In this document: one piece after another, positions 1 to 64,000 of the stretch | How the letters are laid out: each line of letters begins with the position of its first letter | How positions within the stretch are numbered: the first letter of the stretch is position 1 | Assembly (NCBI RefSeq): GCF_003610785.1 | Contig: NZ_RAQQ01000004.1 | Location: 124,001-188,000, forward strand | Direction: 5' to 3' | Source of the DNA: Micromonospora globbae | GTDB lineage: Bacteria; Actinomycetota; Actinomycetes; Mycobacteriales; Micromonosporaceae | Length of the DNA: 64,000 bases | Notes under the pieces: model-generated | Seen by the model: only the letters and a program-made list of their open reading frames with translations | Databases searched by the model: none | What the model was told of the DNA's origin: nothing | Made by a program: the position numbers and the translations under genes

Positions 1-326
1 TGCTGCTCGGCGTCCATCCCGACGGCGCGGACGTCGGTGGCGCGGGCGGCGGCGGCCGCGCAGTACCCGCGCGTGTGCGTGATCGTGCCCACCACGCCAG
101 CCGGCCAGACGGGCGCGCGGTCGGCGCGCGACGGCACCGCCTCCTCCGGCAGCCCGAGCGCGGTCATCGCCCGGCGGGCGCAGACCCGCCCCGCGGTGAA
201 GTCCCGCCGCCGGCTCTCCACCGCCCGTTCACTGAGGCAGGCGAGTTCCTCGGCGAGCAGGCGGCCGGTCCAGTCGTCGGGCGTGGCCACGGCCACCGCG
301 ACCTCGGGCGGAAGCAGGTCACGCAT
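1..326 (-). CDS. 4'-phosphopantetheinyl transferase, EntD/Sfp type (3' end beyond window)
   Basis: Reading the minus strand from ATG at 326 gives about 108 residues with no stop before the window edge. The family transfers phosphopantetheine from CoA to a serine of acyl or peptidyl carrier proteins. Support: the N-terminus RDLLPPEVAVA, the central SRRRDFTAGRVCARRA stretch (RxxFxxGRxxAR), the THTRGYCAAA segment, and VGMDAEQ at the edge, which matches the metal-binding GxDxE motif. The catalytic KExxxK motif would lie outside the window. In-frame GTG codons at 344 and 341 could give a slightly longer protein. No clear ribosome site decides the start. Confidence 0.82.
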   Translation of the reverse strand, partial: MRDLLPPEVAVAVATPDDWTGRLLAEELACLSERAVESRRRDFTAGRVCARRAMTALGLPEEAVPSRADRAPVWPAGVVGTITHTRGYCAAAAARATDVRAVGMDAEQ

Positions 327-605
327 CACGACCTCCACCACAGCCGTACGCCCCGACGTGGCGCCCGCCGCCGGGCAGGGCGACCCCGGCGGGCAGGCAC
401 GCCTGCGGGTGTCGAGGTGACCGCCGGCGGCACATGTGCCGTACGGTCAACTTTCTGACTGCCATGAATGGGCAAGGTACCGCAACGATGTAACGCAGGA
501 TTGTCCCGGAACGCGGGTGTGCGTGCCCAGCGTGGGCGCCGACCGCGTGCGGTCGATCCGGGCCGAGCTGCTTCGGCCCCTGTCAGGAACCGGAGAGGGA
601 GTGCG

Positions 606-872
606 ATGACCGGTGGTGCCGAGCCGTCCGGCCAGGTGAGCGACGAACACGCACCGGAGATGCCGGGCTGGAGGTGCGGCTCCTGCGGCGAGGACTGGCC
701 GTGCGCCACGAAGCGCAGCCGGTTGCTGACGGAGTACGGCGACCGGGCGACCCTCAGCGTCTATCTCGGATCCTGTCTCGCCGCCGCCAGCGAGGACCTG
801 CGCACCGCGTCCGTGACGTCCCTTCAGGACCGCTTCATCGGCTGGCTCCCGCGAGGGCCGCGCACGACCTGA
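606..872 (+). CDS. Small conserved actinobacterial protein with CGSCGEDWPC motif
   Basis: An 88-residue protein. The ATG at 606 follows a purine-rich ribosome site (GGAGAGGGAG), so it is preferred over the longer open frame that begins at 468. Residues 23-32 read CGSCGEDWPC, a CxxC-x4-C cluster that could bind a metal, followed by a conserved-looking stretch (KRSRLLTEYGD, YLGSCLAAASEDL). I recognise this as a recurrent small actinobacterial protein without an established function. The last codons run into an 18-bp tandem repeat (861-914), so the extreme C-terminus may be variable. It diverges from the phosphopantetheinyl transferase. Confidence 0.7.
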   Translation: MTGGAEPSGQVSDEHAPEMPGWRCGSCGEDWPCATKRSRLLTEYGDRATLSVYLGSCLAAASEDLRTASVTSLQDRFIGWLPRGPRTT

Positions 873-914
873 CCGCGGCGCACCACCTGACGGCCGCGCA
901 CCACCTGACCGCCG
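861..914. repeat. Three tandem 18-bp repeats overlapping a gene end
   Basis: Three head-to-tail 18-mers at 861-878, 879-896 and 897-914, each a version of cgcaccacctgaccgccg. Copies two and three differ at one position. The first copy contains the stop codon of the 606-872 gene (TGA at 870-872), so repeat expansion here would change the 3' untranslated region. Confidence 0.85.
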
Positions 915-950
915 CAAGCACCGGCCGTGCACTCTCGCGCGCTACCGTCG

Positions 951-1030
951 GCTCCCGTACGCCCGCGTCGGCTCCCGTACGCCCGCGTCGGCTCCCGTAC
1001 GCCCGCGTCGGCTCCCGTACGCCCGCGTCG
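951..1030. repeat. Four perfect tandem copies of a 20-bp unit
   Basis: The 20-mer gctcccgtacgcccgcgtcg occurs four times without a mismatch, starting at 951, 971, 991 and 1011. Degenerate flanks (gctaccgtcg before, gcttcccacccgcc after) suggest decaying extra copies. It lies in the 394-bp gene-free interval 873-1266. There are no spacers, so this is not CRISPR. Copy number is likely to vary between strains. Confidence 0.92.
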
Positions 1031-1120
1031 GCTTCCCACCCGCCGCCGACTTCCGCGCACCCGCCGTCGGCCCTCCGGTGACCGTCGGTCAGCTGGCGAA
1101 TCTGCCTCATGAACAGAAGG

Positions 1121-1240
1121 TGTCCGTCAGGAATCTGACCCAAGTCGACCCGTTGTGCGGGTGGTGCGCGGTGGTTAAGCTTCACCTGCGCGCCCCAATC
1201 GCCCGCTTCCCCCGTGGCAGGCGATCGGGGCGCGCTTTTT
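1121..1240 (+). ncRNA. Candidate structured small RNA ending in an intrinsic terminator
   Basis: The gene-free stretch before the terminator holds consecutive small hairpins: GTCAG-gaat-CTGAC (1126-1139) and ACCCG-ttgtg-CGGGT (1148-1162). These are followed by the long terminator stem at 1190-1233, whose loop carries a run of five Cs. The terminator reads on the plus strand, where the only upstream gene ends at 872. C-rich loops recall the actinobacterial 6C RNA, but I see only one C-rich loop and five Cs, so I do not assign that family. It could equally be the 3' untranslated region of the upstream gene. Confidence 0.3.
1190..1240 (+). terminator. Intrinsic terminator with T-tract
   Basis: Arms 1190-1203 and 1220-1233 pair over 14 bp with one G-T wobble and are followed by five Ts at 1236-1240. 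A T-tract is rare in this GC-rich sequence, so this is the clearest intrinsic terminator in the window. Confidence 0.85.
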
Positions 1241-1266
1241 GTCCGCCCGGGCCCGGTTCCGCCGGG

Positions 1267-2958
1267 TCAGATCCAGCGGCCGCCCAGCCACATGCGGGCC
1301 GACCAGTCCGCGTACGGCATCACCGTGCCCACGAAGATCGGGTAGAAGTACGCGAAGCAGAGCGCCACCAGCAGCATGTAGGCGCCCACGACGACCCCGC
1401 CGACCAGCCGGCGGTCGTACCCCGGCTCGCCGGGCGCGGGTGACCGGACCGCGCCGGCGCCCACCCGGGCGGGCGAGATGATCGCGCCGAGCACGTAGAC
1501 CACGGCGAGCACCAGGAACGGCAGCGCGGGCGCCGTGTAGAAGGAGAACATCGTCCGCCCGTCCAGGGCGAACCAGAACCAGGGCAGCAGGCCGGCGGCC
1601 ACCATCAGCAGGATGGCCCCCGCCCGCCAGTCCCGGCGGGCGAGGCCGAGCCAGGCCACCGCCACCAGGGCCGGCAGGAACGACCACCACAGCAGCGGGG
1701 TGCCGAGCAGCAGGATCTCCGCGGCGCAGCTCGCCGCGCCGCACGGCCCGTCGCTCGACCAGTGGAAGGCCACGGGCCGCCCCAGCAGCAGCCACTGCCA
1801 CGGCCAGGACTGGTACTTGTGGGGGTCGTCGAGCTGGGCGTGGAAGCCGTACGCCGCCTTGTGGTACTGGAAGAGGTTGATGAGCGGCCCGATCACCGGG
1901 GTGTCGCTGAGCGGGGCGCCCGGGTACTTGGAGGCGAGGCGGTAGTAGCCGTCGTCGGTGAGCAGCCAGCCGGACCAGGTGGCCAGGTAGGTGCCCACCA
2001 TGAGCACCCCGGCCAGCGCGAGCCACGGCAGTTCCTCCACGAGCGCGTTCCGCCACGGCCGGCGTACTCCGGCCGACCGGCGGACGCCGGCCTCCCAGAA
2101 CAGGACCAGCAGCACGAACGCGGGCAGGAAGTAGAGCCCGCTCCACTTGACGGCGCAGGCGCAGCCGAACAGCACACCGGCGGCGAGCCGCCACCACGGC
2201 CACTCCCGCCACCCGCCGGTCGGACGCCCGGCCCGGCCCGGCAGCGTGGGGTCCAGCCCGGCCTCCAGGGCGCGCGCCCAGCGGCGGCGGCGGGCGTCCC
2301 GGTCGAGCACGAGCGCGCCGAACGCGGCCAGCACGAAGAAGAGCAGGAAGATGTCGAGCAGGGCCGTGCGGGACAGCACCAGGTGGAAGCCGTCCAGCGC
2401 GAGCAGCAGCCCGGCCGCGCAGCCGAGCGCGGTGGACCGGAACAGCCGCCGGCCGACGCGGACGAGCAGCAGCACGGAGAGCGTCCCGACGACGGCCGCC
2501 GAGAAGCGCCAGCCGAACTCCGGCGCGGTCGTCACGAGGTGCCCGGGCACGGAGATCCCGCTCTCCGCGTCCTGGTAGCCGAACGCCCACTCGCCGAGCC
2601 CGATGAGCCACTTGCCGAGCGGCGGGTGCACCACGTACGACGGGCCGCCGTCCTTGTAGTTCCACTCGACGCCGCGCGAGATGAGCCCGTACGCGTCCTT
2701 GGCGTAGTAGGTCTCGTCGAAGATCTTGCCGGCGGGGCCGGAGAGGCCGAGGAAGCGCAGGATGCCGGCGATGAGCACCACCACGCCGGTGGCCGGCCAC
2801 GACCACCGGTCGAGCCGGGCGTCGACGGTGGCCAGCCGTGCCCGGACCACCGCCGGGATGCCGGCGTCGGAGGCGGGGGCGGCGGGCCGGGCGTCGGCCG
2901 TCCGCTCGAACTCCACGTGGACCGCTTTCGCGCTCTGTGCTGTCGACGCACTCGTCAC
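1267..2958 (-). CDS. pmt: Dolichyl-phosphate-mannose--protein mannosyltransferase (GT39)
   Basis: A 563-residue polytopic membrane enzyme. It moves mannose from polyprenyl-phosphate-mannose onto Ser/Thr of proteins crossing the membrane. The family's acidic loop motif FDETYYAKDA lies at residues 80-89, with the catalytic D/E pair at 81-82. It is followed by VVHPPLGKWLIGLGE (109-123), also typical of PMT proteins, and about ten hydrophobic segments continue to the C-terminus. The start is GTG at 2958, with TACGAT placed six bases upstream, the spacing of a leaderless promoter. It diverges from rsmI across 84 bp, the usual actinobacterial arrangement. Confidence 0.93.
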   Translation of the reverse strand: MTSASTAQSAKAVHVEFERTADARPAAPASDAGIPAVVRARLATVDARLDRWSWPATGVVVLIAGILRFLGLSGPAGKIFDETYYAKDAYGLISRGVEWNYKDGGPSYVVHPPLGKWLIGLGEWAFGYQDAESGISVPGHLVTTAPEFGWRFSAAVVGTLSVLLLVRVGRRLFRSTALGCAAGLLLALDGFHLVLSRTALLDIFLLFFVLAAFGALVLDRDARRRRWARALEAGLDPTLPGRAGRPTGGWREWPWWRLAAGVLFGCACAVKWSGLYFLPAFVLLVLFWEAGVRRSAGVRRPWRNALVEELPWLALAGVLMVGTYLATWSGWLLTDDGYYRLASKYPGAPLSDTPVIGPLINLFQYHKAAYGFHAQLDDPHKYQSWPWQWLLLGRPVAFHWSSDGPCGAASCAAEILLLGTPLLWWSFLPALVAVAWLGLARRDWRAGAILLMVAAGLLPWFWFALDGRTMFSFYTAPALPFLVLAVVYVLGAIISPARVGAGAVRSPAPGEPGYDRRLVGGVVVGAYMLLVALCFAYFYPIFVGTVMPYADWSARMWLGGRWI

Positions 2959-3042
2959 CCGGCGATCGTAGGCTGCGGAGGTGGCCGGTGGCGCCCGTCG
3001 TCCCGGATACCGTCACGCTGTCGATCAAGGAGCGGAAGATCC

Positions 3043-3891
3043 GTGGGTGATATGTCGGATGGCGGGCGTCTCGTCCTGCTCGGCGCGCCGCTCGGCAATC
3101 CGGGCGACGCCTCGGCACGGTTCCGGGAGATCCTCGCCGCCGCCGACGTGGTGGCCGCCGAGGACACCCGCCGCCTCACCCGGCTGGCCAGAGACCTCGG
3201 TGTCACCGTCCCGGGCCGGATCGTCTCGTACTTCGAGGGCAACGAGGAACGACGTACCCCGGAACTGGTGGAGGTGATCCAGGCCGGCTACGTGGTGGCG
3301 CTGGTCACCGACGGCGGCATGCCGAGCGTCTCCGACCCCGGCTACCGGCTGGTCCGGGCCGCTCTCGACGCCGGCGCGCCGGTCACCGCCGCGCCCGGGC
3401 CCAGCGCCGTGACCACGGCGCTCGCCCTCTCCGGGCTGCCCGTCGACCGGTTCTGCTTCGAGGGGTTCCTGCCCCGCTCGCCGGGTGCCCGGCGGTCCCG
3501 CCTGCGGGCGCTGGCCGGCGAGGAGCGCACCCTGGTGTTCTTCGAGGCGCCGCACCGGGTCGCGGGCGCCCTGGCCGACCTGGCGGACGCGTTCGGCGCC
3601 GACCGGCCGGCCGCGCTCTGCCGGGAGCTTACGAAGACGTACGAGGAGGTGCTGCGCCGGCCCCTCGGCGAACTGGCCCGCTGGGCCGCCGAGGGGGAGC
3701 CGCGCGGCGAGATCACGCTCGTGGTGGCCGGCGCGCCGGCGACCGCACCGGAGCGCCCCGACGACGACACGCTGCGGGCCGCCGTGGCCGACCGGGAGGC
3801 GGCCGGCATGAGCCGCCGGGACGCGGTCACCGACGTCGCCACGGCGTACGGCCTGCGCCGCCGCGACGTCTACGACGTCGTCCACCGCTGA
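3043..3891 (+). CDS. rsmI: 16S rRNA (cytidine-1402 2'-O)-methyltransferase RsmI
   Basis: A 282-residue SAM-dependent methyltransferase of the tetrapyrrole-methylase fold that 2'-O-methylates C1402 in the ribosomal P site. Family motifs present: LLGAPLGNPGD near the N-terminus, VVAAEDTRR, VTDGGMPSVSDPGYRLV, AAPGPSA and LVFFEAPHR. The C-terminus (SRRDAVTDVATAYGLRRRDVYDVV) is the usual small helical tail. AAGGAG at 3027-3032 lies ten bases before GTG 3043, so I use that start. An ATG three codons later (3052) is the alternative. It is divergent from pmt. Confidence 0.93.
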   Translation: MGDMSDGGRLVLLGAPLGNPGDASARFREILAAADVVAAEDTRRLTRLARDLGVTVPGRIVSYFEGNEERRTPELVEVIQAGYVVALVTDGGMPSVSDPGYRLVRAALDAGAPVTAAPGPSAVTTALALSGLPVDRFCFEGFLPRSPGARRSRLRALAGEERTLVFFEAPHRVAGALADLADAFGADRPAALCRELTKTYEEVLRRPLGELARWAAEGEPRGEITLVVAGAPATAPERPDDDTLRAAVADREAAGMSRRDAVTDVATAYGLRRRDVYDVVHR

Positions 3892-3924
3892 CCCGCCCCA
3901 CGACCGACCGGTCTCCCCCGGGGT

Positions 3925-4989
3925 CTACCAGGCGGCGGTCAGGAAGCCCAGCAGGATCAGGACGGGGCCGGCGAACGCGGCGCCGACGGCCCAGCGCCGC
4001 GCCCGGGGCCCGGACAGCCGGGTCGCGCCGGTCCAGCGGGCGATCCCGGCGCCGCAGCCCACCACCGCCAGCAGTCCGAGCAGCCAGCGCAGGTGGTGGG
4101 CGGCGCCCGCGGTGTCGGCGTACGCGGTCGTGCCCCGCGGACCGGTCATCCGGGCGGGGAGCGCGCCGCCGGTGGTCGCCCGGTCGGCCGGTACGCCGCT
4201 GACCCGTACCCCGTGTGCGACGAAGCGCCCGCCGTCGGCCGTGAAGATGCCCCGGCAGCGCTGCGTCAACCCGCCCCCCGTGCAGTCGGTGAGCACCACC
4301 GTGCCCGCGGTGCGGTGGCCCAGCGCCACCCAGAGCGGACCGGCGCTCACCCACGCGAAGAACGTCGCGACGAGGCTCAGCGCCAGCAGCGCGGCGATCC
4401 CGGGCAGCGGGTCGGGCGGGTACGCCGGTCGGCGGTCACGCCGCCGGGCGGCGCGGTCGGGACGGACCCGCTCCGGCGGGAGGTCGTCCCGGATCGGCGT
4501 GCCGTCCCAGTGCACCTCCTCGATGGGCTTCCAGTCGGCGGGGTCCTCGTCGGCCGGCGCGCCCACCCGGGCCAGGCGGCGCCAGCGCTTCGGCTGCCGT
4601 ACGGGCACCCGGCGGGGCAACGCGTCCACCGGCGCCCCGGTGGTCGGCTCCACCTCCACGGCGGGCTCGGCCCGGTCGCGAGCGCGCCCGGTGGCCGCGC
4701 GGCTCACCTGGTGCGGTGCCGCCGGGCCGTCCGGCCGCTGCGCCACCTGCCCGGCCCGGCCGAGGAGCGTGGCGTCCTGCCCGGCCCCGCCGGGGAGCGT
4801 GGCGTCCTGGCCGGCCCGGCCCGGCCGCGTGGCCTCCGGCTGCCCGGGGCGGCCGTCCGAGGGCGTGGACGGCTCGGGCAGGTGATCCGCCGGGTCGCCC
4901 TGCCGTGGCGGCGTGGGCCGCTCCCGCGTCGCCCGCCGGGGGCGCTCGTCCTGCCTCCGGGTTCCTCGTCTGCCAGCCACGACCTTCAT
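3925..4989 (-). CDS. Hypothetical membrane protein with long charged, Pro-rich N-terminal tail
   Basis: A 354-residue protein of unknown function. Residues 1-195 are polar, rich in Arg, Pro and Asp, and contain near-repeats of GRAGQDATL at about 57-81. Hydrophobic segments follow at about 197-222, 300-318 and 333-352. The loop between the first two carries two cysteines (about 236 and 245) that could form a disulfide outside the membrane. An upstream extension to 5124 is open, but the ATG at 4989 (MKVVAGRR) is the likelier start because the extension overlaps the metG promoter. It converges with rsmI. Confidence 0.65.
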
Positions 4990-5138
4990 TGCACACCAAC
5001 GACCGGGCCGGGTCGGGCAGCTCAGGCCGTGTGTCGGCGACAAATCGGACCAACGGGGGAGCGGCTCGCGCCCGTCCGTCGACGCGCGGGCCCCATTGGT
5101 TCGCAGCCGCCCGGTGCGGGTCACTAGGCTTGCTGGTC

Positions 5139-6941
5139 ATGAGTCACGTTCTCGCGGCGGTTGCCTGGCCGTACGCCAACGGCCCGCGCCACATCGGCCA
5201 CGTATCCGGTTTCGGCGTTCCCTCCGACGTCTTCAGCCGGTACATGCGCATGGCCGGCCACGACGTGCTCATGGTCTCCGGCACGGACGAGCACGGCACT
5301 CCCATCCAGGTGCAGGCCGACGCGGAGGGCGTCACCCCGCGCGAGCTGGCCGACCGCTACAACCGGGTGATCGTCGAGGACCTGCACGGCCTCGGGCTGT
5401 CGTACGACCTGTTCACCCGCACCACCACGCGCAACCACTACGCCGTGGTGCAGGAGTTGTTCGAGGGGATGTACCGCAACGGCTACATCGTGCCGAAGAC
5501 CACCATGGGGGCGATCTCCCCGTCGACCGGCCGGACGCTGCCCGACCGCTACATCGAGGGCACCTGCCCCATCTGCGGCTACGACAGCGCCCGCGGCGAC
5601 CAGTGCGACAACTGCGGCAACCAGCTCGACCCGGTCGACCTCATCAACCCGAAGTCGAAGATCAACGGTGAGACGCCGGAGTTCGTCGAGACCGAGCACT
5701 TCTTCCTCGACCTGCCCGCCCTCGCCGACGTGCTGCGGCAGTGGCTCGACACCCGCGAGGGCTGGCGCCCCAACGTGCTGCGGTTCTCCCGCAACCTCCT
5801 CGACGACCTCCAGCCCCGCGCGATCACCCGGGACCTGGAGTGGGGTGTGCCGATCCCGCTCGAGGGCTGGCGCGACCGGCCCGACAAGCGGATCTACGTC
5901 TGGTTCGACGCCGTCATCGGCTACCTCTCCGCGTCGATCGAGTGGGCCCGCCGTTCCGGTGACCCGGAGGCGTGGCGCCGCTGGTGGTCCACCGACGGCG
6001 AGGGCAAGGACGCCCGGACGTACTACTTCATGGGCAAGGACAACATCGTCTTCCACTCGGTGATCTGGCCCGCGCTGCTCGCCGGCTACTCGGGCGAGGG
6101 GGCGCGCGACGGCGAGCCGGGCGAGCTGGGCCGCCTCAACCTGCCCACCGAGGTGGTCTCCAGCGAGTTCCTCACCATGGAGGGGCGGAAGTTCTCCTCG
6201 TCCCGCCGGATCGTCATCTACGTCCGCGACTTCCTGGAGCGCTACGACGCCGACGCGTTGCGCTACTTCATCGCGGTGGCCGGGCCGGAGAGCAACGACA
6301 CCGACTTCACCTGGGCGGAGTTCCTGCGCCGCAACAACGACGAGCTGGTGGCCGGTTGGGGCAACCTCGTCAACCGGTCCATCTCGATGGCGGCGAAGAA
6401 CTTCGGCGCGATCCCCCCGGTCGACCCGGCGGGCCTCACCGAGGCCGACCAGGCGCTGCTCGCCACCGCCCGGGCCGGTTTCGCCACCGTCGGGGACCTG
6501 ATCGCGCGCCACCGGCAGAAGCAGGCCATCGGCGAGGCCATGAAGGTGGTCGCCGAGGCGAACAAGTACCTCTCCGAGCAGGCACCGTGGAAGCTCAAGG
6601 GCGAGGCCGACAAGCCCCGGATGGGCACCATCCTGCACGTCGCCCTCCAGGTGGTCAGCGACGCCAACACGCTGCTCACGCCGTTCCTGCCGCACTCGGC
6701 GCAGAAGGTGTACGAGCTGCTCGGCGGCACCGGCGTGCACGCGCCGATGCCGCGGATCGTCGAGGTGGAGGACCTCGACGGCGGGCCGTCGTACCCGGTG
6801 CTGACCGGTGACTACACGCAGGGCGCGCGCTGGGAGTCCGTACCCCTGGAGGTCGGCCGGCCGCTCGCGGCACCGAAGCCGGTGTTCCGCAAGCTCGACC
6901 CGTCGATCGTCGACGAGGAGCTGGCCCGGCTCGGCGCCTGA
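5139..6941 (+). CDS. metG: Methionyl-tRNA synthetase
   Basis: A 600-residue class I synthetase charging tRNA-Met. The HIGH signature is RHIGH at residues 17-21. The KMSKS loop appears as KFSSSR near residue 352. A zinc knuckle CPICG-x8-CDNCG lies at about 143-161, as in the MetG1 type. The C-terminal half is the anticodon-binding helical domain, and no extra tRNA-binding domain follows. ATG 5139 is preceded by TAGGCT eight bases upstream with no ribosome site, suggesting a leaderless transcript. The open frame back to 4716 is ignored. It sits upstream of tatD, rsmA and ispE, as in many actinobacteria. Confidence 0.96.
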
Positions 6942-6979
6942 GCGGCGGCGCGGATCCCGCCGCAGGCCCGTACACGGCG

Positions 6980-7069
6980 GTGCGGCCCGGGGCACCCCCG
7001 GGCCGCACCTCACCCGGCCGGCCCGCGGGCCGGCCGTGCCCGGTCCGCGCCCCGCACCAGGCGCGGACC
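6980..7069. terminator. Array of three strong hairpins between convergent genes
   Basis: Three successive inverted repeats fill the gap between metG and the converging hydrolase. The first has perfect 13-bp arms at 6980-6992 and 6996-7008. The second is a perfect 22-bp palindrome at 7015-7036. The third has perfect 10-bp arms at 7042-7051 and 7060-7069. There is no T-tract. As the stems are symmetrical they could stop transcription from both sides. Confidence 0.6.
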
Positions 7070-7080
7070 ACGTGTGGGCG

Positions 7081-8009
<929 letters not shown>

Positions 8010-8035
8010 TCACCCCGCCCGCCGGCGGGCTCCCG

Positions 8036-9253
8036 TCAGAGCGGGTAGCGGACGTCCACCACCCGGTCGTCGGTCACCTCCGCGCCGGGCGCCCACGTCT
8101 CGTACACGCCCCGGTCGTGGCACTGCGCCCCGGTGGCGGCCACCGTGTCCGGATCCGGCCGCCGCAGCCGCACCCGCAGCCAGCCCGCCTCCTCCCGCAG
8201 CACGACGCACGCCGCGCCCCGCCACTCCGCGAGCCGCAACCGCCGGGCCACCGTCTCCACCGGGTACCGGGCGGCCCGCGTCATGGCGAGCACCCGGAAC
8301 CCGCCGGGCAGGTCGGCCACCGCCTCGTACTCGTTCCCGCCGTACGTGCCGACGAGGTGGGTGGAGCGGGCGACGTCCCCGGTCGGCACGTACTCCTGGT
8401 CGGGCGACAGCCCGGGGACCGCGGCGAGCAGGTGACGCCACTGCGGCCCGACCATCCGCAGCCAGCCCCGCTGCTCGGCCTGGTAGGTGTAGAGCACCAC
8501 CTCGACCCCCTCGGCTGGGTAGGCCACGAGGGTGGCGTTCGCCGGCATCGGCAGGTCGGCGAAGTCGCGGGTGACGAACTCCGGGACCAGGTGGGTGCTG
8601 GAGGGCACGAAGCCGGTGCCGAGCACGGGCGGGCCCGCCCGGTCCCGGGGCGCGAGCGCCGTGAGGCCGAGGTGCGCCTCGCCCGCCGGCACCTCGTAGT
8701 CGACCGGGTCGGCGGCCCGCCACCGCAGGGCGTACGCCACGTCCATGCCGTCGCGCCCGGTCTCCCCGTCTGTGCGCAGCACGGTCGTGGCCGCCGGCGT
8801 ACGCAGGTGCGCCACGTCGTGCTCGCGGTAGCAGAAGCCGTGCGGCAACCAGCCCCGCACGTACCCGGCGAGCTGCCGCGCCGACAGCATCTTCACCATC
8901 CGGGTGCCCCGCCGGACCACCGCCGAGCCGCGCACCGCGGCGAGCACGGGGTCGCCGGCCGCGTCGGGCCGCTGGCTGAGCTGGTGCACGTACGCCCAGC
9001 CGCGCTCGCGGTGCACCGGCATCATGAGCGGCGCCTCCGGCTCCTCCGACGCCTCGGGGGCGCCGTGCACCGCGTCGACCTCCGTGACGTGCACGAAACG
9101 CCGCCACGGCAGGGCCGAGCCGGGCCGGGGCGACCACTCGAACCCGGCCACCTCGTCGGCGCTGAACAGCTCGTACGCGGCGCCCCGGACGATCTCCTCG
9201 GCCGGGTAGACGGCACCGCCGTACGCCACCCGCAGCCCGGTCCGGTCGCTCAT
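8036..9253 (-). CDS. Hypothetical protein, 405 aa, unrecognised
   Basis: I do not recognise this family. It appears soluble, with no signal peptide or membrane segment. Trp, His and Tyr are frequent, with phrases such as WRRFVHVTEVDAVHG, WLPHGFCYREHDVAHL, GTYGGNEYEAVADLPGGFRVLAMTR and ECHD-like GAQCHDRGVYETW near the end. Codon bias is typical of the window, so it is a real gene. ATG 9253 has TACGGT six bases upstream and no ribosome site, fitting a leaderless start. It is transcribed away from tatD. Confidence 0.75.
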   Translation of the reverse strand: MSDRTGLRVAYGGAVYPAEEIVRGAAYELFSADEVAGFEWSPRPGSALPWRRFVHVTEVDAVHGAPEASEEPEAPLMMPVHRERGWAYVHQLSQRPDAAGDPVLAAVRGSAVVRRGTRMVKMLSARQLAGYVRGWLPHGFCYREHDVAHLRTPAATTVLRTDGETGRDGMDVAYALRWRAADPVDYEVPAGEAHLGLTALAPRDRAGPPVLGTGFVPSSTHLVPEFVTRDFADLPMPANATLVAYPAEGVEVVLYTYQAEQRGWLRMVGPQWRHLLAAVPGLSPDQEYVPTGDVARSTHLVGTYGGNEYEAVADLPGGFRVLAMTRAARYPVETVARRLRLAEWRGAACVVLREEAGWLRVRLRRPDPDTVAATGAQCHDRGVYETWAPGAEVTDDRVVDVRYPL

Positions 9254-9340
9254 CCGGCGACCGTAGAGTCGCTCCGGGTAGCCGAGGTGAACAGCAGGTG
9301 GCGGGCGGATGGCCCGGCACGGTGTGTGATCCTTTGGGTG

Positions 9341-10249
9341 ATGACCGAGCCAACCGAACAGACGACCGACCGGACCGAGTCCCGCCGCGCCCGGGCCGCC
9401 CGCCGGGCGGGGGAGTTCCCGCCCGCGCCGGAGCCCCTGCCCCGCCCGGTGCTCGACAGCCACACCCACCTGGACATCACCGTCAGCGAGGCCGGCGTGC
9501 CCGGCGGCGGCACCGCCGACGACCCCGTCGCCGCGGCCGTCGAGGTCGCCACCCGGGTCGGCGTGGACCGCCTCGTGCAGGTGGGCGTGGACGTCGCGTC
9601 CTCCCGCTGGGGGGTGGAGGTCGCGGCACGGTACCCGGCGGTGGTCGCCACCGTGGCCCTGCACCCGAACGACGCCCCCCGCCTGCCCGACCTCGACGAG
9701 GCGCTGCGCGAGATCGAGGCGCTCGCCGCCCACGACCGGGTGCGCGGCATCGGCGAGACCGGCATGGACTTCTTCCGCACCGGCGACGAGGGCCGCGCCG
9801 CCCAGGAGGAGAGCTTCCGGGCGCACATCGCCATCGCCAAGCGGTACGGCAAGGCGCTGGTCATCCACGACCGCGACGCGCACGCCGACGTGCTGCGCGT
9901 CCTCGACGACGAGGGCGCGCCCGAGACGGTGGTGCTGCACTGCTTCTCCGGCGACGCCGAGTTCGCCACCGAGTGCGTACGCCGCGGCTACCTGCTGAGC
10001 TTCGCCGGAACGGTCACCTTCGCGAGCGCCAACGCGCTGCGCGAGGCCGCCGCCGTGACCCCGCTCGACCAGATCCTCGTCGAGACCGACGCCCCGTACC
10101 TCACGCCCACGCCGCACCGGGGCCGGCCCAACGCGTCGTACCTCATCCCGCTGACCGTGCGGTCGCTCGCCGCGACCACCGGCGCCGACCTCGACGACCT
10201 CTGCGCCGCCATCTCCGCGACGGGCGACCGGGTGTTCGGGCCGTGGTGA
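9341..10249 (+). CDS. tatD: TatD family metal-dependent hydrolase (DNase)
   Basis: A 302-residue TIM-barrel hydrolase of the TatD family, a metal-dependent 3'-5' exonuclease or deoxyribonuclease. Metal ligands are visible: HTHLD at residues 41-45, IGETGMDF (Glu), [16 protein letters not shown] and [10 protein letters not shown] (Asp). The first 36 residues form an Arg-rich extension not needed for the fold. ATG 9341 is the first start that leaves the upstream gene's promoter free. The gene lies between metG and rsmA. The rpfB gene often found between tatD and rsmA in other actinobacteria is absent. Confidence 0.92.
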
Positions 10250-10310
10250 CGTCCCGGCGACGGCCGGGGTGCGCGCCGCTCGCGCCCGCTCCCCGCCTAC
10301 GCTGCTGCCC

Positions 10311-11180
10311 ATGACCGGTCTCCTCGGCCCGGCGGAGATCCGGGACCTCGCCGCCCGGCTGGGCGTCGCACCCACCAAGAAGCTCGGGCAGAACTTCGTG
10401 CACGACCCGAACACGGTGCGGCGGATCGTCACCACGGCCGGGCTCGCCCCCGACGACGTGGCGCTGGAGGTCGGCCCCGGGCTCGGCTCGCTCACCCTGG
10501 CCCTGCTCCCGGTCGCCGCCCACGTGCACGCCGTGGAGATCGACCCGGTGCTGGCCGGCACGCTCCCCGAGACCGCGGCGCGGCACGCCGGCCCGGACGC
10601 CGCGCGCCTCACCGTGCACCAGGCCGACGCGCTGCGCGTCACCGCCGCCGACCTGGCCGACCCGCCGCCCACCGCGCTGGTGGCGAACCTGCCATACAAC
10701 GTCGCCGTGCCCGTGGTGCTGCACCTGCTCGCCGAACTGCCCGGCCTGCGGCACGGCCTGGTCATGGTGCAGAAGGAGGTCGCCGACCGGCTGGTCGCCG
10801 GTCCCGGCTCCAAGGTGTACGGCGTCCCGTCGGTCAAGCTCGCCTGGTACGCCCGCGCCCGGGCCGCCGGTCGCGTACCCCCGAACGTCTTCTGGCCGGT
10901 GCCGAACGTCGACTCCGGCCTGGTCGCCTTCACCCGGCGGGAACCGCCCCGGCCCGACGTGGCCCGCGAGCAGGTGTTCGCGGTGGTCGACGCGGCGTTC
11001 GCCCAGCGGCGCAAGACCCTGCGCGCGGCCCTGGCCGGCTGGGCCGGCGGCGCCGACCGGGCCGCCGCCACGCTCACCGCCGCCGGCGTGGACCCCGGCG
11101 CGCGGGGAGAGTCGCTCACCGTCGAACAGTTCGCCGCCATCGCCGCGTCGGCTCCGGCCGTCCCCGCCGCCCCGAAGTAG
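10311..11180 (+). CDS. rsmA: 16S rRNA (A1518/A1519) dimethyltransferase RsmA/KsgA
   Basis: A 289-residue SAM-dependent enzyme that dimethylates two adjacent adenines in helix 45 of 16S r[13 protein letters not shown] lies at residues 23-32, followed by the SAM loop [10 protein letters not shown] and the catalytic NLPYN motif. The start is ATG 10311 (MTGLLGPAE), with TACGCT seven bases upstream and no ribosome site, so it is probably leaderless. The open frame back to 10269 is discounted. It overlaps the promoter of the next unit: the TAG stop is also the first half of a TAGGCT hexamer (11178-11183). Confidence 0.95.
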
Positions 11181-11189
11181 GCTGAGGCC

Positions 11190-11261
11190 GTGCCCGCCGA
11201 GGAACTGATCGTGGAGAAGCCGTTGGACGCCCGCCCGCACGTGCGAGACACCGCACCGTGA
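11190..11261 (+). CDS. 23-aa upstream ORF overlapping the ispE start
   Basis: GTG at 11190 opens 23 codons (beginning MPAEELIVEKPL) ending in TGA at 11259-11261. The stop shares the sequence GTGA with the ispE start codon at 11258. TAGGCT at 11178-11183 lies six bases before the GTG, the spacing seen at other leaderless starts here. IspE has no strong ribosome site of its own, so ribosomes finishing this ORF could re-initiate on ispE. The peptide has no recognisable domain. It could be a leader that sets ispE translation or a chance ORF. The four-base overlap argues for coupling. Confidence 0.5.
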   Translation: MPAEELIVEKPLDARPHVRDTAP

Positions 11262-12208
11262 CCGAGGCCTGGCGACCGGACGGCGAGGACGGGCGGCGCG
11301 GAGCCGGCGGGCCGGTGAAGGTGCGCGTGCCGGCGAAGGTCAACCTGCACCTCGGGGTGGGCCCGCTGCGCCGCGACGGCTACCACGAGCTGAACACCGT
11401 CTACCACGCGATCTCCATCTACGACGAGCTGACCGCCCGCCCCGGCGACACCCTCACCCTCACGATGGAGGGTGAGGGCGCCGGCGAACTGGCCCTCGAC
11501 GACTCCAACCTGGTGATCCGGGCCGCCCACGCGCTCGCCGGGTACGCCGGCGTGCTCCCGCACGCCCGGCTGCACCTGCGCAAGCAGATCCCGCTCGCCG
11601 GCGGGCTGGCCGGCGGCAGCGCCGACGCGGCCGCCACCCTCGTCGCCTGCGACGCGCTCTGGGGCACCCGGCTCTCCCGCGAGGAACTGGCCGGCATCGC
11701 CGCCGACCTCGGCTCGGACGTGCCGTTCCTCATCCACGGCGGCACGGCGCTGGGCACCGGCCGCGGCGAGGCCGTCAGCCCCGTCCTGGCCCGCCCCACC
11801 TCCTGGCACTGGGTGGTCGGCATCGCCGACGGCGGCCTCTCCACCCCCGCCGCCTACCGCGAGCTGGACCGGCTCCGCGAGGCCGGCACGGCCCGCCCGC
11901 CGCTGGGCAGCACGGACGCGCTGCTCGCCGCGCTGCGCCAGCGGGACCCGCGGGTGCTCGCCGCCGCGCTCGGCAACGACCTCCAGGACGCGGCGCTCGC
12001 CATGCGCCCAGCGCTCGCCGACACCCTCAAGGCGGGCGAGGCGGCCGGCGCGCTCGCCGGCATCGTCTCCGGCTCCGGGCCGACCTGCGTCTTCCTGGCC
12101 GCCGACGAGGCGCACGCCCGCGGCCTCGCGCGTGACCTGACGGCGGCCGGCGTGTGCCGCGAGGTCCGGGTGGCACACGGCCCGGTGGCCGGCGCGCGCA
12201 TCGTCTGA
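11258..12208 (+). CDS. ispE: 4-diphosphocytidyl-2-C-methyl-D-erythritol kinase
   Basis: A 316-residue GHMP kinase of the non-mevalonate isoprenoid pathway that phosphorylates CDP-methylerythritol. Support: VRVPAKVNLHLGVG near residue 22, RRDGYHELNTVY, the ATP loop PLAGGLAGGSADAAAT at about 112, DLGSDVPFLIHGGTALGTGRGE and the C-terminal IVSGSGPTCVFL. The GTG start at 11258 overlaps the end of a 23-codon ORF by GTGA. The first 19 residues are a variable extension. It lies between rsmA and the ABC-F gene, a common actinobacterial order. Confidence 0.95.
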   Translation: MTEAWRPDGEDGRRGAGGPVKVRVPAKVNLHLGVGPLRRDGYHELNTVYHAISIYDELTARPGDTLTLTMEGEGAGELALDDSNLVIRAAHALAGYAGVLPHARLHLRKQIPLAGGLAGGSADAAATLVACDALWGTRLSREELAGIAADLGSDVPFLIHGGTALGTGRGEAVSPVLARPTSWHWVVGIADGGLSTPAAYRELDRLREAGTARPPLGSTDALLAALRQRDPRVLAAALGNDLQDAALAMRPALADTLKAGEAAGALAGIVSGSGPTCVFLAADEAHARGLARDLTAAGVCREVRVAHGPVAGARIV

Positions 12209-12320
12209 ACACCCCGGCCGGACCGTCGCCGGGCACCCCACCGGGCCTGTCCGCGTACCCTGGAAGGCCAGGCGTCCCGTGCCCGCCGGCACCGGACGCC
12301 TTGATCATGGAAGGTAGGTC

Positions 12321-14126
<1,806 letters not shown>

Positions 14127-14242
14127 CGCCGTCGCCCACCACCGACCGGACGCGCAGGTGGGGCCCCCGTGTGCGGCGTCACACCCAGACGTAGGCGAGA
14201 ATCATGGTCGACCCTCAACCGAACGGCCTTGGAGACTCAGAC

Positions 14243-14695
14243 ATGCACACCCCCGTCAACCACCCCGCGCGGCCGATCTACCGGGCGATCGGCGGGCTGG
14301 CCGGTCTGTACCTCGTGCTCTTCGGTGTGCTCGGCATCATCACGTGCGCGGGCAACGACGTCCTCGCCCAGGACGACACCCGGGTCCTCGGCCAGGGCAC
14401 GAACCTCGGCTTCTCGCTGGTCAGCGTCCTGCTCGGGATCCTGGTGCTGGCCGGCACCCTGCTCGGGCGCAACATCGACGTGATGATCAACCAGTGGCTG
14501 TCGTACCTGCTGATGGCCGTCGGCCTCGCCGGGCTCGCCTTCCTCCGGACCGAGGCGAACATCTTCAACTTCAGCATCCCCACGGTCATCGTCATCATGG
14601 TCCTCGGCCTGGTCCTGCTGCTGGTCGGCATGTACGGCAAGGTCGGCACCGACGAGGAGCGGGACGCCTGGCAGAAGGCCCGCCTCGTGCTCTGA
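14243..14695 (+). CDS. DUF4383 membrane protein, copy 1
   Basis: A 150-residue protein beginning MHTPVNHPARPIYRAIGGLAGLY, with four hydrophobic helices and a short charged tail. The N-terminal NHP-x-RP-x-YR phrase and four-helix layout identify DUF4383, an actinobacterial membrane family of unknown role. ATG 14243 follows GGAG and is preferred over an upstream GTG at 14204. The helix-3/4 region (LRTEANIFNFSIPTVIVIMVLGLVLLLVGMYGKVGT) is nearly the same as in the second copy at 14920, so the pair arose by tandem duplication. Confidence 0.88.
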   Translation: MHTPVNHPARPIYRAIGGLAGLYLVLFGVLGIITCAGNDVLAQDDTRVLGQGTNLGFSLVSVLLGILVLAGTLLGRNIDVMINQWLSYLLMAVGLAGLAFLRTEANIFNFSIPTVIVIMVLGLVLLLVGMYGKVGTDEERDAWQKARLVL

Positions 14696-14723
14696 TCCGT
14701 CACGCCCTCCGGTCACGCCTTAC

Positions 14724-14789
14724 GTTTCGCCGGAGCCCGACCTGCTCCGGGCGGTCATGCCCGTTCCGCAGGTCGGGCTCCGGCGAAAC
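14724..14789. repeat. Perfect 22-bp inverted repeat between twin genes
   Basis: Arms 14724-14745 and 14768-14789 are perfectly complementary over 22 bp. The 22-bp loop contains a second small stem (cgggc with gcccg). There is no T-tract. It most likely ends transcription of the first DUF4383 gene. The unusually long perfect match is more than most factor-independent terminators need. Confidence 0.85.
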
Positions 14790-14919
14790 CCGTCTGTGGC
14801 CCGCTCGTGCCGGCGGTTCGACCGTCCCCGCCGGCCGGCTCGGCGGTTCGGCGGACAGTTGGCACCTCCGCGCGCGACAATCCTCCGGAACCGGTCATCA
14901 CGGGCGGAGGAGAGGCTCC

Positions 14920-15399
14920 ATGGCGCACTTCCCGGTGAACCATCCGGCGCGGCCGATCTACCGGGTCCTCTCCGGACTCATCGGGCTCTACATCCTCGTC
15001 TTCGGCGTCTGGGGCGTCGCACAGACCGCCGGTGAATCCCTGTTCGGCCGGGGCAGCCACTGGGTGCTCGGGCTCCGCACCAACCTCGCGTTCTCGATCG
15101 CGTCGGTGATCTTCGGCGCCTTCCTGCTGATCGGCGCGTCCCGCCGGACCAACCTCGGCCACTACATGAACCTGACCGCCGGCATCGTCTTCCTGGTCGT
15201 CAGCATCCTCATGATGGCCGTGCTGCAGACCGAGGCCAACATCCTGAACTTCTCGATGTCGACGGTGATCGTCTCGATGATCTTCGGCCTGGTGCTCCTC
15301 GGCACCGGGCTCTACGACAAGATCGGTACGCCGGAGCACGCCGACGAGGAGCGGAACCGGCGCAACCACCCCGTCTCCGAGGCGCACACCCGCCGCTGA
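14920..15399 (+). CDS. DUF4383 membrane protein, copy 2
   Basis: A 159-residue paralogue of the preceding gene, starting MAHFPVNHPARPIYRVLSG. It has four hydrophobic helices and a longer polar tail rich in Glu, Arg and His. ATG 14920 has a strong ribosome site (GGAGGAGAGG). Conserved blocks shared with copy 1 are NHPARPIYR, GLYxLVFGVxG, LQTEANILNFS-xSTVIV and the exit helix ending GLYDKIGTPE. Function unknown. Separate hairpin and ribosome site suggest the two copies are independently expressed. Confidence 0.88.
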   Translation: MAHFPVNHPARPIYRVLSGLIGLYILVFGVWGVAQTAGESLFGRGSHWVLGLRTNLAFSIASVIFGAFLLIGASRRTNLGHYMNLTAGIVFLVVSILMMAVLQTEANILNFSMSTVIVSMIFGLVLLGTGLYDKIGTPEHADEERNRRNHPVSEAHTRR

Positions 15400-15442
15400 C
15401 CCGGCTCCGCACCGCCGGCGCGGCGGACGGCGGCCAGGACGG

Positions 15443-16123
15443 TCAGCGACCTCGGGACGTGATGAGCGTGGGCTTCGACTCCAGGTGCGACAGCCCGTTC
15501 CACGCCAGGTTCACCAGGTGCGCCGCCACCGTCTCCTTGCGCGGCTTGCGGACCTCCAGCCACCAGCGGCCGGTCAACGCCACCATGCCGACCAGCGCCT
15601 GCGCGTAGAGCTCGGCCAGCTTCGGGTCGTACCCACGGCTCTTGAACTCGGCGCCCAGGATGTGCTCGACCTGGTGCGCCACGTCGTTGAGGACGCTGCT
15701 GAAGTTGCCCGTCGCCGACATCAGCGGCGACTCCCGGACCAGCACCCGGAACCCGCTGGTCTCCTCCTCGATGTAGCTGAGCAGGGCCATCGCCGCCTGC
15801 TCCAGCAGCTCCCGCGGATGGCCGGCGGTGAGCGCCGTGGTGACCCGGTCCAGCAGCGCCCGGACCTCCCGGTCCACCACCACCGCGTACAGCCCCTCCT
15901 TGCCGCCGAAGTGCTCGTAGACCACCGGCTTGGAGACCTTCGCCCGGGCCGCCACCTCCTCGACGGACGTCGCGTCGAACCCGCGCTCGGCGAACAACTG
16001 TCGCCCGATCAGGATCAGCTGCTCCCGACGCTGGGCCGCCGACATGCGTACGCGGGACGACTTGCCAGCCGCCGCGGCGCTCGACCGTCGCCGGCCGCCG
16101 TCCTTGCCCGGGACATCCGCCAT
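15443..16123 (-). CDS. TetR family transcriptional regulator
   Basis: A 226-residue regulator. After a basic, disordered start (KDGGRRRSSAAAAGKSSRVR) comes a clear TetR HTH: QRREQLILIGRQLFAERGFDATSVEEVAARAKVSKPVVYEHFGGKEGLY. A helical ligand-binding domain follows. ATG 16123 has a GGTGACGAG site just upstream and is preferred over the in-frame ATG at 16189. It is the next gene downstream of the acyl desaturase on the same strand, 226 bp apart, and may regulate it through the palindromes upstream of the desaturase. That link is inference from position only. Confidence 0.9.
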   Translation of the reverse strand: MADVPGKDGGRRRSSAAAAGKSSRVRMSAAQRREQLILIGRQLFAERGFDATSVEEVAARAKVSKPVVYEHFGGKEGLYAVVVDREVRALLDRVTTALTAGHPRELLEQAAMALLSYIEEETSGFRVLVRESPLMSATGNFSSVLNDVAHQVEHILGAEFKSRGYDPKLAELYAQALVGMVALTGRWWLEVRKPRKETVAAHLVNLAWNGLSHLESKPTLITSRGR

Positions 16124-16349
16124 CTCGTCACCTCGCTGGCGCTCGGTGACGCCCTGCCGTGGGATGGTTCCTCCGCTGTGCCCGTTCACCTCGCCGCCTC
16201 ACTGGCGTACGGCCGGAAGACGCTGTCGCGTCGTCCGACCGTACCCGCCTCGGGCCCGGCCCCCGTGTCTCCGTGCCGCGCGGCAAGCCCCCCACCTTGT
16301 TCGGTCATCCGGACATACTGCCAGGTAACCGGGGGGTGCATCGCCCGCA

Positions 16350-17312
16350 TTACGGCGCCGCCGGTGACACCATCTTCGCCGCGATCCGCTCCGGCTTCGG
16401 CCAGCGGACGTCGTACGCCGCGCCGAGCTTCTCGAAGAACCAGATCACCCGGGCCGAGATGTCGACCTGGCCGCGCAGGACGCCGTGCCGCGCGCAGGTC
16501 GGGTCGGCGTGGTGCAGGTTGTGCCAGCTCTCGCCGAAGGACAGGATCGCCAGCGGCCAGAAGTTCGCGGCCCGGTCGCCGTTGCGCATGACGAAGGGGC
16601 GCTCGCCGTAGACGTGGCACACCGAGTTGATCGCCCAGGTGACGTGGTGCAGCAGGGCGACGCGGACCAGGCCACCCCAGAAGAACGCGGTGAGCGCGCC
16701 CTGCCACGACCAGGTCAGCAGGCCACCCATCACCGCGGGGCCGAGCAACGAGATCGCCACCATCAGCGGGAAGAGGCTGTCGACCCGGCGGATGTCCTTG
16801 TCGGCGAGGAGGTCGGGCGCGAAGCGCTCCCGGTTGGACATCTCCCGGTTGAACATCCAGCCGACGTGTGCGTGGAACATGCCCCGGGTCAGGCCCCAGA
16901 CGCTCTCGCCGAAGCGCCACGGGGAGTGCGGGTCGCCCTCCAGGTCGGAGAAGGCGTGGTGGCGCCGGTGGTCGGCCACCCACTGGATGATCTCGCCCTG
17001 GACGGAGAGCGAGCCGGAGACCGCCAGCCCGACGCGCAGCCAGCGGCGCGCCTTGAACGAGCCGTGGGTGAAGTAGCGGTGGTACCCGACCGTCACACCG
17101 AGCCCGGAGATCACGTACCAGAACGCGGCGATTCCGACGTCGGTCCAGCTCAACCAGCCGCCCCAGGCCATGGGCACGGCGGCGATCAACGCCGCGAACG
17201 GGATCACCACGAACGCCCAGAGGGCGACGAGGATCCCGGGCGACTGGCTGCCCTGGGTCAGTGGCTTTGGTCCGGGTCCGGAGGCCTTCGGTTCGAGGAG
17301 AGCGGTCGACAT
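16350..17312 (-). CDS. Acyl-CoA/acyl-lipid delta-9 desaturase
   Basis: A 320-residue di-iron membrane desaturase that introduces a double bond into long acyl chains. The three histidine boxes are present: HRYFTH (about 78-83), HRRHH (about 114-118) and HNLHH near 274. Hydrophobic pairs at about 27-50 and 60-75, and again mid-protein, give the four-helix topology. ATG 17312 follows GAGGTG. A palindrome-rich stretch at 17361-17381 lies just upstream of the start, and the TetR gene lies immediately downstream on the same strand. Confidence 0.93.
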   Translation of the reverse strand: MSTALLEPKASGPGPKPLTQGSQSPGILVALWAFVVIPFAALIAAVPMAWGGWLSWTDVGIAAFWYVISGLGVTVGYHRYFTHGSFKARRWLRVGLAVSGSLSVQGEIIQWVADHRRHHAFSDLEGDPHSPWRFGESVWGLTRGMFHAHVGWMFNREMSNRERFAPDLLADKDIRRVDSLFPLMVAISLLGPAVMGGLLTWSWQGALTAFFWGGLVRVALLHHVTWAINSVCHVYGERPFVMRNGDRAANFWPLAILSFGESWHNLHHADPTCARHGVLRGQVDISARVIWFFEKLGAAYDVRWPKPERIAAKMVSPAAP

Positions 17313-17360
17313 GACACCTCACAGCAAGGGGAAGAGGACGATCTGAAAGCTACGCCTACG

Positions 17361-17381
17361 TCACCGTAACTTACGGAACCG
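17361..17381. promoter_or_regulatory. Overlapping palindromes upstream of the desaturase (candidate TetR operator)
   Basis: CCGTAACTTACGG (17364-17376) is a perfect odd palindrome. Its right arm is reused in TACGG-aa-CCGTA (17372-17383), so three CCGTA/TACGG half-sites lie in register within about 20 bp. The site is about 50 bp upstream of the desaturase ATG, in a locally less GC-rich stretch. Dense half-sites of this kind are typical of TetR-family operators. Which regulator binds is not shown. Confidence 0.5.
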
Positions 17382-17443
17382 TAGATCGCACGGGGAAGTT
17401 CACGAGTCGGGGTTCGTCGTACCCACGTCCTAGCGTTCGATGC

Positions 17444-18313
17444 ATGACGGACCCACTCGCTTCCGAGGTGCGCCGGCTGCGCACCGTCGAGGGGCTTTCC
17501 GTCCGCGAGATCAGGGCGCGGACCGGGGTGGGCCGCAACCGGGTCTACGAGTTGCTGCGTGGAGTTCCGCCACCGGAGTGGACACGTCGTCCCAACGCCA
17601 GGGACGACCTGCGTCGCCGGGCGATCGAGCTCCGCGCGAGCGGCTGCTCGCTAGCCGAGATCGCCGCGTGCGTCGGGGTGGCGAAGTCGACGGCGTACCA
17701 GTGGGTACGGGACGTGCCGGCTTCGGTGGAGGACGACGCCGTCCGGCAGCGCCGGAAGGCGCACGCGAAGGCGATGTCGGAGGCGCGCTGGACCGCGCAC
17801 CGGGCGGAGCGGGACGCCGCCCGGGCCAGACAGCACGCGGCGGCCGCCAGGGTGGTGGGCCCACTCGGCGAGCGGGATCTGCTGCTGCTCGGCGCGGCGA
17901 TCTACTGGTGCGAGGGCGCGAAGTCGAAGCCGTGGCGCCGGGACGACCACGTCCAGTTCATCAACAGCGACCCTGGACTGCTGGCGCTGTTCCTGCGCTT
18001 CCTGGCGGCCTGCGGTGTCGACCCGTCGGTGCCGAGCTACCGGGTGAGCATCCACGAGAGCGCCGACGCCGAGGCCGCGACCAGCTGGTGGGCCGGGCGG
18101 CTCGGGCTGCCGGCCGACCGCTTCCGCCGGCCGACCCTGAAGAGACACAACCCGTCCACCGTCCGGCGCAACACCGGCACCGACTATCACGGATGTCTCG
18201 TGATCACGGTGCCGCGTAGTCGCGAGCTCTACTGGCGAATCGAAGGTATGATCGCCGAGCTGTTCGAAAGAGCGGCCGGCGCGGGCGTTGAAAAAACGGA
18301 CCGCGATGCTTGA
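17444..18313 (+). CDS. HTH protein with LAGLIDADG-like C-terminal domain
   Basis: A 289-residue protein. The N-terminus has two helix-turn-helix units of resolvase/Trp-repressor type: VEGLSVREIRARTGVGRNRVYELLRG, then LRASGCSLAEIAACVGVAKSTAYQWVRD near residues 66-92. The C-terminal part (LLLLGAAIYWCEGAKSK, VQFINSDPGLLALFLRFL, HESADAEAATSWWAG, LKRHNPSTVRRNTG) recalls a homing-endonuclease-like fold common in actinobacterial hypotheticals. That resemblance is tentative. ATG 17444 has TAGCGT seven bases upstream, fitting a leaderless start. It ends eight bases before tRNA-Gln. No function is established. Confidence 0.8.
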   Translation: MTDPLASEVRRLRTVEGLSVREIRARTGVGRNRVYELLRGVPPPEWTRRPNARDDLRRRAIELRASGCSLAEIAACVGVAKSTAYQWVRDVPASVEDDAVRQRRKAHAKAMSEARWTAHRAERDAARARQHAAAARVVGPLGERDLLLLGAAIYWCEGAKSKPWRRDDHVQFINSDPGLLALFLRFLAACGVDPSVPSYRVSIHESADAEAATSWWAGRLGLPADRFRRPTLKRHNPSTVRRNTGTDYHGCLVITVPRSRELYWRIEGMIAELFERAAGAGVEKTDRDA

Positions 18314-18320
18314 CATTCAA

Positions 18321-18392
18321 TGGGGTGTGGGGTAACGGCAACCCGCAGGCCTTTGGAGCCTTGAGCTCCTGGTTCGAATCCAGGCACCCCAG
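18321..18392 (+). tRNA. tRNA-Gln (anticodon TTG)
   Basis: A 72-nt cloverleaf. The acceptor TGGGGTG (18321-18327) pairs with CACCCCA (18385-18391), with discriminator G. The U1-A72 pair is typical of bacterial tRNA-Gln. The anticodon loop CTTTGGA carries TTG, reading CAA. The T arm is CCTGG-TTCGAAT-CCAGG. The CCA end is not encoded. It lies between the HTH gene and glmU. Confidence 0.95.
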
Positions 18393-18491
18393 CTCAGGCA
18401 GCTTCAACCATTCGTCAAGGCCGTGCCAGTCCTCGGTCGACGTCTGGTTAGCATGGCCGCGACAGTGTCGCCGTCCCGACGGGAGCCACTC

Positions 18492-20027
18492 GTGTCCCAG
18501 CCCCACCTCCGCACCGTTGTCGTGCTCGCCGCCGGTGAGGGCAAGCGGATGAAGTCGGCGTTGCCGAAGGTCCTGCACCCGCTGCTCGGCCGTACCCTGC
18601 TCGGGCACGTCCTGAGCGCGGCGGCGCCGCTGGAAGCGGACCGCACCGTGGTGGTGGTCGGTCACGGTGCCGACCAGGTCCGCGCGCACCTCGCCGAGAT
18701 CGCGCCGGACGCCATCCCGGTGCTCCAGGCCGAGCAGCTCGGCACCGGTCACGCGGTGCGGATCGCGTTGGAGGCCGTCCCGGACGCCACCGGCACGGTG
18801 GTCGTCATCAACGGGGACGTGCCCCTGCTCCGTCCCGAGACGGTGAGCGCCCTCGTGCACGCGCACGAGCAGTCCGGCGCCGCCGCGACGGTGCTCGCCG
18901 CCGAGGTGCCCGACCCCACCGGCCTGGGCCGGATCGTGCGGGCCGCCGACGGCCGGCTGGAGCAGATCGTCGAGGAGCGGGACGCCACGCCGGCGCAGCG
19001 GGCCATCCGGGAGATCAACGCGGGCAGCTACGCGTTCGACGTGGTCCGGCTGCGTGACGCGCTCGGCAAGCTGTCGACCGACAACGACCAGGGCGAGGAG
19101 TACCTCACCGACGTCTTCGGCCTGCTGAACTCCGCGGGCGAGCCGGTGGCGGTGCACGTCGCGCCGGACCACGTGGAGACGCTGGGCTGCAACGACCGGG
19201 TGGAGCTGGCGGCCCTGCGCCGGCTGCTGCGCGACCGGATCAACGAGGGGTGGATGCGCACCGGGGTGAGCCTGCTCGACCCCGAGACCACCTGGATCGA
19301 CGTGACGGTCGCGCTGGACCGGGACGCGGTGGTCGACCAGAACACCCAGCTGCGCGGGGCCACGGTCGTGGGCTCCGGCGCCGTGGTGGGGCCGGACGTG
19401 ACGCTCGTCGACACCGTGGTCGGCGAGGGCGCCACCGTGCTGCGCAGCCACGCGGTGGGCGCCGAGGTCGGTCCGGGGGCCAGCGTGGGCCCGTACGCGT
19501 ACCTGCGGCCGGCCGCCCGGCTGGCCGGGAAGGCGAAGGTCGGCACGTTCGTCGAGGTGAAGAACTCCGAGGTCGGCCCGGGCGCCAAGGTGCCGCACCT
19601 GTCGTACGTGGGTGACGCGACGATCGGCGCGAAGGCCAACATCGGCGCGGCGACGATCTTCGTGAACTACGACGGGGTGAACAAGAACCGGACGGTCGTC
19701 GGCGAGGGCGCGTTCATCGGCTGTGACACGAGCCTGATCGCGCCGGTCGAGGTGGGCGCCGGGGCGTACGTGGCGGCGGGGAGCGCGATCACCCAGGATG
19801 TGCCGCCGGGTGCGCTGGGGGTGACCCGGGCGCCGCAGCGTGCCATCGAGGGCTGGGTGGCCCGCAAGCGCCCGGGCACGGTGTCCGCGGAGGCGGCCGA
19901 GCGGGCGCTGCGGGCGGCGGAGGGTGCGTCGTCGGGTGCCGCGGCGGCAAGCGAAGGTGAGGCAATCCACGGGGATGACCACGCACTGGGCGGGGAATCC
20001 CGTGGGGGAGATACTGCAACCGACTAG
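18492..20027 (+). CDS. glmU: Bifunctional UDP-GlcNAc pyrophosphorylase / glucosamine-1-P acetyltransferase
   Basis: A 511-residue two-domain enzyme of peptidoglycan precursor synthesis. The N-terminal Rossmann domain has LAAGEGKRMKSALPKVLHPLLGR, then EQLGTGHAV and NGDVPLL, and makes UDP-GlcNAc. The C-terminal left-handed beta-helix (hexapeptide repeats from about residue 250 to 440; motifs YLRP, VEVKNSEVG, YVGDATIGAKANIGAATIFVNYDG) acetylates glucosamine-1-P. The last 50 residues are an Ala/Glu-rich tail. GTG 18492 has GGGAG six bases upstream and gives the usual N-terminus. ATG 18453 is possible. It is followed by prs, the conserved actinobacterial order. Confidence 0.95.
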   Translation: MSQPHLRTVVVLAAGEGKRMKSALPKVLHPLLGRTLLGHVLSAAAPLEADRTVVVVGHGADQVRAHLAEIAPDAIPVLQAEQLGTGHAVRIALEAVPDATGTVVVINGDVPLLRPETVSALVHAHEQSGAAATVLAAEVPDPTGLGRIVRAADGRLEQIVEERDATPAQRAIREINAGSYAFDVVRLRDALGKLSTDNDQGEEYLTDVFGLLNSAGEPVAVHVAPDHVETLGCNDRVELAALRRLLRDRINEGWMRTGVSLLDPETTWIDVTVALDRDAVVDQNTQLRGATVVGSGAVVGPDVTLVDTVVGEGATVLRSHAVGAEVGPGASVGPYAYLRPAARLAGKAKVGTFVEVKNSEVGPGAKVPHLSYVGDATIGAKANIGAATIFVNYDGVNKNRTVVGEGAFIGCDTSLIAPVEVGAGAYVAAGSAITQDVPPGALGVTRAPQRAIEGWVARKRPGTVSAEAAERALRAAEGASSGAAAASEGEAIHGDDHALGGESRGGDTATD

Positions 20028-20084
20028 TCCCCGGCCCACCACCACCGTGCCGGGCAAAACCGACCAACGGGAGCAGACGGGCCC

Positions 20085-21065
20085 ATGGGCAGCATCGTCG
20101 CCGAAAACCGCAAGAGCCTGATGCTCTTCACCGGACGTGGCTTTCCGGAGCTGGCCAAGGAGATCGGCGAGGTGCTCGGCGTCGCGCCGACGCCGGCCGA
20201 CGCGTACGAGTTCGCCAACGGCGAGATCTTCGTACGGTACCGGGATTCCGTGCGTGGTTCGGACGCCTTCGTGGTGCAGTCCGTCACGCACGGCGTGAAC
20301 ACCTGGGTCATGGAGACCCTCATCATGATCGACGCGCTGAAGCGCGGCTCGGCCAAGCGGATCACGGTCGTCCTGCCGTTCTACCCGTACTCGCGGCAGG
20401 ACAAGAAGCACCGCGGGCGGGAGCCCATCTCGGCGCGGCTGATCGCCGACCTGCTGAAGACGGCGGGCGCGAACCGCATCCTGACCGTGGACCTGCACAC
20501 CGCGCAGATCCAGGGCTTCTTCGACGGCCCGGTGGACCACCTGTTCGCCATGGACGTGCTGGCCGAGTACGTGGAGCGCCAGTACGCGGGCCGGCCGCTC
20601 ACGGTGGTCGCGCCGGACTCGGGCCGGGTGCGGGTCGCCGAGCGGTGGACGGACCGGCTGGGTGGCTGCCCGCTGGCGTTCATCCACAAGACGCGGGATC
20701 CGCTGAAGCCGAACCAGGTGGTGGCGAACCGCGTGGTCGGTGACGTGGAGGGCCGGGTGTGCCTCATCGTCGACGACATGATCGACACGGGTGGCACGAT
20801 CTGCCGTGCGGCGGACATCCTGCGCGAGTCCGGCGCCGACGACGTGATCGTCGCGTCGACCCACGCGTTGCTCAGCGACCCGGCGACCGAGCGGTTGAAG
20901 AACAGCCCGATCAGCGAGGTCGTGGTCACGAACACGCTGCCGCTGCCTCCGGAGAAGCAGCTCGACAAGATCACCGTCCTGTCGATCGCGCCGCTGCTGG
21001 CCCGGGCGATCCGGGAGGTCTTCGACGACGGCTCGGTGACGACCCTGTTCGGTGGCCTGAGCTGA
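20085..21065 (+). CDS. prs: Ribose-phosphate pyrophosphokinase
   Basis: A 326-residue PRPP synthetase that makes 5-phosphoribosyl-1-pyrophosphate for nucleotide, His and Trp synthesis. Conserved elements: FTGRGFPELAKEI, FANGEIFVRY, FYPYSRQDKKHRGREPISA (flexible ATP loop), VDLHTAQIQGFFD, and the PRPP-binding loop CLIVDDMIDTGGTI near residue 226. Length and C-terminus (VTTLFGGL) are normal. ATG 20085 follows GGGAGCAG. It lies 57 bp after glmU and is probably co-transcribed with it. Confidence 0.96.
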   Translation: MGSIVAENRKSLMLFTGRGFPELAKEIGEVLGVAPTPADAYEFANGEIFVRYRDSVRGSDAFVVQSVTHGVNTWVMETLIMIDALKRGSAKRITVVLPFYPYSRQDKKHRGREPISARLIADLLKTAGANRILTVDLHTAQIQGFFDGPVDHLFAMDVLAEYVERQYAGRPLTVVAPDSGRVRVAERWTDRLGGCPLAFIHKTRDPLKPNQVVANRVVGDVEGRVCLIVDDMIDTGGTICRAADILRESGADDVIVASTHALLSDPATERLKNSPISEVVVTNTLPLPPEKQLDKITVLSIAPLLARAIREVFDDGSVTTLFGGLS

Positions 21066-21174
21066 CGGTCCGACCGGGATCCTGAGGGTGGTCCGGCGGC
21101 CCGGCACGGCCCGCCGTCGACGGGCCGCCACTCAAGGAGTCCGCCGGGGGCGGTGTCCCGCGGCTGGCGGGCGA

Positions 21175-21241
21175 CCGTCCGGGCCGTCCGGTGGGCCACC
21201 GTCCGGGCCGTCCGGCGGGACGCCTCCGGGCCGTCCGGCGG
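21175..21241. repeat. Three 24-bp-period repeats in the prs-rplY gap
   Basis: A block close to ccgtccgggccgtccggcg appears at 21175, 21199 and 21223, with a period of 24 bp. The third copy is degenerate. Each block is itself two GGCCGTCCG halves. The gap 21066-21529 (464 bp) otherwise holds only the rplY promoter and leader. Frames through the repeats read as Pro/Arg/Gly-rich nonsense, so I do not call a gene. Confidence 0.75.
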
Positions 21242-21348
21242 TGTGCCGTTCGCGCTGCCCGGCGGGCCGTCGCGTCGCCCGTCGGCGGGGCCCCGGGGCC
21301 CGGGTGCGGGGAGGCGGGGACTGGCGGAGGGGCGGGAATCCGCTCGGG

Positions 21349-21529
21349 TAGACTGGTGCGGTTGCCACGGCGAGGGTGCCCGGCGGGCCGCTGAGGAAGC
21401 ACCGCACGGAAGCACCGTCATCGACGCGGTGCTCCGGGCAGTCGTTCATGACGCATGAGCCCCAGCGAGCCCCTCGCCCCAGCACCGCAAGACGACAAGC
21501 CGCCGCAGCGAAGCATCAGGAGTTTCCCC
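21349..21529 (+). promoter_or_regulatory. rplY promoter (-10 TAGACT) and long leader
   Basis: TAGACT at 21349-21354 is the best -10 hexamer in the gap and would give a leader of about 170 nt before the rplY GTG. The leader contains a GCACCG/CGGTGC hairpin (21412-21432) and repeated GAAGCACCG. A long leader before a ribosomal-protein gene could be used for control, but no known motif is recognised. Confidence 0.4.
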
Positions 21530-22228
21530 GTGTCCGAGGTAAAGATCAGCGCCGAGCCCCGCACCGAGTTCGGCAAGGGTGGTGCCCGTCGTACCCGCCG
21601 GGCCGGCAAGGTGCCCGCCGTGCTGTACGGCCACGGCGAGAAGCCGAAGCACATCGCGCTGCCGGCCCGCGAGTTCGCGGCCGCGATCCGCAAGGGTGGC
21701 GCGAACCAGCTCTTCGCCATCGAGGTGAGCGACGGCACCCAGGTGCTGGCGCTTCCGAAGGCGATCCAGCGTGACCCGATCAAGGACACCTTCGAGCACG
21801 TCGACCTGCTGCTCGTCCGCCGGGGCGAGAAGGTCACCGTCGAGGTCCCGGTCGAGCTGACCGGTGAGGCCGCGAAGGACACGCTGATCGTGCACGACCA
21901 CGACACCCTCTCGGTGACCGCGGACGCCACCCGCGTGCCGGACCACCTGGAGGCGTCGATCGAGGGCGCCGAGGCGGGCGCCCAGGTCACCGCCGGCGAC
22001 GTGAAGCTGCCGGCCGGTGTCGAGCTGGCCGCCGACCCGGAGCTGCCGGTCGCCACGGTGACCGCCGCGCCGACCGCCGAGCAGCTCGAGGCCACCCTGC
22101 CCGAGGTCGAGGAGGCCACCGAGGAGGCCGAGGCCGAGGTCGGCGAGGTCACCGAGTCGTCCGAGGGCGCCGACACCGCTCCGGCCGCCGAGGGCGAGGA
22201 GAACGCCGAGGCGCGTACCGAGGCCTGA
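21530..22228 (+). CDS. rplY: 50S ribosomal protein L25/general stress protein Ctc
   Basis: A 232-residue long-form L25 (TL5/Ctc) that binds 5S rRNA. The N-terminal L25 domain begins VSEVKISAEPRTEFGKGGARRTRRAGKVPAVLYGHG, followed by the beta-rich TL5 C-terminal domain (VEVPVELTGEAAKDTLIVHDHDTLSV). A very acidic tail of about 50 residues (EEATEEAEAEVGEVTE) ends the protein. GTG 21530 has AGGAG seven bases upstream, and the longer frame to 21455 is discounted. It sits between prs and pth. Confidence 0.94.
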   Translation: MSEVKISAEPRTEFGKGGARRTRRAGKVPAVLYGHGEKPKHIALPAREFAAAIRKGGANQLFAIEVSDGTQVLALPKAIQRDPIKDTFEHVDLLLVRRGEKVTVEVPVELTGEAAKDTLIVHDHDTLSVTADATRVPDHLEASIEGAEAGAQVTAGDVKLPAGVELAADPELPVATVTAAPTAEQLEATLPEVEEATEEAEAEVGEVTESSEGADTAPAAEGEENAEARTEA

Positions 22229-22246
22229 TTCGGCCGGTCCACGTGC

Positions 22247-22279
22247 GACAGGCGTCCCCGCGCGGTGGGGGCGCCTGTC
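22247..22279 (+). terminator. Hairpin after rplY
   Basis: Arms 22247-22259 and 22267-22279 pair over 13 bp with one G-T wobble around a 7-nt loop, 19 bp after the rplY stop. There is no T-tract, as is usual for terminators in such GC-rich genomes. It separates rplY from pth. Confidence 0.6.
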
Positions 22280-22323
22280 GGCGTATCCGGGGTGTGTGAG
22301 ACCGACAGCGGGAAGGGCGGGTC

Positions 22324-22914
22324 GTGACGGACGAGGCGGGGCCGTGGCTGGTGGTCGGCCTGGGCAACCCGGGCCGGGAGTACGCCGGTAACCGGCACAA
22401 CGTCGGCTTCATGGTGGCGGACCTGCTCGCGCAGCGGGTGGGCGCGAAGTTCGGCCGGCACCGGCGGGCGGTGGCCGAGGTGGCCGAGGGCCGCCTGGGT
22501 CTCGGTGGGCCGCGGCTGGTGCTCGTGAAGCCGCTGACCTACATGAACCTCTCCGGCGGGCCGGTGGCGGCGCTGGGCCAGTTCTACAAGGTGCCGCCGG
22601 GGCGGGTGGTCGCGGTGCACGACGAGCTGGACATCGGCTACGGGCAGCTGCGGGTGAAGTGCGGCGGCGGCGAGGGCGGGCACAACGGGCTGCGCTCGAT
22701 GACGAAGTCGCTGGGCACGAAGGAGTACGTGCGGGTCCGGTTCGGCATCGGCCGGCCGCCGGGGCGGCAGGACCCGGCCGACTTCGTCCTGTCGGACTTC
22801 AACGCGGCGGAGCGCAAGGAGCTGGAGTTCCTGGTCGACCGGGCGGCGGACGTGGTGGAGTCGGTCGTGCTCCGCGGGGTGGAGCCGACGCAGAACCTCT
22901 ATCACGGCGGCTGA
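22324..22914 (+). CDS. pth: Peptidyl-tRNA hydrolase
   Basis: A 196-residue Pth1 esterase that frees tRNA from prematurely released peptidyl-tRNA. Signatures: [26 protein letters not shown] (catalytic His in HNVG), [31 protein letters not shown] and [16 protein letters not shown] 22324 has GGGAAGGGCGGG upstream. It closes the glmU-prs-rplY-pth neighbourhood. Confidence 0.95.
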
Positions 22915-23030
22915 CTGCGGTGGGCGTACCGGGCCGGTAGTCTGCGCCTTTCGGTGTGCGCGACCGGCGGCGCCGGGTCCCGGCGGGATGTCCCGGCGTC
23001 GTGGTCGGGCCCTGGCGACGGGAGCGGATC

Positions 23031-23861
23031 ATGACGAGTCCTCCGATGGTCGACGGCGCGTTCGCCCGGTGGCTGGCGGCCCGTGCGGGCCAGGCGCTGC
23101 TGGGGCTGCGGGCGGAGCTGGGGTTCGGTGACCCGGCGGCGCTGAAGTCGGCGGGGGACAAGGTCGCGCACGAGCTGATCCGCACGGAGCTGGCGGCGTG
23201 GCGTCCGGGTGACGCGGTGCTCTCGGAGGAGGACGAGGGGGCGCGGCTGGCCTGGGCGGCCGAGGTGAACCCGGGGACGGTGTCCCGGTTGACGGCCGAC
23301 CGGGTGTGGATCGTCGACCCGCTGGACGGCACGCGGGAGTTCGCCGAGGAGGGGCGCGCGGACTGGGCGGTGCACGTGGCGCTCTGGGCGCGCGACGCGC
23401 CGGGCCCGCACGGGCTGGTCGCCGGGGCGGTGGCGCTGCCCGCGCAGCAGCGGGTGCTCGCGACCGACTATCCGCCGGGGTATCCGCCGATGACGGTGGA
23501 GGCGGCGGCCGGCCGGGACCGGATCATCCGGTTGGCGGCGAGCCGGAGCCGGCCGCCGGTGTTCCTCACCGACCTGGCCGAGGACGTGGGCGCGCACCTG
23601 GTGCCGATGGGTTCGGCGGGCGCGAAGATCGCCGCGGTGGTGACCGGTGAGGTGCACGCGTACATCCACGCCGGCGGCCAGTACGAGTGGGACTCGGCGG
23701 CGCCGGTCGCTGTGGCGACGGCCACCGGGCTGCACGCTTCCCGGATCGATGGATCTGCGCTGAAATACAACGAGGCGGATCCACGCCTTCCCGACCTGCT
23801 GGTCTGTCGTCGGGATCTCGCCCCCCGGTTGCTTGCGGCGTTGCAGAGACATTCCGGGTAA
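23031..23861 (+). CDS. cysQ: 3'(2'),5'-bisphosphate nucleotidase, CysQ type
   Basis: A 276-residue member of the inositol monophosphatase superfamily. Metal-site motifs: SEEDEGA (Glu-Glu), WIVDPLDGTREF at about residue 95, and WDSAAPVAVATATG near 222. CysQ removes phosphate from PAP/PAPS and so relieves inhibition of sulfate assimilation. The neighbours cysD and cysN, starting 75 bp downstream, support this over a generic inositol phosphatase. ATG 23031 follows GGGAGCGG, and the open frame back to 22956 is discounted. Confidence 0.85.
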   Translation: MTSPPMVDGAFARWLAARAGQALLGLRAELGFGDPAALKSAGDKVAHELIRTELAAWRPGDAVLSEEDEGARLAWAAEVNPGTVSRLTADRVWIVDPLDGTREFAEEGRADWAVHVALWARDAPGPHGLVAGAVALPAQQRVLATDYPPGYPPMTVEAAAGRDRIIRLAASRSRPPVFLTDLAEDVGAHLVPMGSAGAKIAAVVTGEVHAYIHAGGQYEWDSAAPVAVATATGLHASRIDGSALKYNEADPRLPDLLVCRRDLAPRLLAALQRHSG

Positions 23862-23910
23862 CCTCAACGCAAGTTCTTGACATCCCCGACCGGAAAAGTC
23901 TGGAAATCGG

Positions 23911-23940
23911 ATGAGCGAGCGAATCGAGCCCGGGTCATGA
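23911..23940 (+). CDS. 9-aa upstream ORF overlapping the cysD start (MSER type)
   Basis: ATG 23911 opens MSERIEPGS and stops at TGA 23938-23940, which shares ATGA with the cysD start at 23937. Its first codons (ATG AGC GAG CG) are the same as those of the duplicated mini-ORFs at 48718 and 48798 and of the permease at 48878. CysD lacks a good ribosome site of its own (cccgggtc), so re-initiation after this ORF is plausible. With nine codons, chance cannot be excluded. Confidence 0.4.
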   Translation: MSERIEPGS

Positions 23941-24845
23941 CCGCCCCCGCATACCAGGTCTCACACCTCGACGCGCTGGAGGCGGAGAGCATCTTCGTGA
24001 TGCGCGAGGTGGTGGCCGAGATGGAGCGTCCGGTGCTGCTCTTCTCGGGCGGCAAGGACTCCATCGTGATGCTGCGGCTCGCCCAGAAGGCGTTCGCCCC
24101 GGCGAACATCCCCTTCCCGGTGATGCACGTGGACACCGGGCACAACTTCCCGGAGGTCATCGAGTACCGCGACCGGCGGGTGGCCGAGCTGGGGCTGCAC
24201 CTGGTGGTGGCGAGCGTGCCGGAGGCGCTGGCCCGCGGGCTGGTCCGCGAGTCGCCGGACGGGACCCGCAACCGCATCCAGACGCCGGTGCTGCTGGAGG
24301 CCGTGGAGAAGCACCGCTTCGACGCGCTCTTCGGTGGTGCTCGCCGGGACGAGGAGAAGGCCCGGGCCAAGGAGCGGGTGTTCAGCTTCCGCGACGAGTT
24401 CGGCCAGTGGGATCCGAAGAACCAGCGGCCGGAGCTGTGGGCGCTCTACAACGGCCGGCACCACCCGGGTGAGTCGATCCGCGTCTTCCCGCTGTCCAAC
24501 TGGACCGAGCTGGACGTCTGGCACTACATCGCGCGGGAGCGGATCGCGCTGCCGTCGATCTACTACGCGCACGAGCGTGCGGTGGTCGAGCGGGACGGGA
24601 TGCTGTACGCGGTGAACGAGTTCATCCGCCCCCGGGCGGGCGAGGAGCAGTTCAAGGCGCGGGTGCGCTACCGCACGGTGGGCGACGCGTCCTGCACGGC
24701 CGCCGTGCGCTCCGACGCCGACACCGTGGAGAAGGTCATCGAGGAGGTGGCCGCGACCCGGATCACCGAGCGCGGCGCGACCCGCGGTGACGACCGGGTC
24801 AGCGAGGCCGCCATGGAGGACCGCAAGCGGGAGGGCTACTTCTGA
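23937..24845 (+). CDS. cysD: Sulfate adenylyltransferase subunit 2
   Basis: A 302-residue catalytic subunit that with CysN makes adenosine 5'-phosphosulfate from sulfate and ATP. The PP-loop is LLFSGGKDSIVMLRLA near residue 38. Further support: HVDTGHNFPEVIEYRD, GGARRDEEKARAKER and NWTELDVWHYI. ATG 23937 gives the family N-terminus (YQVSHLDALEAESIFVMREV). TTGACA at 23877-23882 is a candidate -35. The TGA stop shares its last base with the cysN ATG, so the two are translationally coupled. Confidence 0.95.
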   Translation: MTAPAYQVSHLDALEAESIFVMREVVAEMERPVLLFSGGKDSIVMLRLAQKAFAPANIPFPVMHVDTGHNFPEVIEYRDRRVAELGLHLVVASVPEALARGLVRESPDGTRNRIQTPVLLEAVEKHRFDALFGGARRDEEKARAKERVFSFRDEFGQWDPKNQRPELWALYNGRHHPGESIRVFPLSNWTELDVWHYIARERIALPSIYYAHERAVVERDGMLYAVNEFIRPRAGEEQFKARVRYRTVGDASCTAAVRSDADTVEKVIEEVAATRITERGATRGDDRVSEAAMEDRKREGYF

Positions 24846-26155
24846 TGAGCGTCGAGACCGCCGCGGCCACCCCGGTCGGCGCCGGGCCGGAGGCCCGGCG
24901 CATGGACCTGCTGCGCTTCGCCACCGCCGGCAGCGTCGACGACGGCAAGTCGACGCTGATCGGCCGGCTGCTCTACGACACGAAGTCGCTGTTCACCGAC
25001 CAGTTGGCCGCGGTGGAGGCGGTCAGCGCGGCGCGCGGCGACGAGTACACCAACCTGGCGCTGCTCACCGACGGCCTGCGGGCGGAGCGGGAGCAGGGCA
25101 TCACCATCGACGTGGCGTACCGCTACTTCGCCACGCCGCGGCGGAAGTTCATCATCGCCGACACGCCGGGGCACATCCAGTACACGCGGAACATGGTCAC
25201 CGGCGCGTCGACGGCCGACCTGGCGCTGATCCTCGTGGACGCCCGCAAGGGTCTCGTGGAGCAGTCCCGCCGCCACGCGTTCCTGTGCTCGCTGCTGCGG
25301 GTGCCGCACCTCGTGCTCTGCGTCAACAAGATGGACCTGGTCGACTTCTCCCAGGAGGTCTTCGAGCGGATCGCCGACGAGTTCACGGCGTTCGCCGCGA
25401 AGCTCGAGGTGCCCGACCTGGCCGTGGTGCCGGTCTCCGCGCTCAAGGGCGACAACATCGTGAGCCGGTCGCCGAACATGCCGTGGTACGAGGGCCCGGC
25501 GCTGCTGCACCACCTGGAGCGGGTGCACATCGCCAGCGACCGCAACCTGGTCGACGTGCGGTTCCCGGTGCAGTACGTGATCCGTCCGCAGTCGACGACG
25601 GTCACGGACTACCGGGGCTACGCGGGGCAGGTCGCCTCGGGGGTGCTCAAGCCGGGTGACGAGGTGATGGTGCTGCCCTCGGGTTTCACGAGCCGGATCG
25701 CCTCGGTGGAGACCGCCGACGGCCCGGTCGCCGAGGCGTTCCCGCCGATGTCGGTGACCGTACGCCTGACCGACGAGATCGACATCTCCCGGGGCGACAT
25801 GATCTGCCGGCCGAACAACGCGCCGGCGGTGGCCCAGGACATCGAGGCGATGGTCTGCTGGATGGACGAGACCCGGCCCCTGCAGGTCGGCGGCAAGTAC
25901 GCGATCAAGCACACCACCCGCTCGGCGCGGGCGATCGTGCGCGGCCTGCACTACCGGCTCGACATCAACTCCCTGCATCGGGACGAGGCGGCGGGCGAGC
26001 TGCGGTTGAACGAGATCGGCCGGGTCCGGCTGCGGACGACGGTCCCGCTGCTCGCCGACGAGTACCGGCGCAACCGGACCACCGGCGGGTTCATCATCAT
26101 CGACGAGAGCACCAACCGCACGGTGGGCGCCGGCATGATCGTCGAGGCCGGCTGA
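24845..26155 (+). CDS. cysN: Sulfate adenylyltransferase subunit 1 (GTPase)
   Basis: A 436-residue EF-Tu-like GTPase that drives APS synthesis by CysD. GTP-binding motifs are GSVDDGKSTLIGRL (G1, near residue 30), DTPGH (G3) and CVNKMDLVDF (G4), followed by two beta-barrel domains. There is no CysC (APS kinase) domain, so APS must be reduced directly or phosphorylated by another protein. ATG 24845 overlaps the cysD stop (TGATG). Confidence 0.95.
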   Translation: MSVETAAATPVGAGPEARRMDLLRFATAGSVDDGKSTLIGRLLYDTKSLFTDQLAAVEAVSAARGDEYTNLALLTDGLRAEREQGITIDVAYRYFATPRRKFIIADTPGHIQYTRNMVTGASTADLALILVDARKGLVEQSRRHAFLCSLLRVPHLVLCVNKMDLVDFSQEVFERIADEFTAFAAKLEVPDLAVVPVSALKGDNIVSRSPNMPWYEGPALLHHLERVHIASDRNLVDVRFPVQYVIRPQSTTVTDYRGYAGQVASGVLKPGDEVMVLPSGFTSRIASVETADGPVAEAFPPMSVTVRLTDEIDISRGDMICRPNNAPAVAQDIEAMVCWMDETRPLQVGGKYAIKHTTRSARAIVRGLHYRLDINSLHRDEAAGELRLNEIGRVRLRTTVPLLADEYRRNRTTGGFIIIDESTNRTVGAGMIVEAG

Positions 26156-26184
26156 GTCCCCCCCCGTGACCGGCGTCGCCGGGG

Positions 26185-27312
26185 TCAGCTTCGCTGCTCG
26201 GAGGTGGTGATGGTGGCGCGGGCCGCCAGGCGGCTCCAGATCCGGTAGCCGAGCCAGCGGATGGCGGGGCCGGCCCGGCGGCTGAGCTGCCGCCAGAGGC
26301 GCAGGGCGAGGACGAGGCAGGCCGGCGCCAGCAGCAGGACGCCGAGCGCGCCGAGCACACTGTCGGTCGTCGGGGCGATCCCGTTGAGCAGCAGCCCGGC
26401 CAGGGCGGCCGCGGTGAACGCCAGGCAGACGACGACGGTCCGCGCGCCGAGCTGCCGGCGTAGCTGCCAGCGCACGGGCGACGGCTGCCGCCGCCAGGTC
26501 AGCAGCGACCATCCGGCCACGGCCGCCGGGACCAGCAGCGCGGTGGCGAGCCGTACGGGTCGGGCCGCGTCCACCACCGCGAACAGGACCACGTGCGCCA
26601 CGGCGGCCAGCGCCAGCACGTCGAACAACCGCCACCACAGGGCGGCGGCCACCACGGCGTGGCGTACGGCGGCCGACCCGTCGTGCGGGTCCGCGGCCAG
26701 CGCGTCGGTGAAGCCCCGCGCGGCCCGCCCGACGCGGTCCTGTGCGGCGTCGAACAGCGCGAGCTGGTGCAGGGCCGGCTCGTACGACGGGTCCAGCGCC
26801 AGCGCCTGCCGGCAGGCGGCCCGGGCGGCCCGGAGCCGACCCATGCGGGCGTGCACCCGGGCGTCGAGCAGGTGCACCCCGGGCACCTGCGGGGCGAGTT
26901 CGAGGGCGGTGTCGGCGTGCCGGCGGGCGACGACGACGCGGGTGGGGTTGCCGAGCGTGAGCAGCGCCTCGGCGAGCAGCGCGTGCGCCTCCCAGACGCC
27001 GGCCGCCCGTTCCAGGGCGGCCTGGGCGGCCGCGGCCGCGTACGCGGGCTGGCCGGCGGCGAGCAGGATCCGGCCCTTCTCCACGAGCAGGTGCTGGGGC
27101 GTGGCGGCGAGGGCGAGCGCCCGGTCGATGACCCGCAGCGCCTCGGCGAACTGGCCGAGCATGCGGTGGCAGCGGGCGAGGTGGTAGAGGACGCCGACGT
27201 GCTCGGGCTGCTCGGCCAGCACGCCCCGGAGCACTTCCACCGCCTCGGCGTGGCGCCCGACCTCGATGAGCGCCACCGCCCGCTGTTGGGCGGCCAACCC
27301 GGTGTCGGTCAC
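26185..27312 (-). CDS. TPR-repeat membrane protein
   Basis: A 375-residue protein of unknown role. Residues 1 to about 200 are tetratricopeptide repeats (for example AVALIEVGRHAEAVEVLRGVLAEQPEHVGVLYHLARCHRMLG), a protein-interaction scaffold. The second half has four to five hydrophobic helices (LFDVLALAAVAHVVLFAVV, TALLVPAAVAGWSLL, VVVCLAFTAAALAGLLL, VLGALGVLLLAPACLVLAL). The repeats therefore probably face the cytoplasm from a membrane anchor. GTG 27312 has GGGAAGGGGACGAG upstream. It converges with cysN. Confidence 0.8.
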   Translation of the reverse strand: MTDTGLAAQQRAVALIEVGRHAEAVEVLRGVLAEQPEHVGVLYHLARCHRMLGQFAEALRVIDRALALAATPQHLLVEKGRILLAAGQPAYAAAAAQAALERAAGVWEAHALLAEALLTLGNPTRVVVARRHADTALELAPQVPGVHLLDARVHARMGRLRAARAACRQALALDPSYEPALHQLALFDAAQDRVGRAARGFTDALAADPHDGSAAVRHAVVAAALWWRLFDVLALAAVAHVVLFAVVDAARPVRLATALLVPAAVAGWSLLTWRRQPSPVRWQLRRQLGARTVVVCLAFTAAALAGLLLNGIAPTTDSVLGALGVLLLAPACLVLALRLWRQLSRRAGPAIRWLGYRIWSRLAARATITTSEQRS

Positions 27313-27419
27313 CTCGTCCCCTTCCCGCTCGCCGGTCGCGGCGACACCCTACCGATCGTCGCGGGTGGACGCGTCACGCGGATTCCGTGCCGGTGGCGGC
27401 CCGGCCCCGCGGGTCGGCG

Positions 27420-28577
27420 TCAGTCGAGGCGGGTGGCGCCGCCGGCCGGAAGCACGGTCACGTGGCCGGGGGCGGGGAAGCCCTTCTTGGCGTACGCGGC
27501 TGTGACGGCGTCGGCGACGGCCTCGGCGGCGTCCACCTCGACCAGCGCGAGCACGCACCCGCCGAAGCCGCCGCCGGTCATCCGGGCGCCGAGGGCGCCG
27601 GCGGCGAGCGCCGCCTCGACCGCGGTGTCGATCTCCGGCACGGTGATCTCGAAGTCGTCGCGCATGGAGACGTGCGACGCGGTGAGCAACGGCCCGATCT
27701 CGCGGACCCGGCCGGCGCGCAGCAGCGCCACCGTGTCGAGCACCCGCTGGTCCTCGGTGACCACGTGCCGGACCCGCCGCCGCGTCTCCGGGTCGTCGAG
27801 GCGGGCGAGCGCGGTGTCGAGCTGGTCGATGCCGACGTCGCGCAGGGCCGGCACGCCGAGCCGCGCGGCGCCGGCCTCGCAGGAGCGGCGGCGGGCGGCG
27901 TACTCGCCGTCGGCGTGCCGGTGCGGGGCGTGGCTGTCGACGACCAGCATGGCCAGGCCCGCGGCGTGCAGGTCGAACGGGATGTGTTCGACCTCCTCGG
28001 TGCGGCAGTCGAGGAAGAGCGCGTGCCCGTCGCGGCAGCGGATGGCCGCCGACTGGTCCATGATCCCGGTCGGCGCGCCGACGTAGACGTTCTCGGCGCG
28101 CTGGGCCAGCCGCGGCTGCCGCTCGGCGGGGAGGTCGAGGCCGCCCAGGTCGACAAGGGCGGTCAGCACGGCCGCCTCCAGGGCCGCCGACGACGACAGC
28201 CCCGCGCCGAGCGGCACGTCGGAGGCGATCGCCAGGCGGGCGCCGGGCACGTCGTGGCCGGCGTCGCGCAGCGCCCACACCACCCCGGCGACGTACGCGC
28301 CCCAGCCGGTGACCCGGCCCGGTTCGGCGACCTCGTCGGCGCCGAAGGTGACGGTCTCGTCGGAGAGCTCGGACCACACCGTCCAGCGGGCGCCGTCCTG
28401 CCCGGCGGCGGCGGCCACGGTACGCAGGGGAAGCGCGAAGGGCAGGACGAAGCCGTCGTTGTAGTCGGTGTGCTCGCCGATCAGGTTGACCCGGCCGGGC
28501 GCCGCCCAGCGGCCGGCGGGCGGCTCACCGTAGCGGGTGCGGAAGCCGGCGGCGGCGCGCTCGGCGACGTCGGTCAT
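27420..28577 (-). CDS. galK: Galactokinase
   Basis: A 385-residue GHMP kinase that phosphorylates galactose at C1 in the Leloir pathway. Signatures: APGRVNLIGEHTDYNDGFVLP (galactokinase box) near residue 27, DVPLGAGLSSSAALEAA (ATP loop) near 120, and MTGGGFGGCVLAL near 335. The ATG at 28577 shares ATGA with the galE stop, so it is translated by coupling. No galT is in the window. The very long open frame that extends upstream on this strand is not coding beyond 28577. Confidence 0.95.
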   Translation of the reverse strand: MTDVAERAAAGFRTRYGEPPAGRWAAPGRVNLIGEHTDYNDGFVLPFALPLRTVAAAAGQDGARWTVWSELSDETVTFGADEVAEPGRVTGWGAYVAGVVWALRDAGHDVPGARLAIASDVPLGAGLSSSAALEAAVLTALVDLGGLDLPAERQPRLAQRAENVYVGAPTGIMDQSAAIRCRDGHALFLDCRTEEVEHIPFDLHAAGLAMLVVDSHAPHRHADGEYAARRRSCEAGAARLGVPALRDVGIDQLDTALARLDDPETRRRVRHVVTEDQRVLDTVALLRAGRVREIGPLLTASHVSMRDDFEITVPEIDTAVEAALAAGALGARMTGGGFGGCVLALVEVDAAEAVADAVTAAYAKKGFPAPGHVTVLPAGGATRLD

Positions 28578-29557
28578 GCCTGCTCCAGGATGTGGGTGCG
28601 GTAGAAGATCCAGGCGTCGCCGACCATGTCGTGCAGGGTCGGCTTCTGCGGCACCCAGCCGAGTTCCTCGCGGGCCAGGCGGGAGGAGGCCACCAGTTCG
28701 GCGGGGTCGCCCTCGCGGCGCGGGGCGAGTTCGACGGGCAGTGGGTGGCCGGTGACCTCGCGGACGACGTCGACGACCTGCCGGTTGGTGAACCCGTTGC
28801 CGTTGCCGAGGTTGTAGATCCGGTGCTGGCCGGGGGTGGCGGCGTCCAGGGCGAGCAGGTGGGCGCGGGCCAGGTCCGCCACGTGGATGTAGTCGCGGAC
28901 GCAGGTGCCGTCGACGGTCGGGTAGTCGTCGCCGAAGAGCTGCAGCTTCTCCCGCCGGCCGGCGGCCACCTCCAGCGCGATGGGGATGAGGTGCGTCTCC
29001 GGGTCGTGCCGCTCGCCGAGCGCGACGGCGCCGTCGAGGTGGGCGCCGGCGACGTTGAAGTAGCGCAGCGAGACGGCCGCGAGGCCGTGCCCGATCGCCT
29101 CGGAGGTGAGCGCCATGTCGACGGCCAGCTTGGTCGCGCCGTACGTGTTGGTCGGCGCCGTCACGGCGGTCTCCGGGATCGGCAGTTCGGTGGGGTTGCC
29201 GTAGACGGCGGCGGTGGAGGAGAAGACGAGCCGGGGCACGCCGGCGGCGCGGACGGCGTCGAGGAGGGCGAGCGTGCCGACGGTGTTGGTGTGCCAGTAG
29301 AGTTCCGGCCTGACCATGGATTCGCCCGCGGCGATGAGGGCGGCGAAGTGCAGCACCCCGTCGAACCGGGCCTCGGGGGTGACGACCTGCGCCGCCTCGT
29401 GCACGGGCAGGTCCACGTGGGTGGCGTCGGGGGCCAGCGCGACCCGGTGGCCGGTGCGCAGGTCGTCGAGGACGACCACCTCGTGCCCGGCGTCGAGCAG
29501 CATCCGGGTCACGACACTGCCGATGTAGCCGGCGCCGCCGGTGACGAGCAGTTTCAT
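28574..29557 (-). CDS. galE: UDP-glucose 4-epimerase
   Basis: A 327-residue short-chain dehydrogenase-type epimerase interconverting UDP-galactose and UDP-glucose. The NAD-binding motif TGGAGYIGS is at residues 6-14. The catalytic pair is in NTYGATKLAVD (YxxxK), preceded by VFSSTAAVYG. DGTCVRDYIHVADLARAH is typical of GalE. ATG 29557 has a strong ribosome site (AGGAGG). It is first in a galE-galK operon with a four-base overlap. Confidence 0.95.
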   Translation of the reverse strand: MKLLVTGGAGYIGSVVTRMLLDAGHEVVVLDDLRTGHRVALAPDATHVDLPVHEAAQVVTPEARFDGVLHFAALIAAGESMVRPELYWHTNTVGTLALLDAVRAAGVPRLVFSSTAAVYGNPTELPIPETAVTAPTNTYGATKLAVDMALTSEAIGHGLAAVSLRYFNVAGAHLDGAVALGERHDPETHLIPIALEVAAGRREKLQLFGDDYPTVDGTCVRDYIHVADLARAHLLALDAATPGQHRIYNLGNGNGFTNRQVVDVVREVTGHPLPVELAPRREGDPAELVASSRLAREELGWVPQKPTLHDMVGDAWIFYRTHILEQA

Positions 29558-29651
29558 CTCGTTCGCCTCCTGAGGTCGGCCCGGGTCGTGGCCGGTTCGT
29601 GCTCACCCTACGGGCGGGCCGGACGGCCCGGACTCCGCGGAAGTCGATTCC

Positions 29652-29681
29652 ATCATAAACTCTCACGATCCAACAGAGTTG
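29652..29681 (-). promoter_or_regulatory. galEK promoter with inverted repeat
   Basis: On the minus strand TATGAT (29657-29652) is a near-consensus -10, about 95 nt upstream of galE, in the only A/T-rich patch of the gap 29558-29753. Just upstream of that -10, AACTCT and AGAGTT form an inverted repeat (29658-29663 with 29675-29680) spaced by 11 bp, placed where a repressor would block RNA polymerase. Confidence 0.45.
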
Positions 29682-29753
29682 AACACGGCGGGCGGGTGAC
29701 CGGCGTACGCCGTATGGCCGTGCGGAGACCGCGCGCTGTCTACCATCTCTGGC

Positions 29754-30779
29754 ATGCGCGAAGCGGGCGGGCCCGAGCACCGGCGACGCGCGCGGCGACG
29801 ACCCGGCCGCGAACCCGGGCCCGTCGCCCGGGCCGTGGCCGCGATGGTGGTGCGGGCCGCCGACGCGGCCACCCGGCGCGTGACGGACCTGCTCGGTGCC
29901 GGCCCGGCGGCCGGCCGGGAGCGCATCAGCGAGGCCGAGCTGCGCGACCTGGTGGCCGCCAACACGCTGCTCGACGCGGACGAGCGCCGGATCATCGACG
30001 AGGTCCTGGTGGCCGGGGCCCGGCTGATCCGCGAGGTGATGATGCCCCGCACCGAGGTCGTCTTCCTCCCCGCCGGCCTCACCATCGCCGAGGCGGCCCG
30101 CCTGGTGCGGGTCGAGACGCACACCCGCTACCCGGTCACCGACGGCACCCACGACGACGTGGTCGGGTTCGTCCACCTGCGCGACGTGCTGCTGCGCCCC
30201 GAGGGCGACCCGTGCGCCACCGTCGGCGAGCTGACCCGGGAGGTGAAGCGGCTGCCCGGCAGCAAGCGGGTGCTCGCGGCGCTGACGGAGATGCGCCGGG
30301 AGGGGCACCACCTCGCGGTGGTCGTCGACGAGTACGGCGGCACGGCCGGCATCGTCACCCTCGAGGACCTCATCGAGGAACTCGTCGGTGAGATCCACGA
30401 CGAGTACGACGGCACCCCCGACCCGGTGCACGCCGGGCTGCCCGCAGTGGTCGACGGCCGCCTCAACCTGGCCGACTTCACCGAGCGCACCGGCGTCACC
30501 CTGCCCACCGGCCCGTACGAGACGGTCGGCGGGTTCGTCATGGCGGCCCTGGGACGGCTGCCGGTCGCCGGTGACGAGGTGACGGTGACGCCCGGCTCGG
30601 TCGACGACGGTGACGCCGAACCGGGCGACCCGCCCGGCGGCTGGCTGTTGCGGGTGCTCGCCCTGGAGGGGCGGCGGGTGGCCCGGCTCGCCGTCTCCGC
30701 CGTCCGCGTACCCGAGCAGCGGCGCGAGACCGCGGCGCCGGCGGTGACCCGCGAGGCCCGGCCCGCGAACCCGTCCTGA
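29754..30779 (+). CDS. CorC/HlyC-type CBS-domain protein lacking the membrane domain
   Basis: A 341-residue protein. An Arg-rich start and a short helix precede the link RERISEAELRDLVAANTLLDADERRIIDEVL. Two CBS domains follow (REVMMPRTEVVFLP to GFVHLRDVLL; LAVVVDEYGGTAGIVTLEDLIEELVGEI), then the CorC_HlyC beta domain (LNLADFTERTGVTLPT to VTPGS). Most relatives carry an N-terminal DUF21/CNNM transmembrane domain. It is missing here, so this is a soluble CorC-like form. Roles proposed for the family include Mg/Co efflux. ATG 29754 has TACCAT seven bases upstream (leaderless type). Confidence 0.85.
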   Translation: MREAGGPEHRRRARRRPGREPGPVARAVAAMVVRAADAATRRVTDLLGAGPAAGRERISEAELRDLVAANTLLDADERRIIDEVLVAGARLIREVMMPRTEVVFLPAGLTIAEAARLVRVETHTRYPVTDGTHDDVVGFVHLRDVLLRPEGDPCATVGELTREVKRLPGSKRVLAALTEMRREGHHLAVVVDEYGGTAGIVTLEDLIEELVGEIHDEYDGTPDPVHAGLPAVVDGRLNLADFTERTGVTLPTGPYETVGGFVMAALGRLPVAGDEVTVTPGSVDDGDAEPGDPPGGWLLRVLALEGRRVARLAVSAVRVPEQRRETAAPAVTREARPANPS

Positions 30780-30823
30780 CCGGCCGGTGACCGCGCCGGA
30801 TGCGACCCGCCGGCCCGTCATGA

Positions 30824-31882
<1,059 letters not shown>

Positions 31883-31915
31883 CGCCGCGACCGCGGGACG
31901 GGTTGACGAAGGCCG

Positions 31916-32491
31916 GTGGCCGGAGAGGTGACGCGCAGCGTGGATCGCAGGGACGGGGCGCCGGGGGAGGGTGACCTCATCCAGATCGGGGTGGCGGTGG
32001 ACATCCCCGAGCCGTGGGGCGGCCAGCTCACCCGGCGGCGGGCGGAGGCCGGCGACCCGCAGGCGGCGGACATCCCGGCGCACGTCACGCTGCTCGGGCC
32101 GACCGAGATCCCGGTGGCCGCCCTGCCGGCCGTGGAGCGGCACCTGGCCGGCGTCGCCGCCGCCCACCTGCCGTTCACCCTCCACCTGCGGGGCACCGGC
32201 ACGTTCCGTCCGGTGACGCAGGTCGTGTTCGTGGCCGTGGCGGCCGGCATCAGCGAGTGTGAGCTGCTGGCCGCTGCGATCAGCGCCGCGCCGGAACTGC
32301 GCCGGGAGACCCGCTTCCCCTACCACCCGCACGTCACGGTGGCCCAGGACGTGCCGCCCGAGGCGCTGGACAAGGCGTACGAGGATCTGGCGGACTTCTC
32401 CGCCATGTTCGAGGTGGAGGCGTTCACCCTCTTCTCGCACAGCGGCCAGGCCCGGTGGCAGCCCCGCCGCGACTTCCGGCTGGGCGGCTGA
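31916..32491 (+). CDS. 2'-5' RNA ligase family / 2H phosphoesterase
   Basis: A 191-residue protein with the two HxT signatures of the 2H superfamily: HVTLLGPT near residue 58 and HPHVTVAQD near 139. Members cleave or form 2',5' or cyclic phosphodiester bonds in RNA or nucleotides. The natural substrate here is unknown. Three in-frame GTG codons (31916, 31928, 31940) are possible starts and none has a decisive ribosome site. The conserved fold begins after the third. It lies 34 bp after trpS and is probably co-transcribed. Confidence 0.82.
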   Translation: MAGEVTRSVDRRDGAPGEGDLIQIGVAVDIPEPWGGQLTRRRAEAGDPQAADIPAHVTLLGPTEIPVAALPAVERHLAGVAAAHLPFTLHLRGTGTFRPVTQVVFVAVAAGISECELLAAAISAAPELRRETRFPYHPHVTVAQDVPPEALDKAYEDLADFSAMFEVEAFTLFSHSGQARWQPRRDFRLGG

Positions 32492-32561
32492 GCGGACGCT
32501 GCGGCGGGCGCGCCCGTGACGGTTACCCCCGCGGCGGGCCGACATCGGCGAGGATGACGGC

Positions 32562-33485
32562 GTGAACGTGATCGGCCGGGTCGAGGCGGGCATCGGCCGC
32601 CGGGTGGACGCCGCCCGCCGCCGGTCGCCGGTCTTCGACCACGTGTGGCGGGCCGGTGCGCTCTACGCCCAGGTGCTCGGCGGCCGGCTGGCCGCGGCCA
32701 TCGCCTACTACGGCTTCTTCGCGGTCTTCGCGCTCGCCCTGGTCGTCTACGCCATCTTCGGCGCGACCCTGGACGACAACAACGAGTTCAGCCTGGCCGC
32801 GGGCAGCTTCCTTCAGGACAACCTGCCCTTCCTCGACCCGGCGCAGATCGCCGACAGCAGCGGCACCGTCGGCGTGGTCGGCCTCATCATCCTCACCTTC
32901 ACGGGGATCGGTTGGATCGAGGCCATCCGGTCCTCGCAGCGGTTGATGTACGGGTTCAACCAGCAGCCCGGCAACCTGGTGATCCGCCGGCTGGTCGACA
33001 TCGGCGTGATGGTCATCGTGTTCGTGCTGCTCGGCCTCTCGGTGGCCGCCGTCGACGCGCTGGAGTCGGTGCTGCGCTTCCTGCTGCGCAGCACCGGGTC
33101 GCTCGGCCTCACCACGCTGAGCGCGATTCTCAGCGTGGTGGTCAACGCGGTCCTCGCGGCGCTGCTGCTGGTCGCCGTGCCGCGACTGCGGATGAGCCGG
33201 TCCCGGCTGCGCCCGGTGGTGTGGCTCGTCGCGATCGGCATCACGCTGCTCAACACGGTCGGCCGCTACTACGTCGTCCGCACCGAGCGGAACCCGGCGT
33301 ACACGGTCGTGGCCGGCGCCGTGGGGCTGCTGCTCTACCTGTACCTGCTCAACCAGTTGCTGCTGTTCGGCGCGGCCCTCGCCGCGACCAGCCGGCGGGG
33401 GAGGGTGGTCGACCTGGCCGAGGGCCCGCCGCCGGCCGACCTCGACGAGGACACCGAGCCCGGCGTACCGGGTGGTGCCGGGTGA
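32562..33485 (+). CDS. YihY/BrkB family inner-membrane protein
   Basis: A 307-residue polytopic protein. Typical BrkB features: GRLAAAIAYYGFFAVFALALVVYAIFG in the first membrane helix, GWIEAIRSSQRLMYGFNQQPGNLVIRRLVD in the loop, and four further helices. The family was once annotated ribonuclease BN, wrongly. Its real role is unknown. GTG 32562 has GAGGAT six bases upstream (leaderless type). The stop shares GTGA with a possible start of the downstream GntR gene. Confidence 0.88.
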   Translation: MNVIGRVEAGIGRRVDAARRRSPVFDHVWRAGALYAQVLGGRLAAAIAYYGFFAVFALALVVYAIFGATLDDNNEFSLAAGSFLQDNLPFLDPAQIADSSGTVGVVGLIILTFTGIGWIEAIRSSQRLMYGFNQQPGNLVIRRLVDIGVMVIVFVLLGLSVAAVDALESVLRFLLRSTGSLGLTTLSAILSVVVNAVLAALLLVAVPRLRMSRSRLRPVVWLVAIGITLLNTVGRYYVVRTERNPAYTVVAGAVGLLLYLYLLNQLLLFGAALAATSRRGRVVDLAEGPPPADLDEDTEPGVPGGAG

Positions 33486-33502
33486 ACGGGGAGGAGCCCG
33501 AC

Positions 33503-33871
33503 GTGCTGATCTCGGTCGACCTGGACTCGCCCGTGCCCCCGTACGAGCAGGTGCGCGGGCAGCTCGCCGCCATGATCGGCGACGGGCGGCTCCCCGTCGG
33601 CACCCGCCTGCCCACGGTGCGGCAGCTCGCCGCCGACCTCAGCCTGGCACCGAACACGGTGGCCCGGGCGTACCGGGAACTGGAGGGGGCCGGGCTGCTG
33701 GAGACGCGGGGGCGCAACGGCACGTTCGTGGCGCCCGGCCGGGACGAGGCGATGGACCGGCTCCAGCGGGCGGCGGCCGAGTACGCGCTCCAGGCCCACC
33801 GGCTCGGCGTGCCGCCGGGCGCCGCGCTCGCGCTGGTCCGTGCGGCCCTCGACGCGTCCCGGCCCGGCTGA
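33503..33871 (+). CDS. Small GntR family regulator (YtrA-like)
   Basis: A 122-residue regulator made of one winged HTH and a short helical tail: PPYEQVRGQLAAMIGDGRLPVGTRLPTVRQLAADLSLAPNTVARAYRELEGAGLLETRGRNGTFVA. This short GntR layout without a ligand domain is the YtrA type, often next to transporters. GTG 33503 has GGAGG eight bases upstream. GTG 33482, which overlaps the BrkB stop by GTGA, would add seven residues. It is probably in one operon with the BrkB gene. Confidence 0.88.
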   Translation: MLISVDLDSPVPPYEQVRGQLAAMIGDGRLPVGTRLPTVRQLAADLSLAPNTVARAYRELEGAGLLETRGRNGTFVAPGRDEAMDRLQRAAAEYALQAHRLGVPPGAALALVRAALDASRPG

Positions 33872-33991
33872 CGGATCCCGCCCGACTGAGGCGTCCCGGC
33901 CCGGCTGGTCTGACGCCCTTCGGCCTCGGCCGAGGCGGCCGCGGGCAGCGACGGTGACGGGGATCGGACGAATGTTCCGCGCGGGCACCAC

Positions 33992-34456
33992 GTGACGGAC
34001 CATGATGGGCCGGTGGGTGCACTTGTGACGTTGGACCTGCCGAGCGACTCGCCGATGCTCGGTCTCCCGTGGATCATCACGTTCGGTCCGTTGAGCGACG
34101 AGGACGAGTGGGAGCCGGTGGTCTGCGGCCCGTACGAGCGCCCCCACGCGCTCGCCCTGGCCGAGGCGGTGGTGGCCGAGGAGCAGCTCATGGCGGTGGT
34201 GGAACCCCTGCTGCCGGCGCTCTCCGCCGAGGAGGTCCGCAGCGAGATCGCCGCCGCCCAGATCGCCGCGGCCGACGAGGCGGCCCAGGTGGACCAGGCC
34301 GACCTCTACGGCGACTTCGAGGACACCATCGACGAGGAGCTGGACGCGGCGGCGGACGAGGCCGGCCGCGGCGAGCCGACCGCCCCGCCGACCGAGGCCG
34401 AGCTGCGGGCCGGCTTCCGCCGGATCGCCGAGATGCTGACCGCCAGGGGGGCGTGA
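33992..34456 (+). CDS. Hypothetical acidic protein
   Basis: A 154-residue soluble protein, strongly acidic in its second half (DLYGDFEDTIDEELDAAADEAG) and Ala/Glu-rich in a helical middle (VAEEQLMAVVEPLLPALSAEEVRSEIAAAQIAAADEAAQ). The front reads LPWIITFGPLSDEDEWEPVVCGPYERPHA. I do not recognise the family. Starts at 33992, 34013 or 34025 (all GTG) are possible. Codon bias is that of a real gene. Confidence 0.65.
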   Translation: MTDHDGPVGALVTLDLPSDSPMLGLPWIITFGPLSDEDEWEPVVCGPYERPHALALAEAVVAEEQLMAVVEPLLPALSAEEVRSEIAAAQIAAADEAAQVDQADLYGDFEDTIDEELDAAADEAGRGEPTAPPTEAELRAGFRRIAEMLTARGA

Positions 34457-34472
34457 AACGCGGCCGCACGGA

Positions 34473-34512
34473 CGTCGGCGCCCCACGGGGCGGACCCCGC
34501 GAGGCGCCGACG
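34473..34512. terminator. Hairpin between convergent genes
   Basis: Perfect 10-bp arms at 34473-34482 and 34503-34512. The loop can fold further (cgggg with ccccg). It lies between the acidic protein and the converging GH13 gene and could act in both directions. Confidence 0.55.
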
Positions 34513-34602
34513 CCACCTCGCCCCCCACCACAAGGGGTCGGTGCCCAGCCGCCCGCCGGCGCGGAGCACGACGGACGACCAGGTCGGTGTCGAGTTACCC
34601 GT

Positions 34603-36237
<1,635 letters not shown>

Positions 36238-36338
36238 GGTGCGTTCCCCGTTCTCGCGGTACGGCGGCGCCCGCCACGGCGCGGGCGGCAGGGCGTCTGA
36301 GCAGAATGCCGGCCGGGGGCTGAAAGAGTCAAGCATTC

Positions 36339-36348
36339 CTTGCGCAAG
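36339..36348. promoter_or_regulatory. LacI-type palindrome upstream of the glucosidase gene
   Basis: CTTGCGCAAG is a perfect 10-bp palindrome with the central CG usual for LacI-family operators. It lies in the 225-bp gap between the LacI gene end and the glucosidase start. Related TTGC-containing sites lie in the lacI-malE gap. Confidence 0.55.
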
Positions 36349-36462
36349 AATCGCGCAGTCCTGCCGCCCTCGGCGCGGCCCGCTGGGCGCCGAGCGCCGG
36401 GCCGCTGGGCCCCGCGCCGGTGCGGGCCCCGCTGGATGTCCGGCGTCGGTGCGGGCCGGGCC

Positions 36463-37545
36463 TCAGGCCGGTACCGCCACCGGGGGCGGGCTCGGCCGAC
36501 GCCCACCGCCACCGGCCGGGCGGGCCGGAGCGGCGGGGGCCACCGCCGTGGAGCCGCGGACGACCAGCTCGGGGCGGAAGAGGTACTCCGAGTGCGGGGC
36601 GCCGTGCCCGTTGATCTCGTCGACGAGCGCCCGCACGGCGGCCACCGCCATGGCGGCGACGGGCTGCCGCATGGTGGTCAGCGGGGGATCGGTGAAGGCC
36701 ATCAGCGGTGAGTCGTCGTAGCCGACCACGGACAGGTCGCCGGGGACCGACAGCCCGCGCTGCCGGGCCGCCCGGACGGCGCCGAGCGCCATGAGGTCCG
36801 AACCGCAGACGACACCGGTGACGCCACGGTCGAGCAGCCGCCCGGCGGCCGCCTCGCCGCCCTCGACCCCGAAGAGGGTCAGCTCGGCGAGATCGTCCAG
36901 TTCGGACTCCGGGAGCCCGGCCAGCCGGGTCATGGCCGTACGCCAGCCGGCGACCTTGCGCCGCACCGGGACGAACCGGTCGGGCCCGGTGATCAGGCCG
37001 ATCCGGCGGTGCCCGAGCGCGACGAGGTGGGCCACGGCCAGTTCGGCGGCCTCGCCGTCGTCGCAGGAGACGAAGGGGGCCGCCACGTCCGGCACGTACC
37101 CGTTGATCATCACGATCGGCAGCGGTCGGGCGATCAGCGCCCGGTAGCGGTCGTGGTTGGCGGCCGTGTCGGCGTGCAGGCCGGAGACGAAGACGATCCC
37201 GGAGACCTGCCGGTCCAGCAGCATCTCGACGTACTCGTCCTCGGTGACGCCTCCGGCGGTCTGCGTGCAGAGCACCGGGGTGAAGCCGCTCTGCGCCAGG
37301 GTGGACTCGATGACCTGGGCGAAGGCGGGGAAGATCGGGTTGTCCAGCTCCGGCACCACGAGGCCCACCAGGCCGGCGCTGCGCTTGCGCAGGCGCGCCG
37401 GGCGCTCGTAGCCGAGCACGTCGAGGGCGGTGAGGACGGCCTGCCGGGTCTCCGGGGCCACACCGGGGCGGTCGTTGAGCACCCGCGACACCGTGGCCTC
37501 GCTGACGTCGGCCTGTTGGGCGATGTCGGACAGTCGAGCGCGCAT
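36463..37545 (-). CDS. LacI family regulator, probable maltodextrin repressor
   Basis: A 360-residue repressor. The HTH and hinge are RLSDIAQQADVSEATVSRVLNDRPGVAPETRQAVLTALDVLGY (residues 4-46). A periplasmic-binding-like effector domain follows (GLVVPELDNPIFPAFAQVIE, GVVCGSDLMALGAVRAARQRG, VVGYDDSPLMAFTDPPLTTM). The tail is Pro/Gly-rich. It lies between a GH13 glucosidase (same strand, downstream) and divergent malEFG, so control of both by maltose or maltodextrin is the natural inference. Confidence 0.92.
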   Translation of the reverse strand: MRARLSDIAQQADVSEATVSRVLNDRPGVAPETRQAVLTALDVLGYERPARLRKRSAGLVGLVVPELDNPIFPAFAQVIESTLAQSGFTPVLCTQTAGGVTEDEYVEMLLDRQVSGIVFVSGLHADTAANHDRYRALIARPLPIVMINGYVPDVAAPFVSCDDGEAAELAVAHLVALGHRRIGLITGPDRFVPVRRKVAGWRTAMTRLAGLPESELDDLAELTLFGVEGGEAAAGRLLDRGVTGVVCGSDLMALGAVRAARQRGLSVPGDLSVVGYDDSPLMAFTDPPLTTMRQPVAAMAVAAVRALVDEINGHGAPHSEYLFRPELVVRGSTAVAPAAPARPAGGGGRRPSPPPVAVPA

Positions 37546-37570
37546 GGCGGCACTCTAGCTCACCGGCAAG

Positions 37571-37687
37571 TTCTTGCGAACGGCCCTGCAAGCCCTTCCA
37601 TTCTCTGAAACCCCTTGCTAACGTCCCGGCAACACGCGACAGCAGCGGCGCCGTCTCCGTGCGCCGGTCAGCACGAACTTTGCAAGG
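37571..37687. promoter_or_regulatory. lacI-malE intergenic operators and malE promoter
   Basis: TTCTTGCGAA (37571-37580) and CTTTGCAAGG (37678-37687, core TTGCAA) resemble the palindrome at 36339. Between them TTCCAT and TAACGT (37619-37624), 17 bp apart, form a plausible malE promoter. The sites flank it, one upstream of -35 and one in the leader, a layout suited to repression of both divergent units. Confidence 0.45.
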
Positions 37688-37743
37688 TTTCCACTGGCGG
37701 GCGCCCTTCCCCCGGCCGGCCGCCAACGACGACAGGAGTACCG

Positions 37744-38991
37744 ATGCGCATCCGTACCGCGGGTGTGGTCGCCGTCTTCGCCCTGGCGCTGGCCGCCTCG
37801 GGCTGCGGCGGCGACAGCGACGAGCCGGCCACCAAGGAGTCCGCCAAGGCGGCCGGCGGCAAGCTGGTGATCTGGGCCGACGACAAGCGGACGGCGGCCC
37901 TCAAGCCGTTCGCCGAGAAGTTCGGCCAGGAGAACGGCGTCACCGTCGAGGTGCAGGCCGTCTCGAAGGACCTGCAGACCAACTTCGTCACCGCGTCGCA
38001 GCAGGGCAGCGGCCCGGACGTCGTCGTCGGCGCGCACGACTGGATCGGCAACATGGTGCAGAACGGCGCCATCGACCCGGTGCAGCTGACCGCCGACCAG
38101 AAGGGCGCCTTCAACGAGACCGCCGTCAAGGCGGTCACCTTCAACGGCCAGCTCTACGGCGTGCCGTACGCCATGGAGAACCTCGCGCTGATCCGCAACA
38201 CCGCGCTGGCCCCCGAGGCGCCGAAGACCATCGAGGACCTGGTCGCCACCGGCAAGAAGCTCAAGGCGGAGAAGAAGGCCAGCGAGATCCTCTGCCTCCA
38301 GTCCGGCCAGAACGGCGACGCCTACCACATCTACCCGCTCTACACCTCGGCCGGCGGATACCTCTTCGGCACCGCGGCCAACGGTGACTACGACCCGACC
38401 GACCTGGGCGTGGGCAAGCCGGAGTCGATCGAGGCGTTCAAGAAGATCGGCGCGCTGGGCGAGAAGGGCGAGGGTGCGTTGAAGCGCTCCATCACCCCGG
38501 AGAACTCGATCGCCACCTTCACCGGCAAGAAGTGCGCCTTCCTCGTCTCCGGCCCGTGGGCCGTGGCCGACGTGAAGAAGGCCAACATCGCGTACGACAT
38601 CACCCCGGTCCCCGGCTTCGCGGGCGGCAAGGAGGCGCAGCCCTTCGTCGGCGTCCAGGCGTTCTACGTGGCGTCGAAGGGCAAGAACAAGGCGCTCGCG
38701 CAGGAGTTCGTGGCCAACTACGTGACCAGGCCGGACCTCGCGGTGGCGCTCTACCAGGCCGAGCCCCGGCCGCCGGCGCTGACCGCCGCGCTCGACCAGG
38801 TCAAGGGCAGCGACCCGGACCTCGCGAAGTTCACCGAGGCCGGCGAGAACGGGCAGGTGCTTCCGGCGATCCCGGCCATGGCCGCGATCTGGGACCCGTT
38901 CGGCAAGGCGGAGGCCGCCGTCATCGGCGGCGCCGACCCGGCCAAGACGATCACCGCGGCCGGCAAGACCATCGCAGGCCAGATCAAGTAA
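37744..38991 (+). CDS. malE: Maltose/maltodextrin-binding lipoprotein
   Basis: A 415-residue solute-binding protein anchored outside the membrane. The signal peptide ends in lipobox LAASGC, with Cys at residue 21. The mature part is a MalE-like extracellular binding protein (LVIWADDKRTAALKPFAEKFGQENGVTVEV, GPDVVVGAHDWIGNMVQNGAI, YGVPYAMENLALIRN, AFLVSGPWAVADVKKANI). ATG 37744 follows CAGGAG. Its TAA stop shares its last base with the malF ATG. Confidence 0.93.
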   Translation: MRIRTAGVVAVFALALAASGCGGDSDEPATKESAKAAGGKLVIWADDKRTAALKPFAEKFGQENGVTVEVQAVSKDLQTNFVTASQQGSGPDVVVGAHDWIGNMVQNGAIDPVQLTADQKGAFNETAVKAVTFNGQLYGVPYAMENLALIRNTALAPEAPKTIEDLVATGKKLKAEKKASEILCLQSGQNGDAYHIYPLYTSAGGYLFGTAANGDYDPTDLGVGKPESIEAFKKIGALGEKGEGALKRSITPENSIATFTGKKCAFLVSGPWAVADVKKANIAYDITPVPGFAGGKEAQPFVGVQAFYVASKGKNKALAQEFVANYVTRPDLAVALYQAEPRPPALTAALDQVKGSDPDLAKFTEAGENGQVLPAIPAMAAIWDPFGKAEAAVIGGADPAKTITAAGKTIAGQIK

Positions 38992-40628
38992 TGAGCACGT
39001 CGCCGTCCGGCCCGGGGCCCGCACCGCAGGCCCCGGGCCGGGAGCCGGTCGGCTCCCGACCCGAGAAGCGTCGTGCCGCGCGTGACCACGCGACGACGAC
39101 CATGACCGGCCTCGCGGCCAAGGTGGTCCTGCTCGGCCTGGTGGCCGGGATCGCGATCTGGGCGGCCTTCCCGCTCGTCGAGGCGGAGAAGTGGGTGGGG
39201 CTCGCGCTGCTGGCGGCCACCACGGCCGGGCTGTTCTACCTCTACCTGACCCGCCGGCACGTGCCGGCCAAGTACCTGGTCCCGGGCACGCTGTTCCTCG
39301 TGGCCTTCCAGGTGTTCCCGGTCCTCTACACGGCGAGCACCGCCTTCACCAACTTCGGCGACGGGCACCGCGGCAGCAAGCAGGACGCCATCGTCGCCAT
39401 CCAGACCGCCTCGGTGAAGCAGGTGCCGGGCTCCGCCGAGTACGCCCTCACCGTCGCCACGAAGGGCGACCCCGCCACCGGGCCGCTGGTCTTCCTGGTC
39501 ACCGACCCGGCCACCGGCACCGTCTCGGTCGGCGACGCCGACGGCCTGCGCCGGCTCGGACCCGACGAGGTCACCGTGGCGCCCGGCGGCAAGGTCACCG
39601 CTGCCGACGGCTTCACCGTGCTGAACTTCGGCCAGGCCAGCGCGCGCAGCCAGGAGATCACCGAGCTGGTCGTGCCGACGGCCGGCGGCGCGCTGCGCTC
39701 CTCGGGCCTGTCCCGCGCCTACGAGGGCACGGCCGTGCGGGCGTACGACGCCGGCTGCGACTGCATCCGGGACAGCGAGACCGGCCGCACCTGGGCCGCC
39801 GACGAGTCGACGGGCTCCTTCGTGGCCGCCGACGGCGAGCGGCTGGCGCAGGGGTGGAAGGTCGGCGTCGGGCTCCGCAACTTCACGCGGGTGCTCACCG
39901 ACGAGAACATCTCCGGGCCGTTCCTCGGCACGCTGATCTGGAACTTCGCCTTCGCCATCGGCTCCACGGGCGGCACGTTCATCCTGGGCACGCTCGTCGC
40001 GCTCGCGCTGCACTCGCCCCGGATGCGGGGCACCAACCTCTACCGGGTGCTGCTGATCCTCCCGTACGCCATGCCGTCGTTCGCCATGCTGCTGATCTGG
40101 CGGGACATGTTCAACACGGACTTCGGCCTCATCAACAACCTCTTCGGCCTGAGCGTGAACTGGTTCGGCCAGGAGTGGTCGGCCCGGGCCGCGGTGCTGC
40201 TCGTGCAGCTCTGGCTCGGCTACCCGTACATGTTCCTGGTGGCCACCGGCGCGCTCCAGGCCATCCCACGCGAACTGACCGAGGCGAGTTCGGTGGACGG
40301 CGCCTCGCCGTGGCAGTCGTTCCGGTCGGTCACGATGCCGCTGCTGCTCATCGCGCTCTCCCCGCTGCTGATCTCGTCGTTCGCGTACAACTTCAACAAC
40401 TTCAACGCCATCTACCTGACCACCGAGGGTGGGCCCTTCCCGGCCGACAACCCCACCAACGGCGCCACCGACCTGCTCATCACCTACACCTACCGGCTGG
40501 CGTTCGGCGGGCAGGGTGCCGAGTTCGGGTTCGCCGCGGCCATCTCGCTCTTCATCTTCACGATCGTCGCCGTGGTCTCGGCGGTCAGCTTCCGGCGCAC
40601 CCGCAAGCAGGAGGAGGTGTACGCATGA
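38991..40628 (+). CDS. malF: Maltose ABC transporter permease, MalF type
   Basis: A 545-residue permease. A polar cytoplasmic start is followed by three helices (about 40-125), a large external region of about 170 residues (TNFGDGHRGSK to KVGVGLRNFTRVL) like the MalF P2 loop, and a five-helix permease core. The ATPase-contact EAA loop is ELTEASSVDGASPWQSFRSVTMPLL. The loop includes CDC, possibly a disulfide. The start overlaps the malE stop (TAATG) and the stop overlaps malG (ATGA). No ATPase gene is nearby, so a shared MsiK-type ATPase is inferred. Confidence 0.93.
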   Translation: MSTSPSGPGPAPQAPGREPVGSRPEKRRAARDHATTTMTGLAAKVVLLGLVAGIAIWAAFPLVEAEKWVGLALLAATTAGLFYLYLTRRHVPAKYLVPGTLFLVAFQVFPVLYTASTAFTNFGDGHRGSKQDAIVAIQTASVKQVPGSAEYALTVATKGDPATGPLVFLVTDPATGTVSVGDADGLRRLGPDEVTVAPGGKVTAADGFTVLNFGQASARSQEITELVVPTAGGALRSSGLSRAYEGTAVRAYDAGCDCIRDSETGRTWAADESTGSFVAADGERLAQGWKVGVGLRNFTRVLTDENISGPFLGTLIWNFAFAIGSTGGTFILGTLVALALHSPRMRGTNLYRVLLILPYAMPSFAMLLIWRDMFNTDFGLINNLFGLSVNWFGQEWSARAAVLLVQLWLGYPYMFLVATGALQAIPRELTEASSVDGASPWQSFRSVTMPLLLIALSPLLISSFAYNFNNFNAIYLTTEGGPFPADNPTNGATDLLITYTYRLAFGGQGAEFGFAAAISLFIFTIVAVVSAVSFRRTRKQEEVYA

Positions 40629-41548
40629 CCGCGCTCACCGGGTCTCCGGTCACCGACGCCGGCTCACCACCGGTCGGCCGCCGGCCGGCTCCGCGCGGGA
40701 ACCGCTGGTTCGCGCGGGTGGGCTGGCGGCACCTGGTCGCCGTGCTCGCCGTCCTGTTCAGCCTCTTCCCGATCGCGTTCGTGCTCTCGGCCGCGCTCAA
40801 TCCACTCGGGACGCTCTCGTCCACCGAGCTGGTGCCGACCGAGGGGGTGTCGTTCGGCAACGTCAGCGAGTTGTTCGCGCGGACCGAGTTCGCGCGGTGG
40901 TTCGTCAACTCGCTGCTCATCGCCGGCCTCGCCTCGCTCGCGTCGATCGCCCTGTCGGCGCTCGCGGCGTACGCCTTCTCCCGGATGCGGTTCCGCGGGC
41001 GCCGGGTCGGGCTGCTCTCGCTGCTGCTGATCCAGATGTTCCCGCAGTTCCTGGCGATCGTGGCGATCTTCCTGATCTTCACGACGGTCACCGACCTGTG
41101 GCCGGCCATCGGCTTCAACACGCCGTGGGGGCTCTTCCTCCTCTACATGGGCGGCGCGCTGGGCGTGAACACCTGGCTCATGAAGGGCTTCTTCGACACC
41201 CTGCCGCGGGAACTGGACGAGTCGGCCACGATGGACGGCGCCACGCACGCCCAGATCTTCTTCCGGATCATGCTGCCGCTCGTGGCGCCGATCCTCGCCG
41301 TGACCGGGCTGCTCGCCTTCATCGGCACGATCAACGAGTTCCTGATGGCGAACGTATTCCTGACCGACACCGACTCGAAGACCCTCGCCGTCGGCATGTA
41401 CGGCCTGTTGCAGGGCGACGAGCGGAACAACAACTTCGGGATCTTCGCGGTGGCCACGCTGCTCACCGCCATCCCCACCGTGCTCGTCTTCCAGTTCCTC
41501 CAGCGCTACATCGTCTCGGGCCTCACCGCCGGGGCCGTGAAGGGATAG
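40625..41548 (+). CDS. malG: Maltose ABC transporter permease, MalG type
   Basis: A 307-residue permease with six membrane helices. The EAA loop reads ELDESATMDGATHAQIFFRIMLPLVAP. ALNPLGTLSSTELVPTEGVSFGNVSELF is the usual first external segment, and the C-terminus FQFLQRYIVSGLTAGAVKG is the MalG tail that contacts the ATPase. ATG 40625 overlaps the malF stop by ATGA. Confidence 0.94.
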   Translation: MTALTGSPVTDAGSPPVGRRPAPRGNRWFARVGWRHLVAVLAVLFSLFPIAFVLSAALNPLGTLSSTELVPTEGVSFGNVSELFARTEFARWFVNSLLIAGLASLASIALSALAAYAFSRMRFRGRRVGLLSLLLIQMFPQFLAIVAIFLIFTTVTDLWPAIGFNTPWGLFLLYMGGALGVNTWLMKGFFDTLPRELDESATMDGATHAQIFFRIMLPLVAPILAVTGLLAFIGTINEFLMANVFLTDTDSKTLAVGMYGLLQGDERNNNFGIFAVATLLTAIPTVLVFQFLQRYIVSGLTAGAVKG

Positions 41549-41556
41549 CAGCACCC

Positions 41557-43368
41557 ATGCCACTCCAGCCGCACCACGACGGCTCGGCCCGGTACGTCCC
41601 CGAGCAGGAACCCGCGCTCGGGGACACCGTCGACGTGTTCGTCCGGGTGCCCACCGGGGCGGACGTGCGCGAGGTGCACGTGCGCACCACGGGCGACGGC
41701 GAGCCCGGGTTCACCGAGGCCGTCGTGGACCGGGTCGACGGCGACGAGGTCTGGTGGCGGGCACCCGTCGAGGTGCGCAACCCGGTGAGCAACTACCGGT
41801 TCCTGCTCACCGGCCGGCACGGGTACCGCTGGCTCACGGCCGCCGGGCTGGTCGACCACGACGTGCCGGACCACGGCGACTTCAAACTGGTCAGCCACGC
41901 CGCGCCGCCGGCCTGGGCCCGCGACGCGGTCATCTACCAGATCTTCCCGGACCGGTTCGCCCGCTCGGCCGCGGCCGACACCCGCCCGCTGCCCGACTGG
42001 GCGATCCCGTGCGACTGGGACACCCCGGTGATCGGGCGCGGCCCCGAGACGCCGTACCAGTTCTACGGCGGAGACCTGGACGGGATCACCGAGCGCCTGG
42101 ACCACCTGGACCGGCTCGGGGTGAACACCGTCTACCTGACCCCGGTCTTCCCGGCCCGCTCCAACCACCGCTACGACGCGTCGGACTTCGACACCGTCGA
42201 CCCGCTGCTCGGCGGGGACGCCGCGCTGGCCCGGCTCGCCGACGCGGTGCACGCCCGGGGCTGGCGGCTGCTCGGCGACATCACGAGCAACCACACCGGC
42301 GACGCGCACCGGTGGTTCACGGCGGCCGTCAGCGACGTGCGCGCGCCCGAGCGGGAGCTGTACTACTTCGACGAGCTGACCGGGGACTACGAGTCGTGGA
42401 AGGGGGTCAAGTCGCTGCCGAAGCTCAACTGGGGCAGCGCCGAGCTGCGGCGGCGGTTCGCCACGGCACCCGACTCGGTGCTGCGGCGCTGGCTACGGGA
42501 ACCGTACGCGCTGGACGGTTGGCGGGTGGACGTCGCGAACATGACCGGGCGGCGGGGCGCCGACGCGTACACCCACGAGGTGGCGGCACTCCTGCGGGCC
42601 GTGGTGGCGCAGACCCGGGCGGACGGCCTTCTGATGGCCGAGCACGGCCACGACCACACCGGTGACCTGGACCGGGACGGCTGGCACGGCACCATGAACT
42701 ACGTCGGCTTCACCGACCCGCTCTGGTCCTGGCTGCGCCACGGCGACCACCCGCTGCCCAACTTCCTCGGCACGCCGGGCGGGGTCCGCCGGCGCGACGC
42801 CGGTGCGGTGCTCGCCACCATGAACGCGTTCCGCTCGCTGGTCTCGTGGCGCGCGTACACGCACTCGTGGCAGCTGCTCGGCTCGCACGACTCGGCGCGG
42901 ATCCGCACGGTGGTCGGGGACGCGGCGCGGCAGGAGGTGGCCGCCGGCCTGCTCGCCACCCTGCCCGGCATCCCGATGATCTTCGCGGGGGACGAACTGG
43001 GCCTCACCGGGGACATGGGCGAGGCGTCCCGCACGCCGATGCCCTGGCACCGGCCGGAGAGCTGGGATCAGGCCACCTTCGCCGCGTACCGGGCCCTGGT
43101 CGCGCTGCGCCGGAACGAGCCCGCGCTGCGCCACGGCGGCCTGCGGTGGGTGCACCACGACCCGGACACCCTGGTCTTCCTGCGGGAGTCGCCGGACGCC
43201 ACGGTGCTGGTGCTGGCCCGCCGCGCGGCCGGCTCCCCGGTCCGGGTGGCCGGGCTTCCGGCCGGCGAGAACGTGTACGGCGGGGCGCCCGCGCTGCGTC
43301 CGGACGCCGAGGGAGTCGTGACGCTGCCCGGCGACGGCCCGACCTTCCAGGTGTGGCGCGCCCGCTGA
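41557..43368 (+). CDS. GH13 cyclomaltodextrinase/neopullulanase-type hydrolase
   Basis: A 603-residue enzyme. Residues 1 to about 120 form a beta domain like CBM34 (DTVDVFVRVPTGADVREVHVRTTGDGE) found in cyclodextrin- and pullulan-cleaving GH13 enzymes. The barrel carries ITSNHTGDAH, GWRVDVANM (nucleophile), LLMAEHGHD (acid/base) and LLGSHDSARI. There is no signal peptide, so it works on imported sugars. ATG 41557 lies 8 bp after malG, last gene of the malEFG operon. Confidence 0.9.
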   Translation: MPLQPHHDGSARYVPEQEPALGDTVDVFVRVPTGADVREVHVRTTGDGEPGFTEAVVDRVDGDEVWWRAPVEVRNPVSNYRFLLTGRHGYRWLTAAGLVDHDVPDHGDFKLVSHAAPPAWARDAVIYQIFPDRFARSAAADTRPLPDWAIPCDWDTPVIGRGPETPYQFYGGDLDGITERLDHLDRLGVNTVYLTPVFPARSNHRYDASDFDTVDPLLGGDAALARLADAVHARGWRLLGDITSNHTGDAHRWFTAAVSDVRAPERELYYFDELTGDYESWKGVKSLPKLNWGSAELRRRFATAPDSVLRRWLREPYALDGWRVDVANMTGRRGADAYTHEVAALLRAVVAQTRADGLLMAEHGHDHTGDLDRDGWHGTMNYVGFTDPLWSWLRHGDHPLPNFLGTPGGVRRRDAGAVLATMNAFRSLVSWRAYTHSWQLLGSHDSARIRTVVGDAARQEVAAGLLATLPGIPMIFAGDELGLTGDMGEASRTPMPWHRPESWDQATFAAYRALVALRRNEPALRHGGLRWVHHDPDTLVFLRESPDATVLVLARRAAGSPVRVAGLPAGENVYGGAPALRPDAEGVVTLPGDGPTFQVWRAR

Positions 43369-43387
43369 CCGGGCCCGCCCCGGGGTG

Positions 43388-43990
43388 TCACCGGCGCGGG
43401 GTGGCGTCGAGCAGGGCGCGGACCCCGGCGAGGTAGGTGGCGCGGTCGGGCGCGCCGGTCAGGATGCGCTGGGTGAACCAGCCCGGCACGAAACCGAACA
43501 GTGCCGCGGCGGTGGCGTCCGGGTCGGCGTCGGCGGGCAGCTCGCCGGCCGCCTGGGCGTGCCGGACCAGCATCCCGAAGGCGGTGCGGAAGCCGGCGTA
43601 CTTCTCCGCCACGAAGGCGGCGAGGGCCGGGTCGCGCTGCGCCTCGCCCCAGACCTGGATGGCGATGCGCAGGGCCCCGTCGTCGCCGAGCTGGGTCTCG
43701 ACGTACGTGAGGATGCGGTCGAGCGCCTCGACCAGGGGGAGTGGCGGTTCCTGCGCGGCCAGTTCCTCGAGCACCCGGCTCGCGCCTCCGATGGCCTGCT
43801 CGGCGATCGCGTTGATGAGATCCGTCTTGCTGGGGAAGTAGCGGTAGACCGCGCCCACCGAGAGGCCGGCCTCGGCGATCACGTCCTGCATCGACGTGCG
43901 GTGGAACCCCTCCCGCAGGAAGCACCGGCGGGCGGCCTCGACGATCTGGCGGCGGCGGGCCGCGCGGTGCTCCTCGGTGACTCGTGGCAC
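43388..43990 (-). CDS. TetR family regulator
   Basis: A 200-residue regulator. The HTH is RRRQIVEAARRCFLREGFHRTSMQDVIAEAGLSVGAVYRYFPSKTDLINAIAEQA, and the rest is a helical ligand domain ending GVRALLDATPRR. GTG 43990 has AGGA eight bases upstream and gives the common VPRVTEEH start. ATG 43999 is possible. It is divergent from the membrane protein at 44088, with AACG/CGTT palindromes between, and is the probable repressor of that gene and itself. Confidence 0.9.
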   Translation of the reverse strand: MPRVTEEHRAARRRQIVEAARRCFLREGFHRTSMQDVIAEAGLSVGAVYRYFPSKTDLINAIAEQAIGGASRVLEELAAQEPPLPLVEALDRILTYVETQLGDDGALRIAIQVWGEAQRDPALAAFVAEKYAGFRTAFGMLVRHAQAAGELPADADPDATAAALFGFVPGWFTQRILTGAPDRATYLAGVRALLDATPRR

Positions 43991-44006
43991 GCCGCACATC
44001 CTAAAG

Positions 44007-44070
44007 CGAACGTTCGTTCTTGACACCGTGACGGTGGGAGCGGAGCCTGATTTTAAGAGAACGAGCGTTC
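44007..44070. promoter_or_regulatory. Paired GAACG/CGTTC operators and promoter between TetR and its divergent neighbour
   Basis: Site 1 is CGAACGTTCG (44007-44016), a perfect palindrome. Site 2 is GAACG-ag-CGTTC (44059-44070). Both are followed by gtt. TTGACA at 44020-44025 is a consensus -35 for the plus-strand gene, so the two sites bracket its promoter. AACG/CGTT palindromes are a usual TetR-family operator form. Confidence 0.65.
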
Positions 44071-44087
44071 GTTTTAGAGGAGTTGCC

Positions 44088-45095
44088 ATGCCCGCGACAT
44101 CCGTCCGCAGCCACCCGCCCGCACGGCTCGCCCTCCTGGTCGCCGTCCTGGCGGTGGTCGTGTTGGCGCTGCTCGTCCCCCTGTTCGCGGCCCCGGCGGC
44201 CAACCTGGCGCCGCGCGACCTGCCCGTCGCCGTGGCCGGACCCCCACCCGTCGCGGGCGAGCTGGCCGACCGGCTCGCCGCGGCCCGCCCGGGCGCGTTC
44301 GAGGTCACCACCCTGGCCGACGCCGCGGCCGCCGACCGGGCGCTGCGCGACCGGCAGGTGTACGCGGCCTTCGTCGCCGGCCCGGACGGCGTCACGCTGC
44401 ACACCGCCCCGGCGGCCAGCCCCACGGTGGCCGCCCTGCTCACCGAGGCCGCCGGGCAGCTCTCCGGCGGGCGGCCCGTGCCCGTCGTGGCGGTCGTGCC
44501 CGCCGACCCGGACGACCCCCGCGGCGCCGGGTTCGCCGCCGGCTTCCTGCCGTTCGCGATGGCCAGCCTGCTCGCCGGGGCGCTCCTGGTCCTGCTGGTG
44601 CGCGGACGCGTGGCCCGGGTGGTGGGGCTGCTCGCGTACGCGGTGCTCGCCGGGGCGGCCGGCGCCGCCGTGCTGCACGACTGGCTCGGGGTGATCGGCG
44701 GCGACCGGCTCGCCGAGGCGGGGGCGATCGGCCTCTTCGCGCTCGCCGCCGCGGCCACCGTGACCGGGCTCGGGGCGCTGCTCGGCCGGCCCGGTATCGG
44801 GCTCGGCGCACTGCTGGTGTTCCTCGTCGGCAACCCGTTGTCGGCCGTCTCCGCCGCCCCCGAGCTCCTGCCGCAGCCCTGGGGAGCCGTGGGACAGTGG
44901 CTCCCGGTCGGCGCGGGCGGCACGCTGCTGCGCGCGACGGCGTTCTTCGACGGCGCCGGCGGCGGCACGGCGCTCGCGGTCCTGGCCGGCTACGCCGTGG
45001 TCGGCCTGCTCCTGACCCTGCTCGCCCGGGGCGCGGCGCCCTCGCCCGCAGCCGTCGAACCCGGCGAGGCGCGGCCGGCGGCCGTCGCCGCCTGA
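44088..45095 (+). CDS. Membrane protein with one external domain (YhgE/ABC-2-like)
   Basis: A 335-residue protein. One N-terminal helix (LALLVAVLAVVVLALLVPLFA) is followed by an external region of about 130 residues (LAPRDLPVAVAGPPPVAGELADRL to VVAVVPADPDDPRGAGFAAG), then six helices. This resembles the YhgE/Pip or ABC-2 export-like layout, but no ATPase is present. The substrate is unknown. ATG 44088 has GAGGAG upstream. Control by the divergent TetR protein is likely, as for many drug-efflux genes. Confidence 0.78.
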   Translation: MPATSVRSHPPARLALLVAVLAVVVLALLVPLFAAPAANLAPRDLPVAVAGPPPVAGELADRLAAARPGAFEVTTLADAAAADRALRDRQVYAAFVAGPDGVTLHTAPAASPTVAALLTEAAGQLSGGRPVPVVAVVPADPDDPRGAGFAAGFLPFAMASLLAGALLVLLVRGRVARVVGLLAYAVLAGAAGAAVLHDWLGVIGGDRLAEAGAIGLFALAAAATVTGLGALLGRPGIGLGALLVFLVGNPLSAVSAAPELLPQPWGAVGQWLPVGAGGTLLRATAFFDGAGGGTALAVLAGYAVVGLLLTLLARGAAPSPAAVEPGEARPAAVAA

Positions 45096-45119
45096 CCTGC
45101 CGTCGCGCTCCCTGCTTCC

Positions 45120-45162
45120 GGGAAGTAGTGGCCTCCCCGGCGCGTCGAGGCCACTACTTCCC
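45120..45162 (+). terminator. Perfect 16-bp inverted repeat
   Basis: Arms 45120-45135 and 45147-45162 are fully complementary around an 11-nt loop, 24 bp after the stop of the preceding gene. There is no T-tract. It is a likely terminator of the TetR-controlled gene. Confidence 0.65.
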
Positions 45163-45259
45163 CGATGTCGTGTCGATCCCGCGTCGATCCCGTCGGCCGA
45201 CGTGCCGCGCCCCGGGGGCCCCTACTACAAAGCGTCGTTGATAGGGGAGGATGGAGCGC

Positions 45260-45601
45260 GTGGAAGCTCTGAGGCTGATCCTTCTCTACGTCCATCTGAT
45301 CGGGTTCGCGCTGCTGCTGGGTGGCTCCATCAGCCAGTACGTCAGCGGACGGCTGCGCATCAACGCGGCCATGCTCTGGGGTGCCGTGATCCAGTTGCTG
45401 ACCGGCATCGGGCTCTCCGCCCCGCTTCGCGACGGCGACGAGCCGTCCCCGGCGAAGCTCGGCACCAAACTGGTGATCGCCCTGCTGATCTTCGTAATGG
45501 TGTTCTTCTCCCGAAAGCGGGAAACCGTCAATCGTGGCCATTTCCTGGCAATCGTCGGGTTGACCCTGGTCAACGCCGCGGTGGCGGTCTTCTGGCGGTA
45601 A
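45260..45601 (+). CDS. Small membrane protein, function unknown
   Basis: A 113-residue protein with three or four hydrophobic helices (LILLYVHLIGFALLLGGSI, MLWGAVIQLLTGIGLSA, LVIALLIFVMVFFSRK, FLAIVGLTLVNAAVAVFW). The first helix carries YVHLIGF, a pattern also seen in small haem- or quinone-associated membrane proteins, but I cannot assign it. GTG 45260 sits nine bases after GGGGAGG. ATG 45251 touches that site directly and is less likely. Confidence 0.75.
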   Translation: MEALRLILLYVHLIGFALLLGGSISQYVSGRLRINAAMLWGAVIQLLTGIGLSAPLRDGDEPSPAKLGTKLVIALLIFVMVFFSRKRETVNRGHFLAIVGLTLVNAAVAVFWR

Positions 45602-45720
45602 CGTCGGCCGGAGAGGACGCTTCCGAACCGGACTTTCGCGACGCCGTGGCGCACGCCTACCGGCACGAAGAGTGATCTGCCCCACGGGACGGTTACGTAG
45701 GGGTAACAGGCGCTCAACAG

Positions 45721-45730
45721 TCGTGCACGA
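45721..45730. promoter_or_regulatory. Palindrome upstream of the nucleoside transport operon
   Basis: TCGTGCACGA is a perfect palindrome about 130 bp upstream of the lipoprotein start, flanked by further matching CA/TG. It lies in the 256-bp gap 45602-45857, which holds no gene. It is a candidate operator only. Confidence 0.35.
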
Positions 45731-45857
45731 TTGTCGGCCGGTGGGTGGGCGCGGGCGTACGCTCCCGTCCGTAACGTGGGACGCCGGCGGCGAGAGCGCA
45801 GGCCGGCTCAAGGGCAGCCACCGCACAAGGCGCGGTGTGCGATGGGAAGGAGACGTC

Positions 45858-46943
45858 TTGCGCTCGGTGCGTGGGATGCGGATCGCCTCGATCGTGGCGG
45901 CGGGTGGGCTCGTACTGAGCGCCGCCGCGTGTGGCGAGGCGCCGGATGAGAACAACGGCGCCGGTGACGGTGGCAGCAAGTTCAGCGCCTGCATGGTGAC
46001 CGACGTCGGCGGCATCGACGACAAGTCGTTCAACACCTCCGCCTGGAAGGGCCTGGAGGAGGCCAAGGCCGCCAACAGCAACATCGACATCAAGTACGTG
46101 GCGTCGAAGGCCGAGGCCGACTACGAGCCGAACCTGACGCAGTACGTCAACCAGAAGTGCGACTTCATCCTGGCCGTCGGTGGCCTCATGGCCGACGCCA
46201 CCAAGAAGATCGCCCAGGCGAACCCGAACCAGCAGTTCGGCATCGTCGACGCCAACCCCGGCGTGGACAACATCTACCCGATGCAGTTCGACACCGCTCA
46301 GGCGGCGTTCCAGGCCGGCTACCTGGCCGCCGGGATGACCAAGACCGGCAAGGTGGGCACCTACGGCGGCCTGCCGATCCCGCCGGTGACCATCTTCATG
46401 GACGGCTTCGTCGACGGCGTCGCGTACTACAACCAGACCAAGGGCAAGAACGTCCAGGCGCTGGGTTGGGACAAGGCGACCCAGAAGGGCTCCTTCACCA
46501 ACGACTTCGCCAAGCAGGACGAGGGCAAGAAGGTCTCCGACGCGCTGGTCGCCCAGGGCGCGGACATCATCATGCCGGTCGCCGGCGGCTCCGGCCTCGG
46601 CACCACCTCGGCGGCGAAGGCCTCGGGTGGCAAGTACAGCGTCATCTGGGTCGACGTCGACGGCTGCGAGAGCACCCCGGACTGCTCGGCGATCCTGACC
46701 ACCGTGGTCAAGAACATCCCGGACGCCGTCAAGGAGGCCGTGCTCAAGGCCGCCGGTGGCGAGAAGCTCCAGGCCACCCCGGGCTTCGTCGGCACCCTGG
46801 CGAACAACGGCGTCTCGATCGCCCCGTACCACGAGTTCGACAGCAAGGTCCCGGCCGAGCTGAAGGCCGAGGTCGAGAAGATCAAGGCGGACATCGCCGC
46901 CGGCACCATCACCGTCACCTCCAAGGCTCAGCCGACCAAGTGA
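45858..46943 (+). CDS. BMP family nucleoside-binding lipoprotein
   Basis: A 361-residue lipoprotein. Signal peptide with lipobox LSAAAC, Cys at residue 25. The mature part matches the BMP/Med/PnrA family (MVTDVGGIDDKSFNTSAWKGLEEAKAA, CDFILAVGGLMADATKKIAQANPNQQFGIVDA, FQAGYLAAGMTKTGKVGTYGG), which binds purine and other nucleosides. TTG 45858 has AAGGAG five bases upstream. GTG 45867 and ATG 45876 are alternatives. It heads the ATPase-permease-permease set and lies near nucleoside salvage genes. Confidence 0.92.
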   Translation: MRSVRGMRIASIVAAGGLVLSAAACGEAPDENNGAGDGGSKFSACMVTDVGGIDDKSFNTSAWKGLEEAKAANSNIDIKYVASKAEADYEPNLTQYVNQKCDFILAVGGLMADATKKIAQANPNQQFGIVDANPGVDNIYPMQFDTAQAAFQAGYLAAGMTKTGKVGTYGGLPIPPVTIFMDGFVDGVAYYNQTKGKNVQALGWDKATQKGSFTNDFAKQDEGKKVSDALVAQGADIIMPVAGGSGLGTTSAAKASGGKYSVIWVDVDGCESTPDCSAILTTVVKNIPDAVKEAVLKAAGGEKLQATPGFVGTLANNGVSIAPYHEFDSKVPAELKAEVEKIKADIAAGTITVTSKAQPTK

Positions 46944-47006
46944 CGACCGCCCGGCTTCCCCGGTGAGATCATCGGGAGGCCGGCGGGCAGCACCGTACGA
47001 CCGATC

Positions 47007-47051
47007 CGGCCGCTCTGGCCCGGCGGAGAACCCGCTGGGCCAGAGCGGCCG
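47007..47051 (+). terminator. Perfect 15-bp inverted repeat after the lipoprotein gene
   Basis: Arms 47007-47021 and 47037-47051 pair perfectly around a 15-nt loop, 64 bp after the lipoprotein stop. Such a stem between a binding-protein gene and its transporter often lowers expression of the membrane parts. A new TAGGCT -10 follows at 47099-47104. Confidence 0.65.
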
Positions 47052-47134
47052 AGTCGCGCACCACGGCGACCGGCCCCCGTCCGGGCCGGGACGGCAGCTA
47101 GGCTGCACCATCGCTCGCACTCCAGGAGGTTGCG

Positions 47135-48721
47135 CTGAGACTCGAACTGCGCGGCATCACCAAGCGGTTCGGTGACCTGGTCGCCAACGACCACATCGAC
47201 CTGACGGTGGAGCCTGGAGAGATCCACGCCCTGCTCGGCGAGAACGGCGCGGGCAAGTCGACCCTCATGAACGTGCTCTACGGGCTGTACCAGCCCGACG
47301 AGGGCGAGATCCTGGTCGACGGTGAGCCGCTGAAGCTGCGCGGGCCCTCCGACGCGATCGGGGCCGGGATCGGCATGGTGCACCAGCACTTCATGCTGGT
47401 GCCGGTCTTCACCGTCGCCGAGAACATCATGCTCGGCGCGGAGCAGGTGCGGGGCGGAATCGCCGGTTTCCTCGACCGGCGGCGGGCCCGCCGCGAGGTC
47501 ACCGAGGTCTCGGAGCGGTACGGCCTGCGGATCGACCCCGACGCCGTCATCGAGGACCTCCCGGTCGGCATCCAGCAGCGGGTGGAGATCGTCAAGGCGC
47601 TCACCCGCGACGTCGACCTGCTCATCCTCGACGAGCCGACCGCGGTGCTCACCCCCCAGGAGACCGAGGAACTGCTCACCGTCATGCGGTCGCTCAAGGC
47701 CGCCGGCAAGTCGATCGTCTTCATCACCCACAAGCTCGGCGAGGTCAAGGCCATCGCCGACCGGATCACCGTGATCCGGCGCGGCAAGGTCGTGGGCACC
47801 GCCTCCCCCGAGGCCAGCCGGGACGAACTGGCCGCGCTGATGGTCGGACGCAGCGTCCGGCTCACCGTCGAGAAGGCCCCGGCCACGCCCGGCCGGCCGG
47901 TGCTCGAGGTCTCCGGCCTGGTCGTCGACGACGACCGGCAGGTCCGCGCGGTCGACGGGGTCGACCTGACCGTGCACGCCGGTGAGGTGCTCGGCGTGGC
48001 GGGCGTGCAGGGCAACGGCCAGACCGAGCTCATCGAGGCGATCATGGGCCTGCGGCCGGCGCTCGCCGGCTCGGTGACGCTCGACGGCGAGCGGATCGAC
48101 GGCTGGTCGACCAAGAAGGTGCTCCGCGCCGGCGTGGGCTACGTGCCCGAGGACCGCAGCGTCGACGGGCTGGTCAAGGAGTTCAGCGTCGCGGAGAACC
48201 TCGTGCTGGACATGTACGACCGGCCTCCGTTCGGCGGTGGTCTCGCGCTCCGGCCGGACGCCATCGCGGAGTCGGCGAAGGAACGCATCGCGCAGTTCGA
48301 CGTCCGGACCCCGTCGGCCGAGGCTCCGGTGGGCACGCTGTCCGGCGGCAACCAGCAGAAGGTGATCGTGGCCCGGGAACTCTCCCGGCCGCTCAAGCTC
48401 TTCATCGCCGCGCAGCCGACGCGCGGTGTCGACGTGGGGTCGATCGAGTTCATCCACGGCCGGGTCATCCACGAGCGGGACGTCGGCACCGCCGTCCTCG
48501 TGGTGTCCAGCGAGTTGGACGAGGTGATCGGGCTGGCCGACCGGATCGCCGTGATGTACCGCGGCCGGATCATCGGTGTCGTCGGCCCGGACACGCCCCG
48601 CGAGCAGATCGGCCTGCTGATGGCCGGTGTGAGCCCGGAGGTGGCGGCCGAGCAGGCGGGTGACGCGTCGGAGAGCGGCACGGCCTCCGCCGACGCCCCA
48701 CGTAACGAGGACGAGGCATGA
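47135..48721 (+). CDS. Nucleoside ABC transporter ATPase, probable CTG start
   Basis: A 528-residue protein with two nucleotide-binding domains (RbsA/NupA type). Domain 1 has [38 protein letters not shown] and [11 protein letters not shown]. Domain 2 has the degenerate loop [14 protein letters not shown] and [17 protein letters not shown]. The first ATG/GTG/TTG in frame (GTG 47207) would cut off the first strand and [14 protein letters not shown] stop at 47099 leaves CTG 47135, five bases after AGGAGG (47124-47129), as the best start, giving [23 protein letters not shown]. The stop overlaps a 27-aa mini-ORF by ATGA. Confidence 0.9.
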
Positions 48722-48801
48722 GCGAGCGCAGCGAGCGAATCATCGGGCACAGCGCGGTGGAGCCTCATGACGGCGCCGACCGGAGGGAGGTGCCGGCATG
48801 A
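48718..48801 (+). CDS. 27-aa mini-ORF, copy 1 (MSERSERI...)
   Basis: ATG 48718 overlaps the ATPase stop (ATGA) and opens 27 codons beginning [16 protein letters not shown] and ending REVPA. The TGA at 48799-48801 overlaps the start of copy 2 by ATGA. The peptide is polar and has no known domain. The chain of four-base overlaps means ribosomes can move from ATPase to copy 1 to copy 2 to permease without a gap. It may be a spacer or leader that tunes subunit ratio. Function unknown. Confidence 0.55.
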
Positions 48802-48877
48802 GCGAGCGCAGCGAGCGAATCATCGGGCACAGCGCGGTGGAGCCTCATGACGGCGCCGACCGGAGGGAGGTGCCGGC
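48718..48877 (+). repeat. Perfect 80-bp tandem duplication
   Basis: 48718-48797 and 48798-48877 are identical over all 80 bp. Each unit holds one mini-ORF and a GGAGGGAGG ribosome site for the next ATG. The permease start at 48878 repeats the first 11 bases of the unit. Lack of any divergence implies a recent duplication or active homogenisation. Confidence 0.95.
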
Positions 48878-48881
48878 ATGA
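48798..48881 (+). CDS. 27-aa mini-ORF, copy 2 (identical to copy 1)
   Basis: The second identical ORF, from ATG 48798 to TGA 48879-48881, which overlaps the permease ATG at 48878 by ATGA. GGAGGGAGG lies a few bases before both this copy's start and the permease start. The permease itself begins MSER, as if its first codons derive from the same element. Confidence 0.55.
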   Translation: MSERSERIIGHSAVEPHDGADRREVPA

Positions 48882-50242
48882 GCGAGCGTCAAAGGTCGGG
48901 TTCGCCCGACAAGGACCCGGCGAGCGAAGCGCAGGCCGCGCAGGACTCGCTCGGCAACACCGAGCGGGCCGAGGACGCGACCACGCCGGAGGCGGCCCCG
49001 GCCACCGGTGGGACGGAGCCGAAGCCCACCCTCGGGCGGCTGTTCCTGGAGAACCTCTGGGCCGCGAACACCGTCACGGTCACCGTGCTGTCGCTGGTGC
49101 TGGCGATCGTGGTCGGCGCGATCCTGATGATCATCTCGGATCCGGACGTCCTCTCCACCTACTCCTACATCACGGCCCGGCCGTCGGACGCGCTCAACTC
49201 CAGTTGGACGCTGGTGAGCGAGGCGTACGCGAACCTCTTCAAGGGCGCGATCTTCGACCCCGAGGCGTTCTCCGGCTGGCTCGACGGGAGCAACGGCTGG
49301 CAGGCGGTCCTCGCGCCGATCAGCGAGACGCTCACGTACACCGCGCCGCTGGTCTTCACCGGCCTGTCGGTGGCGCTCGCCTTCCGTGGCGGCCTGTTCA
49401 ACATCGGCGCGCAGGGCCAGGCCACCATCGGCGTGGTGCTGGCGGCGCTGGCCGGCTTCCTGCTGCCGCTCCCGCCCGGCCTGCACCTGCTCGTGGCGCT
49501 GCTCGCGGGCGCGCTCGGCGGCGCGATCTGGGGCTTCATCCCGGGCATCCTCAAGGCGCGGACCGGCGCCCACGAGGTGATCAACACGATCATGCTCAAC
49601 TACATCGCCACGTACTTCCTCACGTGGTTGATCGTGCAGAACGGCGTGCAGGACCCGAACCGCACCGACGCCATCAGCCGGCCCGTGGACCCGTCGGCCC
49701 AGCTGCCGCGGCTGCTCGGCGACAACCTCCGGGTGCACGCCGGCATCCTGCTCGCCGTGCTCGCCACCTGGGCCGTGGCGTGGCTGCTGAACCGCTCGAC
49801 GCTCGGCTTCGAGTTGCGCGCGGTGGGCGCCAACCCGGACGCCGCCCGCACCGCCGGCATCAGCGTGACCCGCACGTACGTCCTGATCATGGTCTTCGCC
49901 GGGCTCCTGGCCGGCCTGGGCGGCTCCAACATGGTGCTCGGCTCGACCGCCAGCGCGCTCACGCCGCTCGTGGTGGCGCAGATCGGCTTCGACGGCATCC
50001 TCGTGGCGCTGCTCGGCCGGGTGAAGCCGTGGGGCGTGGCGCTCGCCGCGCTGCTCTTCGGCGCCCTCCAGGCCGGCGGCAACCGGATGCAGTCGTACTC
50101 GGGGATCTCGCTGGAGCTGGTCACCGTGCTCCAGGCGCTGATCGTCATCTTCATCGCCGCGCCGGCCCTGGTGAAGGCGATCTTCCAGCTCCGGGCCGCG
50201 CGGGCCGCCCGGTTGCAGACGAGCCTGGCGAAGGGCTGGTAA
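48878..50242 (+). CDS. Nucleoside ABC transporter permease 1
   Basis: A 454-residue permease of the branched-chain/BMP-associated type (NupP/YufP-like). Residues 1 to about 55 are polar and begin MSERQRSG. Then one helix, an external loop, and about eight helices. Typical phrases are LTYTAPLVFTGLSVALAFRGGLFNIGAQGQ, AHEVINTIMLNYIA and LRAVGANPDAARTAGISV. It starts by ATGA overlap with the second mini-ORF and pairs with the second permease 3 bp downstream. Confidence 0.92.
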   Translation: MSERQRSGSPDKDPASEAQAAQDSLGNTERAEDATTPEAAPATGGTEPKPTLGRLFLENLWAANTVTVTVLSLVLAIVVGAILMIISDPDVLSTYSYITARPSDALNSSWTLVSEAYANLFKGAIFDPEAFSGWLDGSNGWQAVLAPISETLTYTAPLVFTGLSVALAFRGGLFNIGAQGQATIGVVLAALAGFLLPLPPGLHLLVALLAGALGGAIWGFIPGILKARTGAHEVINTIMLNYIATYFLTWLIVQNGVQDPNRTDAISRPVDPSAQLPRLLGDNLRVHAGILLAVLATWAVAWLLNRSTLGFELRAVGANPDAARTAGISVTRTYVLIMVFAGLLAGLGGSNMVLGSTASALTPLVVAQIGFDGILVALLGRVKPWGVALAALLFGALQAGGNRMQSYSGISLELVTVLQALIVIFIAAPALVKAIFQLRAARAARLQTSLAKGW

Positions 50243-50245
50243 CTC

Positions 50246-51526
50246 ATGTCCACCATGGCTGTCCCCGACGTCGCGGTCGCCCCGGTCGACGAGGGCTTCT
50301 GGAACCGCAACCGCAAGGTCGGCCTCGTCCTGCTGGCGCTCGGCCTGATCGCCGCGGTGCTCTTCGGCGCGCTCGCCACCGACCAGCGGGCCCGGTTCAC
50401 GCTCAGCGAGGACGCCGCCGGCGCGGCCCTGGAGATCAACGGCACGTTCGGCGCGATCCTCTTCGGGGTCGTCGCGCTCGCCGCCGGCGCGGCGTTGCTC
50501 GCCGGGCTGCCGAAGCGCTGGTTCCTCACGGTCCTCGGCGTCGGGCTCGTCGCCTTCGTGTTCTCGTTCCTCTGCTGGCAGGTCTCCGCGGCCCCGGCCG
50601 GGCAGAACTTCATGCCGCTCGTCAACATCATCCGCGGCACGTTCATCCTGGCCCTGCCGCTGATCTTCGGCGCGCTCGCCGGCGTGCTCTGCGAGCGGTC
50701 CGGTGTGGTCAACGTGGCCATCGAGGGGCAGCTGCTCATGGGCGCGTTCAGCGGCGCCCTCTTCGGCAGCATCTCCGGCAACGTCTGGGTGGGCCTGGTC
50801 GCCGCGGCCATCGGCGGCGCGTTCATCTCGCTGCTGCTGGCGATCTTCTCCATCCGATACCTGGTCGACCAGGTCGTCATGGGCATCGTGCTGAACCTGC
50901 TCGCGGTGGGCGTCACCGGCTTCCTCTACGAGCGGCTCATGCAGACCAACACCGAGCGGTACAACAGCGCTCCCCGGTTCAGCAACTGGGAGATCCCGCT
51001 GCTCAAGGACATCCCGGTGATCGGTCCGGCGCTGTTCCGCGGCAACATCTTCCTCTACCTCGGGCTGCTGCTGGTCCTGGTGATCCACATCGCGCTGTTC
51101 CGCACGCGGTGGGGCCTGCGTACGCGCTCGGTCGGTGAGCACCCGACCGCCGCCGACACGCTCGGCGTCCGGGTGCTCGGCCTGCGGTACCGCAACGTGC
51201 TGCTGGCCGGCGTGGTGGCCGGCATCGGCGGTGCCTCCTACACGCTGGCGCTCTACTCGTTCACGAAGAACATGATCGGTGGTAAGGGCTTCATCGCCCT
51301 GGCCGCGCTCATCTTCGGGCGGTGGAACCCCACCGGCGCGCTGCTCGCCGCGCTCTTCTTCGGCTTCGCCGACCAGCTCGCCACCTACCTGAGCACCATC
51401 AACAGCGTGATCCCCAGCCAGTTCCTCGCCATGCTGCCGTACCTGGCGACGATCCTGGCCGTGGCCGGCCTGGTCGGGCGGGTGCGGGCGCCCGCCGCCG
51501 ACGGCAAGCCGTACGTGAAGGGCTGA
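50246..51526 (+). CDS. Nucleoside ABC transporter permease 2
   Basis: A 426-residue permease, partner of the preceding one (NupQ/YufQ-like). An N-terminal extension with about four helices precedes the core: LPLIFGALAGVLCERSGVVNVAIEGQLLMGAF, YLVDQVVMGIVLNLLAVGVTGFLY, GLRTRSVGEHPTAADTLGVRV and GKGFIALAALIFGRWNPTGA. ATG 50246 lies 3 bp after the first permease stop. The pair forms the heterodimeric membrane channel. Confidence 0.92.
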   Translation: MSTMAVPDVAVAPVDEGFWNRNRKVGLVLLALGLIAAVLFGALATDQRARFTLSEDAAGAALEINGTFGAILFGVVALAAGAALLAGLPKRWFLTVLGVGLVAFVFSFLCWQVSAAPAGQNFMPLVNIIRGTFILALPLIFGALAGVLCERSGVVNVAIEGQLLMGAFSGALFGSISGNVWVGLVAAAIGGAFISLLLAIFSIRYLVDQVVMGIVLNLLAVGVTGFLYERLMQTNTERYNSAPRFSNWEIPLLKDIPVIGPALFRGNIFLYLGLLLVLVIHIALFRTRWGLRTRSVGEHPTAADTLGVRVLGLRYRNVLLAGVVAGIGGASYTLALYSFTKNMIGGKGFIALAALIFGRWNPTGALLAALFFGFADQLATYLSTINSVIPSQFLAMLPYLATILAVAGLVGRVRAPAADGKPYVKG

Positions 51527-51611
51527 CGGACCCCGGCGGACGCGCGACGCGCGCCCGCCGGGCCACGGGCCTCGCGGCGGCCCGGCCTGCGGATACGGCA
51601 GAATCGGAGCC

Positions 51612-52316
51612 ATGGAGATCGACTGGGAGCGGCTGCGTGCCGCCGCCACCGAGGTGATGCGGCACGCGTACGTGCCGTACTCGAAGTTCCCGGTCGGGGC
51701 GGCCGCCCTGGTCGACGACGGCCGGGTGGTGGTCGGCTGCAACGTCGAGAACGCCGCGTACGGGGTGGTGCTGTGCGCCGAGTGCGGGGTCGTCTCCTCG
51801 CTGCACGCCACCGGCGGTGGCCGGCTCGTGGCGCTCTCCTGCGTCGACGCGAACGGTGAGCCGCTCATGCCCTGCGGGCGGTGCCGGCAGCTGCTCTGGG
51901 AGCAGGGCGGCCCGGAGTGTCTCGTCGAGGCGAAGGGCGGGCCGCTGCGGATGGCCGAGCTGCTGCCGCACGCGTTCGACGTGGAGGACCTGGAGGCGGT
52001 CACCGGCGAGACGTCCGTGCCGGCGGTGCCGGAGCGCCTGGCGGCCCTGCGCGGGCGGGGCACCGTCTTCGTGCACCCGGACCTCTCCGCCGGCCAGCAG
52101 GTCTGGACGGCCTACTGGGAGCGGTCCGCCGGCGACGACGTGGGCGCCGAGACGGGCGTGCTCGAGGAGGGCCCGAGCTGGGACGACCCGGCGGACGCGA
52201 TCACCTGGGGCCTGGCGCGCACGCCGCGTGTCGTCGTGGTGGACGCGTCGGGCACGATCTACTGGGCCGGCGAGGGGGAGCCGCCGACGGAGATCCCGGT
52301 GCGGTGGGGTGGCTGA
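51612..52316 (+). CDS. cdd: Cytidine deaminase with extra C-terminal domain
   Basis: A 234-residue protein. Residues 1 to about 130 form a normal homotetrameric-type cytidine deaminase (YSKFPVGAAALVDDGRVVVGCNVENAAYG; zinc site CAEC and PCGRCRQLL). About 100 further residues follow (GRGTVFVHPDLSAGQQVWTAYWERSAG, PSWDDPADAITWGLARTPRVVVVDASGTIYWAGEG), a domain I do not recognise. The usual enzyme ends near residue 130. ATG 51612 has CAGAAT seven bases upstream. It lies right after the nucleoside permeases and before thymidine phosphorylase. Confidence 0.93.
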   Translation: MEIDWERLRAAATEVMRHAYVPYSKFPVGAAALVDDGRVVVGCNVENAAYGVVLCAECGVVSSLHATGGGRLVALSCVDANGEPLMPCGRCRQLLWEQGGPECLVEAKGGPLRMAELLPHAFDVEDLEAVTGETSVPAVPERLAALRGRGTVFVHPDLSAGQQVWTAYWERSAGDDVGAETGVLEEGPSWDDPADAITWGLARTPRVVVVDASGTIYWAGEGEPPTEIPVRWGG

Positions 52317-52443
52317 CGCCGGGCTCGTGATCGGCGGTTGCGCTCGGGGATCGGGCCGACCAGCACCGGCTCCGGGCGGTCAGGCTTGATCCCTCCGCCG
52401 GTGACGGCCGACCCGATCCCGGGTGGTCACCGGCCGCGTGTCC

Positions 52444-52454
52444 GTCACAGTGAC
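52444..52454. promoter_or_regulatory. GTCACAGTGAC palindrome upstream of thymidine phosphorylase
   Basis: A perfect 11-bp odd palindrome in the 231-bp gap 52317-52547, about 95 bp before the thymidine phosphorylase start. It is a candidate operator. No regulator gene is adjacent. Confidence 0.3.
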
Positions 52455-52547
52455 AATCCTCCGCCGGTCCCGCGCGGTCGCGGTGGACCGTCGCCCGCCA
52501 CGACCGGGCGCGTGGGCCCGTCGCGCGACAACTGATAGGAACGTGAA

Positions 52548-53828
<1,281 letters not shown>

Positions 53829-53932
53829 GCCCGACTCGGGCGGGCCGCCATGACCCGCGCCACCCGGGACGGCTATCCTGCCTGGCCAGGGGGGACCACC
53901 GGCGCTGAGCCGTCGCGAGCAAGGGAATCGCC

Positions 53933-54613
53933 GTGACCGTACCTGCCCCCGACCCCCGTGAGGTGCGTGAGGCGAGCCTGGACGAGCTGTCCCGGCTCGA
54001 CCTGCCACTGCCGCCGCCGCAGTTCCCGCTGGTGTGGGAACCCGGCGACCAGATCGAGCTGCGTCCCACCGCCGAGATCGAGGCGCGGATCGCGGTGCTG
54101 CACCTGATCCTGGCCCGCTGCTTCGGGATGCCGCCGCAGGCGGCGATGAGCTGGCTGCTCACCTCGCACCTGGTCGAGATGGTCACCCCGCCGGAGTGGC
54201 AGTTCGTGACCGGCAGCAAGGGGGACCACCGCTCGTTCGTGCTGCACCACGACGCGCTCTTCGCGCTCGCCTGGGTCCTCGGCCTCACCAAGCAGCTCGA
54301 TCCGACGCTGCCCGTGGACGAGCGGCTGGTCGAGCGGATGCCGGACATCGCCCGTGGGGAGACGTTCGCCCAGTGGCGGTCCCGGATCCTGGCCGCGCCG
54401 CAGCACCCCGCCGACGCGGCCGCCCTGCTCGACCTGCACTACTGCCTCGACTGGGCGTATCTGGAGCTGGAACGGCACGGCCGCGCCCGGCCCGGCCTGG
54501 TCGACGCGAACGCCATCGGCCAGCGCCGGTGGGCGCTGGAGTGGGCGGTGATCCTGCGCGGGCCGTACCACGACGATCCGCCGGGGTGGGAAGAGGTGGA
54601 CCTCTCCACCTGA
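53933..54613 (+). CDS. DUF4272 protein
   Basis: A 226-residue protein. The body (TAEIEARIAVLHLILARCFGMPPQAAMSWLL, SKGDHRSFVLHHDALFALAWVLGL, LDLHYCLDWAYLELER, QRRWALEWAVILRGPYHDDPPGWEEVDLST) is the DUF4272 domain, whose role is unknown. There is no membrane segment. GTG 53933 follows AAGGGAA. TATCCT at about 53874 is a possible -10. Confidence 0.85.
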   Translation: MTVPAPDPREVREASLDELSRLDLPLPPPQFPLVWEPGDQIELRPTAEIEARIAVLHLILARCFGMPPQAAMSWLLTSHLVEMVTPPEWQFVTGSKGDHRSFVLHHDALFALAWVLGLTKQLDPTLPVDERLVERMPDIARGETFAQWRSRILAAPQHPADAAALLDLHYCLDWAYLELERHGRARPGLVDANAIGQRRWALEWAVILRGPYHDDPPGWEEVDLST

Positions 54614-54636
54614 GCGCTGCTCGTCGCGCCCGAGAC

Positions 54637-54736
54637 CGCGCCGCCGACGGGCGCCGCGCTGCCCGCGCCCGCGCCGCCGACGGGCGCCGCGCTGCCCGCG
54701 CCCGCGCCGCCGGCGGACGCCTGCGCTGCCCGCGCC
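54637..54736. repeat. Three 33-bp tandem repeats
   Basis: Two perfect 33-bp copies (54637-54669, 54670-54702) and a third, degenerate 34-bp copy (54703-54736) fill the gap between the DUF4272 and methyltransferase genes. The unit is rich in GCGCC and could fold on itself. No reading frame through it looks coding. Confidence 0.85.
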
Positions 54737-54741
54737 TGTCG

Positions 54742-55605
54742 TCAGCGCGGCGCCGGCCGCCACACGGCGAGCCGGACGGCCACCGTGACCCGGACCGGTT
54801 CGGCCAGCGCCGTGACGCGCCCGGCCAGCCCCGCCGGGTCGGTGTGCCAGGCGCTCGGGCCCATGCCGACCAGGGTGGCCACCTCCGGTCGGGTCAGCGC
54901 GAGTTCCCGCCGGTGCACGGTCTCGGTCGACCGGACGAAGTGCCCGCCGAGGCTGCCGGCCACCCGGTCCTCCTTGGCCGGGTCGACCCGCAGCAGCCCG
55001 AGGGAGCCGACCAGCTCGGCGAGATGGTCCTCGGCCGGTGTCACCACCAGCAGCGCCCCGCCGGAGCCCAGCACCCGGTGGAACTCCGCGCCGTTGCGCG
55101 GCGCGAAGACGTTCAGCAGCAGGGTGGCCGCCCCGTCGGCGAGCGGCAGCCGCTGCCAGGTGTCGGCCAGCGCCGCGGCCGCCCGCGGGTGCGCGCGGGC
55201 GGCGCGCCGCAGCGCCGGCTTGGAGACGTCCAGCGCCAGGCCGACGGCGTCCGGCAGCGCCGCCAGCACCGCCGCGAGGTGCCGGCCCGTGCCGGCTCCG
55301 GCGTCCACCACGAGGGGGTACGCGCCGGCGGCCGGCCCGACCTCGGCCACCGCCACCTCGGCGAGGGCCGTCGAGATCAGGTCGTAGTGCCCGGCGGCCA
55401 GGAAGTCGGCCCGGGCGGCCACCATCTCGGCGGTGTCGCCCGGGTGCGGGGCGCGGCCGGCGAGCAGGTTCACGTACCCCTGCCGGGCCACGTCGAAGCT
55501 GTGCCGGCGCGGGCAGCGCAGCGCGCGGGCGGTGCCGGCGTACGCCTCGGCGAGCGGCTCGCCGCAGACCGGGCAGCGGAGCCGGTCGAGGATGCGGGCG
55601 TCCAT
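54742..55605 (-). CDS. RlmA-type 23S rRNA (guanine-N1) methyltransferase
   Basis: A 287-residue SAM-dependent enzyme. The N-terminal zinc site is LRCPVCGEPL...LRCPRRHSFDVARQGYVNLL, exact in form to RlmA/TlrB proteins. The SAM loop is VVDAGAGTGRHLAAVL near residue 100. Relatives methylate G745 (RlmA-I) or G748 (RlmA-II, TlrB, MyrA), and the latter gives resistance to tylosin- and mycinamicin-type macrolides. Which base this one modifies cannot be told here. ATG 55605 lies one base after a 20-codon ORF and lacks a strong ribosome site. Confidence 0.88.
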   Translation of the reverse strand: MDARILDRLRCPVCGEPLAEAYAGTARALRCPRRHSFDVARQGYVNLLAGRAPHPGDTAEMVAARADFLAAGHYDLISTALAEVAVAEVGPAAGAYPLVVDAGAGTGRHLAAVLAALPDAVGLALDVSKPALRRAARAHPRAAAALADTWQRLPLADGAATLLLNVFAPRNGAEFHRVLGSGGALLVVTPAEDHLAELVGSLGLLRVDPAKEDRVAGSLGGHFVRSTETVHRRELALTRPEVATLVGMGPSAWHTDPAGLAGRVTALAEPVRVTVAVRLAVWRPAPR

Positions 55606-55606
55606 G

Positions 55607-55669
55607 TCAGATGTCCCGGAGGGTCGGCACCGTGCGGGCCGGGCGGTGGTCGTCGTCGCGCAGCTGCAC
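55607..55669 (-). CDS. 20-aa leader ORF upstream of the rRNA methyltransferase
   Basis: GTG 55669 opens MQLRDDDHRPARTVPTLRDI and stops at TGA 55609-55607, one base before the methyltransferase ATG. TACCGT (55682-55677) lies seven bases upstream, the leaderless spacing used repeatedly in this window. The methyltransferase has little ribosome site of its own, so it probably depends on this ORF. Leader peptides that sense ribosome stalling are well known for rRNA methylase resistance genes (erm). That such sensing occurs here is inference. Confidence 0.5.
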   Translation of the reverse strand: MQLRDDDHRPARTVPTLRDI

Positions 55670-55840
55670 GCCGACCACGGTAGGCCCTGCCGGCGGCGGG
55701 TCGACCCGCACCCGTCCCTTCCGTCCGGCGGGTCGAACCGTGCCGGTCCGGTCCGGGCCGGGGTCGAGCCGTCCCGATCCTGTCCTGGCCGGGGGTTGTC
55801 GATCGTGTCCGGCGCGGCGGGTCGACGCCGCCGCCGGGGG

Positions 55841-56314
55841 TCACGGCGACGGCCGGCCCGGTGCGGAGAGGTGGTCGACGACCCGGTGGCTGAACGCGGC
55901 CAGCGCGGCGAGTTCGTCCGGGGTGAGCAGGTCGATGAGGTGCTTGCGGACCGCCGCGACGTGGCCGGGGGCCGCCTCCTCGATGGCGCGGCGGCCCTCC
56001 GGGGTGAGCACGACGACGGCTCCCCGGCCGTCCGAGGGATGTTCCTCCCGCATGACCAGGCCGCGCTGCTGCATCCGGCTCAGGTGGTGGGAGAGCCGGC
56101 TGCGGGACCAGAGCATCCGGTCGGCCAGCTCGCTGACCCGCAGTCGCTGCTCGGGCGCCTCGGACAGGTCGGAGAGCACGTCGTAGTCGGGCTCGGAGAG
56201 CCCGGCGTCCCGCATCAGCTCGCGGGCCAGTTCGAGGTCGAGGAGCCGGCGCATCCGGCGGTAGCCGCGCCAGGCCCGGTCCTCGTGCGCGTCCAGCCAG
56301 CGGGGTTCGTCCAT
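55841..56314 (-). CDS. MarR family regulator
   Basis: A 157-residue dimeric winged-helix regulator: LSEPDYDVLSDLSEAPEQRLRVSELADRMLWSRSRLSHHLSRMQQRGLVMREEHPSDGRGAVVVLTPEGRRAIEEAAP. The DxRG-type wing (SDGRG) is intact. ATG 56314 has TAGGAT six bases upstream (leaderless type). It is divergent from the FMN-reductase gene, with a palindromic operator region between, and probably represses both. Confidence 0.92.
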   Translation of the reverse strand: MDEPRWLDAHEDRAWRGYRRMRRLLDLELARELMRDAGLSEPDYDVLSDLSEAPEQRLRVSELADRMLWSRSRLSHHLSRMQQRGLVMREEHPSDGRGAVVVLTPEGRRAIEEAAPGHVAAVRKHLIDLLTPDELAALAAFSHRVVDHLSAPGRPSP

Positions 56315-56331
56315 GGTGTGATCCTAGCCAG

Positions 56332-56383
56332 GTAGTTGACATATCACCAAGACGGTCTCTAGGGTCGATGACATGTCAACTAC
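56332..56383. promoter_or_regulatory. MarR operators overlapping a consensus promoter
   Basis: GTAGTTGACAT (56332-56342) and its exact reverse complement (56373-56383) face each other. Within them TGACATATCA and TGACATGTCA (56369-56378, perfect) are MarR-type palindromes. TTGACA (56336-56341), 18 bp, TAGGGT (56360-56365) form the promoter of the plus-strand gene. One site covers its -35 and the other lies just past -10. Confidence 0.75.
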
Positions 56384-56429
56384 TTCGTCCGGGTCCCGGA
56401 CGACCCACCCCGACAGGAGTGACCGCGCC

Positions 56430-57409
<980 letters not shown>

Positions 57410-57494
57410 GGGCGCCCGACCGCAGCGGGTGGTGGCCGTAACGCGCCCGGCCGGTCCCGGCGCGGTGCCGCCGGCGCCTGACTAGGGTCTGAGC

Positions 57495-58580
57495 ATGGTC
57501 GCGACTATCCGGTACGAGGACATCGTCAAGGTTCCCAAGGCGCTGCTGCACGACCACCTCGACGGTGGCCTGCGTCCCGCGACGATCGTCCAGCTCGCCG
57601 AGGAGGTGGGCCACGAGCTGCCCACCACGGATCCCGACGAGCTGGGACGCTGGTTCGTGGCGGCGGCCGATTCCGGCTCGCTGGAGCGCTACCTCGAGAC
57701 GTTCGCGCACACCGTCGCCGTCATGCAGACCGCGTCGGCGCTGCGCCGGGTGGCCGCGGAGTGCGCGCTCGACCTGGCCGCCGACGGGGTGGTCTACGCC
57801 GAGGTGCGCTTCGCTCCCGAACAGCACCTGGAGCGGGACCTCACCCTCGACGAGGTGGTCGAGGCGGTGCTCGCCGGTTTCGAGGAGGGCAGCGCCCAGG
57901 CGGCGGCGGCTGGCATGCCGATCCGGGTGGGCACGCTGCTCACCGCGATGCGGCACGCCGCCCGTTCGCAGGAGATCGCCGAGCTGGCCGTGCGGCACCG
58001 GGACGCCGGCGTGGTGGGCTTCGACATCGCCGGCGCGGAGGCCGGCTTCCCGCCCACCCGTCACCTGGACGCCTTCGAGTACCTCCAGCGGGAGAACTTC
58101 CACTTCACCATCCACGCGGGGGAGGCGTTCGGGCTGCCGTCGATCTGGCAGGCGATCCAGTGGTGCGGCGCGGACCGGCTGGGCCACGGGGTGCGGATCG
58201 TCGACGACATCAGCACCGAGGGGCCGAAGCCGGTGCTCGGCCGGCTGGCGGCGTACGTGCGCGACAAGCGGATCCCCCTGGAACTCTGCCCGTCGTCGAA
58301 CGTGCAGACCGGCGCCGCGCCGTCGATCGCCGAACACCCGATCGGGCTGCTGCGCGACCTGCGCTTCCGGGTGACGGTGAACACCGACAACCGCCTGATG
58401 AGCGGCACCTCGATGTCGCGGGAGATGGCGCTGCTCGCCGACGCGTTCGGTTACGGCTGGGCCGAGCTGCGCTGGTTCACCATCAACGCGATGAAGAGCG
58501 CGTTCATCCCGTTCGACGAGCGGCTGCGGATCATCGACGAGGTGATCAAGCCGGGCTACGCCCCGCTCGTGGGGGACTGA
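57495..58580 (+). CDS. add: Adenosine deaminase
   Basis: A 361-residue zinc TIM-barrel enzyme turning adenosine into inosine. Zinc and catalytic motifs: [12 protein letters not shown] (HxH, where most adenosine deaminases read HxHLDG), [12 protein letters not shown] (His, Glu), GHGVRIVDD and [16 protein letters not shown] (Asp). ATG 57495 has TAGGGT six bases upstream (leaderless type). It adds purine salvage to the nearby pyrimidine salvage genes. Confidence 0.95.
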
Positions 58581-59186
58581 TCAGCGGCGCACCGGGTGGC
58601 CGGCGAGCAGGCCCGCCACCCGGTGCAGCACCTCGCGTCCCCGGGCCGCCTCCGCGCCGAGCCCGGTCTGCCGGCGCAGCACCGCCGGCTCGGAGCGCAG
58701 CAGCGCCACGCCCCGGCGCAGCAGGACGCCGGGCGCCTTCCGTTGCTCGGAGAGGTCGCGCGCCAGGCGGCGGAGGAACGTCGCGCCGCGGGGCCGGCGC
58801 AGCGCGTACGCCCCGGCGAGGAAGCCGCGGCGGCGGCACTCGGCGACGATGTCAGCGGCGAAAATCCCTTCGGCCACAAAAAGTGGCGATCCGGCTATGT
58901 CAAATGTCCGGGTGGCCACTCGTCGATCCGCGCCGATCGCATATACGGGCACTTCGGCCCGCCCCTCCTGGGCCAGTCGGGCAATGGTCTCCACGGCCGC
59001 CTCGGCATCCCAGGACAGGGGCGACTCCCAGTCCACCTGCCCGTCGCGACGCGGCAACGTAGGGTCATCGCCGTCCTTGTAGAAATCGTCGAGGCAGAGC
59101 ACCGGAAGTCCGGTTCGCTGGGCTATGTACGACTTTCCGGAGCCCGACGGCCCCGCGAGCAGGATCACGCGGTAGGGGTGGCTCAT
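58581..59186 (-). CDS. Uridine kinase-like P-loop kinase
   Basis: A 201-residue P-loop protein: VILLAGPSGSGKSYIAQRTGL (Walker A, residues 8-17 region), LCLDDFYKDGDDPTLPRRDGQVDWESPLSWD (uridine-kinase substrate region) and VAEGIFAADIVAECRRRGF. This fits the uridine kinase/phosphoribulokinase family, with nucleoside phosphorylation likely given the neighbourhood. ATG 59186 is used. Its 3' end abuts the add stop with no gap, in convergent orientation. Confidence 0.85.
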   Translation of the reverse strand: MSHPYRVILLAGPSGSGKSYIAQRTGLPVLCLDDFYKDGDDPTLPRRDGQVDWESPLSWDAEAAVETIARLAQEGRAEVPVYAIGADRRVATRTFDIAGSPLFVAEGIFAADIVAECRRRGFLAGAYALRRPRGATFLRRLARDLSEQRKAPGVLLRRGVALLRSEPAVLRRQTGLGAEAARGREVLHRVAGLLAGHPVRR

Positions 59187-59379
59187 TACGTGCTGTTACT
59201 CCGACCAGACAGTGTGCAATCAAAACGCTTCAACATCCCATCACACCATCTGCGCCTGCCAACCTGGACTTTCTCTTTGCCGGACGGCGTGATGGAATCT
59301 CGGGGGTCCGACCCGCCGGGTCGGTCGCTGGGCGTTGCCCGGGGCAACGCGCGAACGCTGTGATCGCGAGGGCGGTGAC

Positions 59380-62300
59380 GTGAGCAAACGGCCACAGGCG
59401 GCGGGCTCCTTCCTGTCGCGGCTGCGCCAGCCGGCCAGCCGGCTCAGGGACATGCCGATCTGGTCCAAGCTCGGTCTCATCATGATCGTGCCGACCATCG
59501 CCACGGTCGTGGTGGGCACCAACGGCCTGGTCGACCACCTTGAGACACTCAACAATGCCAACCGGGCCGGTGACCTCGCCAATCTCTCGGGCTACTCCGG
59601 TGACCTGATCGACACCCTCCAGGACGAGCGCACCACGGCCGTGTTGCTGCTCGTGTCGAAGCAGGGCCAGGCGAGGGCGCAATACCAGGAGGCGTACAAC
59701 CGGGTCAACACCCGGGTGGAGCAGTCGAAGACGCCGTACCTGCGGCAGCGGGGAACCATCAGCGACCTCCCGGCGAGCATGGAGAGCCAGCTCGACGAGA
59801 TCGCCCAGAGCCTGACCGAACTCCCCGGCATCCGCAGCCAGGTCTACAACGGCAAGATGCGGCCCGCCGAGGCGGTCCAGGCGTACGAGGGCCTCATCAG
59901 CGACCTCCTCGCCATCCGCGACTCGGCCACCCAGCTGGCCGGTGACAACGACCTGAGCGACCGGATGCGCGCCGCCGCCGCCGTGGCGCGGGAGAAGGAG
60001 TTCCTCTCCCAGCGCCGGATCGTGGTGCACGAGGCGCTGGCGCGGGGGGAGATGGATCCCGCCCTGCGCACCGAGTACATCTCCAGCGGCACCGGCCAGG
60101 AGCAGGCCGTCCAGAACTTCAAGGCGGTGGCCACCGAGGAGGAGGCCCGCTTCCACGACCAGACCATCGCCGGCGGCGACCGCCGCCAGGCCGAGCAGTA
60201 CCTGGGCTGGATCAACGGCAACACCAGCGGCAAGATGACCGGCGCCCCGTTCGGGCCGGACCAGTGGGACGCGGCCATGGTCGCCAACGCGAAGCTGATC
60301 CGGGCCGTGGAGACGAAGCTCGACGGCGACGTGGTCCGCCGCGCCGAGAACATCCGTTCCGACGTGCAGCGGCAGGTGTTCCTGGAGACGGGCCTGCTGC
60401 TCAGCATGCTGTTGCTGGCCGTCCTCTTCGCGTACCTGGTCGCCCGGTCGATGGCCCGGTCGCTGCGCGAACTGCGCCAGGGCGCCCTCGCCGTCGCGCA
60501 GTACGGGCTGCCGCAGGCCGTGGCCCGTCTGCGGGACCCGCAGGTGAGCAACCAGCTCACGCCGGCGCAGCTGGCCACCCAGATCGCCGAACCGCTGCCG
60601 GTCCGCAGCAAGGACGAGTTCGGCCAGGTGACCGAGGCGTTCAACGCCGTCCACCTGGAGGCCGTCCGCACCGCCGCCGAGCAGGCCGCGCTGCGCGCCT
60701 CCGTCGCGACGATGTTCGTCAACCTGGCCCGCCGGTCGCAGATCCTCGTCGACCGCCTCATCGGGCACCTCGACCGGCTCGAGCGGGGCGAGGAGGACCC
60801 GGACCGCCTCGCCGAGCTGTTCCAGCTCGACCACCTGGCCACCCGGATGCGGCGCAACGACGAGAACCTGCTGGTGCTCGCCGGCGCGGACTCCACCCGC
60901 GTGCAGCGGGAGCCGGCCGCCCTCATCGACGTGCTGCGCGCCGCCCAGTCGGAGGTCGAGCACTACACCCGGATCGAGTTCGGCGTCATCGACCGCGACA
61001 TCGAGATCGCCGCGCACGCCGTCAACGACCTGGTGCACCTGGTCGCCGAGCTGTTCGACAACGCCACGGCGTTCTCGCCGCCGGACTCGCAGGTGCTGGT
61101 CGAGGCCCGCCGGGTCGGCGACCGCGCCTCGCTCTACGTCGAGGACCGCGGCATCGGCATCAGCCCCGACCAGTTGCAGGAACTCAACGAGCGGCTGGCC
61201 ACGCCCCCGCAGGTGGACGTGGCCGTGTCCCGCATGATGGGTCTCGTCGTGGTCGCCCGCCTCGCCTCGCGGCACGGCGTCCGGGTGGAACTGCGCCCCG
61301 GCAACCAGCGGGGCACCGTCGCGGAGGTCACGCTGCCGACGTCGGTGCTCGTGCCCCGTGCCCTCTCCGGGCGGGTGCAGCAGCCGCCGGCGCTGCCCGC
61401 CCCGGCCGGTGGCGCCCCCGGGACCGGCCCGGTGCCGTCCTTCGGCGGGCCCCCGACCGGCCCGGCGCCGACCTTCGGCGCGCTGCCCGCGCTCGGCGTG
61501 CGGCAGAGCGAATCCGGCAACCAGGTCACCCTCGGCGGGCGCCCGTTCGACCCGGCGTCGCCCAACGGCTCGGGCGGCACGCTGCCGGCCGGCCCGTCGC
61601 GCGGCATGCCGGCCTGGTCGGACCTGACCGGTGCCACGGCGGCCAACGGCGCCGGCACGTTCACGCCGCGTCCCGCCAACGGCCAGCCGGTCGACCCGCT
61701 GCCCCAGCGGCGTGCCGGCGACGCCGACCAGCCCGGCGGCCAGTCCCCGGCCATCCCGCGGCAGTTGCCGAGCAGCCCCGAGGCCACCCCGTACTCGCCG
61801 CCGCCCGTCTCCGCGCCGCCGCTGCCACCGGTCTCGGGCGGCCCGGTGTCCGGCTCGCCGGTCTCCGCGCAGCCGTACTCGGGTCCGCCGGTCTCCGCGT
61901 CGCCGTACGCCGGTCCGCCGGTCTCGGCCTCGCCGTACGCGGGCCCGCCGACCTCCGCCTCGCCGTACTCGGCTCCGCCCGTGTCCGGCCAGCCGTACTC
62001 CGCCCCGCCCGTGTCGGGCCAGCCGTACTCGGCACCGCCGGCCGGTGCGCAGCCCTACTCGGCCCCGCCGGCGAGTGGTCAGCCGTACTCGGCGCCGCCG
62101 GCCGCTCAGCCGTACTCGGCGTCGCCGGCGAGCGGCCAGCCGTACCCGGCCGCGCCCGCCGGTGAGCAGGCGTACCCGGCGCCGGCGGCGAACCCGTTGC
62201 CGTCGCGGCCCACGGCGTCGGCTCCGCCGGCCTGGCCGCCGGTCGCCGACGCGGACCGGGAGACGGCGACGCCGGCGGTGCCCGAGCGGCTCGCCGCCGC

Positions 62301-63105
62301 CCTGGACATGACCACCGAGCTTCCGCGGGTGCCGCGGGCCGAGGGCCAGCCGGCCGCGACGCCGGCCCCCGCGCCGGCGCCCACGCCGACGCCCGCCGCG
62401 GCGCAGACCCGGCCCACGCCGGCTCCGCAGGGCCAGAACCAGCAGCGGTACGCGGACGAGACGATGGAGCTGCCGATCTTCCGGGAGCTCGAGTCGGCCT
62501 GGTTCCGCACCCGCCGACCGGGGCCCGAGGAGGCCGGCGCCGCGAAGCCGGCGGCGACGAACGGTGCCCCGACCCAGCAGTTCGCCGCGGTCGACGCCAC
62601 CGGTCACGCCGTCCAGAAGACACCACCCGGGACGACAGGTAACGCACCGATGGCAGACACTCCGACGGCCGCAGGGACGTCGCGGGACAACGGGTCGAAC
62701 GCGAACGGGGGCAGCGGCCTCACCGGCGCCGAGAGACTCCCCAACCGCCGGCCCTCACCGCAGACCAACGGTTGGGAGACCGCCGCCGACGACGGCTGGC
62801 GGGCCGCCTCGGCAGCCAGTGAGGTGCCGGTGCGGGCGACCACCCCGACGGGGCTGCCGAAGCGCACCCCGATGGCGCAGCTGGTTCCCGGCGCGGTCGA
62901 CAAGCCCACCACGTCGGTCCAGCGGCGTACGCCGGAGGGGGTCCGGGGCCTGCTCTCGGCCTACCACCGGGGTGTGCAGCGGGGGCGTAGCCACCCCTCG
63001 GACAGCAATCCGACCAGCCCGGAGGGAACTCCGGGAGGGCAGCAATCCTCGCAGTCTGGCTCAGGCCCAGTGGCCGGGAGCGGGCAGAAGGAGCATGAAG
63101 GATGA
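59380..63105 (+). CDS. Conservon sensor kinase-like protein (CvnA), NIT domain, Pro-rich repeats
   Basis: A 1241-residue membrane protein. First helix at about 31-48; external nitrate/nitrite-sensing (NIT) domain to about 330 ([34 protein letters not shown]); second helix at 331-356; HAMP-like linker; ATPase domain with N box [10 protein letters not shown] near 555 and G box VEDRGIGIS near 586. No typical phospho-accepting His box is evident, as in other CvnA proteins. From about 665 the protein is Pro/Ala-rich, with about ten [14 protein letters not shown] repeats at 829-937. GTG 59380 follows GAGGGCGG. It overlaps the next gene by ATGA. Confidence 0.9.
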
Positions 63106-63506
63106 CTACTACGCAGGATCTCGGTTGGCTCCTCGCCAACTTCGCCGACCGGGTACCGGGGGTCGCGCACGCGGTCGCCGTCTCCGCGGACGGCCTGCTC
63201 CTCGCGGCGTCACGGGATCTCCCGCGTGACCGTGCCGACCAGTTGGCCGCCATCGCGTCCGGTCTGGTCAGCCTCACCCAGGGCGCGGCCCGCTGCTTCG
63301 AGGGAGGCGCGGTGCTGCAGACGGTCGTGGAGATGGACAATGGCTTCCTGTTCCTGATGTCCATCTCGGACGGCTCGTCCTTCGCGGTCCTGGCCGCCCG
63401 GAGCTGCGACGTCGGGCAGGTCGGCTACGAGATGGCGCTGCTCGTCGACCGGGTGGGCGACGCGCTGACGCCCCAGCCGCGCGCCGCCGCGGGAATGCTG
63501 GGCTGA
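63102..63506 (+). CDS. Roadblock/LC7 protein (CvnB)
   Basis: A 134-residue Roadblock/LC7-fold protein: [60 protein letters not shown], then [44 protein letters not shown]. Such proteins act as regulators of the conservon GTPase. ATG 63102 overlaps the kinase stop by ATGA. Confidence 0.94.
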
Positions 63507-63601
63507 CGCCCTGCTGACCCAGGTCGGCAAGGCGGTTACGACGACAACAGACGGGCTCCCTGGTGGAGCCGGTGCCGGGTACGAAGGAGGTGAGCGGCGA
63601 C

Positions 63602-63979
63602 ATGGCCGATCGTGATGAACCGACCGGCGCGTTGGTCCGTCCATACGCCGTGACCCGCGGTCGTACCCGTCCTCGACTCGACATCGCGCTGGAGGCGCTC
63701 GTCGAGACGACGGTGCGCGGCCGGGCCGCTGCCAACGGCAGTGGTGGAGGGGGCCGCGAGCACCAGTACATCGCCGCGCTGTGTGACGGACGCGTCCAGT
63801 CGCTCGCCGAGATCGCGGCGCGGATGCAGCTCCCGCTCGGTGTGGCCCGGGTGCTCATCGCCGACATGGCGACGGACGGCCTGGTCGCGGTCCATGAGCC
63901 GACCATTCTGGACGACTCGAACGACGCGGTGGGCACTGAACTGCTGGAGAGGGTGCTGAGTGGACTTCGCAGGCTCTGA
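63602..63979 (+). CDS. DUF742 protein (CvnC)
   Basis: A 125-residue winged-helix DUF742 protein: GALVRPYAVTRGRTRPRLDIALEALVETT, then CDGRVQSLAEIAARMQLPLGVARVLIADMATDGLVAVHEP. It is the third member of Cvn conservons. ATG 63602 lies eleven bases after AAGGAGG. GTG 63563 would lengthen it by 13 residues. The 3' end overlaps the start of the next gene by 20 bp. Confidence 0.92.
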   Translation: MADRDEPTGALVRPYAVTRGRTRPRLDIALEALVETTVRGRAAANGSGGGGREHQYIAALCDGRVQSLAEIAARMQLPLGVARVLIADMATDGLVAVHEPTILDDSNDAVGTELLERVLSGLRRL

Positions 63980-64000
63980 CATGTCGCACCGCCCGCCGAC
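63960..64000 (+). CDS. Start of conservon GTPase (CvnD), cut by window end
   Basis: GTG 63960 opens MDFAGSDMSHRPP in a frame different from the DUF742 gene and stays open to the window end. CvnD proteins usually begin MDFxSS and come fourth in a conservon, with this kind of overlap. GGAGAGGG lies seven bases upstream. Only 13 codons are visible, so the call rests on position and the first residues. Confidence 0.55.
   Translation, partial: MDFAGSDMSHRPP

Follow-up and report, generated by a model that had tools for sequence, protein, structure and literature searches.

The 80-bp sequence that stands twice in tandem between two transporter genes of Micromonospora globbae is a unit of a dispersed repeat resembling the mycobacterial interspersed repetitive units (MIRUs), a likeness that is well supported. 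From sequence comparison, we consider it probable that the repeat is a relay cistron at gene starts, which likely spreads at (C)ATGAG(C) and is predicted to be translationally coupled to the gene that follows. The next gene likely comes to depend on translation of this putatively mobile mini-cistron. Positions given below are those of the window, the whole 64,000-nucleotide stretch of M. globbae DNA that was analysed.

The two-unit array and the family it belongs to

As seen in the sequence and its list of open reading frames, two perfect 80-bp units occupy positions 48718 to 48881, between the genes for an ABC transporter ATPase (PF00005; 47135 to 48721) and an ABC permease (PF02653; 48878 to 50242), all on the plus strand. 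Tandem Repeats Finder described the region as 48715 to 48888, with a period of 80, 2.2 copies and 100% matches. Each unit, together with its shared ATGA, forms a 27-codon mini-ORF with stop (48718 to 48801 for copy 1 and 48798 to 48881 for the identical copy 2). Three ATGA overlaps chain these frames: the ATPase stop (TGA, 48719 to 48721) overlaps the ATG at 48718, the ATGA at 48798 ends copy 1 and opens copy 2, and the ATGA at 48878 ends copy 2 and opens the 454-codon permease ORF. A Shine-Dalgarno-like GGAGGGAGG lies 7 nt upstream of the next ATG in both units, at 48782 to 48790 in unit 1 and at 48862 to 48870, before the permease ATG, in unit 2. The first 11 nt of the permease (ATGAGCGAGCG, 48878 to 48888) equal the first 11 nt of the unit and form a partial third copy of its 5' end, as the figure of 2.2 copies reflects. 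The sequence, the ORF list and Tandem Repeats Finder agree on the identical units, the 27-aa ORFs and the three overlaps claimed by the original prediction, and its ribosome site per unit and repeat-like (MSER) permease start were also found. The count of two units is as assembled, and short-read assembly can collapse such arrays.

The operon encodes a PnrA-like binding protein, the ATPase, two permeases and a cytidine deaminase, and it looks like a nucleoside importer type. The ATPase apparently starts at CTG 47135 (GGAGG-TTGCG-CTG AGA CTC GAA, the first three elements at 47125 to 47137), upstream of the first ATG, GTG or TTG start of its ORF (47207). Of the 19 relatives searched, 17 keep this GGAGG plus CTG; the remaining two (Salinispora) had no match to the search pattern. 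The window also carries, at 61843 to 62191, tandem repeats that overlap one another and have periods of 15 to 117 nt.

The 84-nt unit matches many places in the 7.09-Mb genome. R1, a sequence-only model built from 25 copies of the M. globbae genome, gave 47 matches there at E <= 0.001, fragments included, and matched 59 of 61 Micromonospora genomes, with 2 to 74 matches in each genome that had any. Since the unit recurs across the genome and the genus, it is not a chance occurrence, and the further copies at gene starts that the original prediction had anticipated in the genus were indeed found. In an order-wide sample searched with R1 at E <= 0.0001 under strict filters, 74 of 298 genomes matched (43/44 in the genus, 2/10 in other genera of the family and 29/244 beyond the family). 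The matches beyond the family are a mixed group; those in two genomes, G177 and G245, were rejected as repeat units because they are RegX3 coding sequence.

Near-identical copies occur at unrelated loci, the window unit and the copy at C17:127138 differing at 2 of 84 positions, which suggests recent spread. The nearest neighbour of a unit lay in the same genome for 38 of 96 units against 10 expected, in a count whose underlying model was built on M. globbae copies; all of these came from the M. globbae genome, G056 and G047, and none from the 11 other genomes listed. We also observed that two contigs of the M. globbae assembly (G000; L045, C14:1-226; L046, C34:42605-42719) terminate within arrays that share one subtype and whose units are identical; these probably represent one long array that broke the assembly. 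The repeat had no match in plasmid and phage records, and its exact 26-nt pattern had none in viral contigs. Rfam covariance models gave no match up to E 0.5 over positions 47000 to 50500, and a literature search returned no report of the repeat in Micromonospora.

Units were collected from 30 loci of the M. globbae genome plus the window, from 28 junction loci, and from 104 loci of relatives, which were picked from the best-scoring places and are biased to well-kept copies. This gave 177 unit hits, 158 of them with RTGA or TTGA at both ends (ATGA or GTGA, once TTGA), and 155 of the 158 are exactly 80 bp long. The three exceptions are a 77-bp unit of Actinoplanes italicus (L180) and a fused pair in the M. 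globbae genome, of 76 + 82 = 158 nt in one reading frame. The 19 hits without an end are truncated or decayed copies, with a mutated ATGA at two boundaries (L311, L330). At four loci (L038, G000 C9:48009-48170; L377; L258; L274), the internal ATGA is lost and one longer repeated frame is read through; its end still overlaps the gene by an ATGA.

The hits fall into 131 distinct clusters, 23 from the M. globbae genome and 108 from relatives. Most are single units (110), with 16 double, 4 triple and 1 quadruple, that is, arrays of 2 to 4 in 21 of 131. Judged by position only, a coding frame of the same orientation begins at the last start of 128 of the 129 testable clusters; in the exception, L325, another unit start comes next. 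In 83 of 130 clusters, the first start shares bases with the stop of the upstream gene, and many of the remaining 47 are preceded by a Shine-Dalgarno-like stretch or a decayed unit; a G-rich stretch of this kind precedes the first start of clusters. The base after the last ATGA is G in 126 of 130 cases, followed by C in 115 of 130, and among 45 overlaps free of the element, GC follows ATGA in 7. A chain walk over 29 clusters was set aside because its "gene" labels proved unreliable, owing to long spurious open frames in G+C-rich DNA.

A hairpin over the next start codon

The last 37 nt of the unit were folded by RNAalifold, in an alignment of 25 units, into a hairpin (TCATG...CATGA), with the next start codon and part of its ribosome site in paired positions; the original prediction did not mention this covarying structure. 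In the window, the terminal hairpin of unit 1 spans 48765 to 48801 and encloses the start of unit 2 and part of its Shine-Dalgarno site, and that of unit 2 spans 48845 to 48881 and encloses the permease start (predicted unpaired probability, 0.01). Among the 25 units, 98.1% of hairpin cells were paired, where cells, here and below, count sequences and not independent events. Six of 13 pairs had changed on both sides, with 17 double-change cells compared to 4.4 +/- 1.6 after shuffling and nowhere near that number in slid versions. When 141 units were used, the 14 pairs of the window's fold were 91.5% paired, versus 83.9 +/- 0.4% for shuffled and 18 to 61% for slid versions. Two of these 14 pairs hold in merely 52 to 54% of the units, and without them double changes were seen in 7 of 12 pairs. 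RNAalifold also drew pairing in the 5' half of the unit (columns 9 to 39), which was rejected, double changes being absent there.

Over these 12 pairs, the wobbles comprise 90 G-T cells versus 6 A-C cells, with 9 pairs leaning the way of the mRNA strand versus 1, and this excess suggests selection on the mRNA-sense strand. In the 13 of 141 units that have a GTG start, the partner base is C in 8, a wobble in 3 and a mismatch in 2. The hairpin is predicted to occlude the next start, whose unpaired probability has a median of 0.002 (n = 128); the median for the first start is 0.535 (n = 129), with 0.58 for shuffled unit bodies (n = 384). Next starts are predicted to be partly open at three loci of the M. 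globbae genome (L116, 0.92; L120, 0.52; L122, 0.48). Compared with shuffles, the single unit folds weakly better (z = -1.12) and the two-copy region better (z = -2.93).

Related units in other genera and families were read at 29 loci from 17 genomes, two of these loci being RegX3 coding sequence. Among the 27 loci with a readable 5' start, the unit frame ends in 20 in an RTGA that opens the next frame; these next frames have 101 codons or more at 17 loci and 12 to 31 codons at 3, two of the latter being another unit. Three of the 27 start inside in-frame fused arrays, at L275 and L276 the unit frame continues in frame into a long downstream frame, and L253 and L265 have no RTGA link to the next frame. 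In native context, 13 of the 20 linked loci had a next start with a predicted unpaired probability of 0.1 or less, and 7 had one of 0.32 to 0.92. Chosen units folded in isolation were closed in 11 of 14; the next start of L256 (G118) is closed in isolation and 0.92 unpaired in context.

Junctions with and without units

The permease junction was read in 48 of the 80 related permease loci retrieved. Of the 21 named loci from Micromonospora, Verrucosispora and Salinispora, 19 were counted, L172 being left out for a run of N and L176, which looks bare, for a match that starts late. The ATPase and permease genes meet in a bare ATGA overlap in 13 of these 19 relatives and are separated by units in 6, whose units differ in sequence from those of the window, so that bare and filled junctions are seen between species. 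Relative to the bare junction of Micromonospora sp. U21, that of M. acroterricola has one unit inserted at the ATGA. The permease start reads ATGAG at all 7 filled sites, the window included, versus 2 of the 13 bare ones (Fisher P = 0.0005), suggesting that insertion prefers CATGAG or brings these bases along. Predicted unpaired probabilities of the permease start were 0.41 to 0.99 at the 13 bare sites versus 0.0 to 0.63 at the 7 filled ones, some of which are partly open (0.38, 0.51 and 0.63).

A second site, of the livM/livG type, is present in 4 of the 61 genomes at the cut-off used. The M. globbae genome has four units there and G020 none; in G016 the gene carries a fused 18-nt remnant, and in G005 a single frame spans two different units (72 and 71 nt). 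From the bare and filled sites, together with the near-identical copies at unrelated loci, we infer spread of the unit to new sites, and bare sites could alternatively originate from precise losses. Genes beginning MSER..., as at L376 (G016) and at 48878 to 48888 of the window, still begin with the first 11 to 18 nt of the repeat, an N-terminal leftover, and gene starts of the MSER type elsewhere in the genus may mark places from which units were lost. The claim that the element recurs at gene starts and preserves the coupling arrangement on insertion is supported by the 128 of 129 clusters and the bare junctions of relatives.

The hairpin might instead be a DNA signal without a role in translation, for example a single-strand or cruciform site for a putative mobilising machinery, with coupling only letting insertions survive; we regard this as unlikely. 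TCATG...CATGA also repeats the target-like CATGA in inverted form, REP-type mobile repeats carry such hairpins, and the ATGAG at filled permease starts suggests that the ends matter for insertion. However, wobbles favouring the mRNA-sense strand by 90 to 6 are unexpected for a double-stranded DNA signal, although a single-strand signal could yield them, and in other families, too, 13 of the 20 linked units have the start codon inside the hairpin. REP/REPIN elements, dispersed non-autonomous short repeats with a hairpin, go with RAYT (Y1) transposases. The 80-bp repeat is likewise short, dispersed and hairpin-bearing, but it sits at start codons, in one orientation and with an open frame. A Y1 (PF01797) transposase is absent from the M. 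globbae genome, which argues against the DNA-signal explanation, and one is present in 17 of the 61 genus genomes, where Y1 matches are unrelated to repeat number (Spearman 0.08, P 0.56). The Y1 transposase was accordingly rejected as the mobiliser, and no mobilising enzyme was found for the repeat with Y1 examined in the 61 genomes.

A host device tuning ATPase:permease stoichiometry, a role which the original prediction had raised, is very improbable. The units do stand between two subunit genes, whose outputs coupling and hairpin would tie together, and in M. tuberculosis longer MIRU-type arrays accompany higher fpg1 mRNA, according to the MIRU passages of PMC2734929. Yet the junction has no units in 13 of 19 relatives, the family precedes many other genes, and the peptide is not conserved. 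Moreover, on a junction tree of 22 rows (the window, the 19 counted loci and two outgroup loci), unit presence needs 6 gains or losses, at least 4 of them forced by well-supported branches, versus a mean of 6.1 for shuffled labels, a scatter as at random. The stoichiometry role is unsupported because presence changes like shuffled labels and because many other host genes carry units.

Reading frame, coupling and comparison with known repeats

No in-frame stop interrupts any of the 141 distinct 80-bp units, as a functional 27-aa protein would require, but such a protein is highly improbable given that the 141 units encode 136 different peptides. Column entropy at codon positions 1, 2 and 3 is 0.595, 0.704 and 0.696, so that third positions are no more variable than second ones. 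Moreover, a subtype of at least 33 units (20 of the 141 were left unclassed) has one extra base near nt 12 and one fewer near nt 29, which shifts its frame across about 17 nt. Independent sampling of the columns would give stops in about 3% of units, and zero in 141 (P 0.018) is supportive of, not decisive for, a frame that is kept. Rickettsia palindromic elements are also short repeats, tolerated since the reading frame is kept; they lie inside proteins, whereas the 80-bp units are separate frames at gene boundaries. A mere local tandem duplication of the permease 5' end with no mobile family behind it, which the 11 nt shared by permease and unit might evoke, has next to no probability and is refuted by the dispersed copies at many other genes and by the bare junctions of relatives, which lack the unit.

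We favour, instead, insertion of a putatively mobile repeat at a (C)ATGAG(C) target, where predicted translational coupling would keep the host operon running. An intact copy lengthens the junction by 80 bp, which is 2 modulo 3, so that the upstream stop or the host's ribosome site now feeds the mini-ORF, and the mini-ORF stop overlaps the host gene start by 4 nt. The hairpin would hide the next start until a ribosome passes, and the repeat could thereby spread without breaking operons. A ribosome on the mini-ORF would melt the hairpin, terminate at the ATGA and re-initiate at the host start, so that reading of the host gene would proceed chiefly through the element; all of these steps, from translation of the mini-ORF to melting and re-initiation, are putative. 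A broken frame would leave the start locked, which fits open frames with a drifting peptide. Tandem copies would likely stem from local duplication.

A stronger proposal, which we put forward only tentatively and think somewhat doubtful, is that such units are start-codon parasites in Mycobacteriales. The hairpin would be a lock opened solely by translation of the element's own frame, making the host gene a dependant, so that mutations breaking the element would silence the gene and be purged. If true, this would be a translational addiction module without a toxin or a conserved protein.

MIRUs (Supply et al. 1997, as cited in PMC12548453, PMC2734929 and PMC4213456) are described in the relevant passages of these papers as apparently mobile elements with insertion sites at start codons and coupling at -4 nt (PMC12548453), as 40 to 100 bp long and present at 41 places in M. 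tuberculosis H37Rv (PMC2734929), and as 77- and 53-bp units in the senX3-regX3 gap, there limited to M. leprae and the M. tuberculosis complex (PMC4213456). The 80-bp family matches this description as a short dispersed repeat at start codons, with a mini-ORF overlap of -4 nt and tandem arrays, and 77 and 53 bp are both 2 modulo 3, like the Micromonospora unit. The original prediction's view of the element as its best candidate for something undescribed was too strong, since MIRUs as PMC12548453 portrays them are the same kind of element.

To judge by the sequences, the 80-bp family works like a MIRU without kinship to the 53-bp type, the MIRU-type unit compared. Their longest match is 11 nt, and 21 of 200 shuffles reach 11 or more; homology was rejected because the match does not rise above shuffles. 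The comparison used 30 loci at the senX3-regX3 gap of g12 genomes (Mycobacterium by inference), where 53-bp ATGA-chained units are present in some genomes and the gap is bare in others. Arrays of four and five such units stand at two of these loci (L360 and L372), in apparent contrast with the limit to M. leprae and the M. tuberculosis complex given in the senX3-regX3 passage of PMC4213456. Internal starts of the 53-bp arrays were predicted to be 0.78 to 1.0 unpaired in two long arrays and 0.13 to 0.97 in others, and are mostly open, unlike the next starts of the 80-bp family with their median of 0.002. The regX3 start was 0.02 to 0.93 unpaired behind units (7 loci), versus 0.34 to 1.0 at bare sites (8 loci), so that occlusion of the start, though without a fixed hairpin, may also occur in some MIRU-type insertions.

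In translational coupling by RNA unfolding, as outlined in PMC12548453, upstream translation opens a structure over the downstream start, and the -4 nt overlap occurs. The 80-bp units resemble this in the structure over the downstream start, which covariation and folding support, but the cases in that outline are fixed gene pairs, whereas the repeat would carry its structure to many genes. Relative to MIRUs as these papers describe them, the new part is the covarying hairpin on the next start codon and, by prediction, the translational lock that it would form.

Overall, the MIRU design extends beyond a mycobacterial typing marker, with the repeat in 59 of the 61 Micromonospora genomes sampled and related forms in other families of the order. 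For annotation, caution is advisable, as gene starts reading MSER... may be repeat remnants. In addition, identical operon junctions that are bare, hold one or two units, or carry fused or remnant units provide a natural insertion series, which could separate two models of coupling, unfolding and re-initiation.
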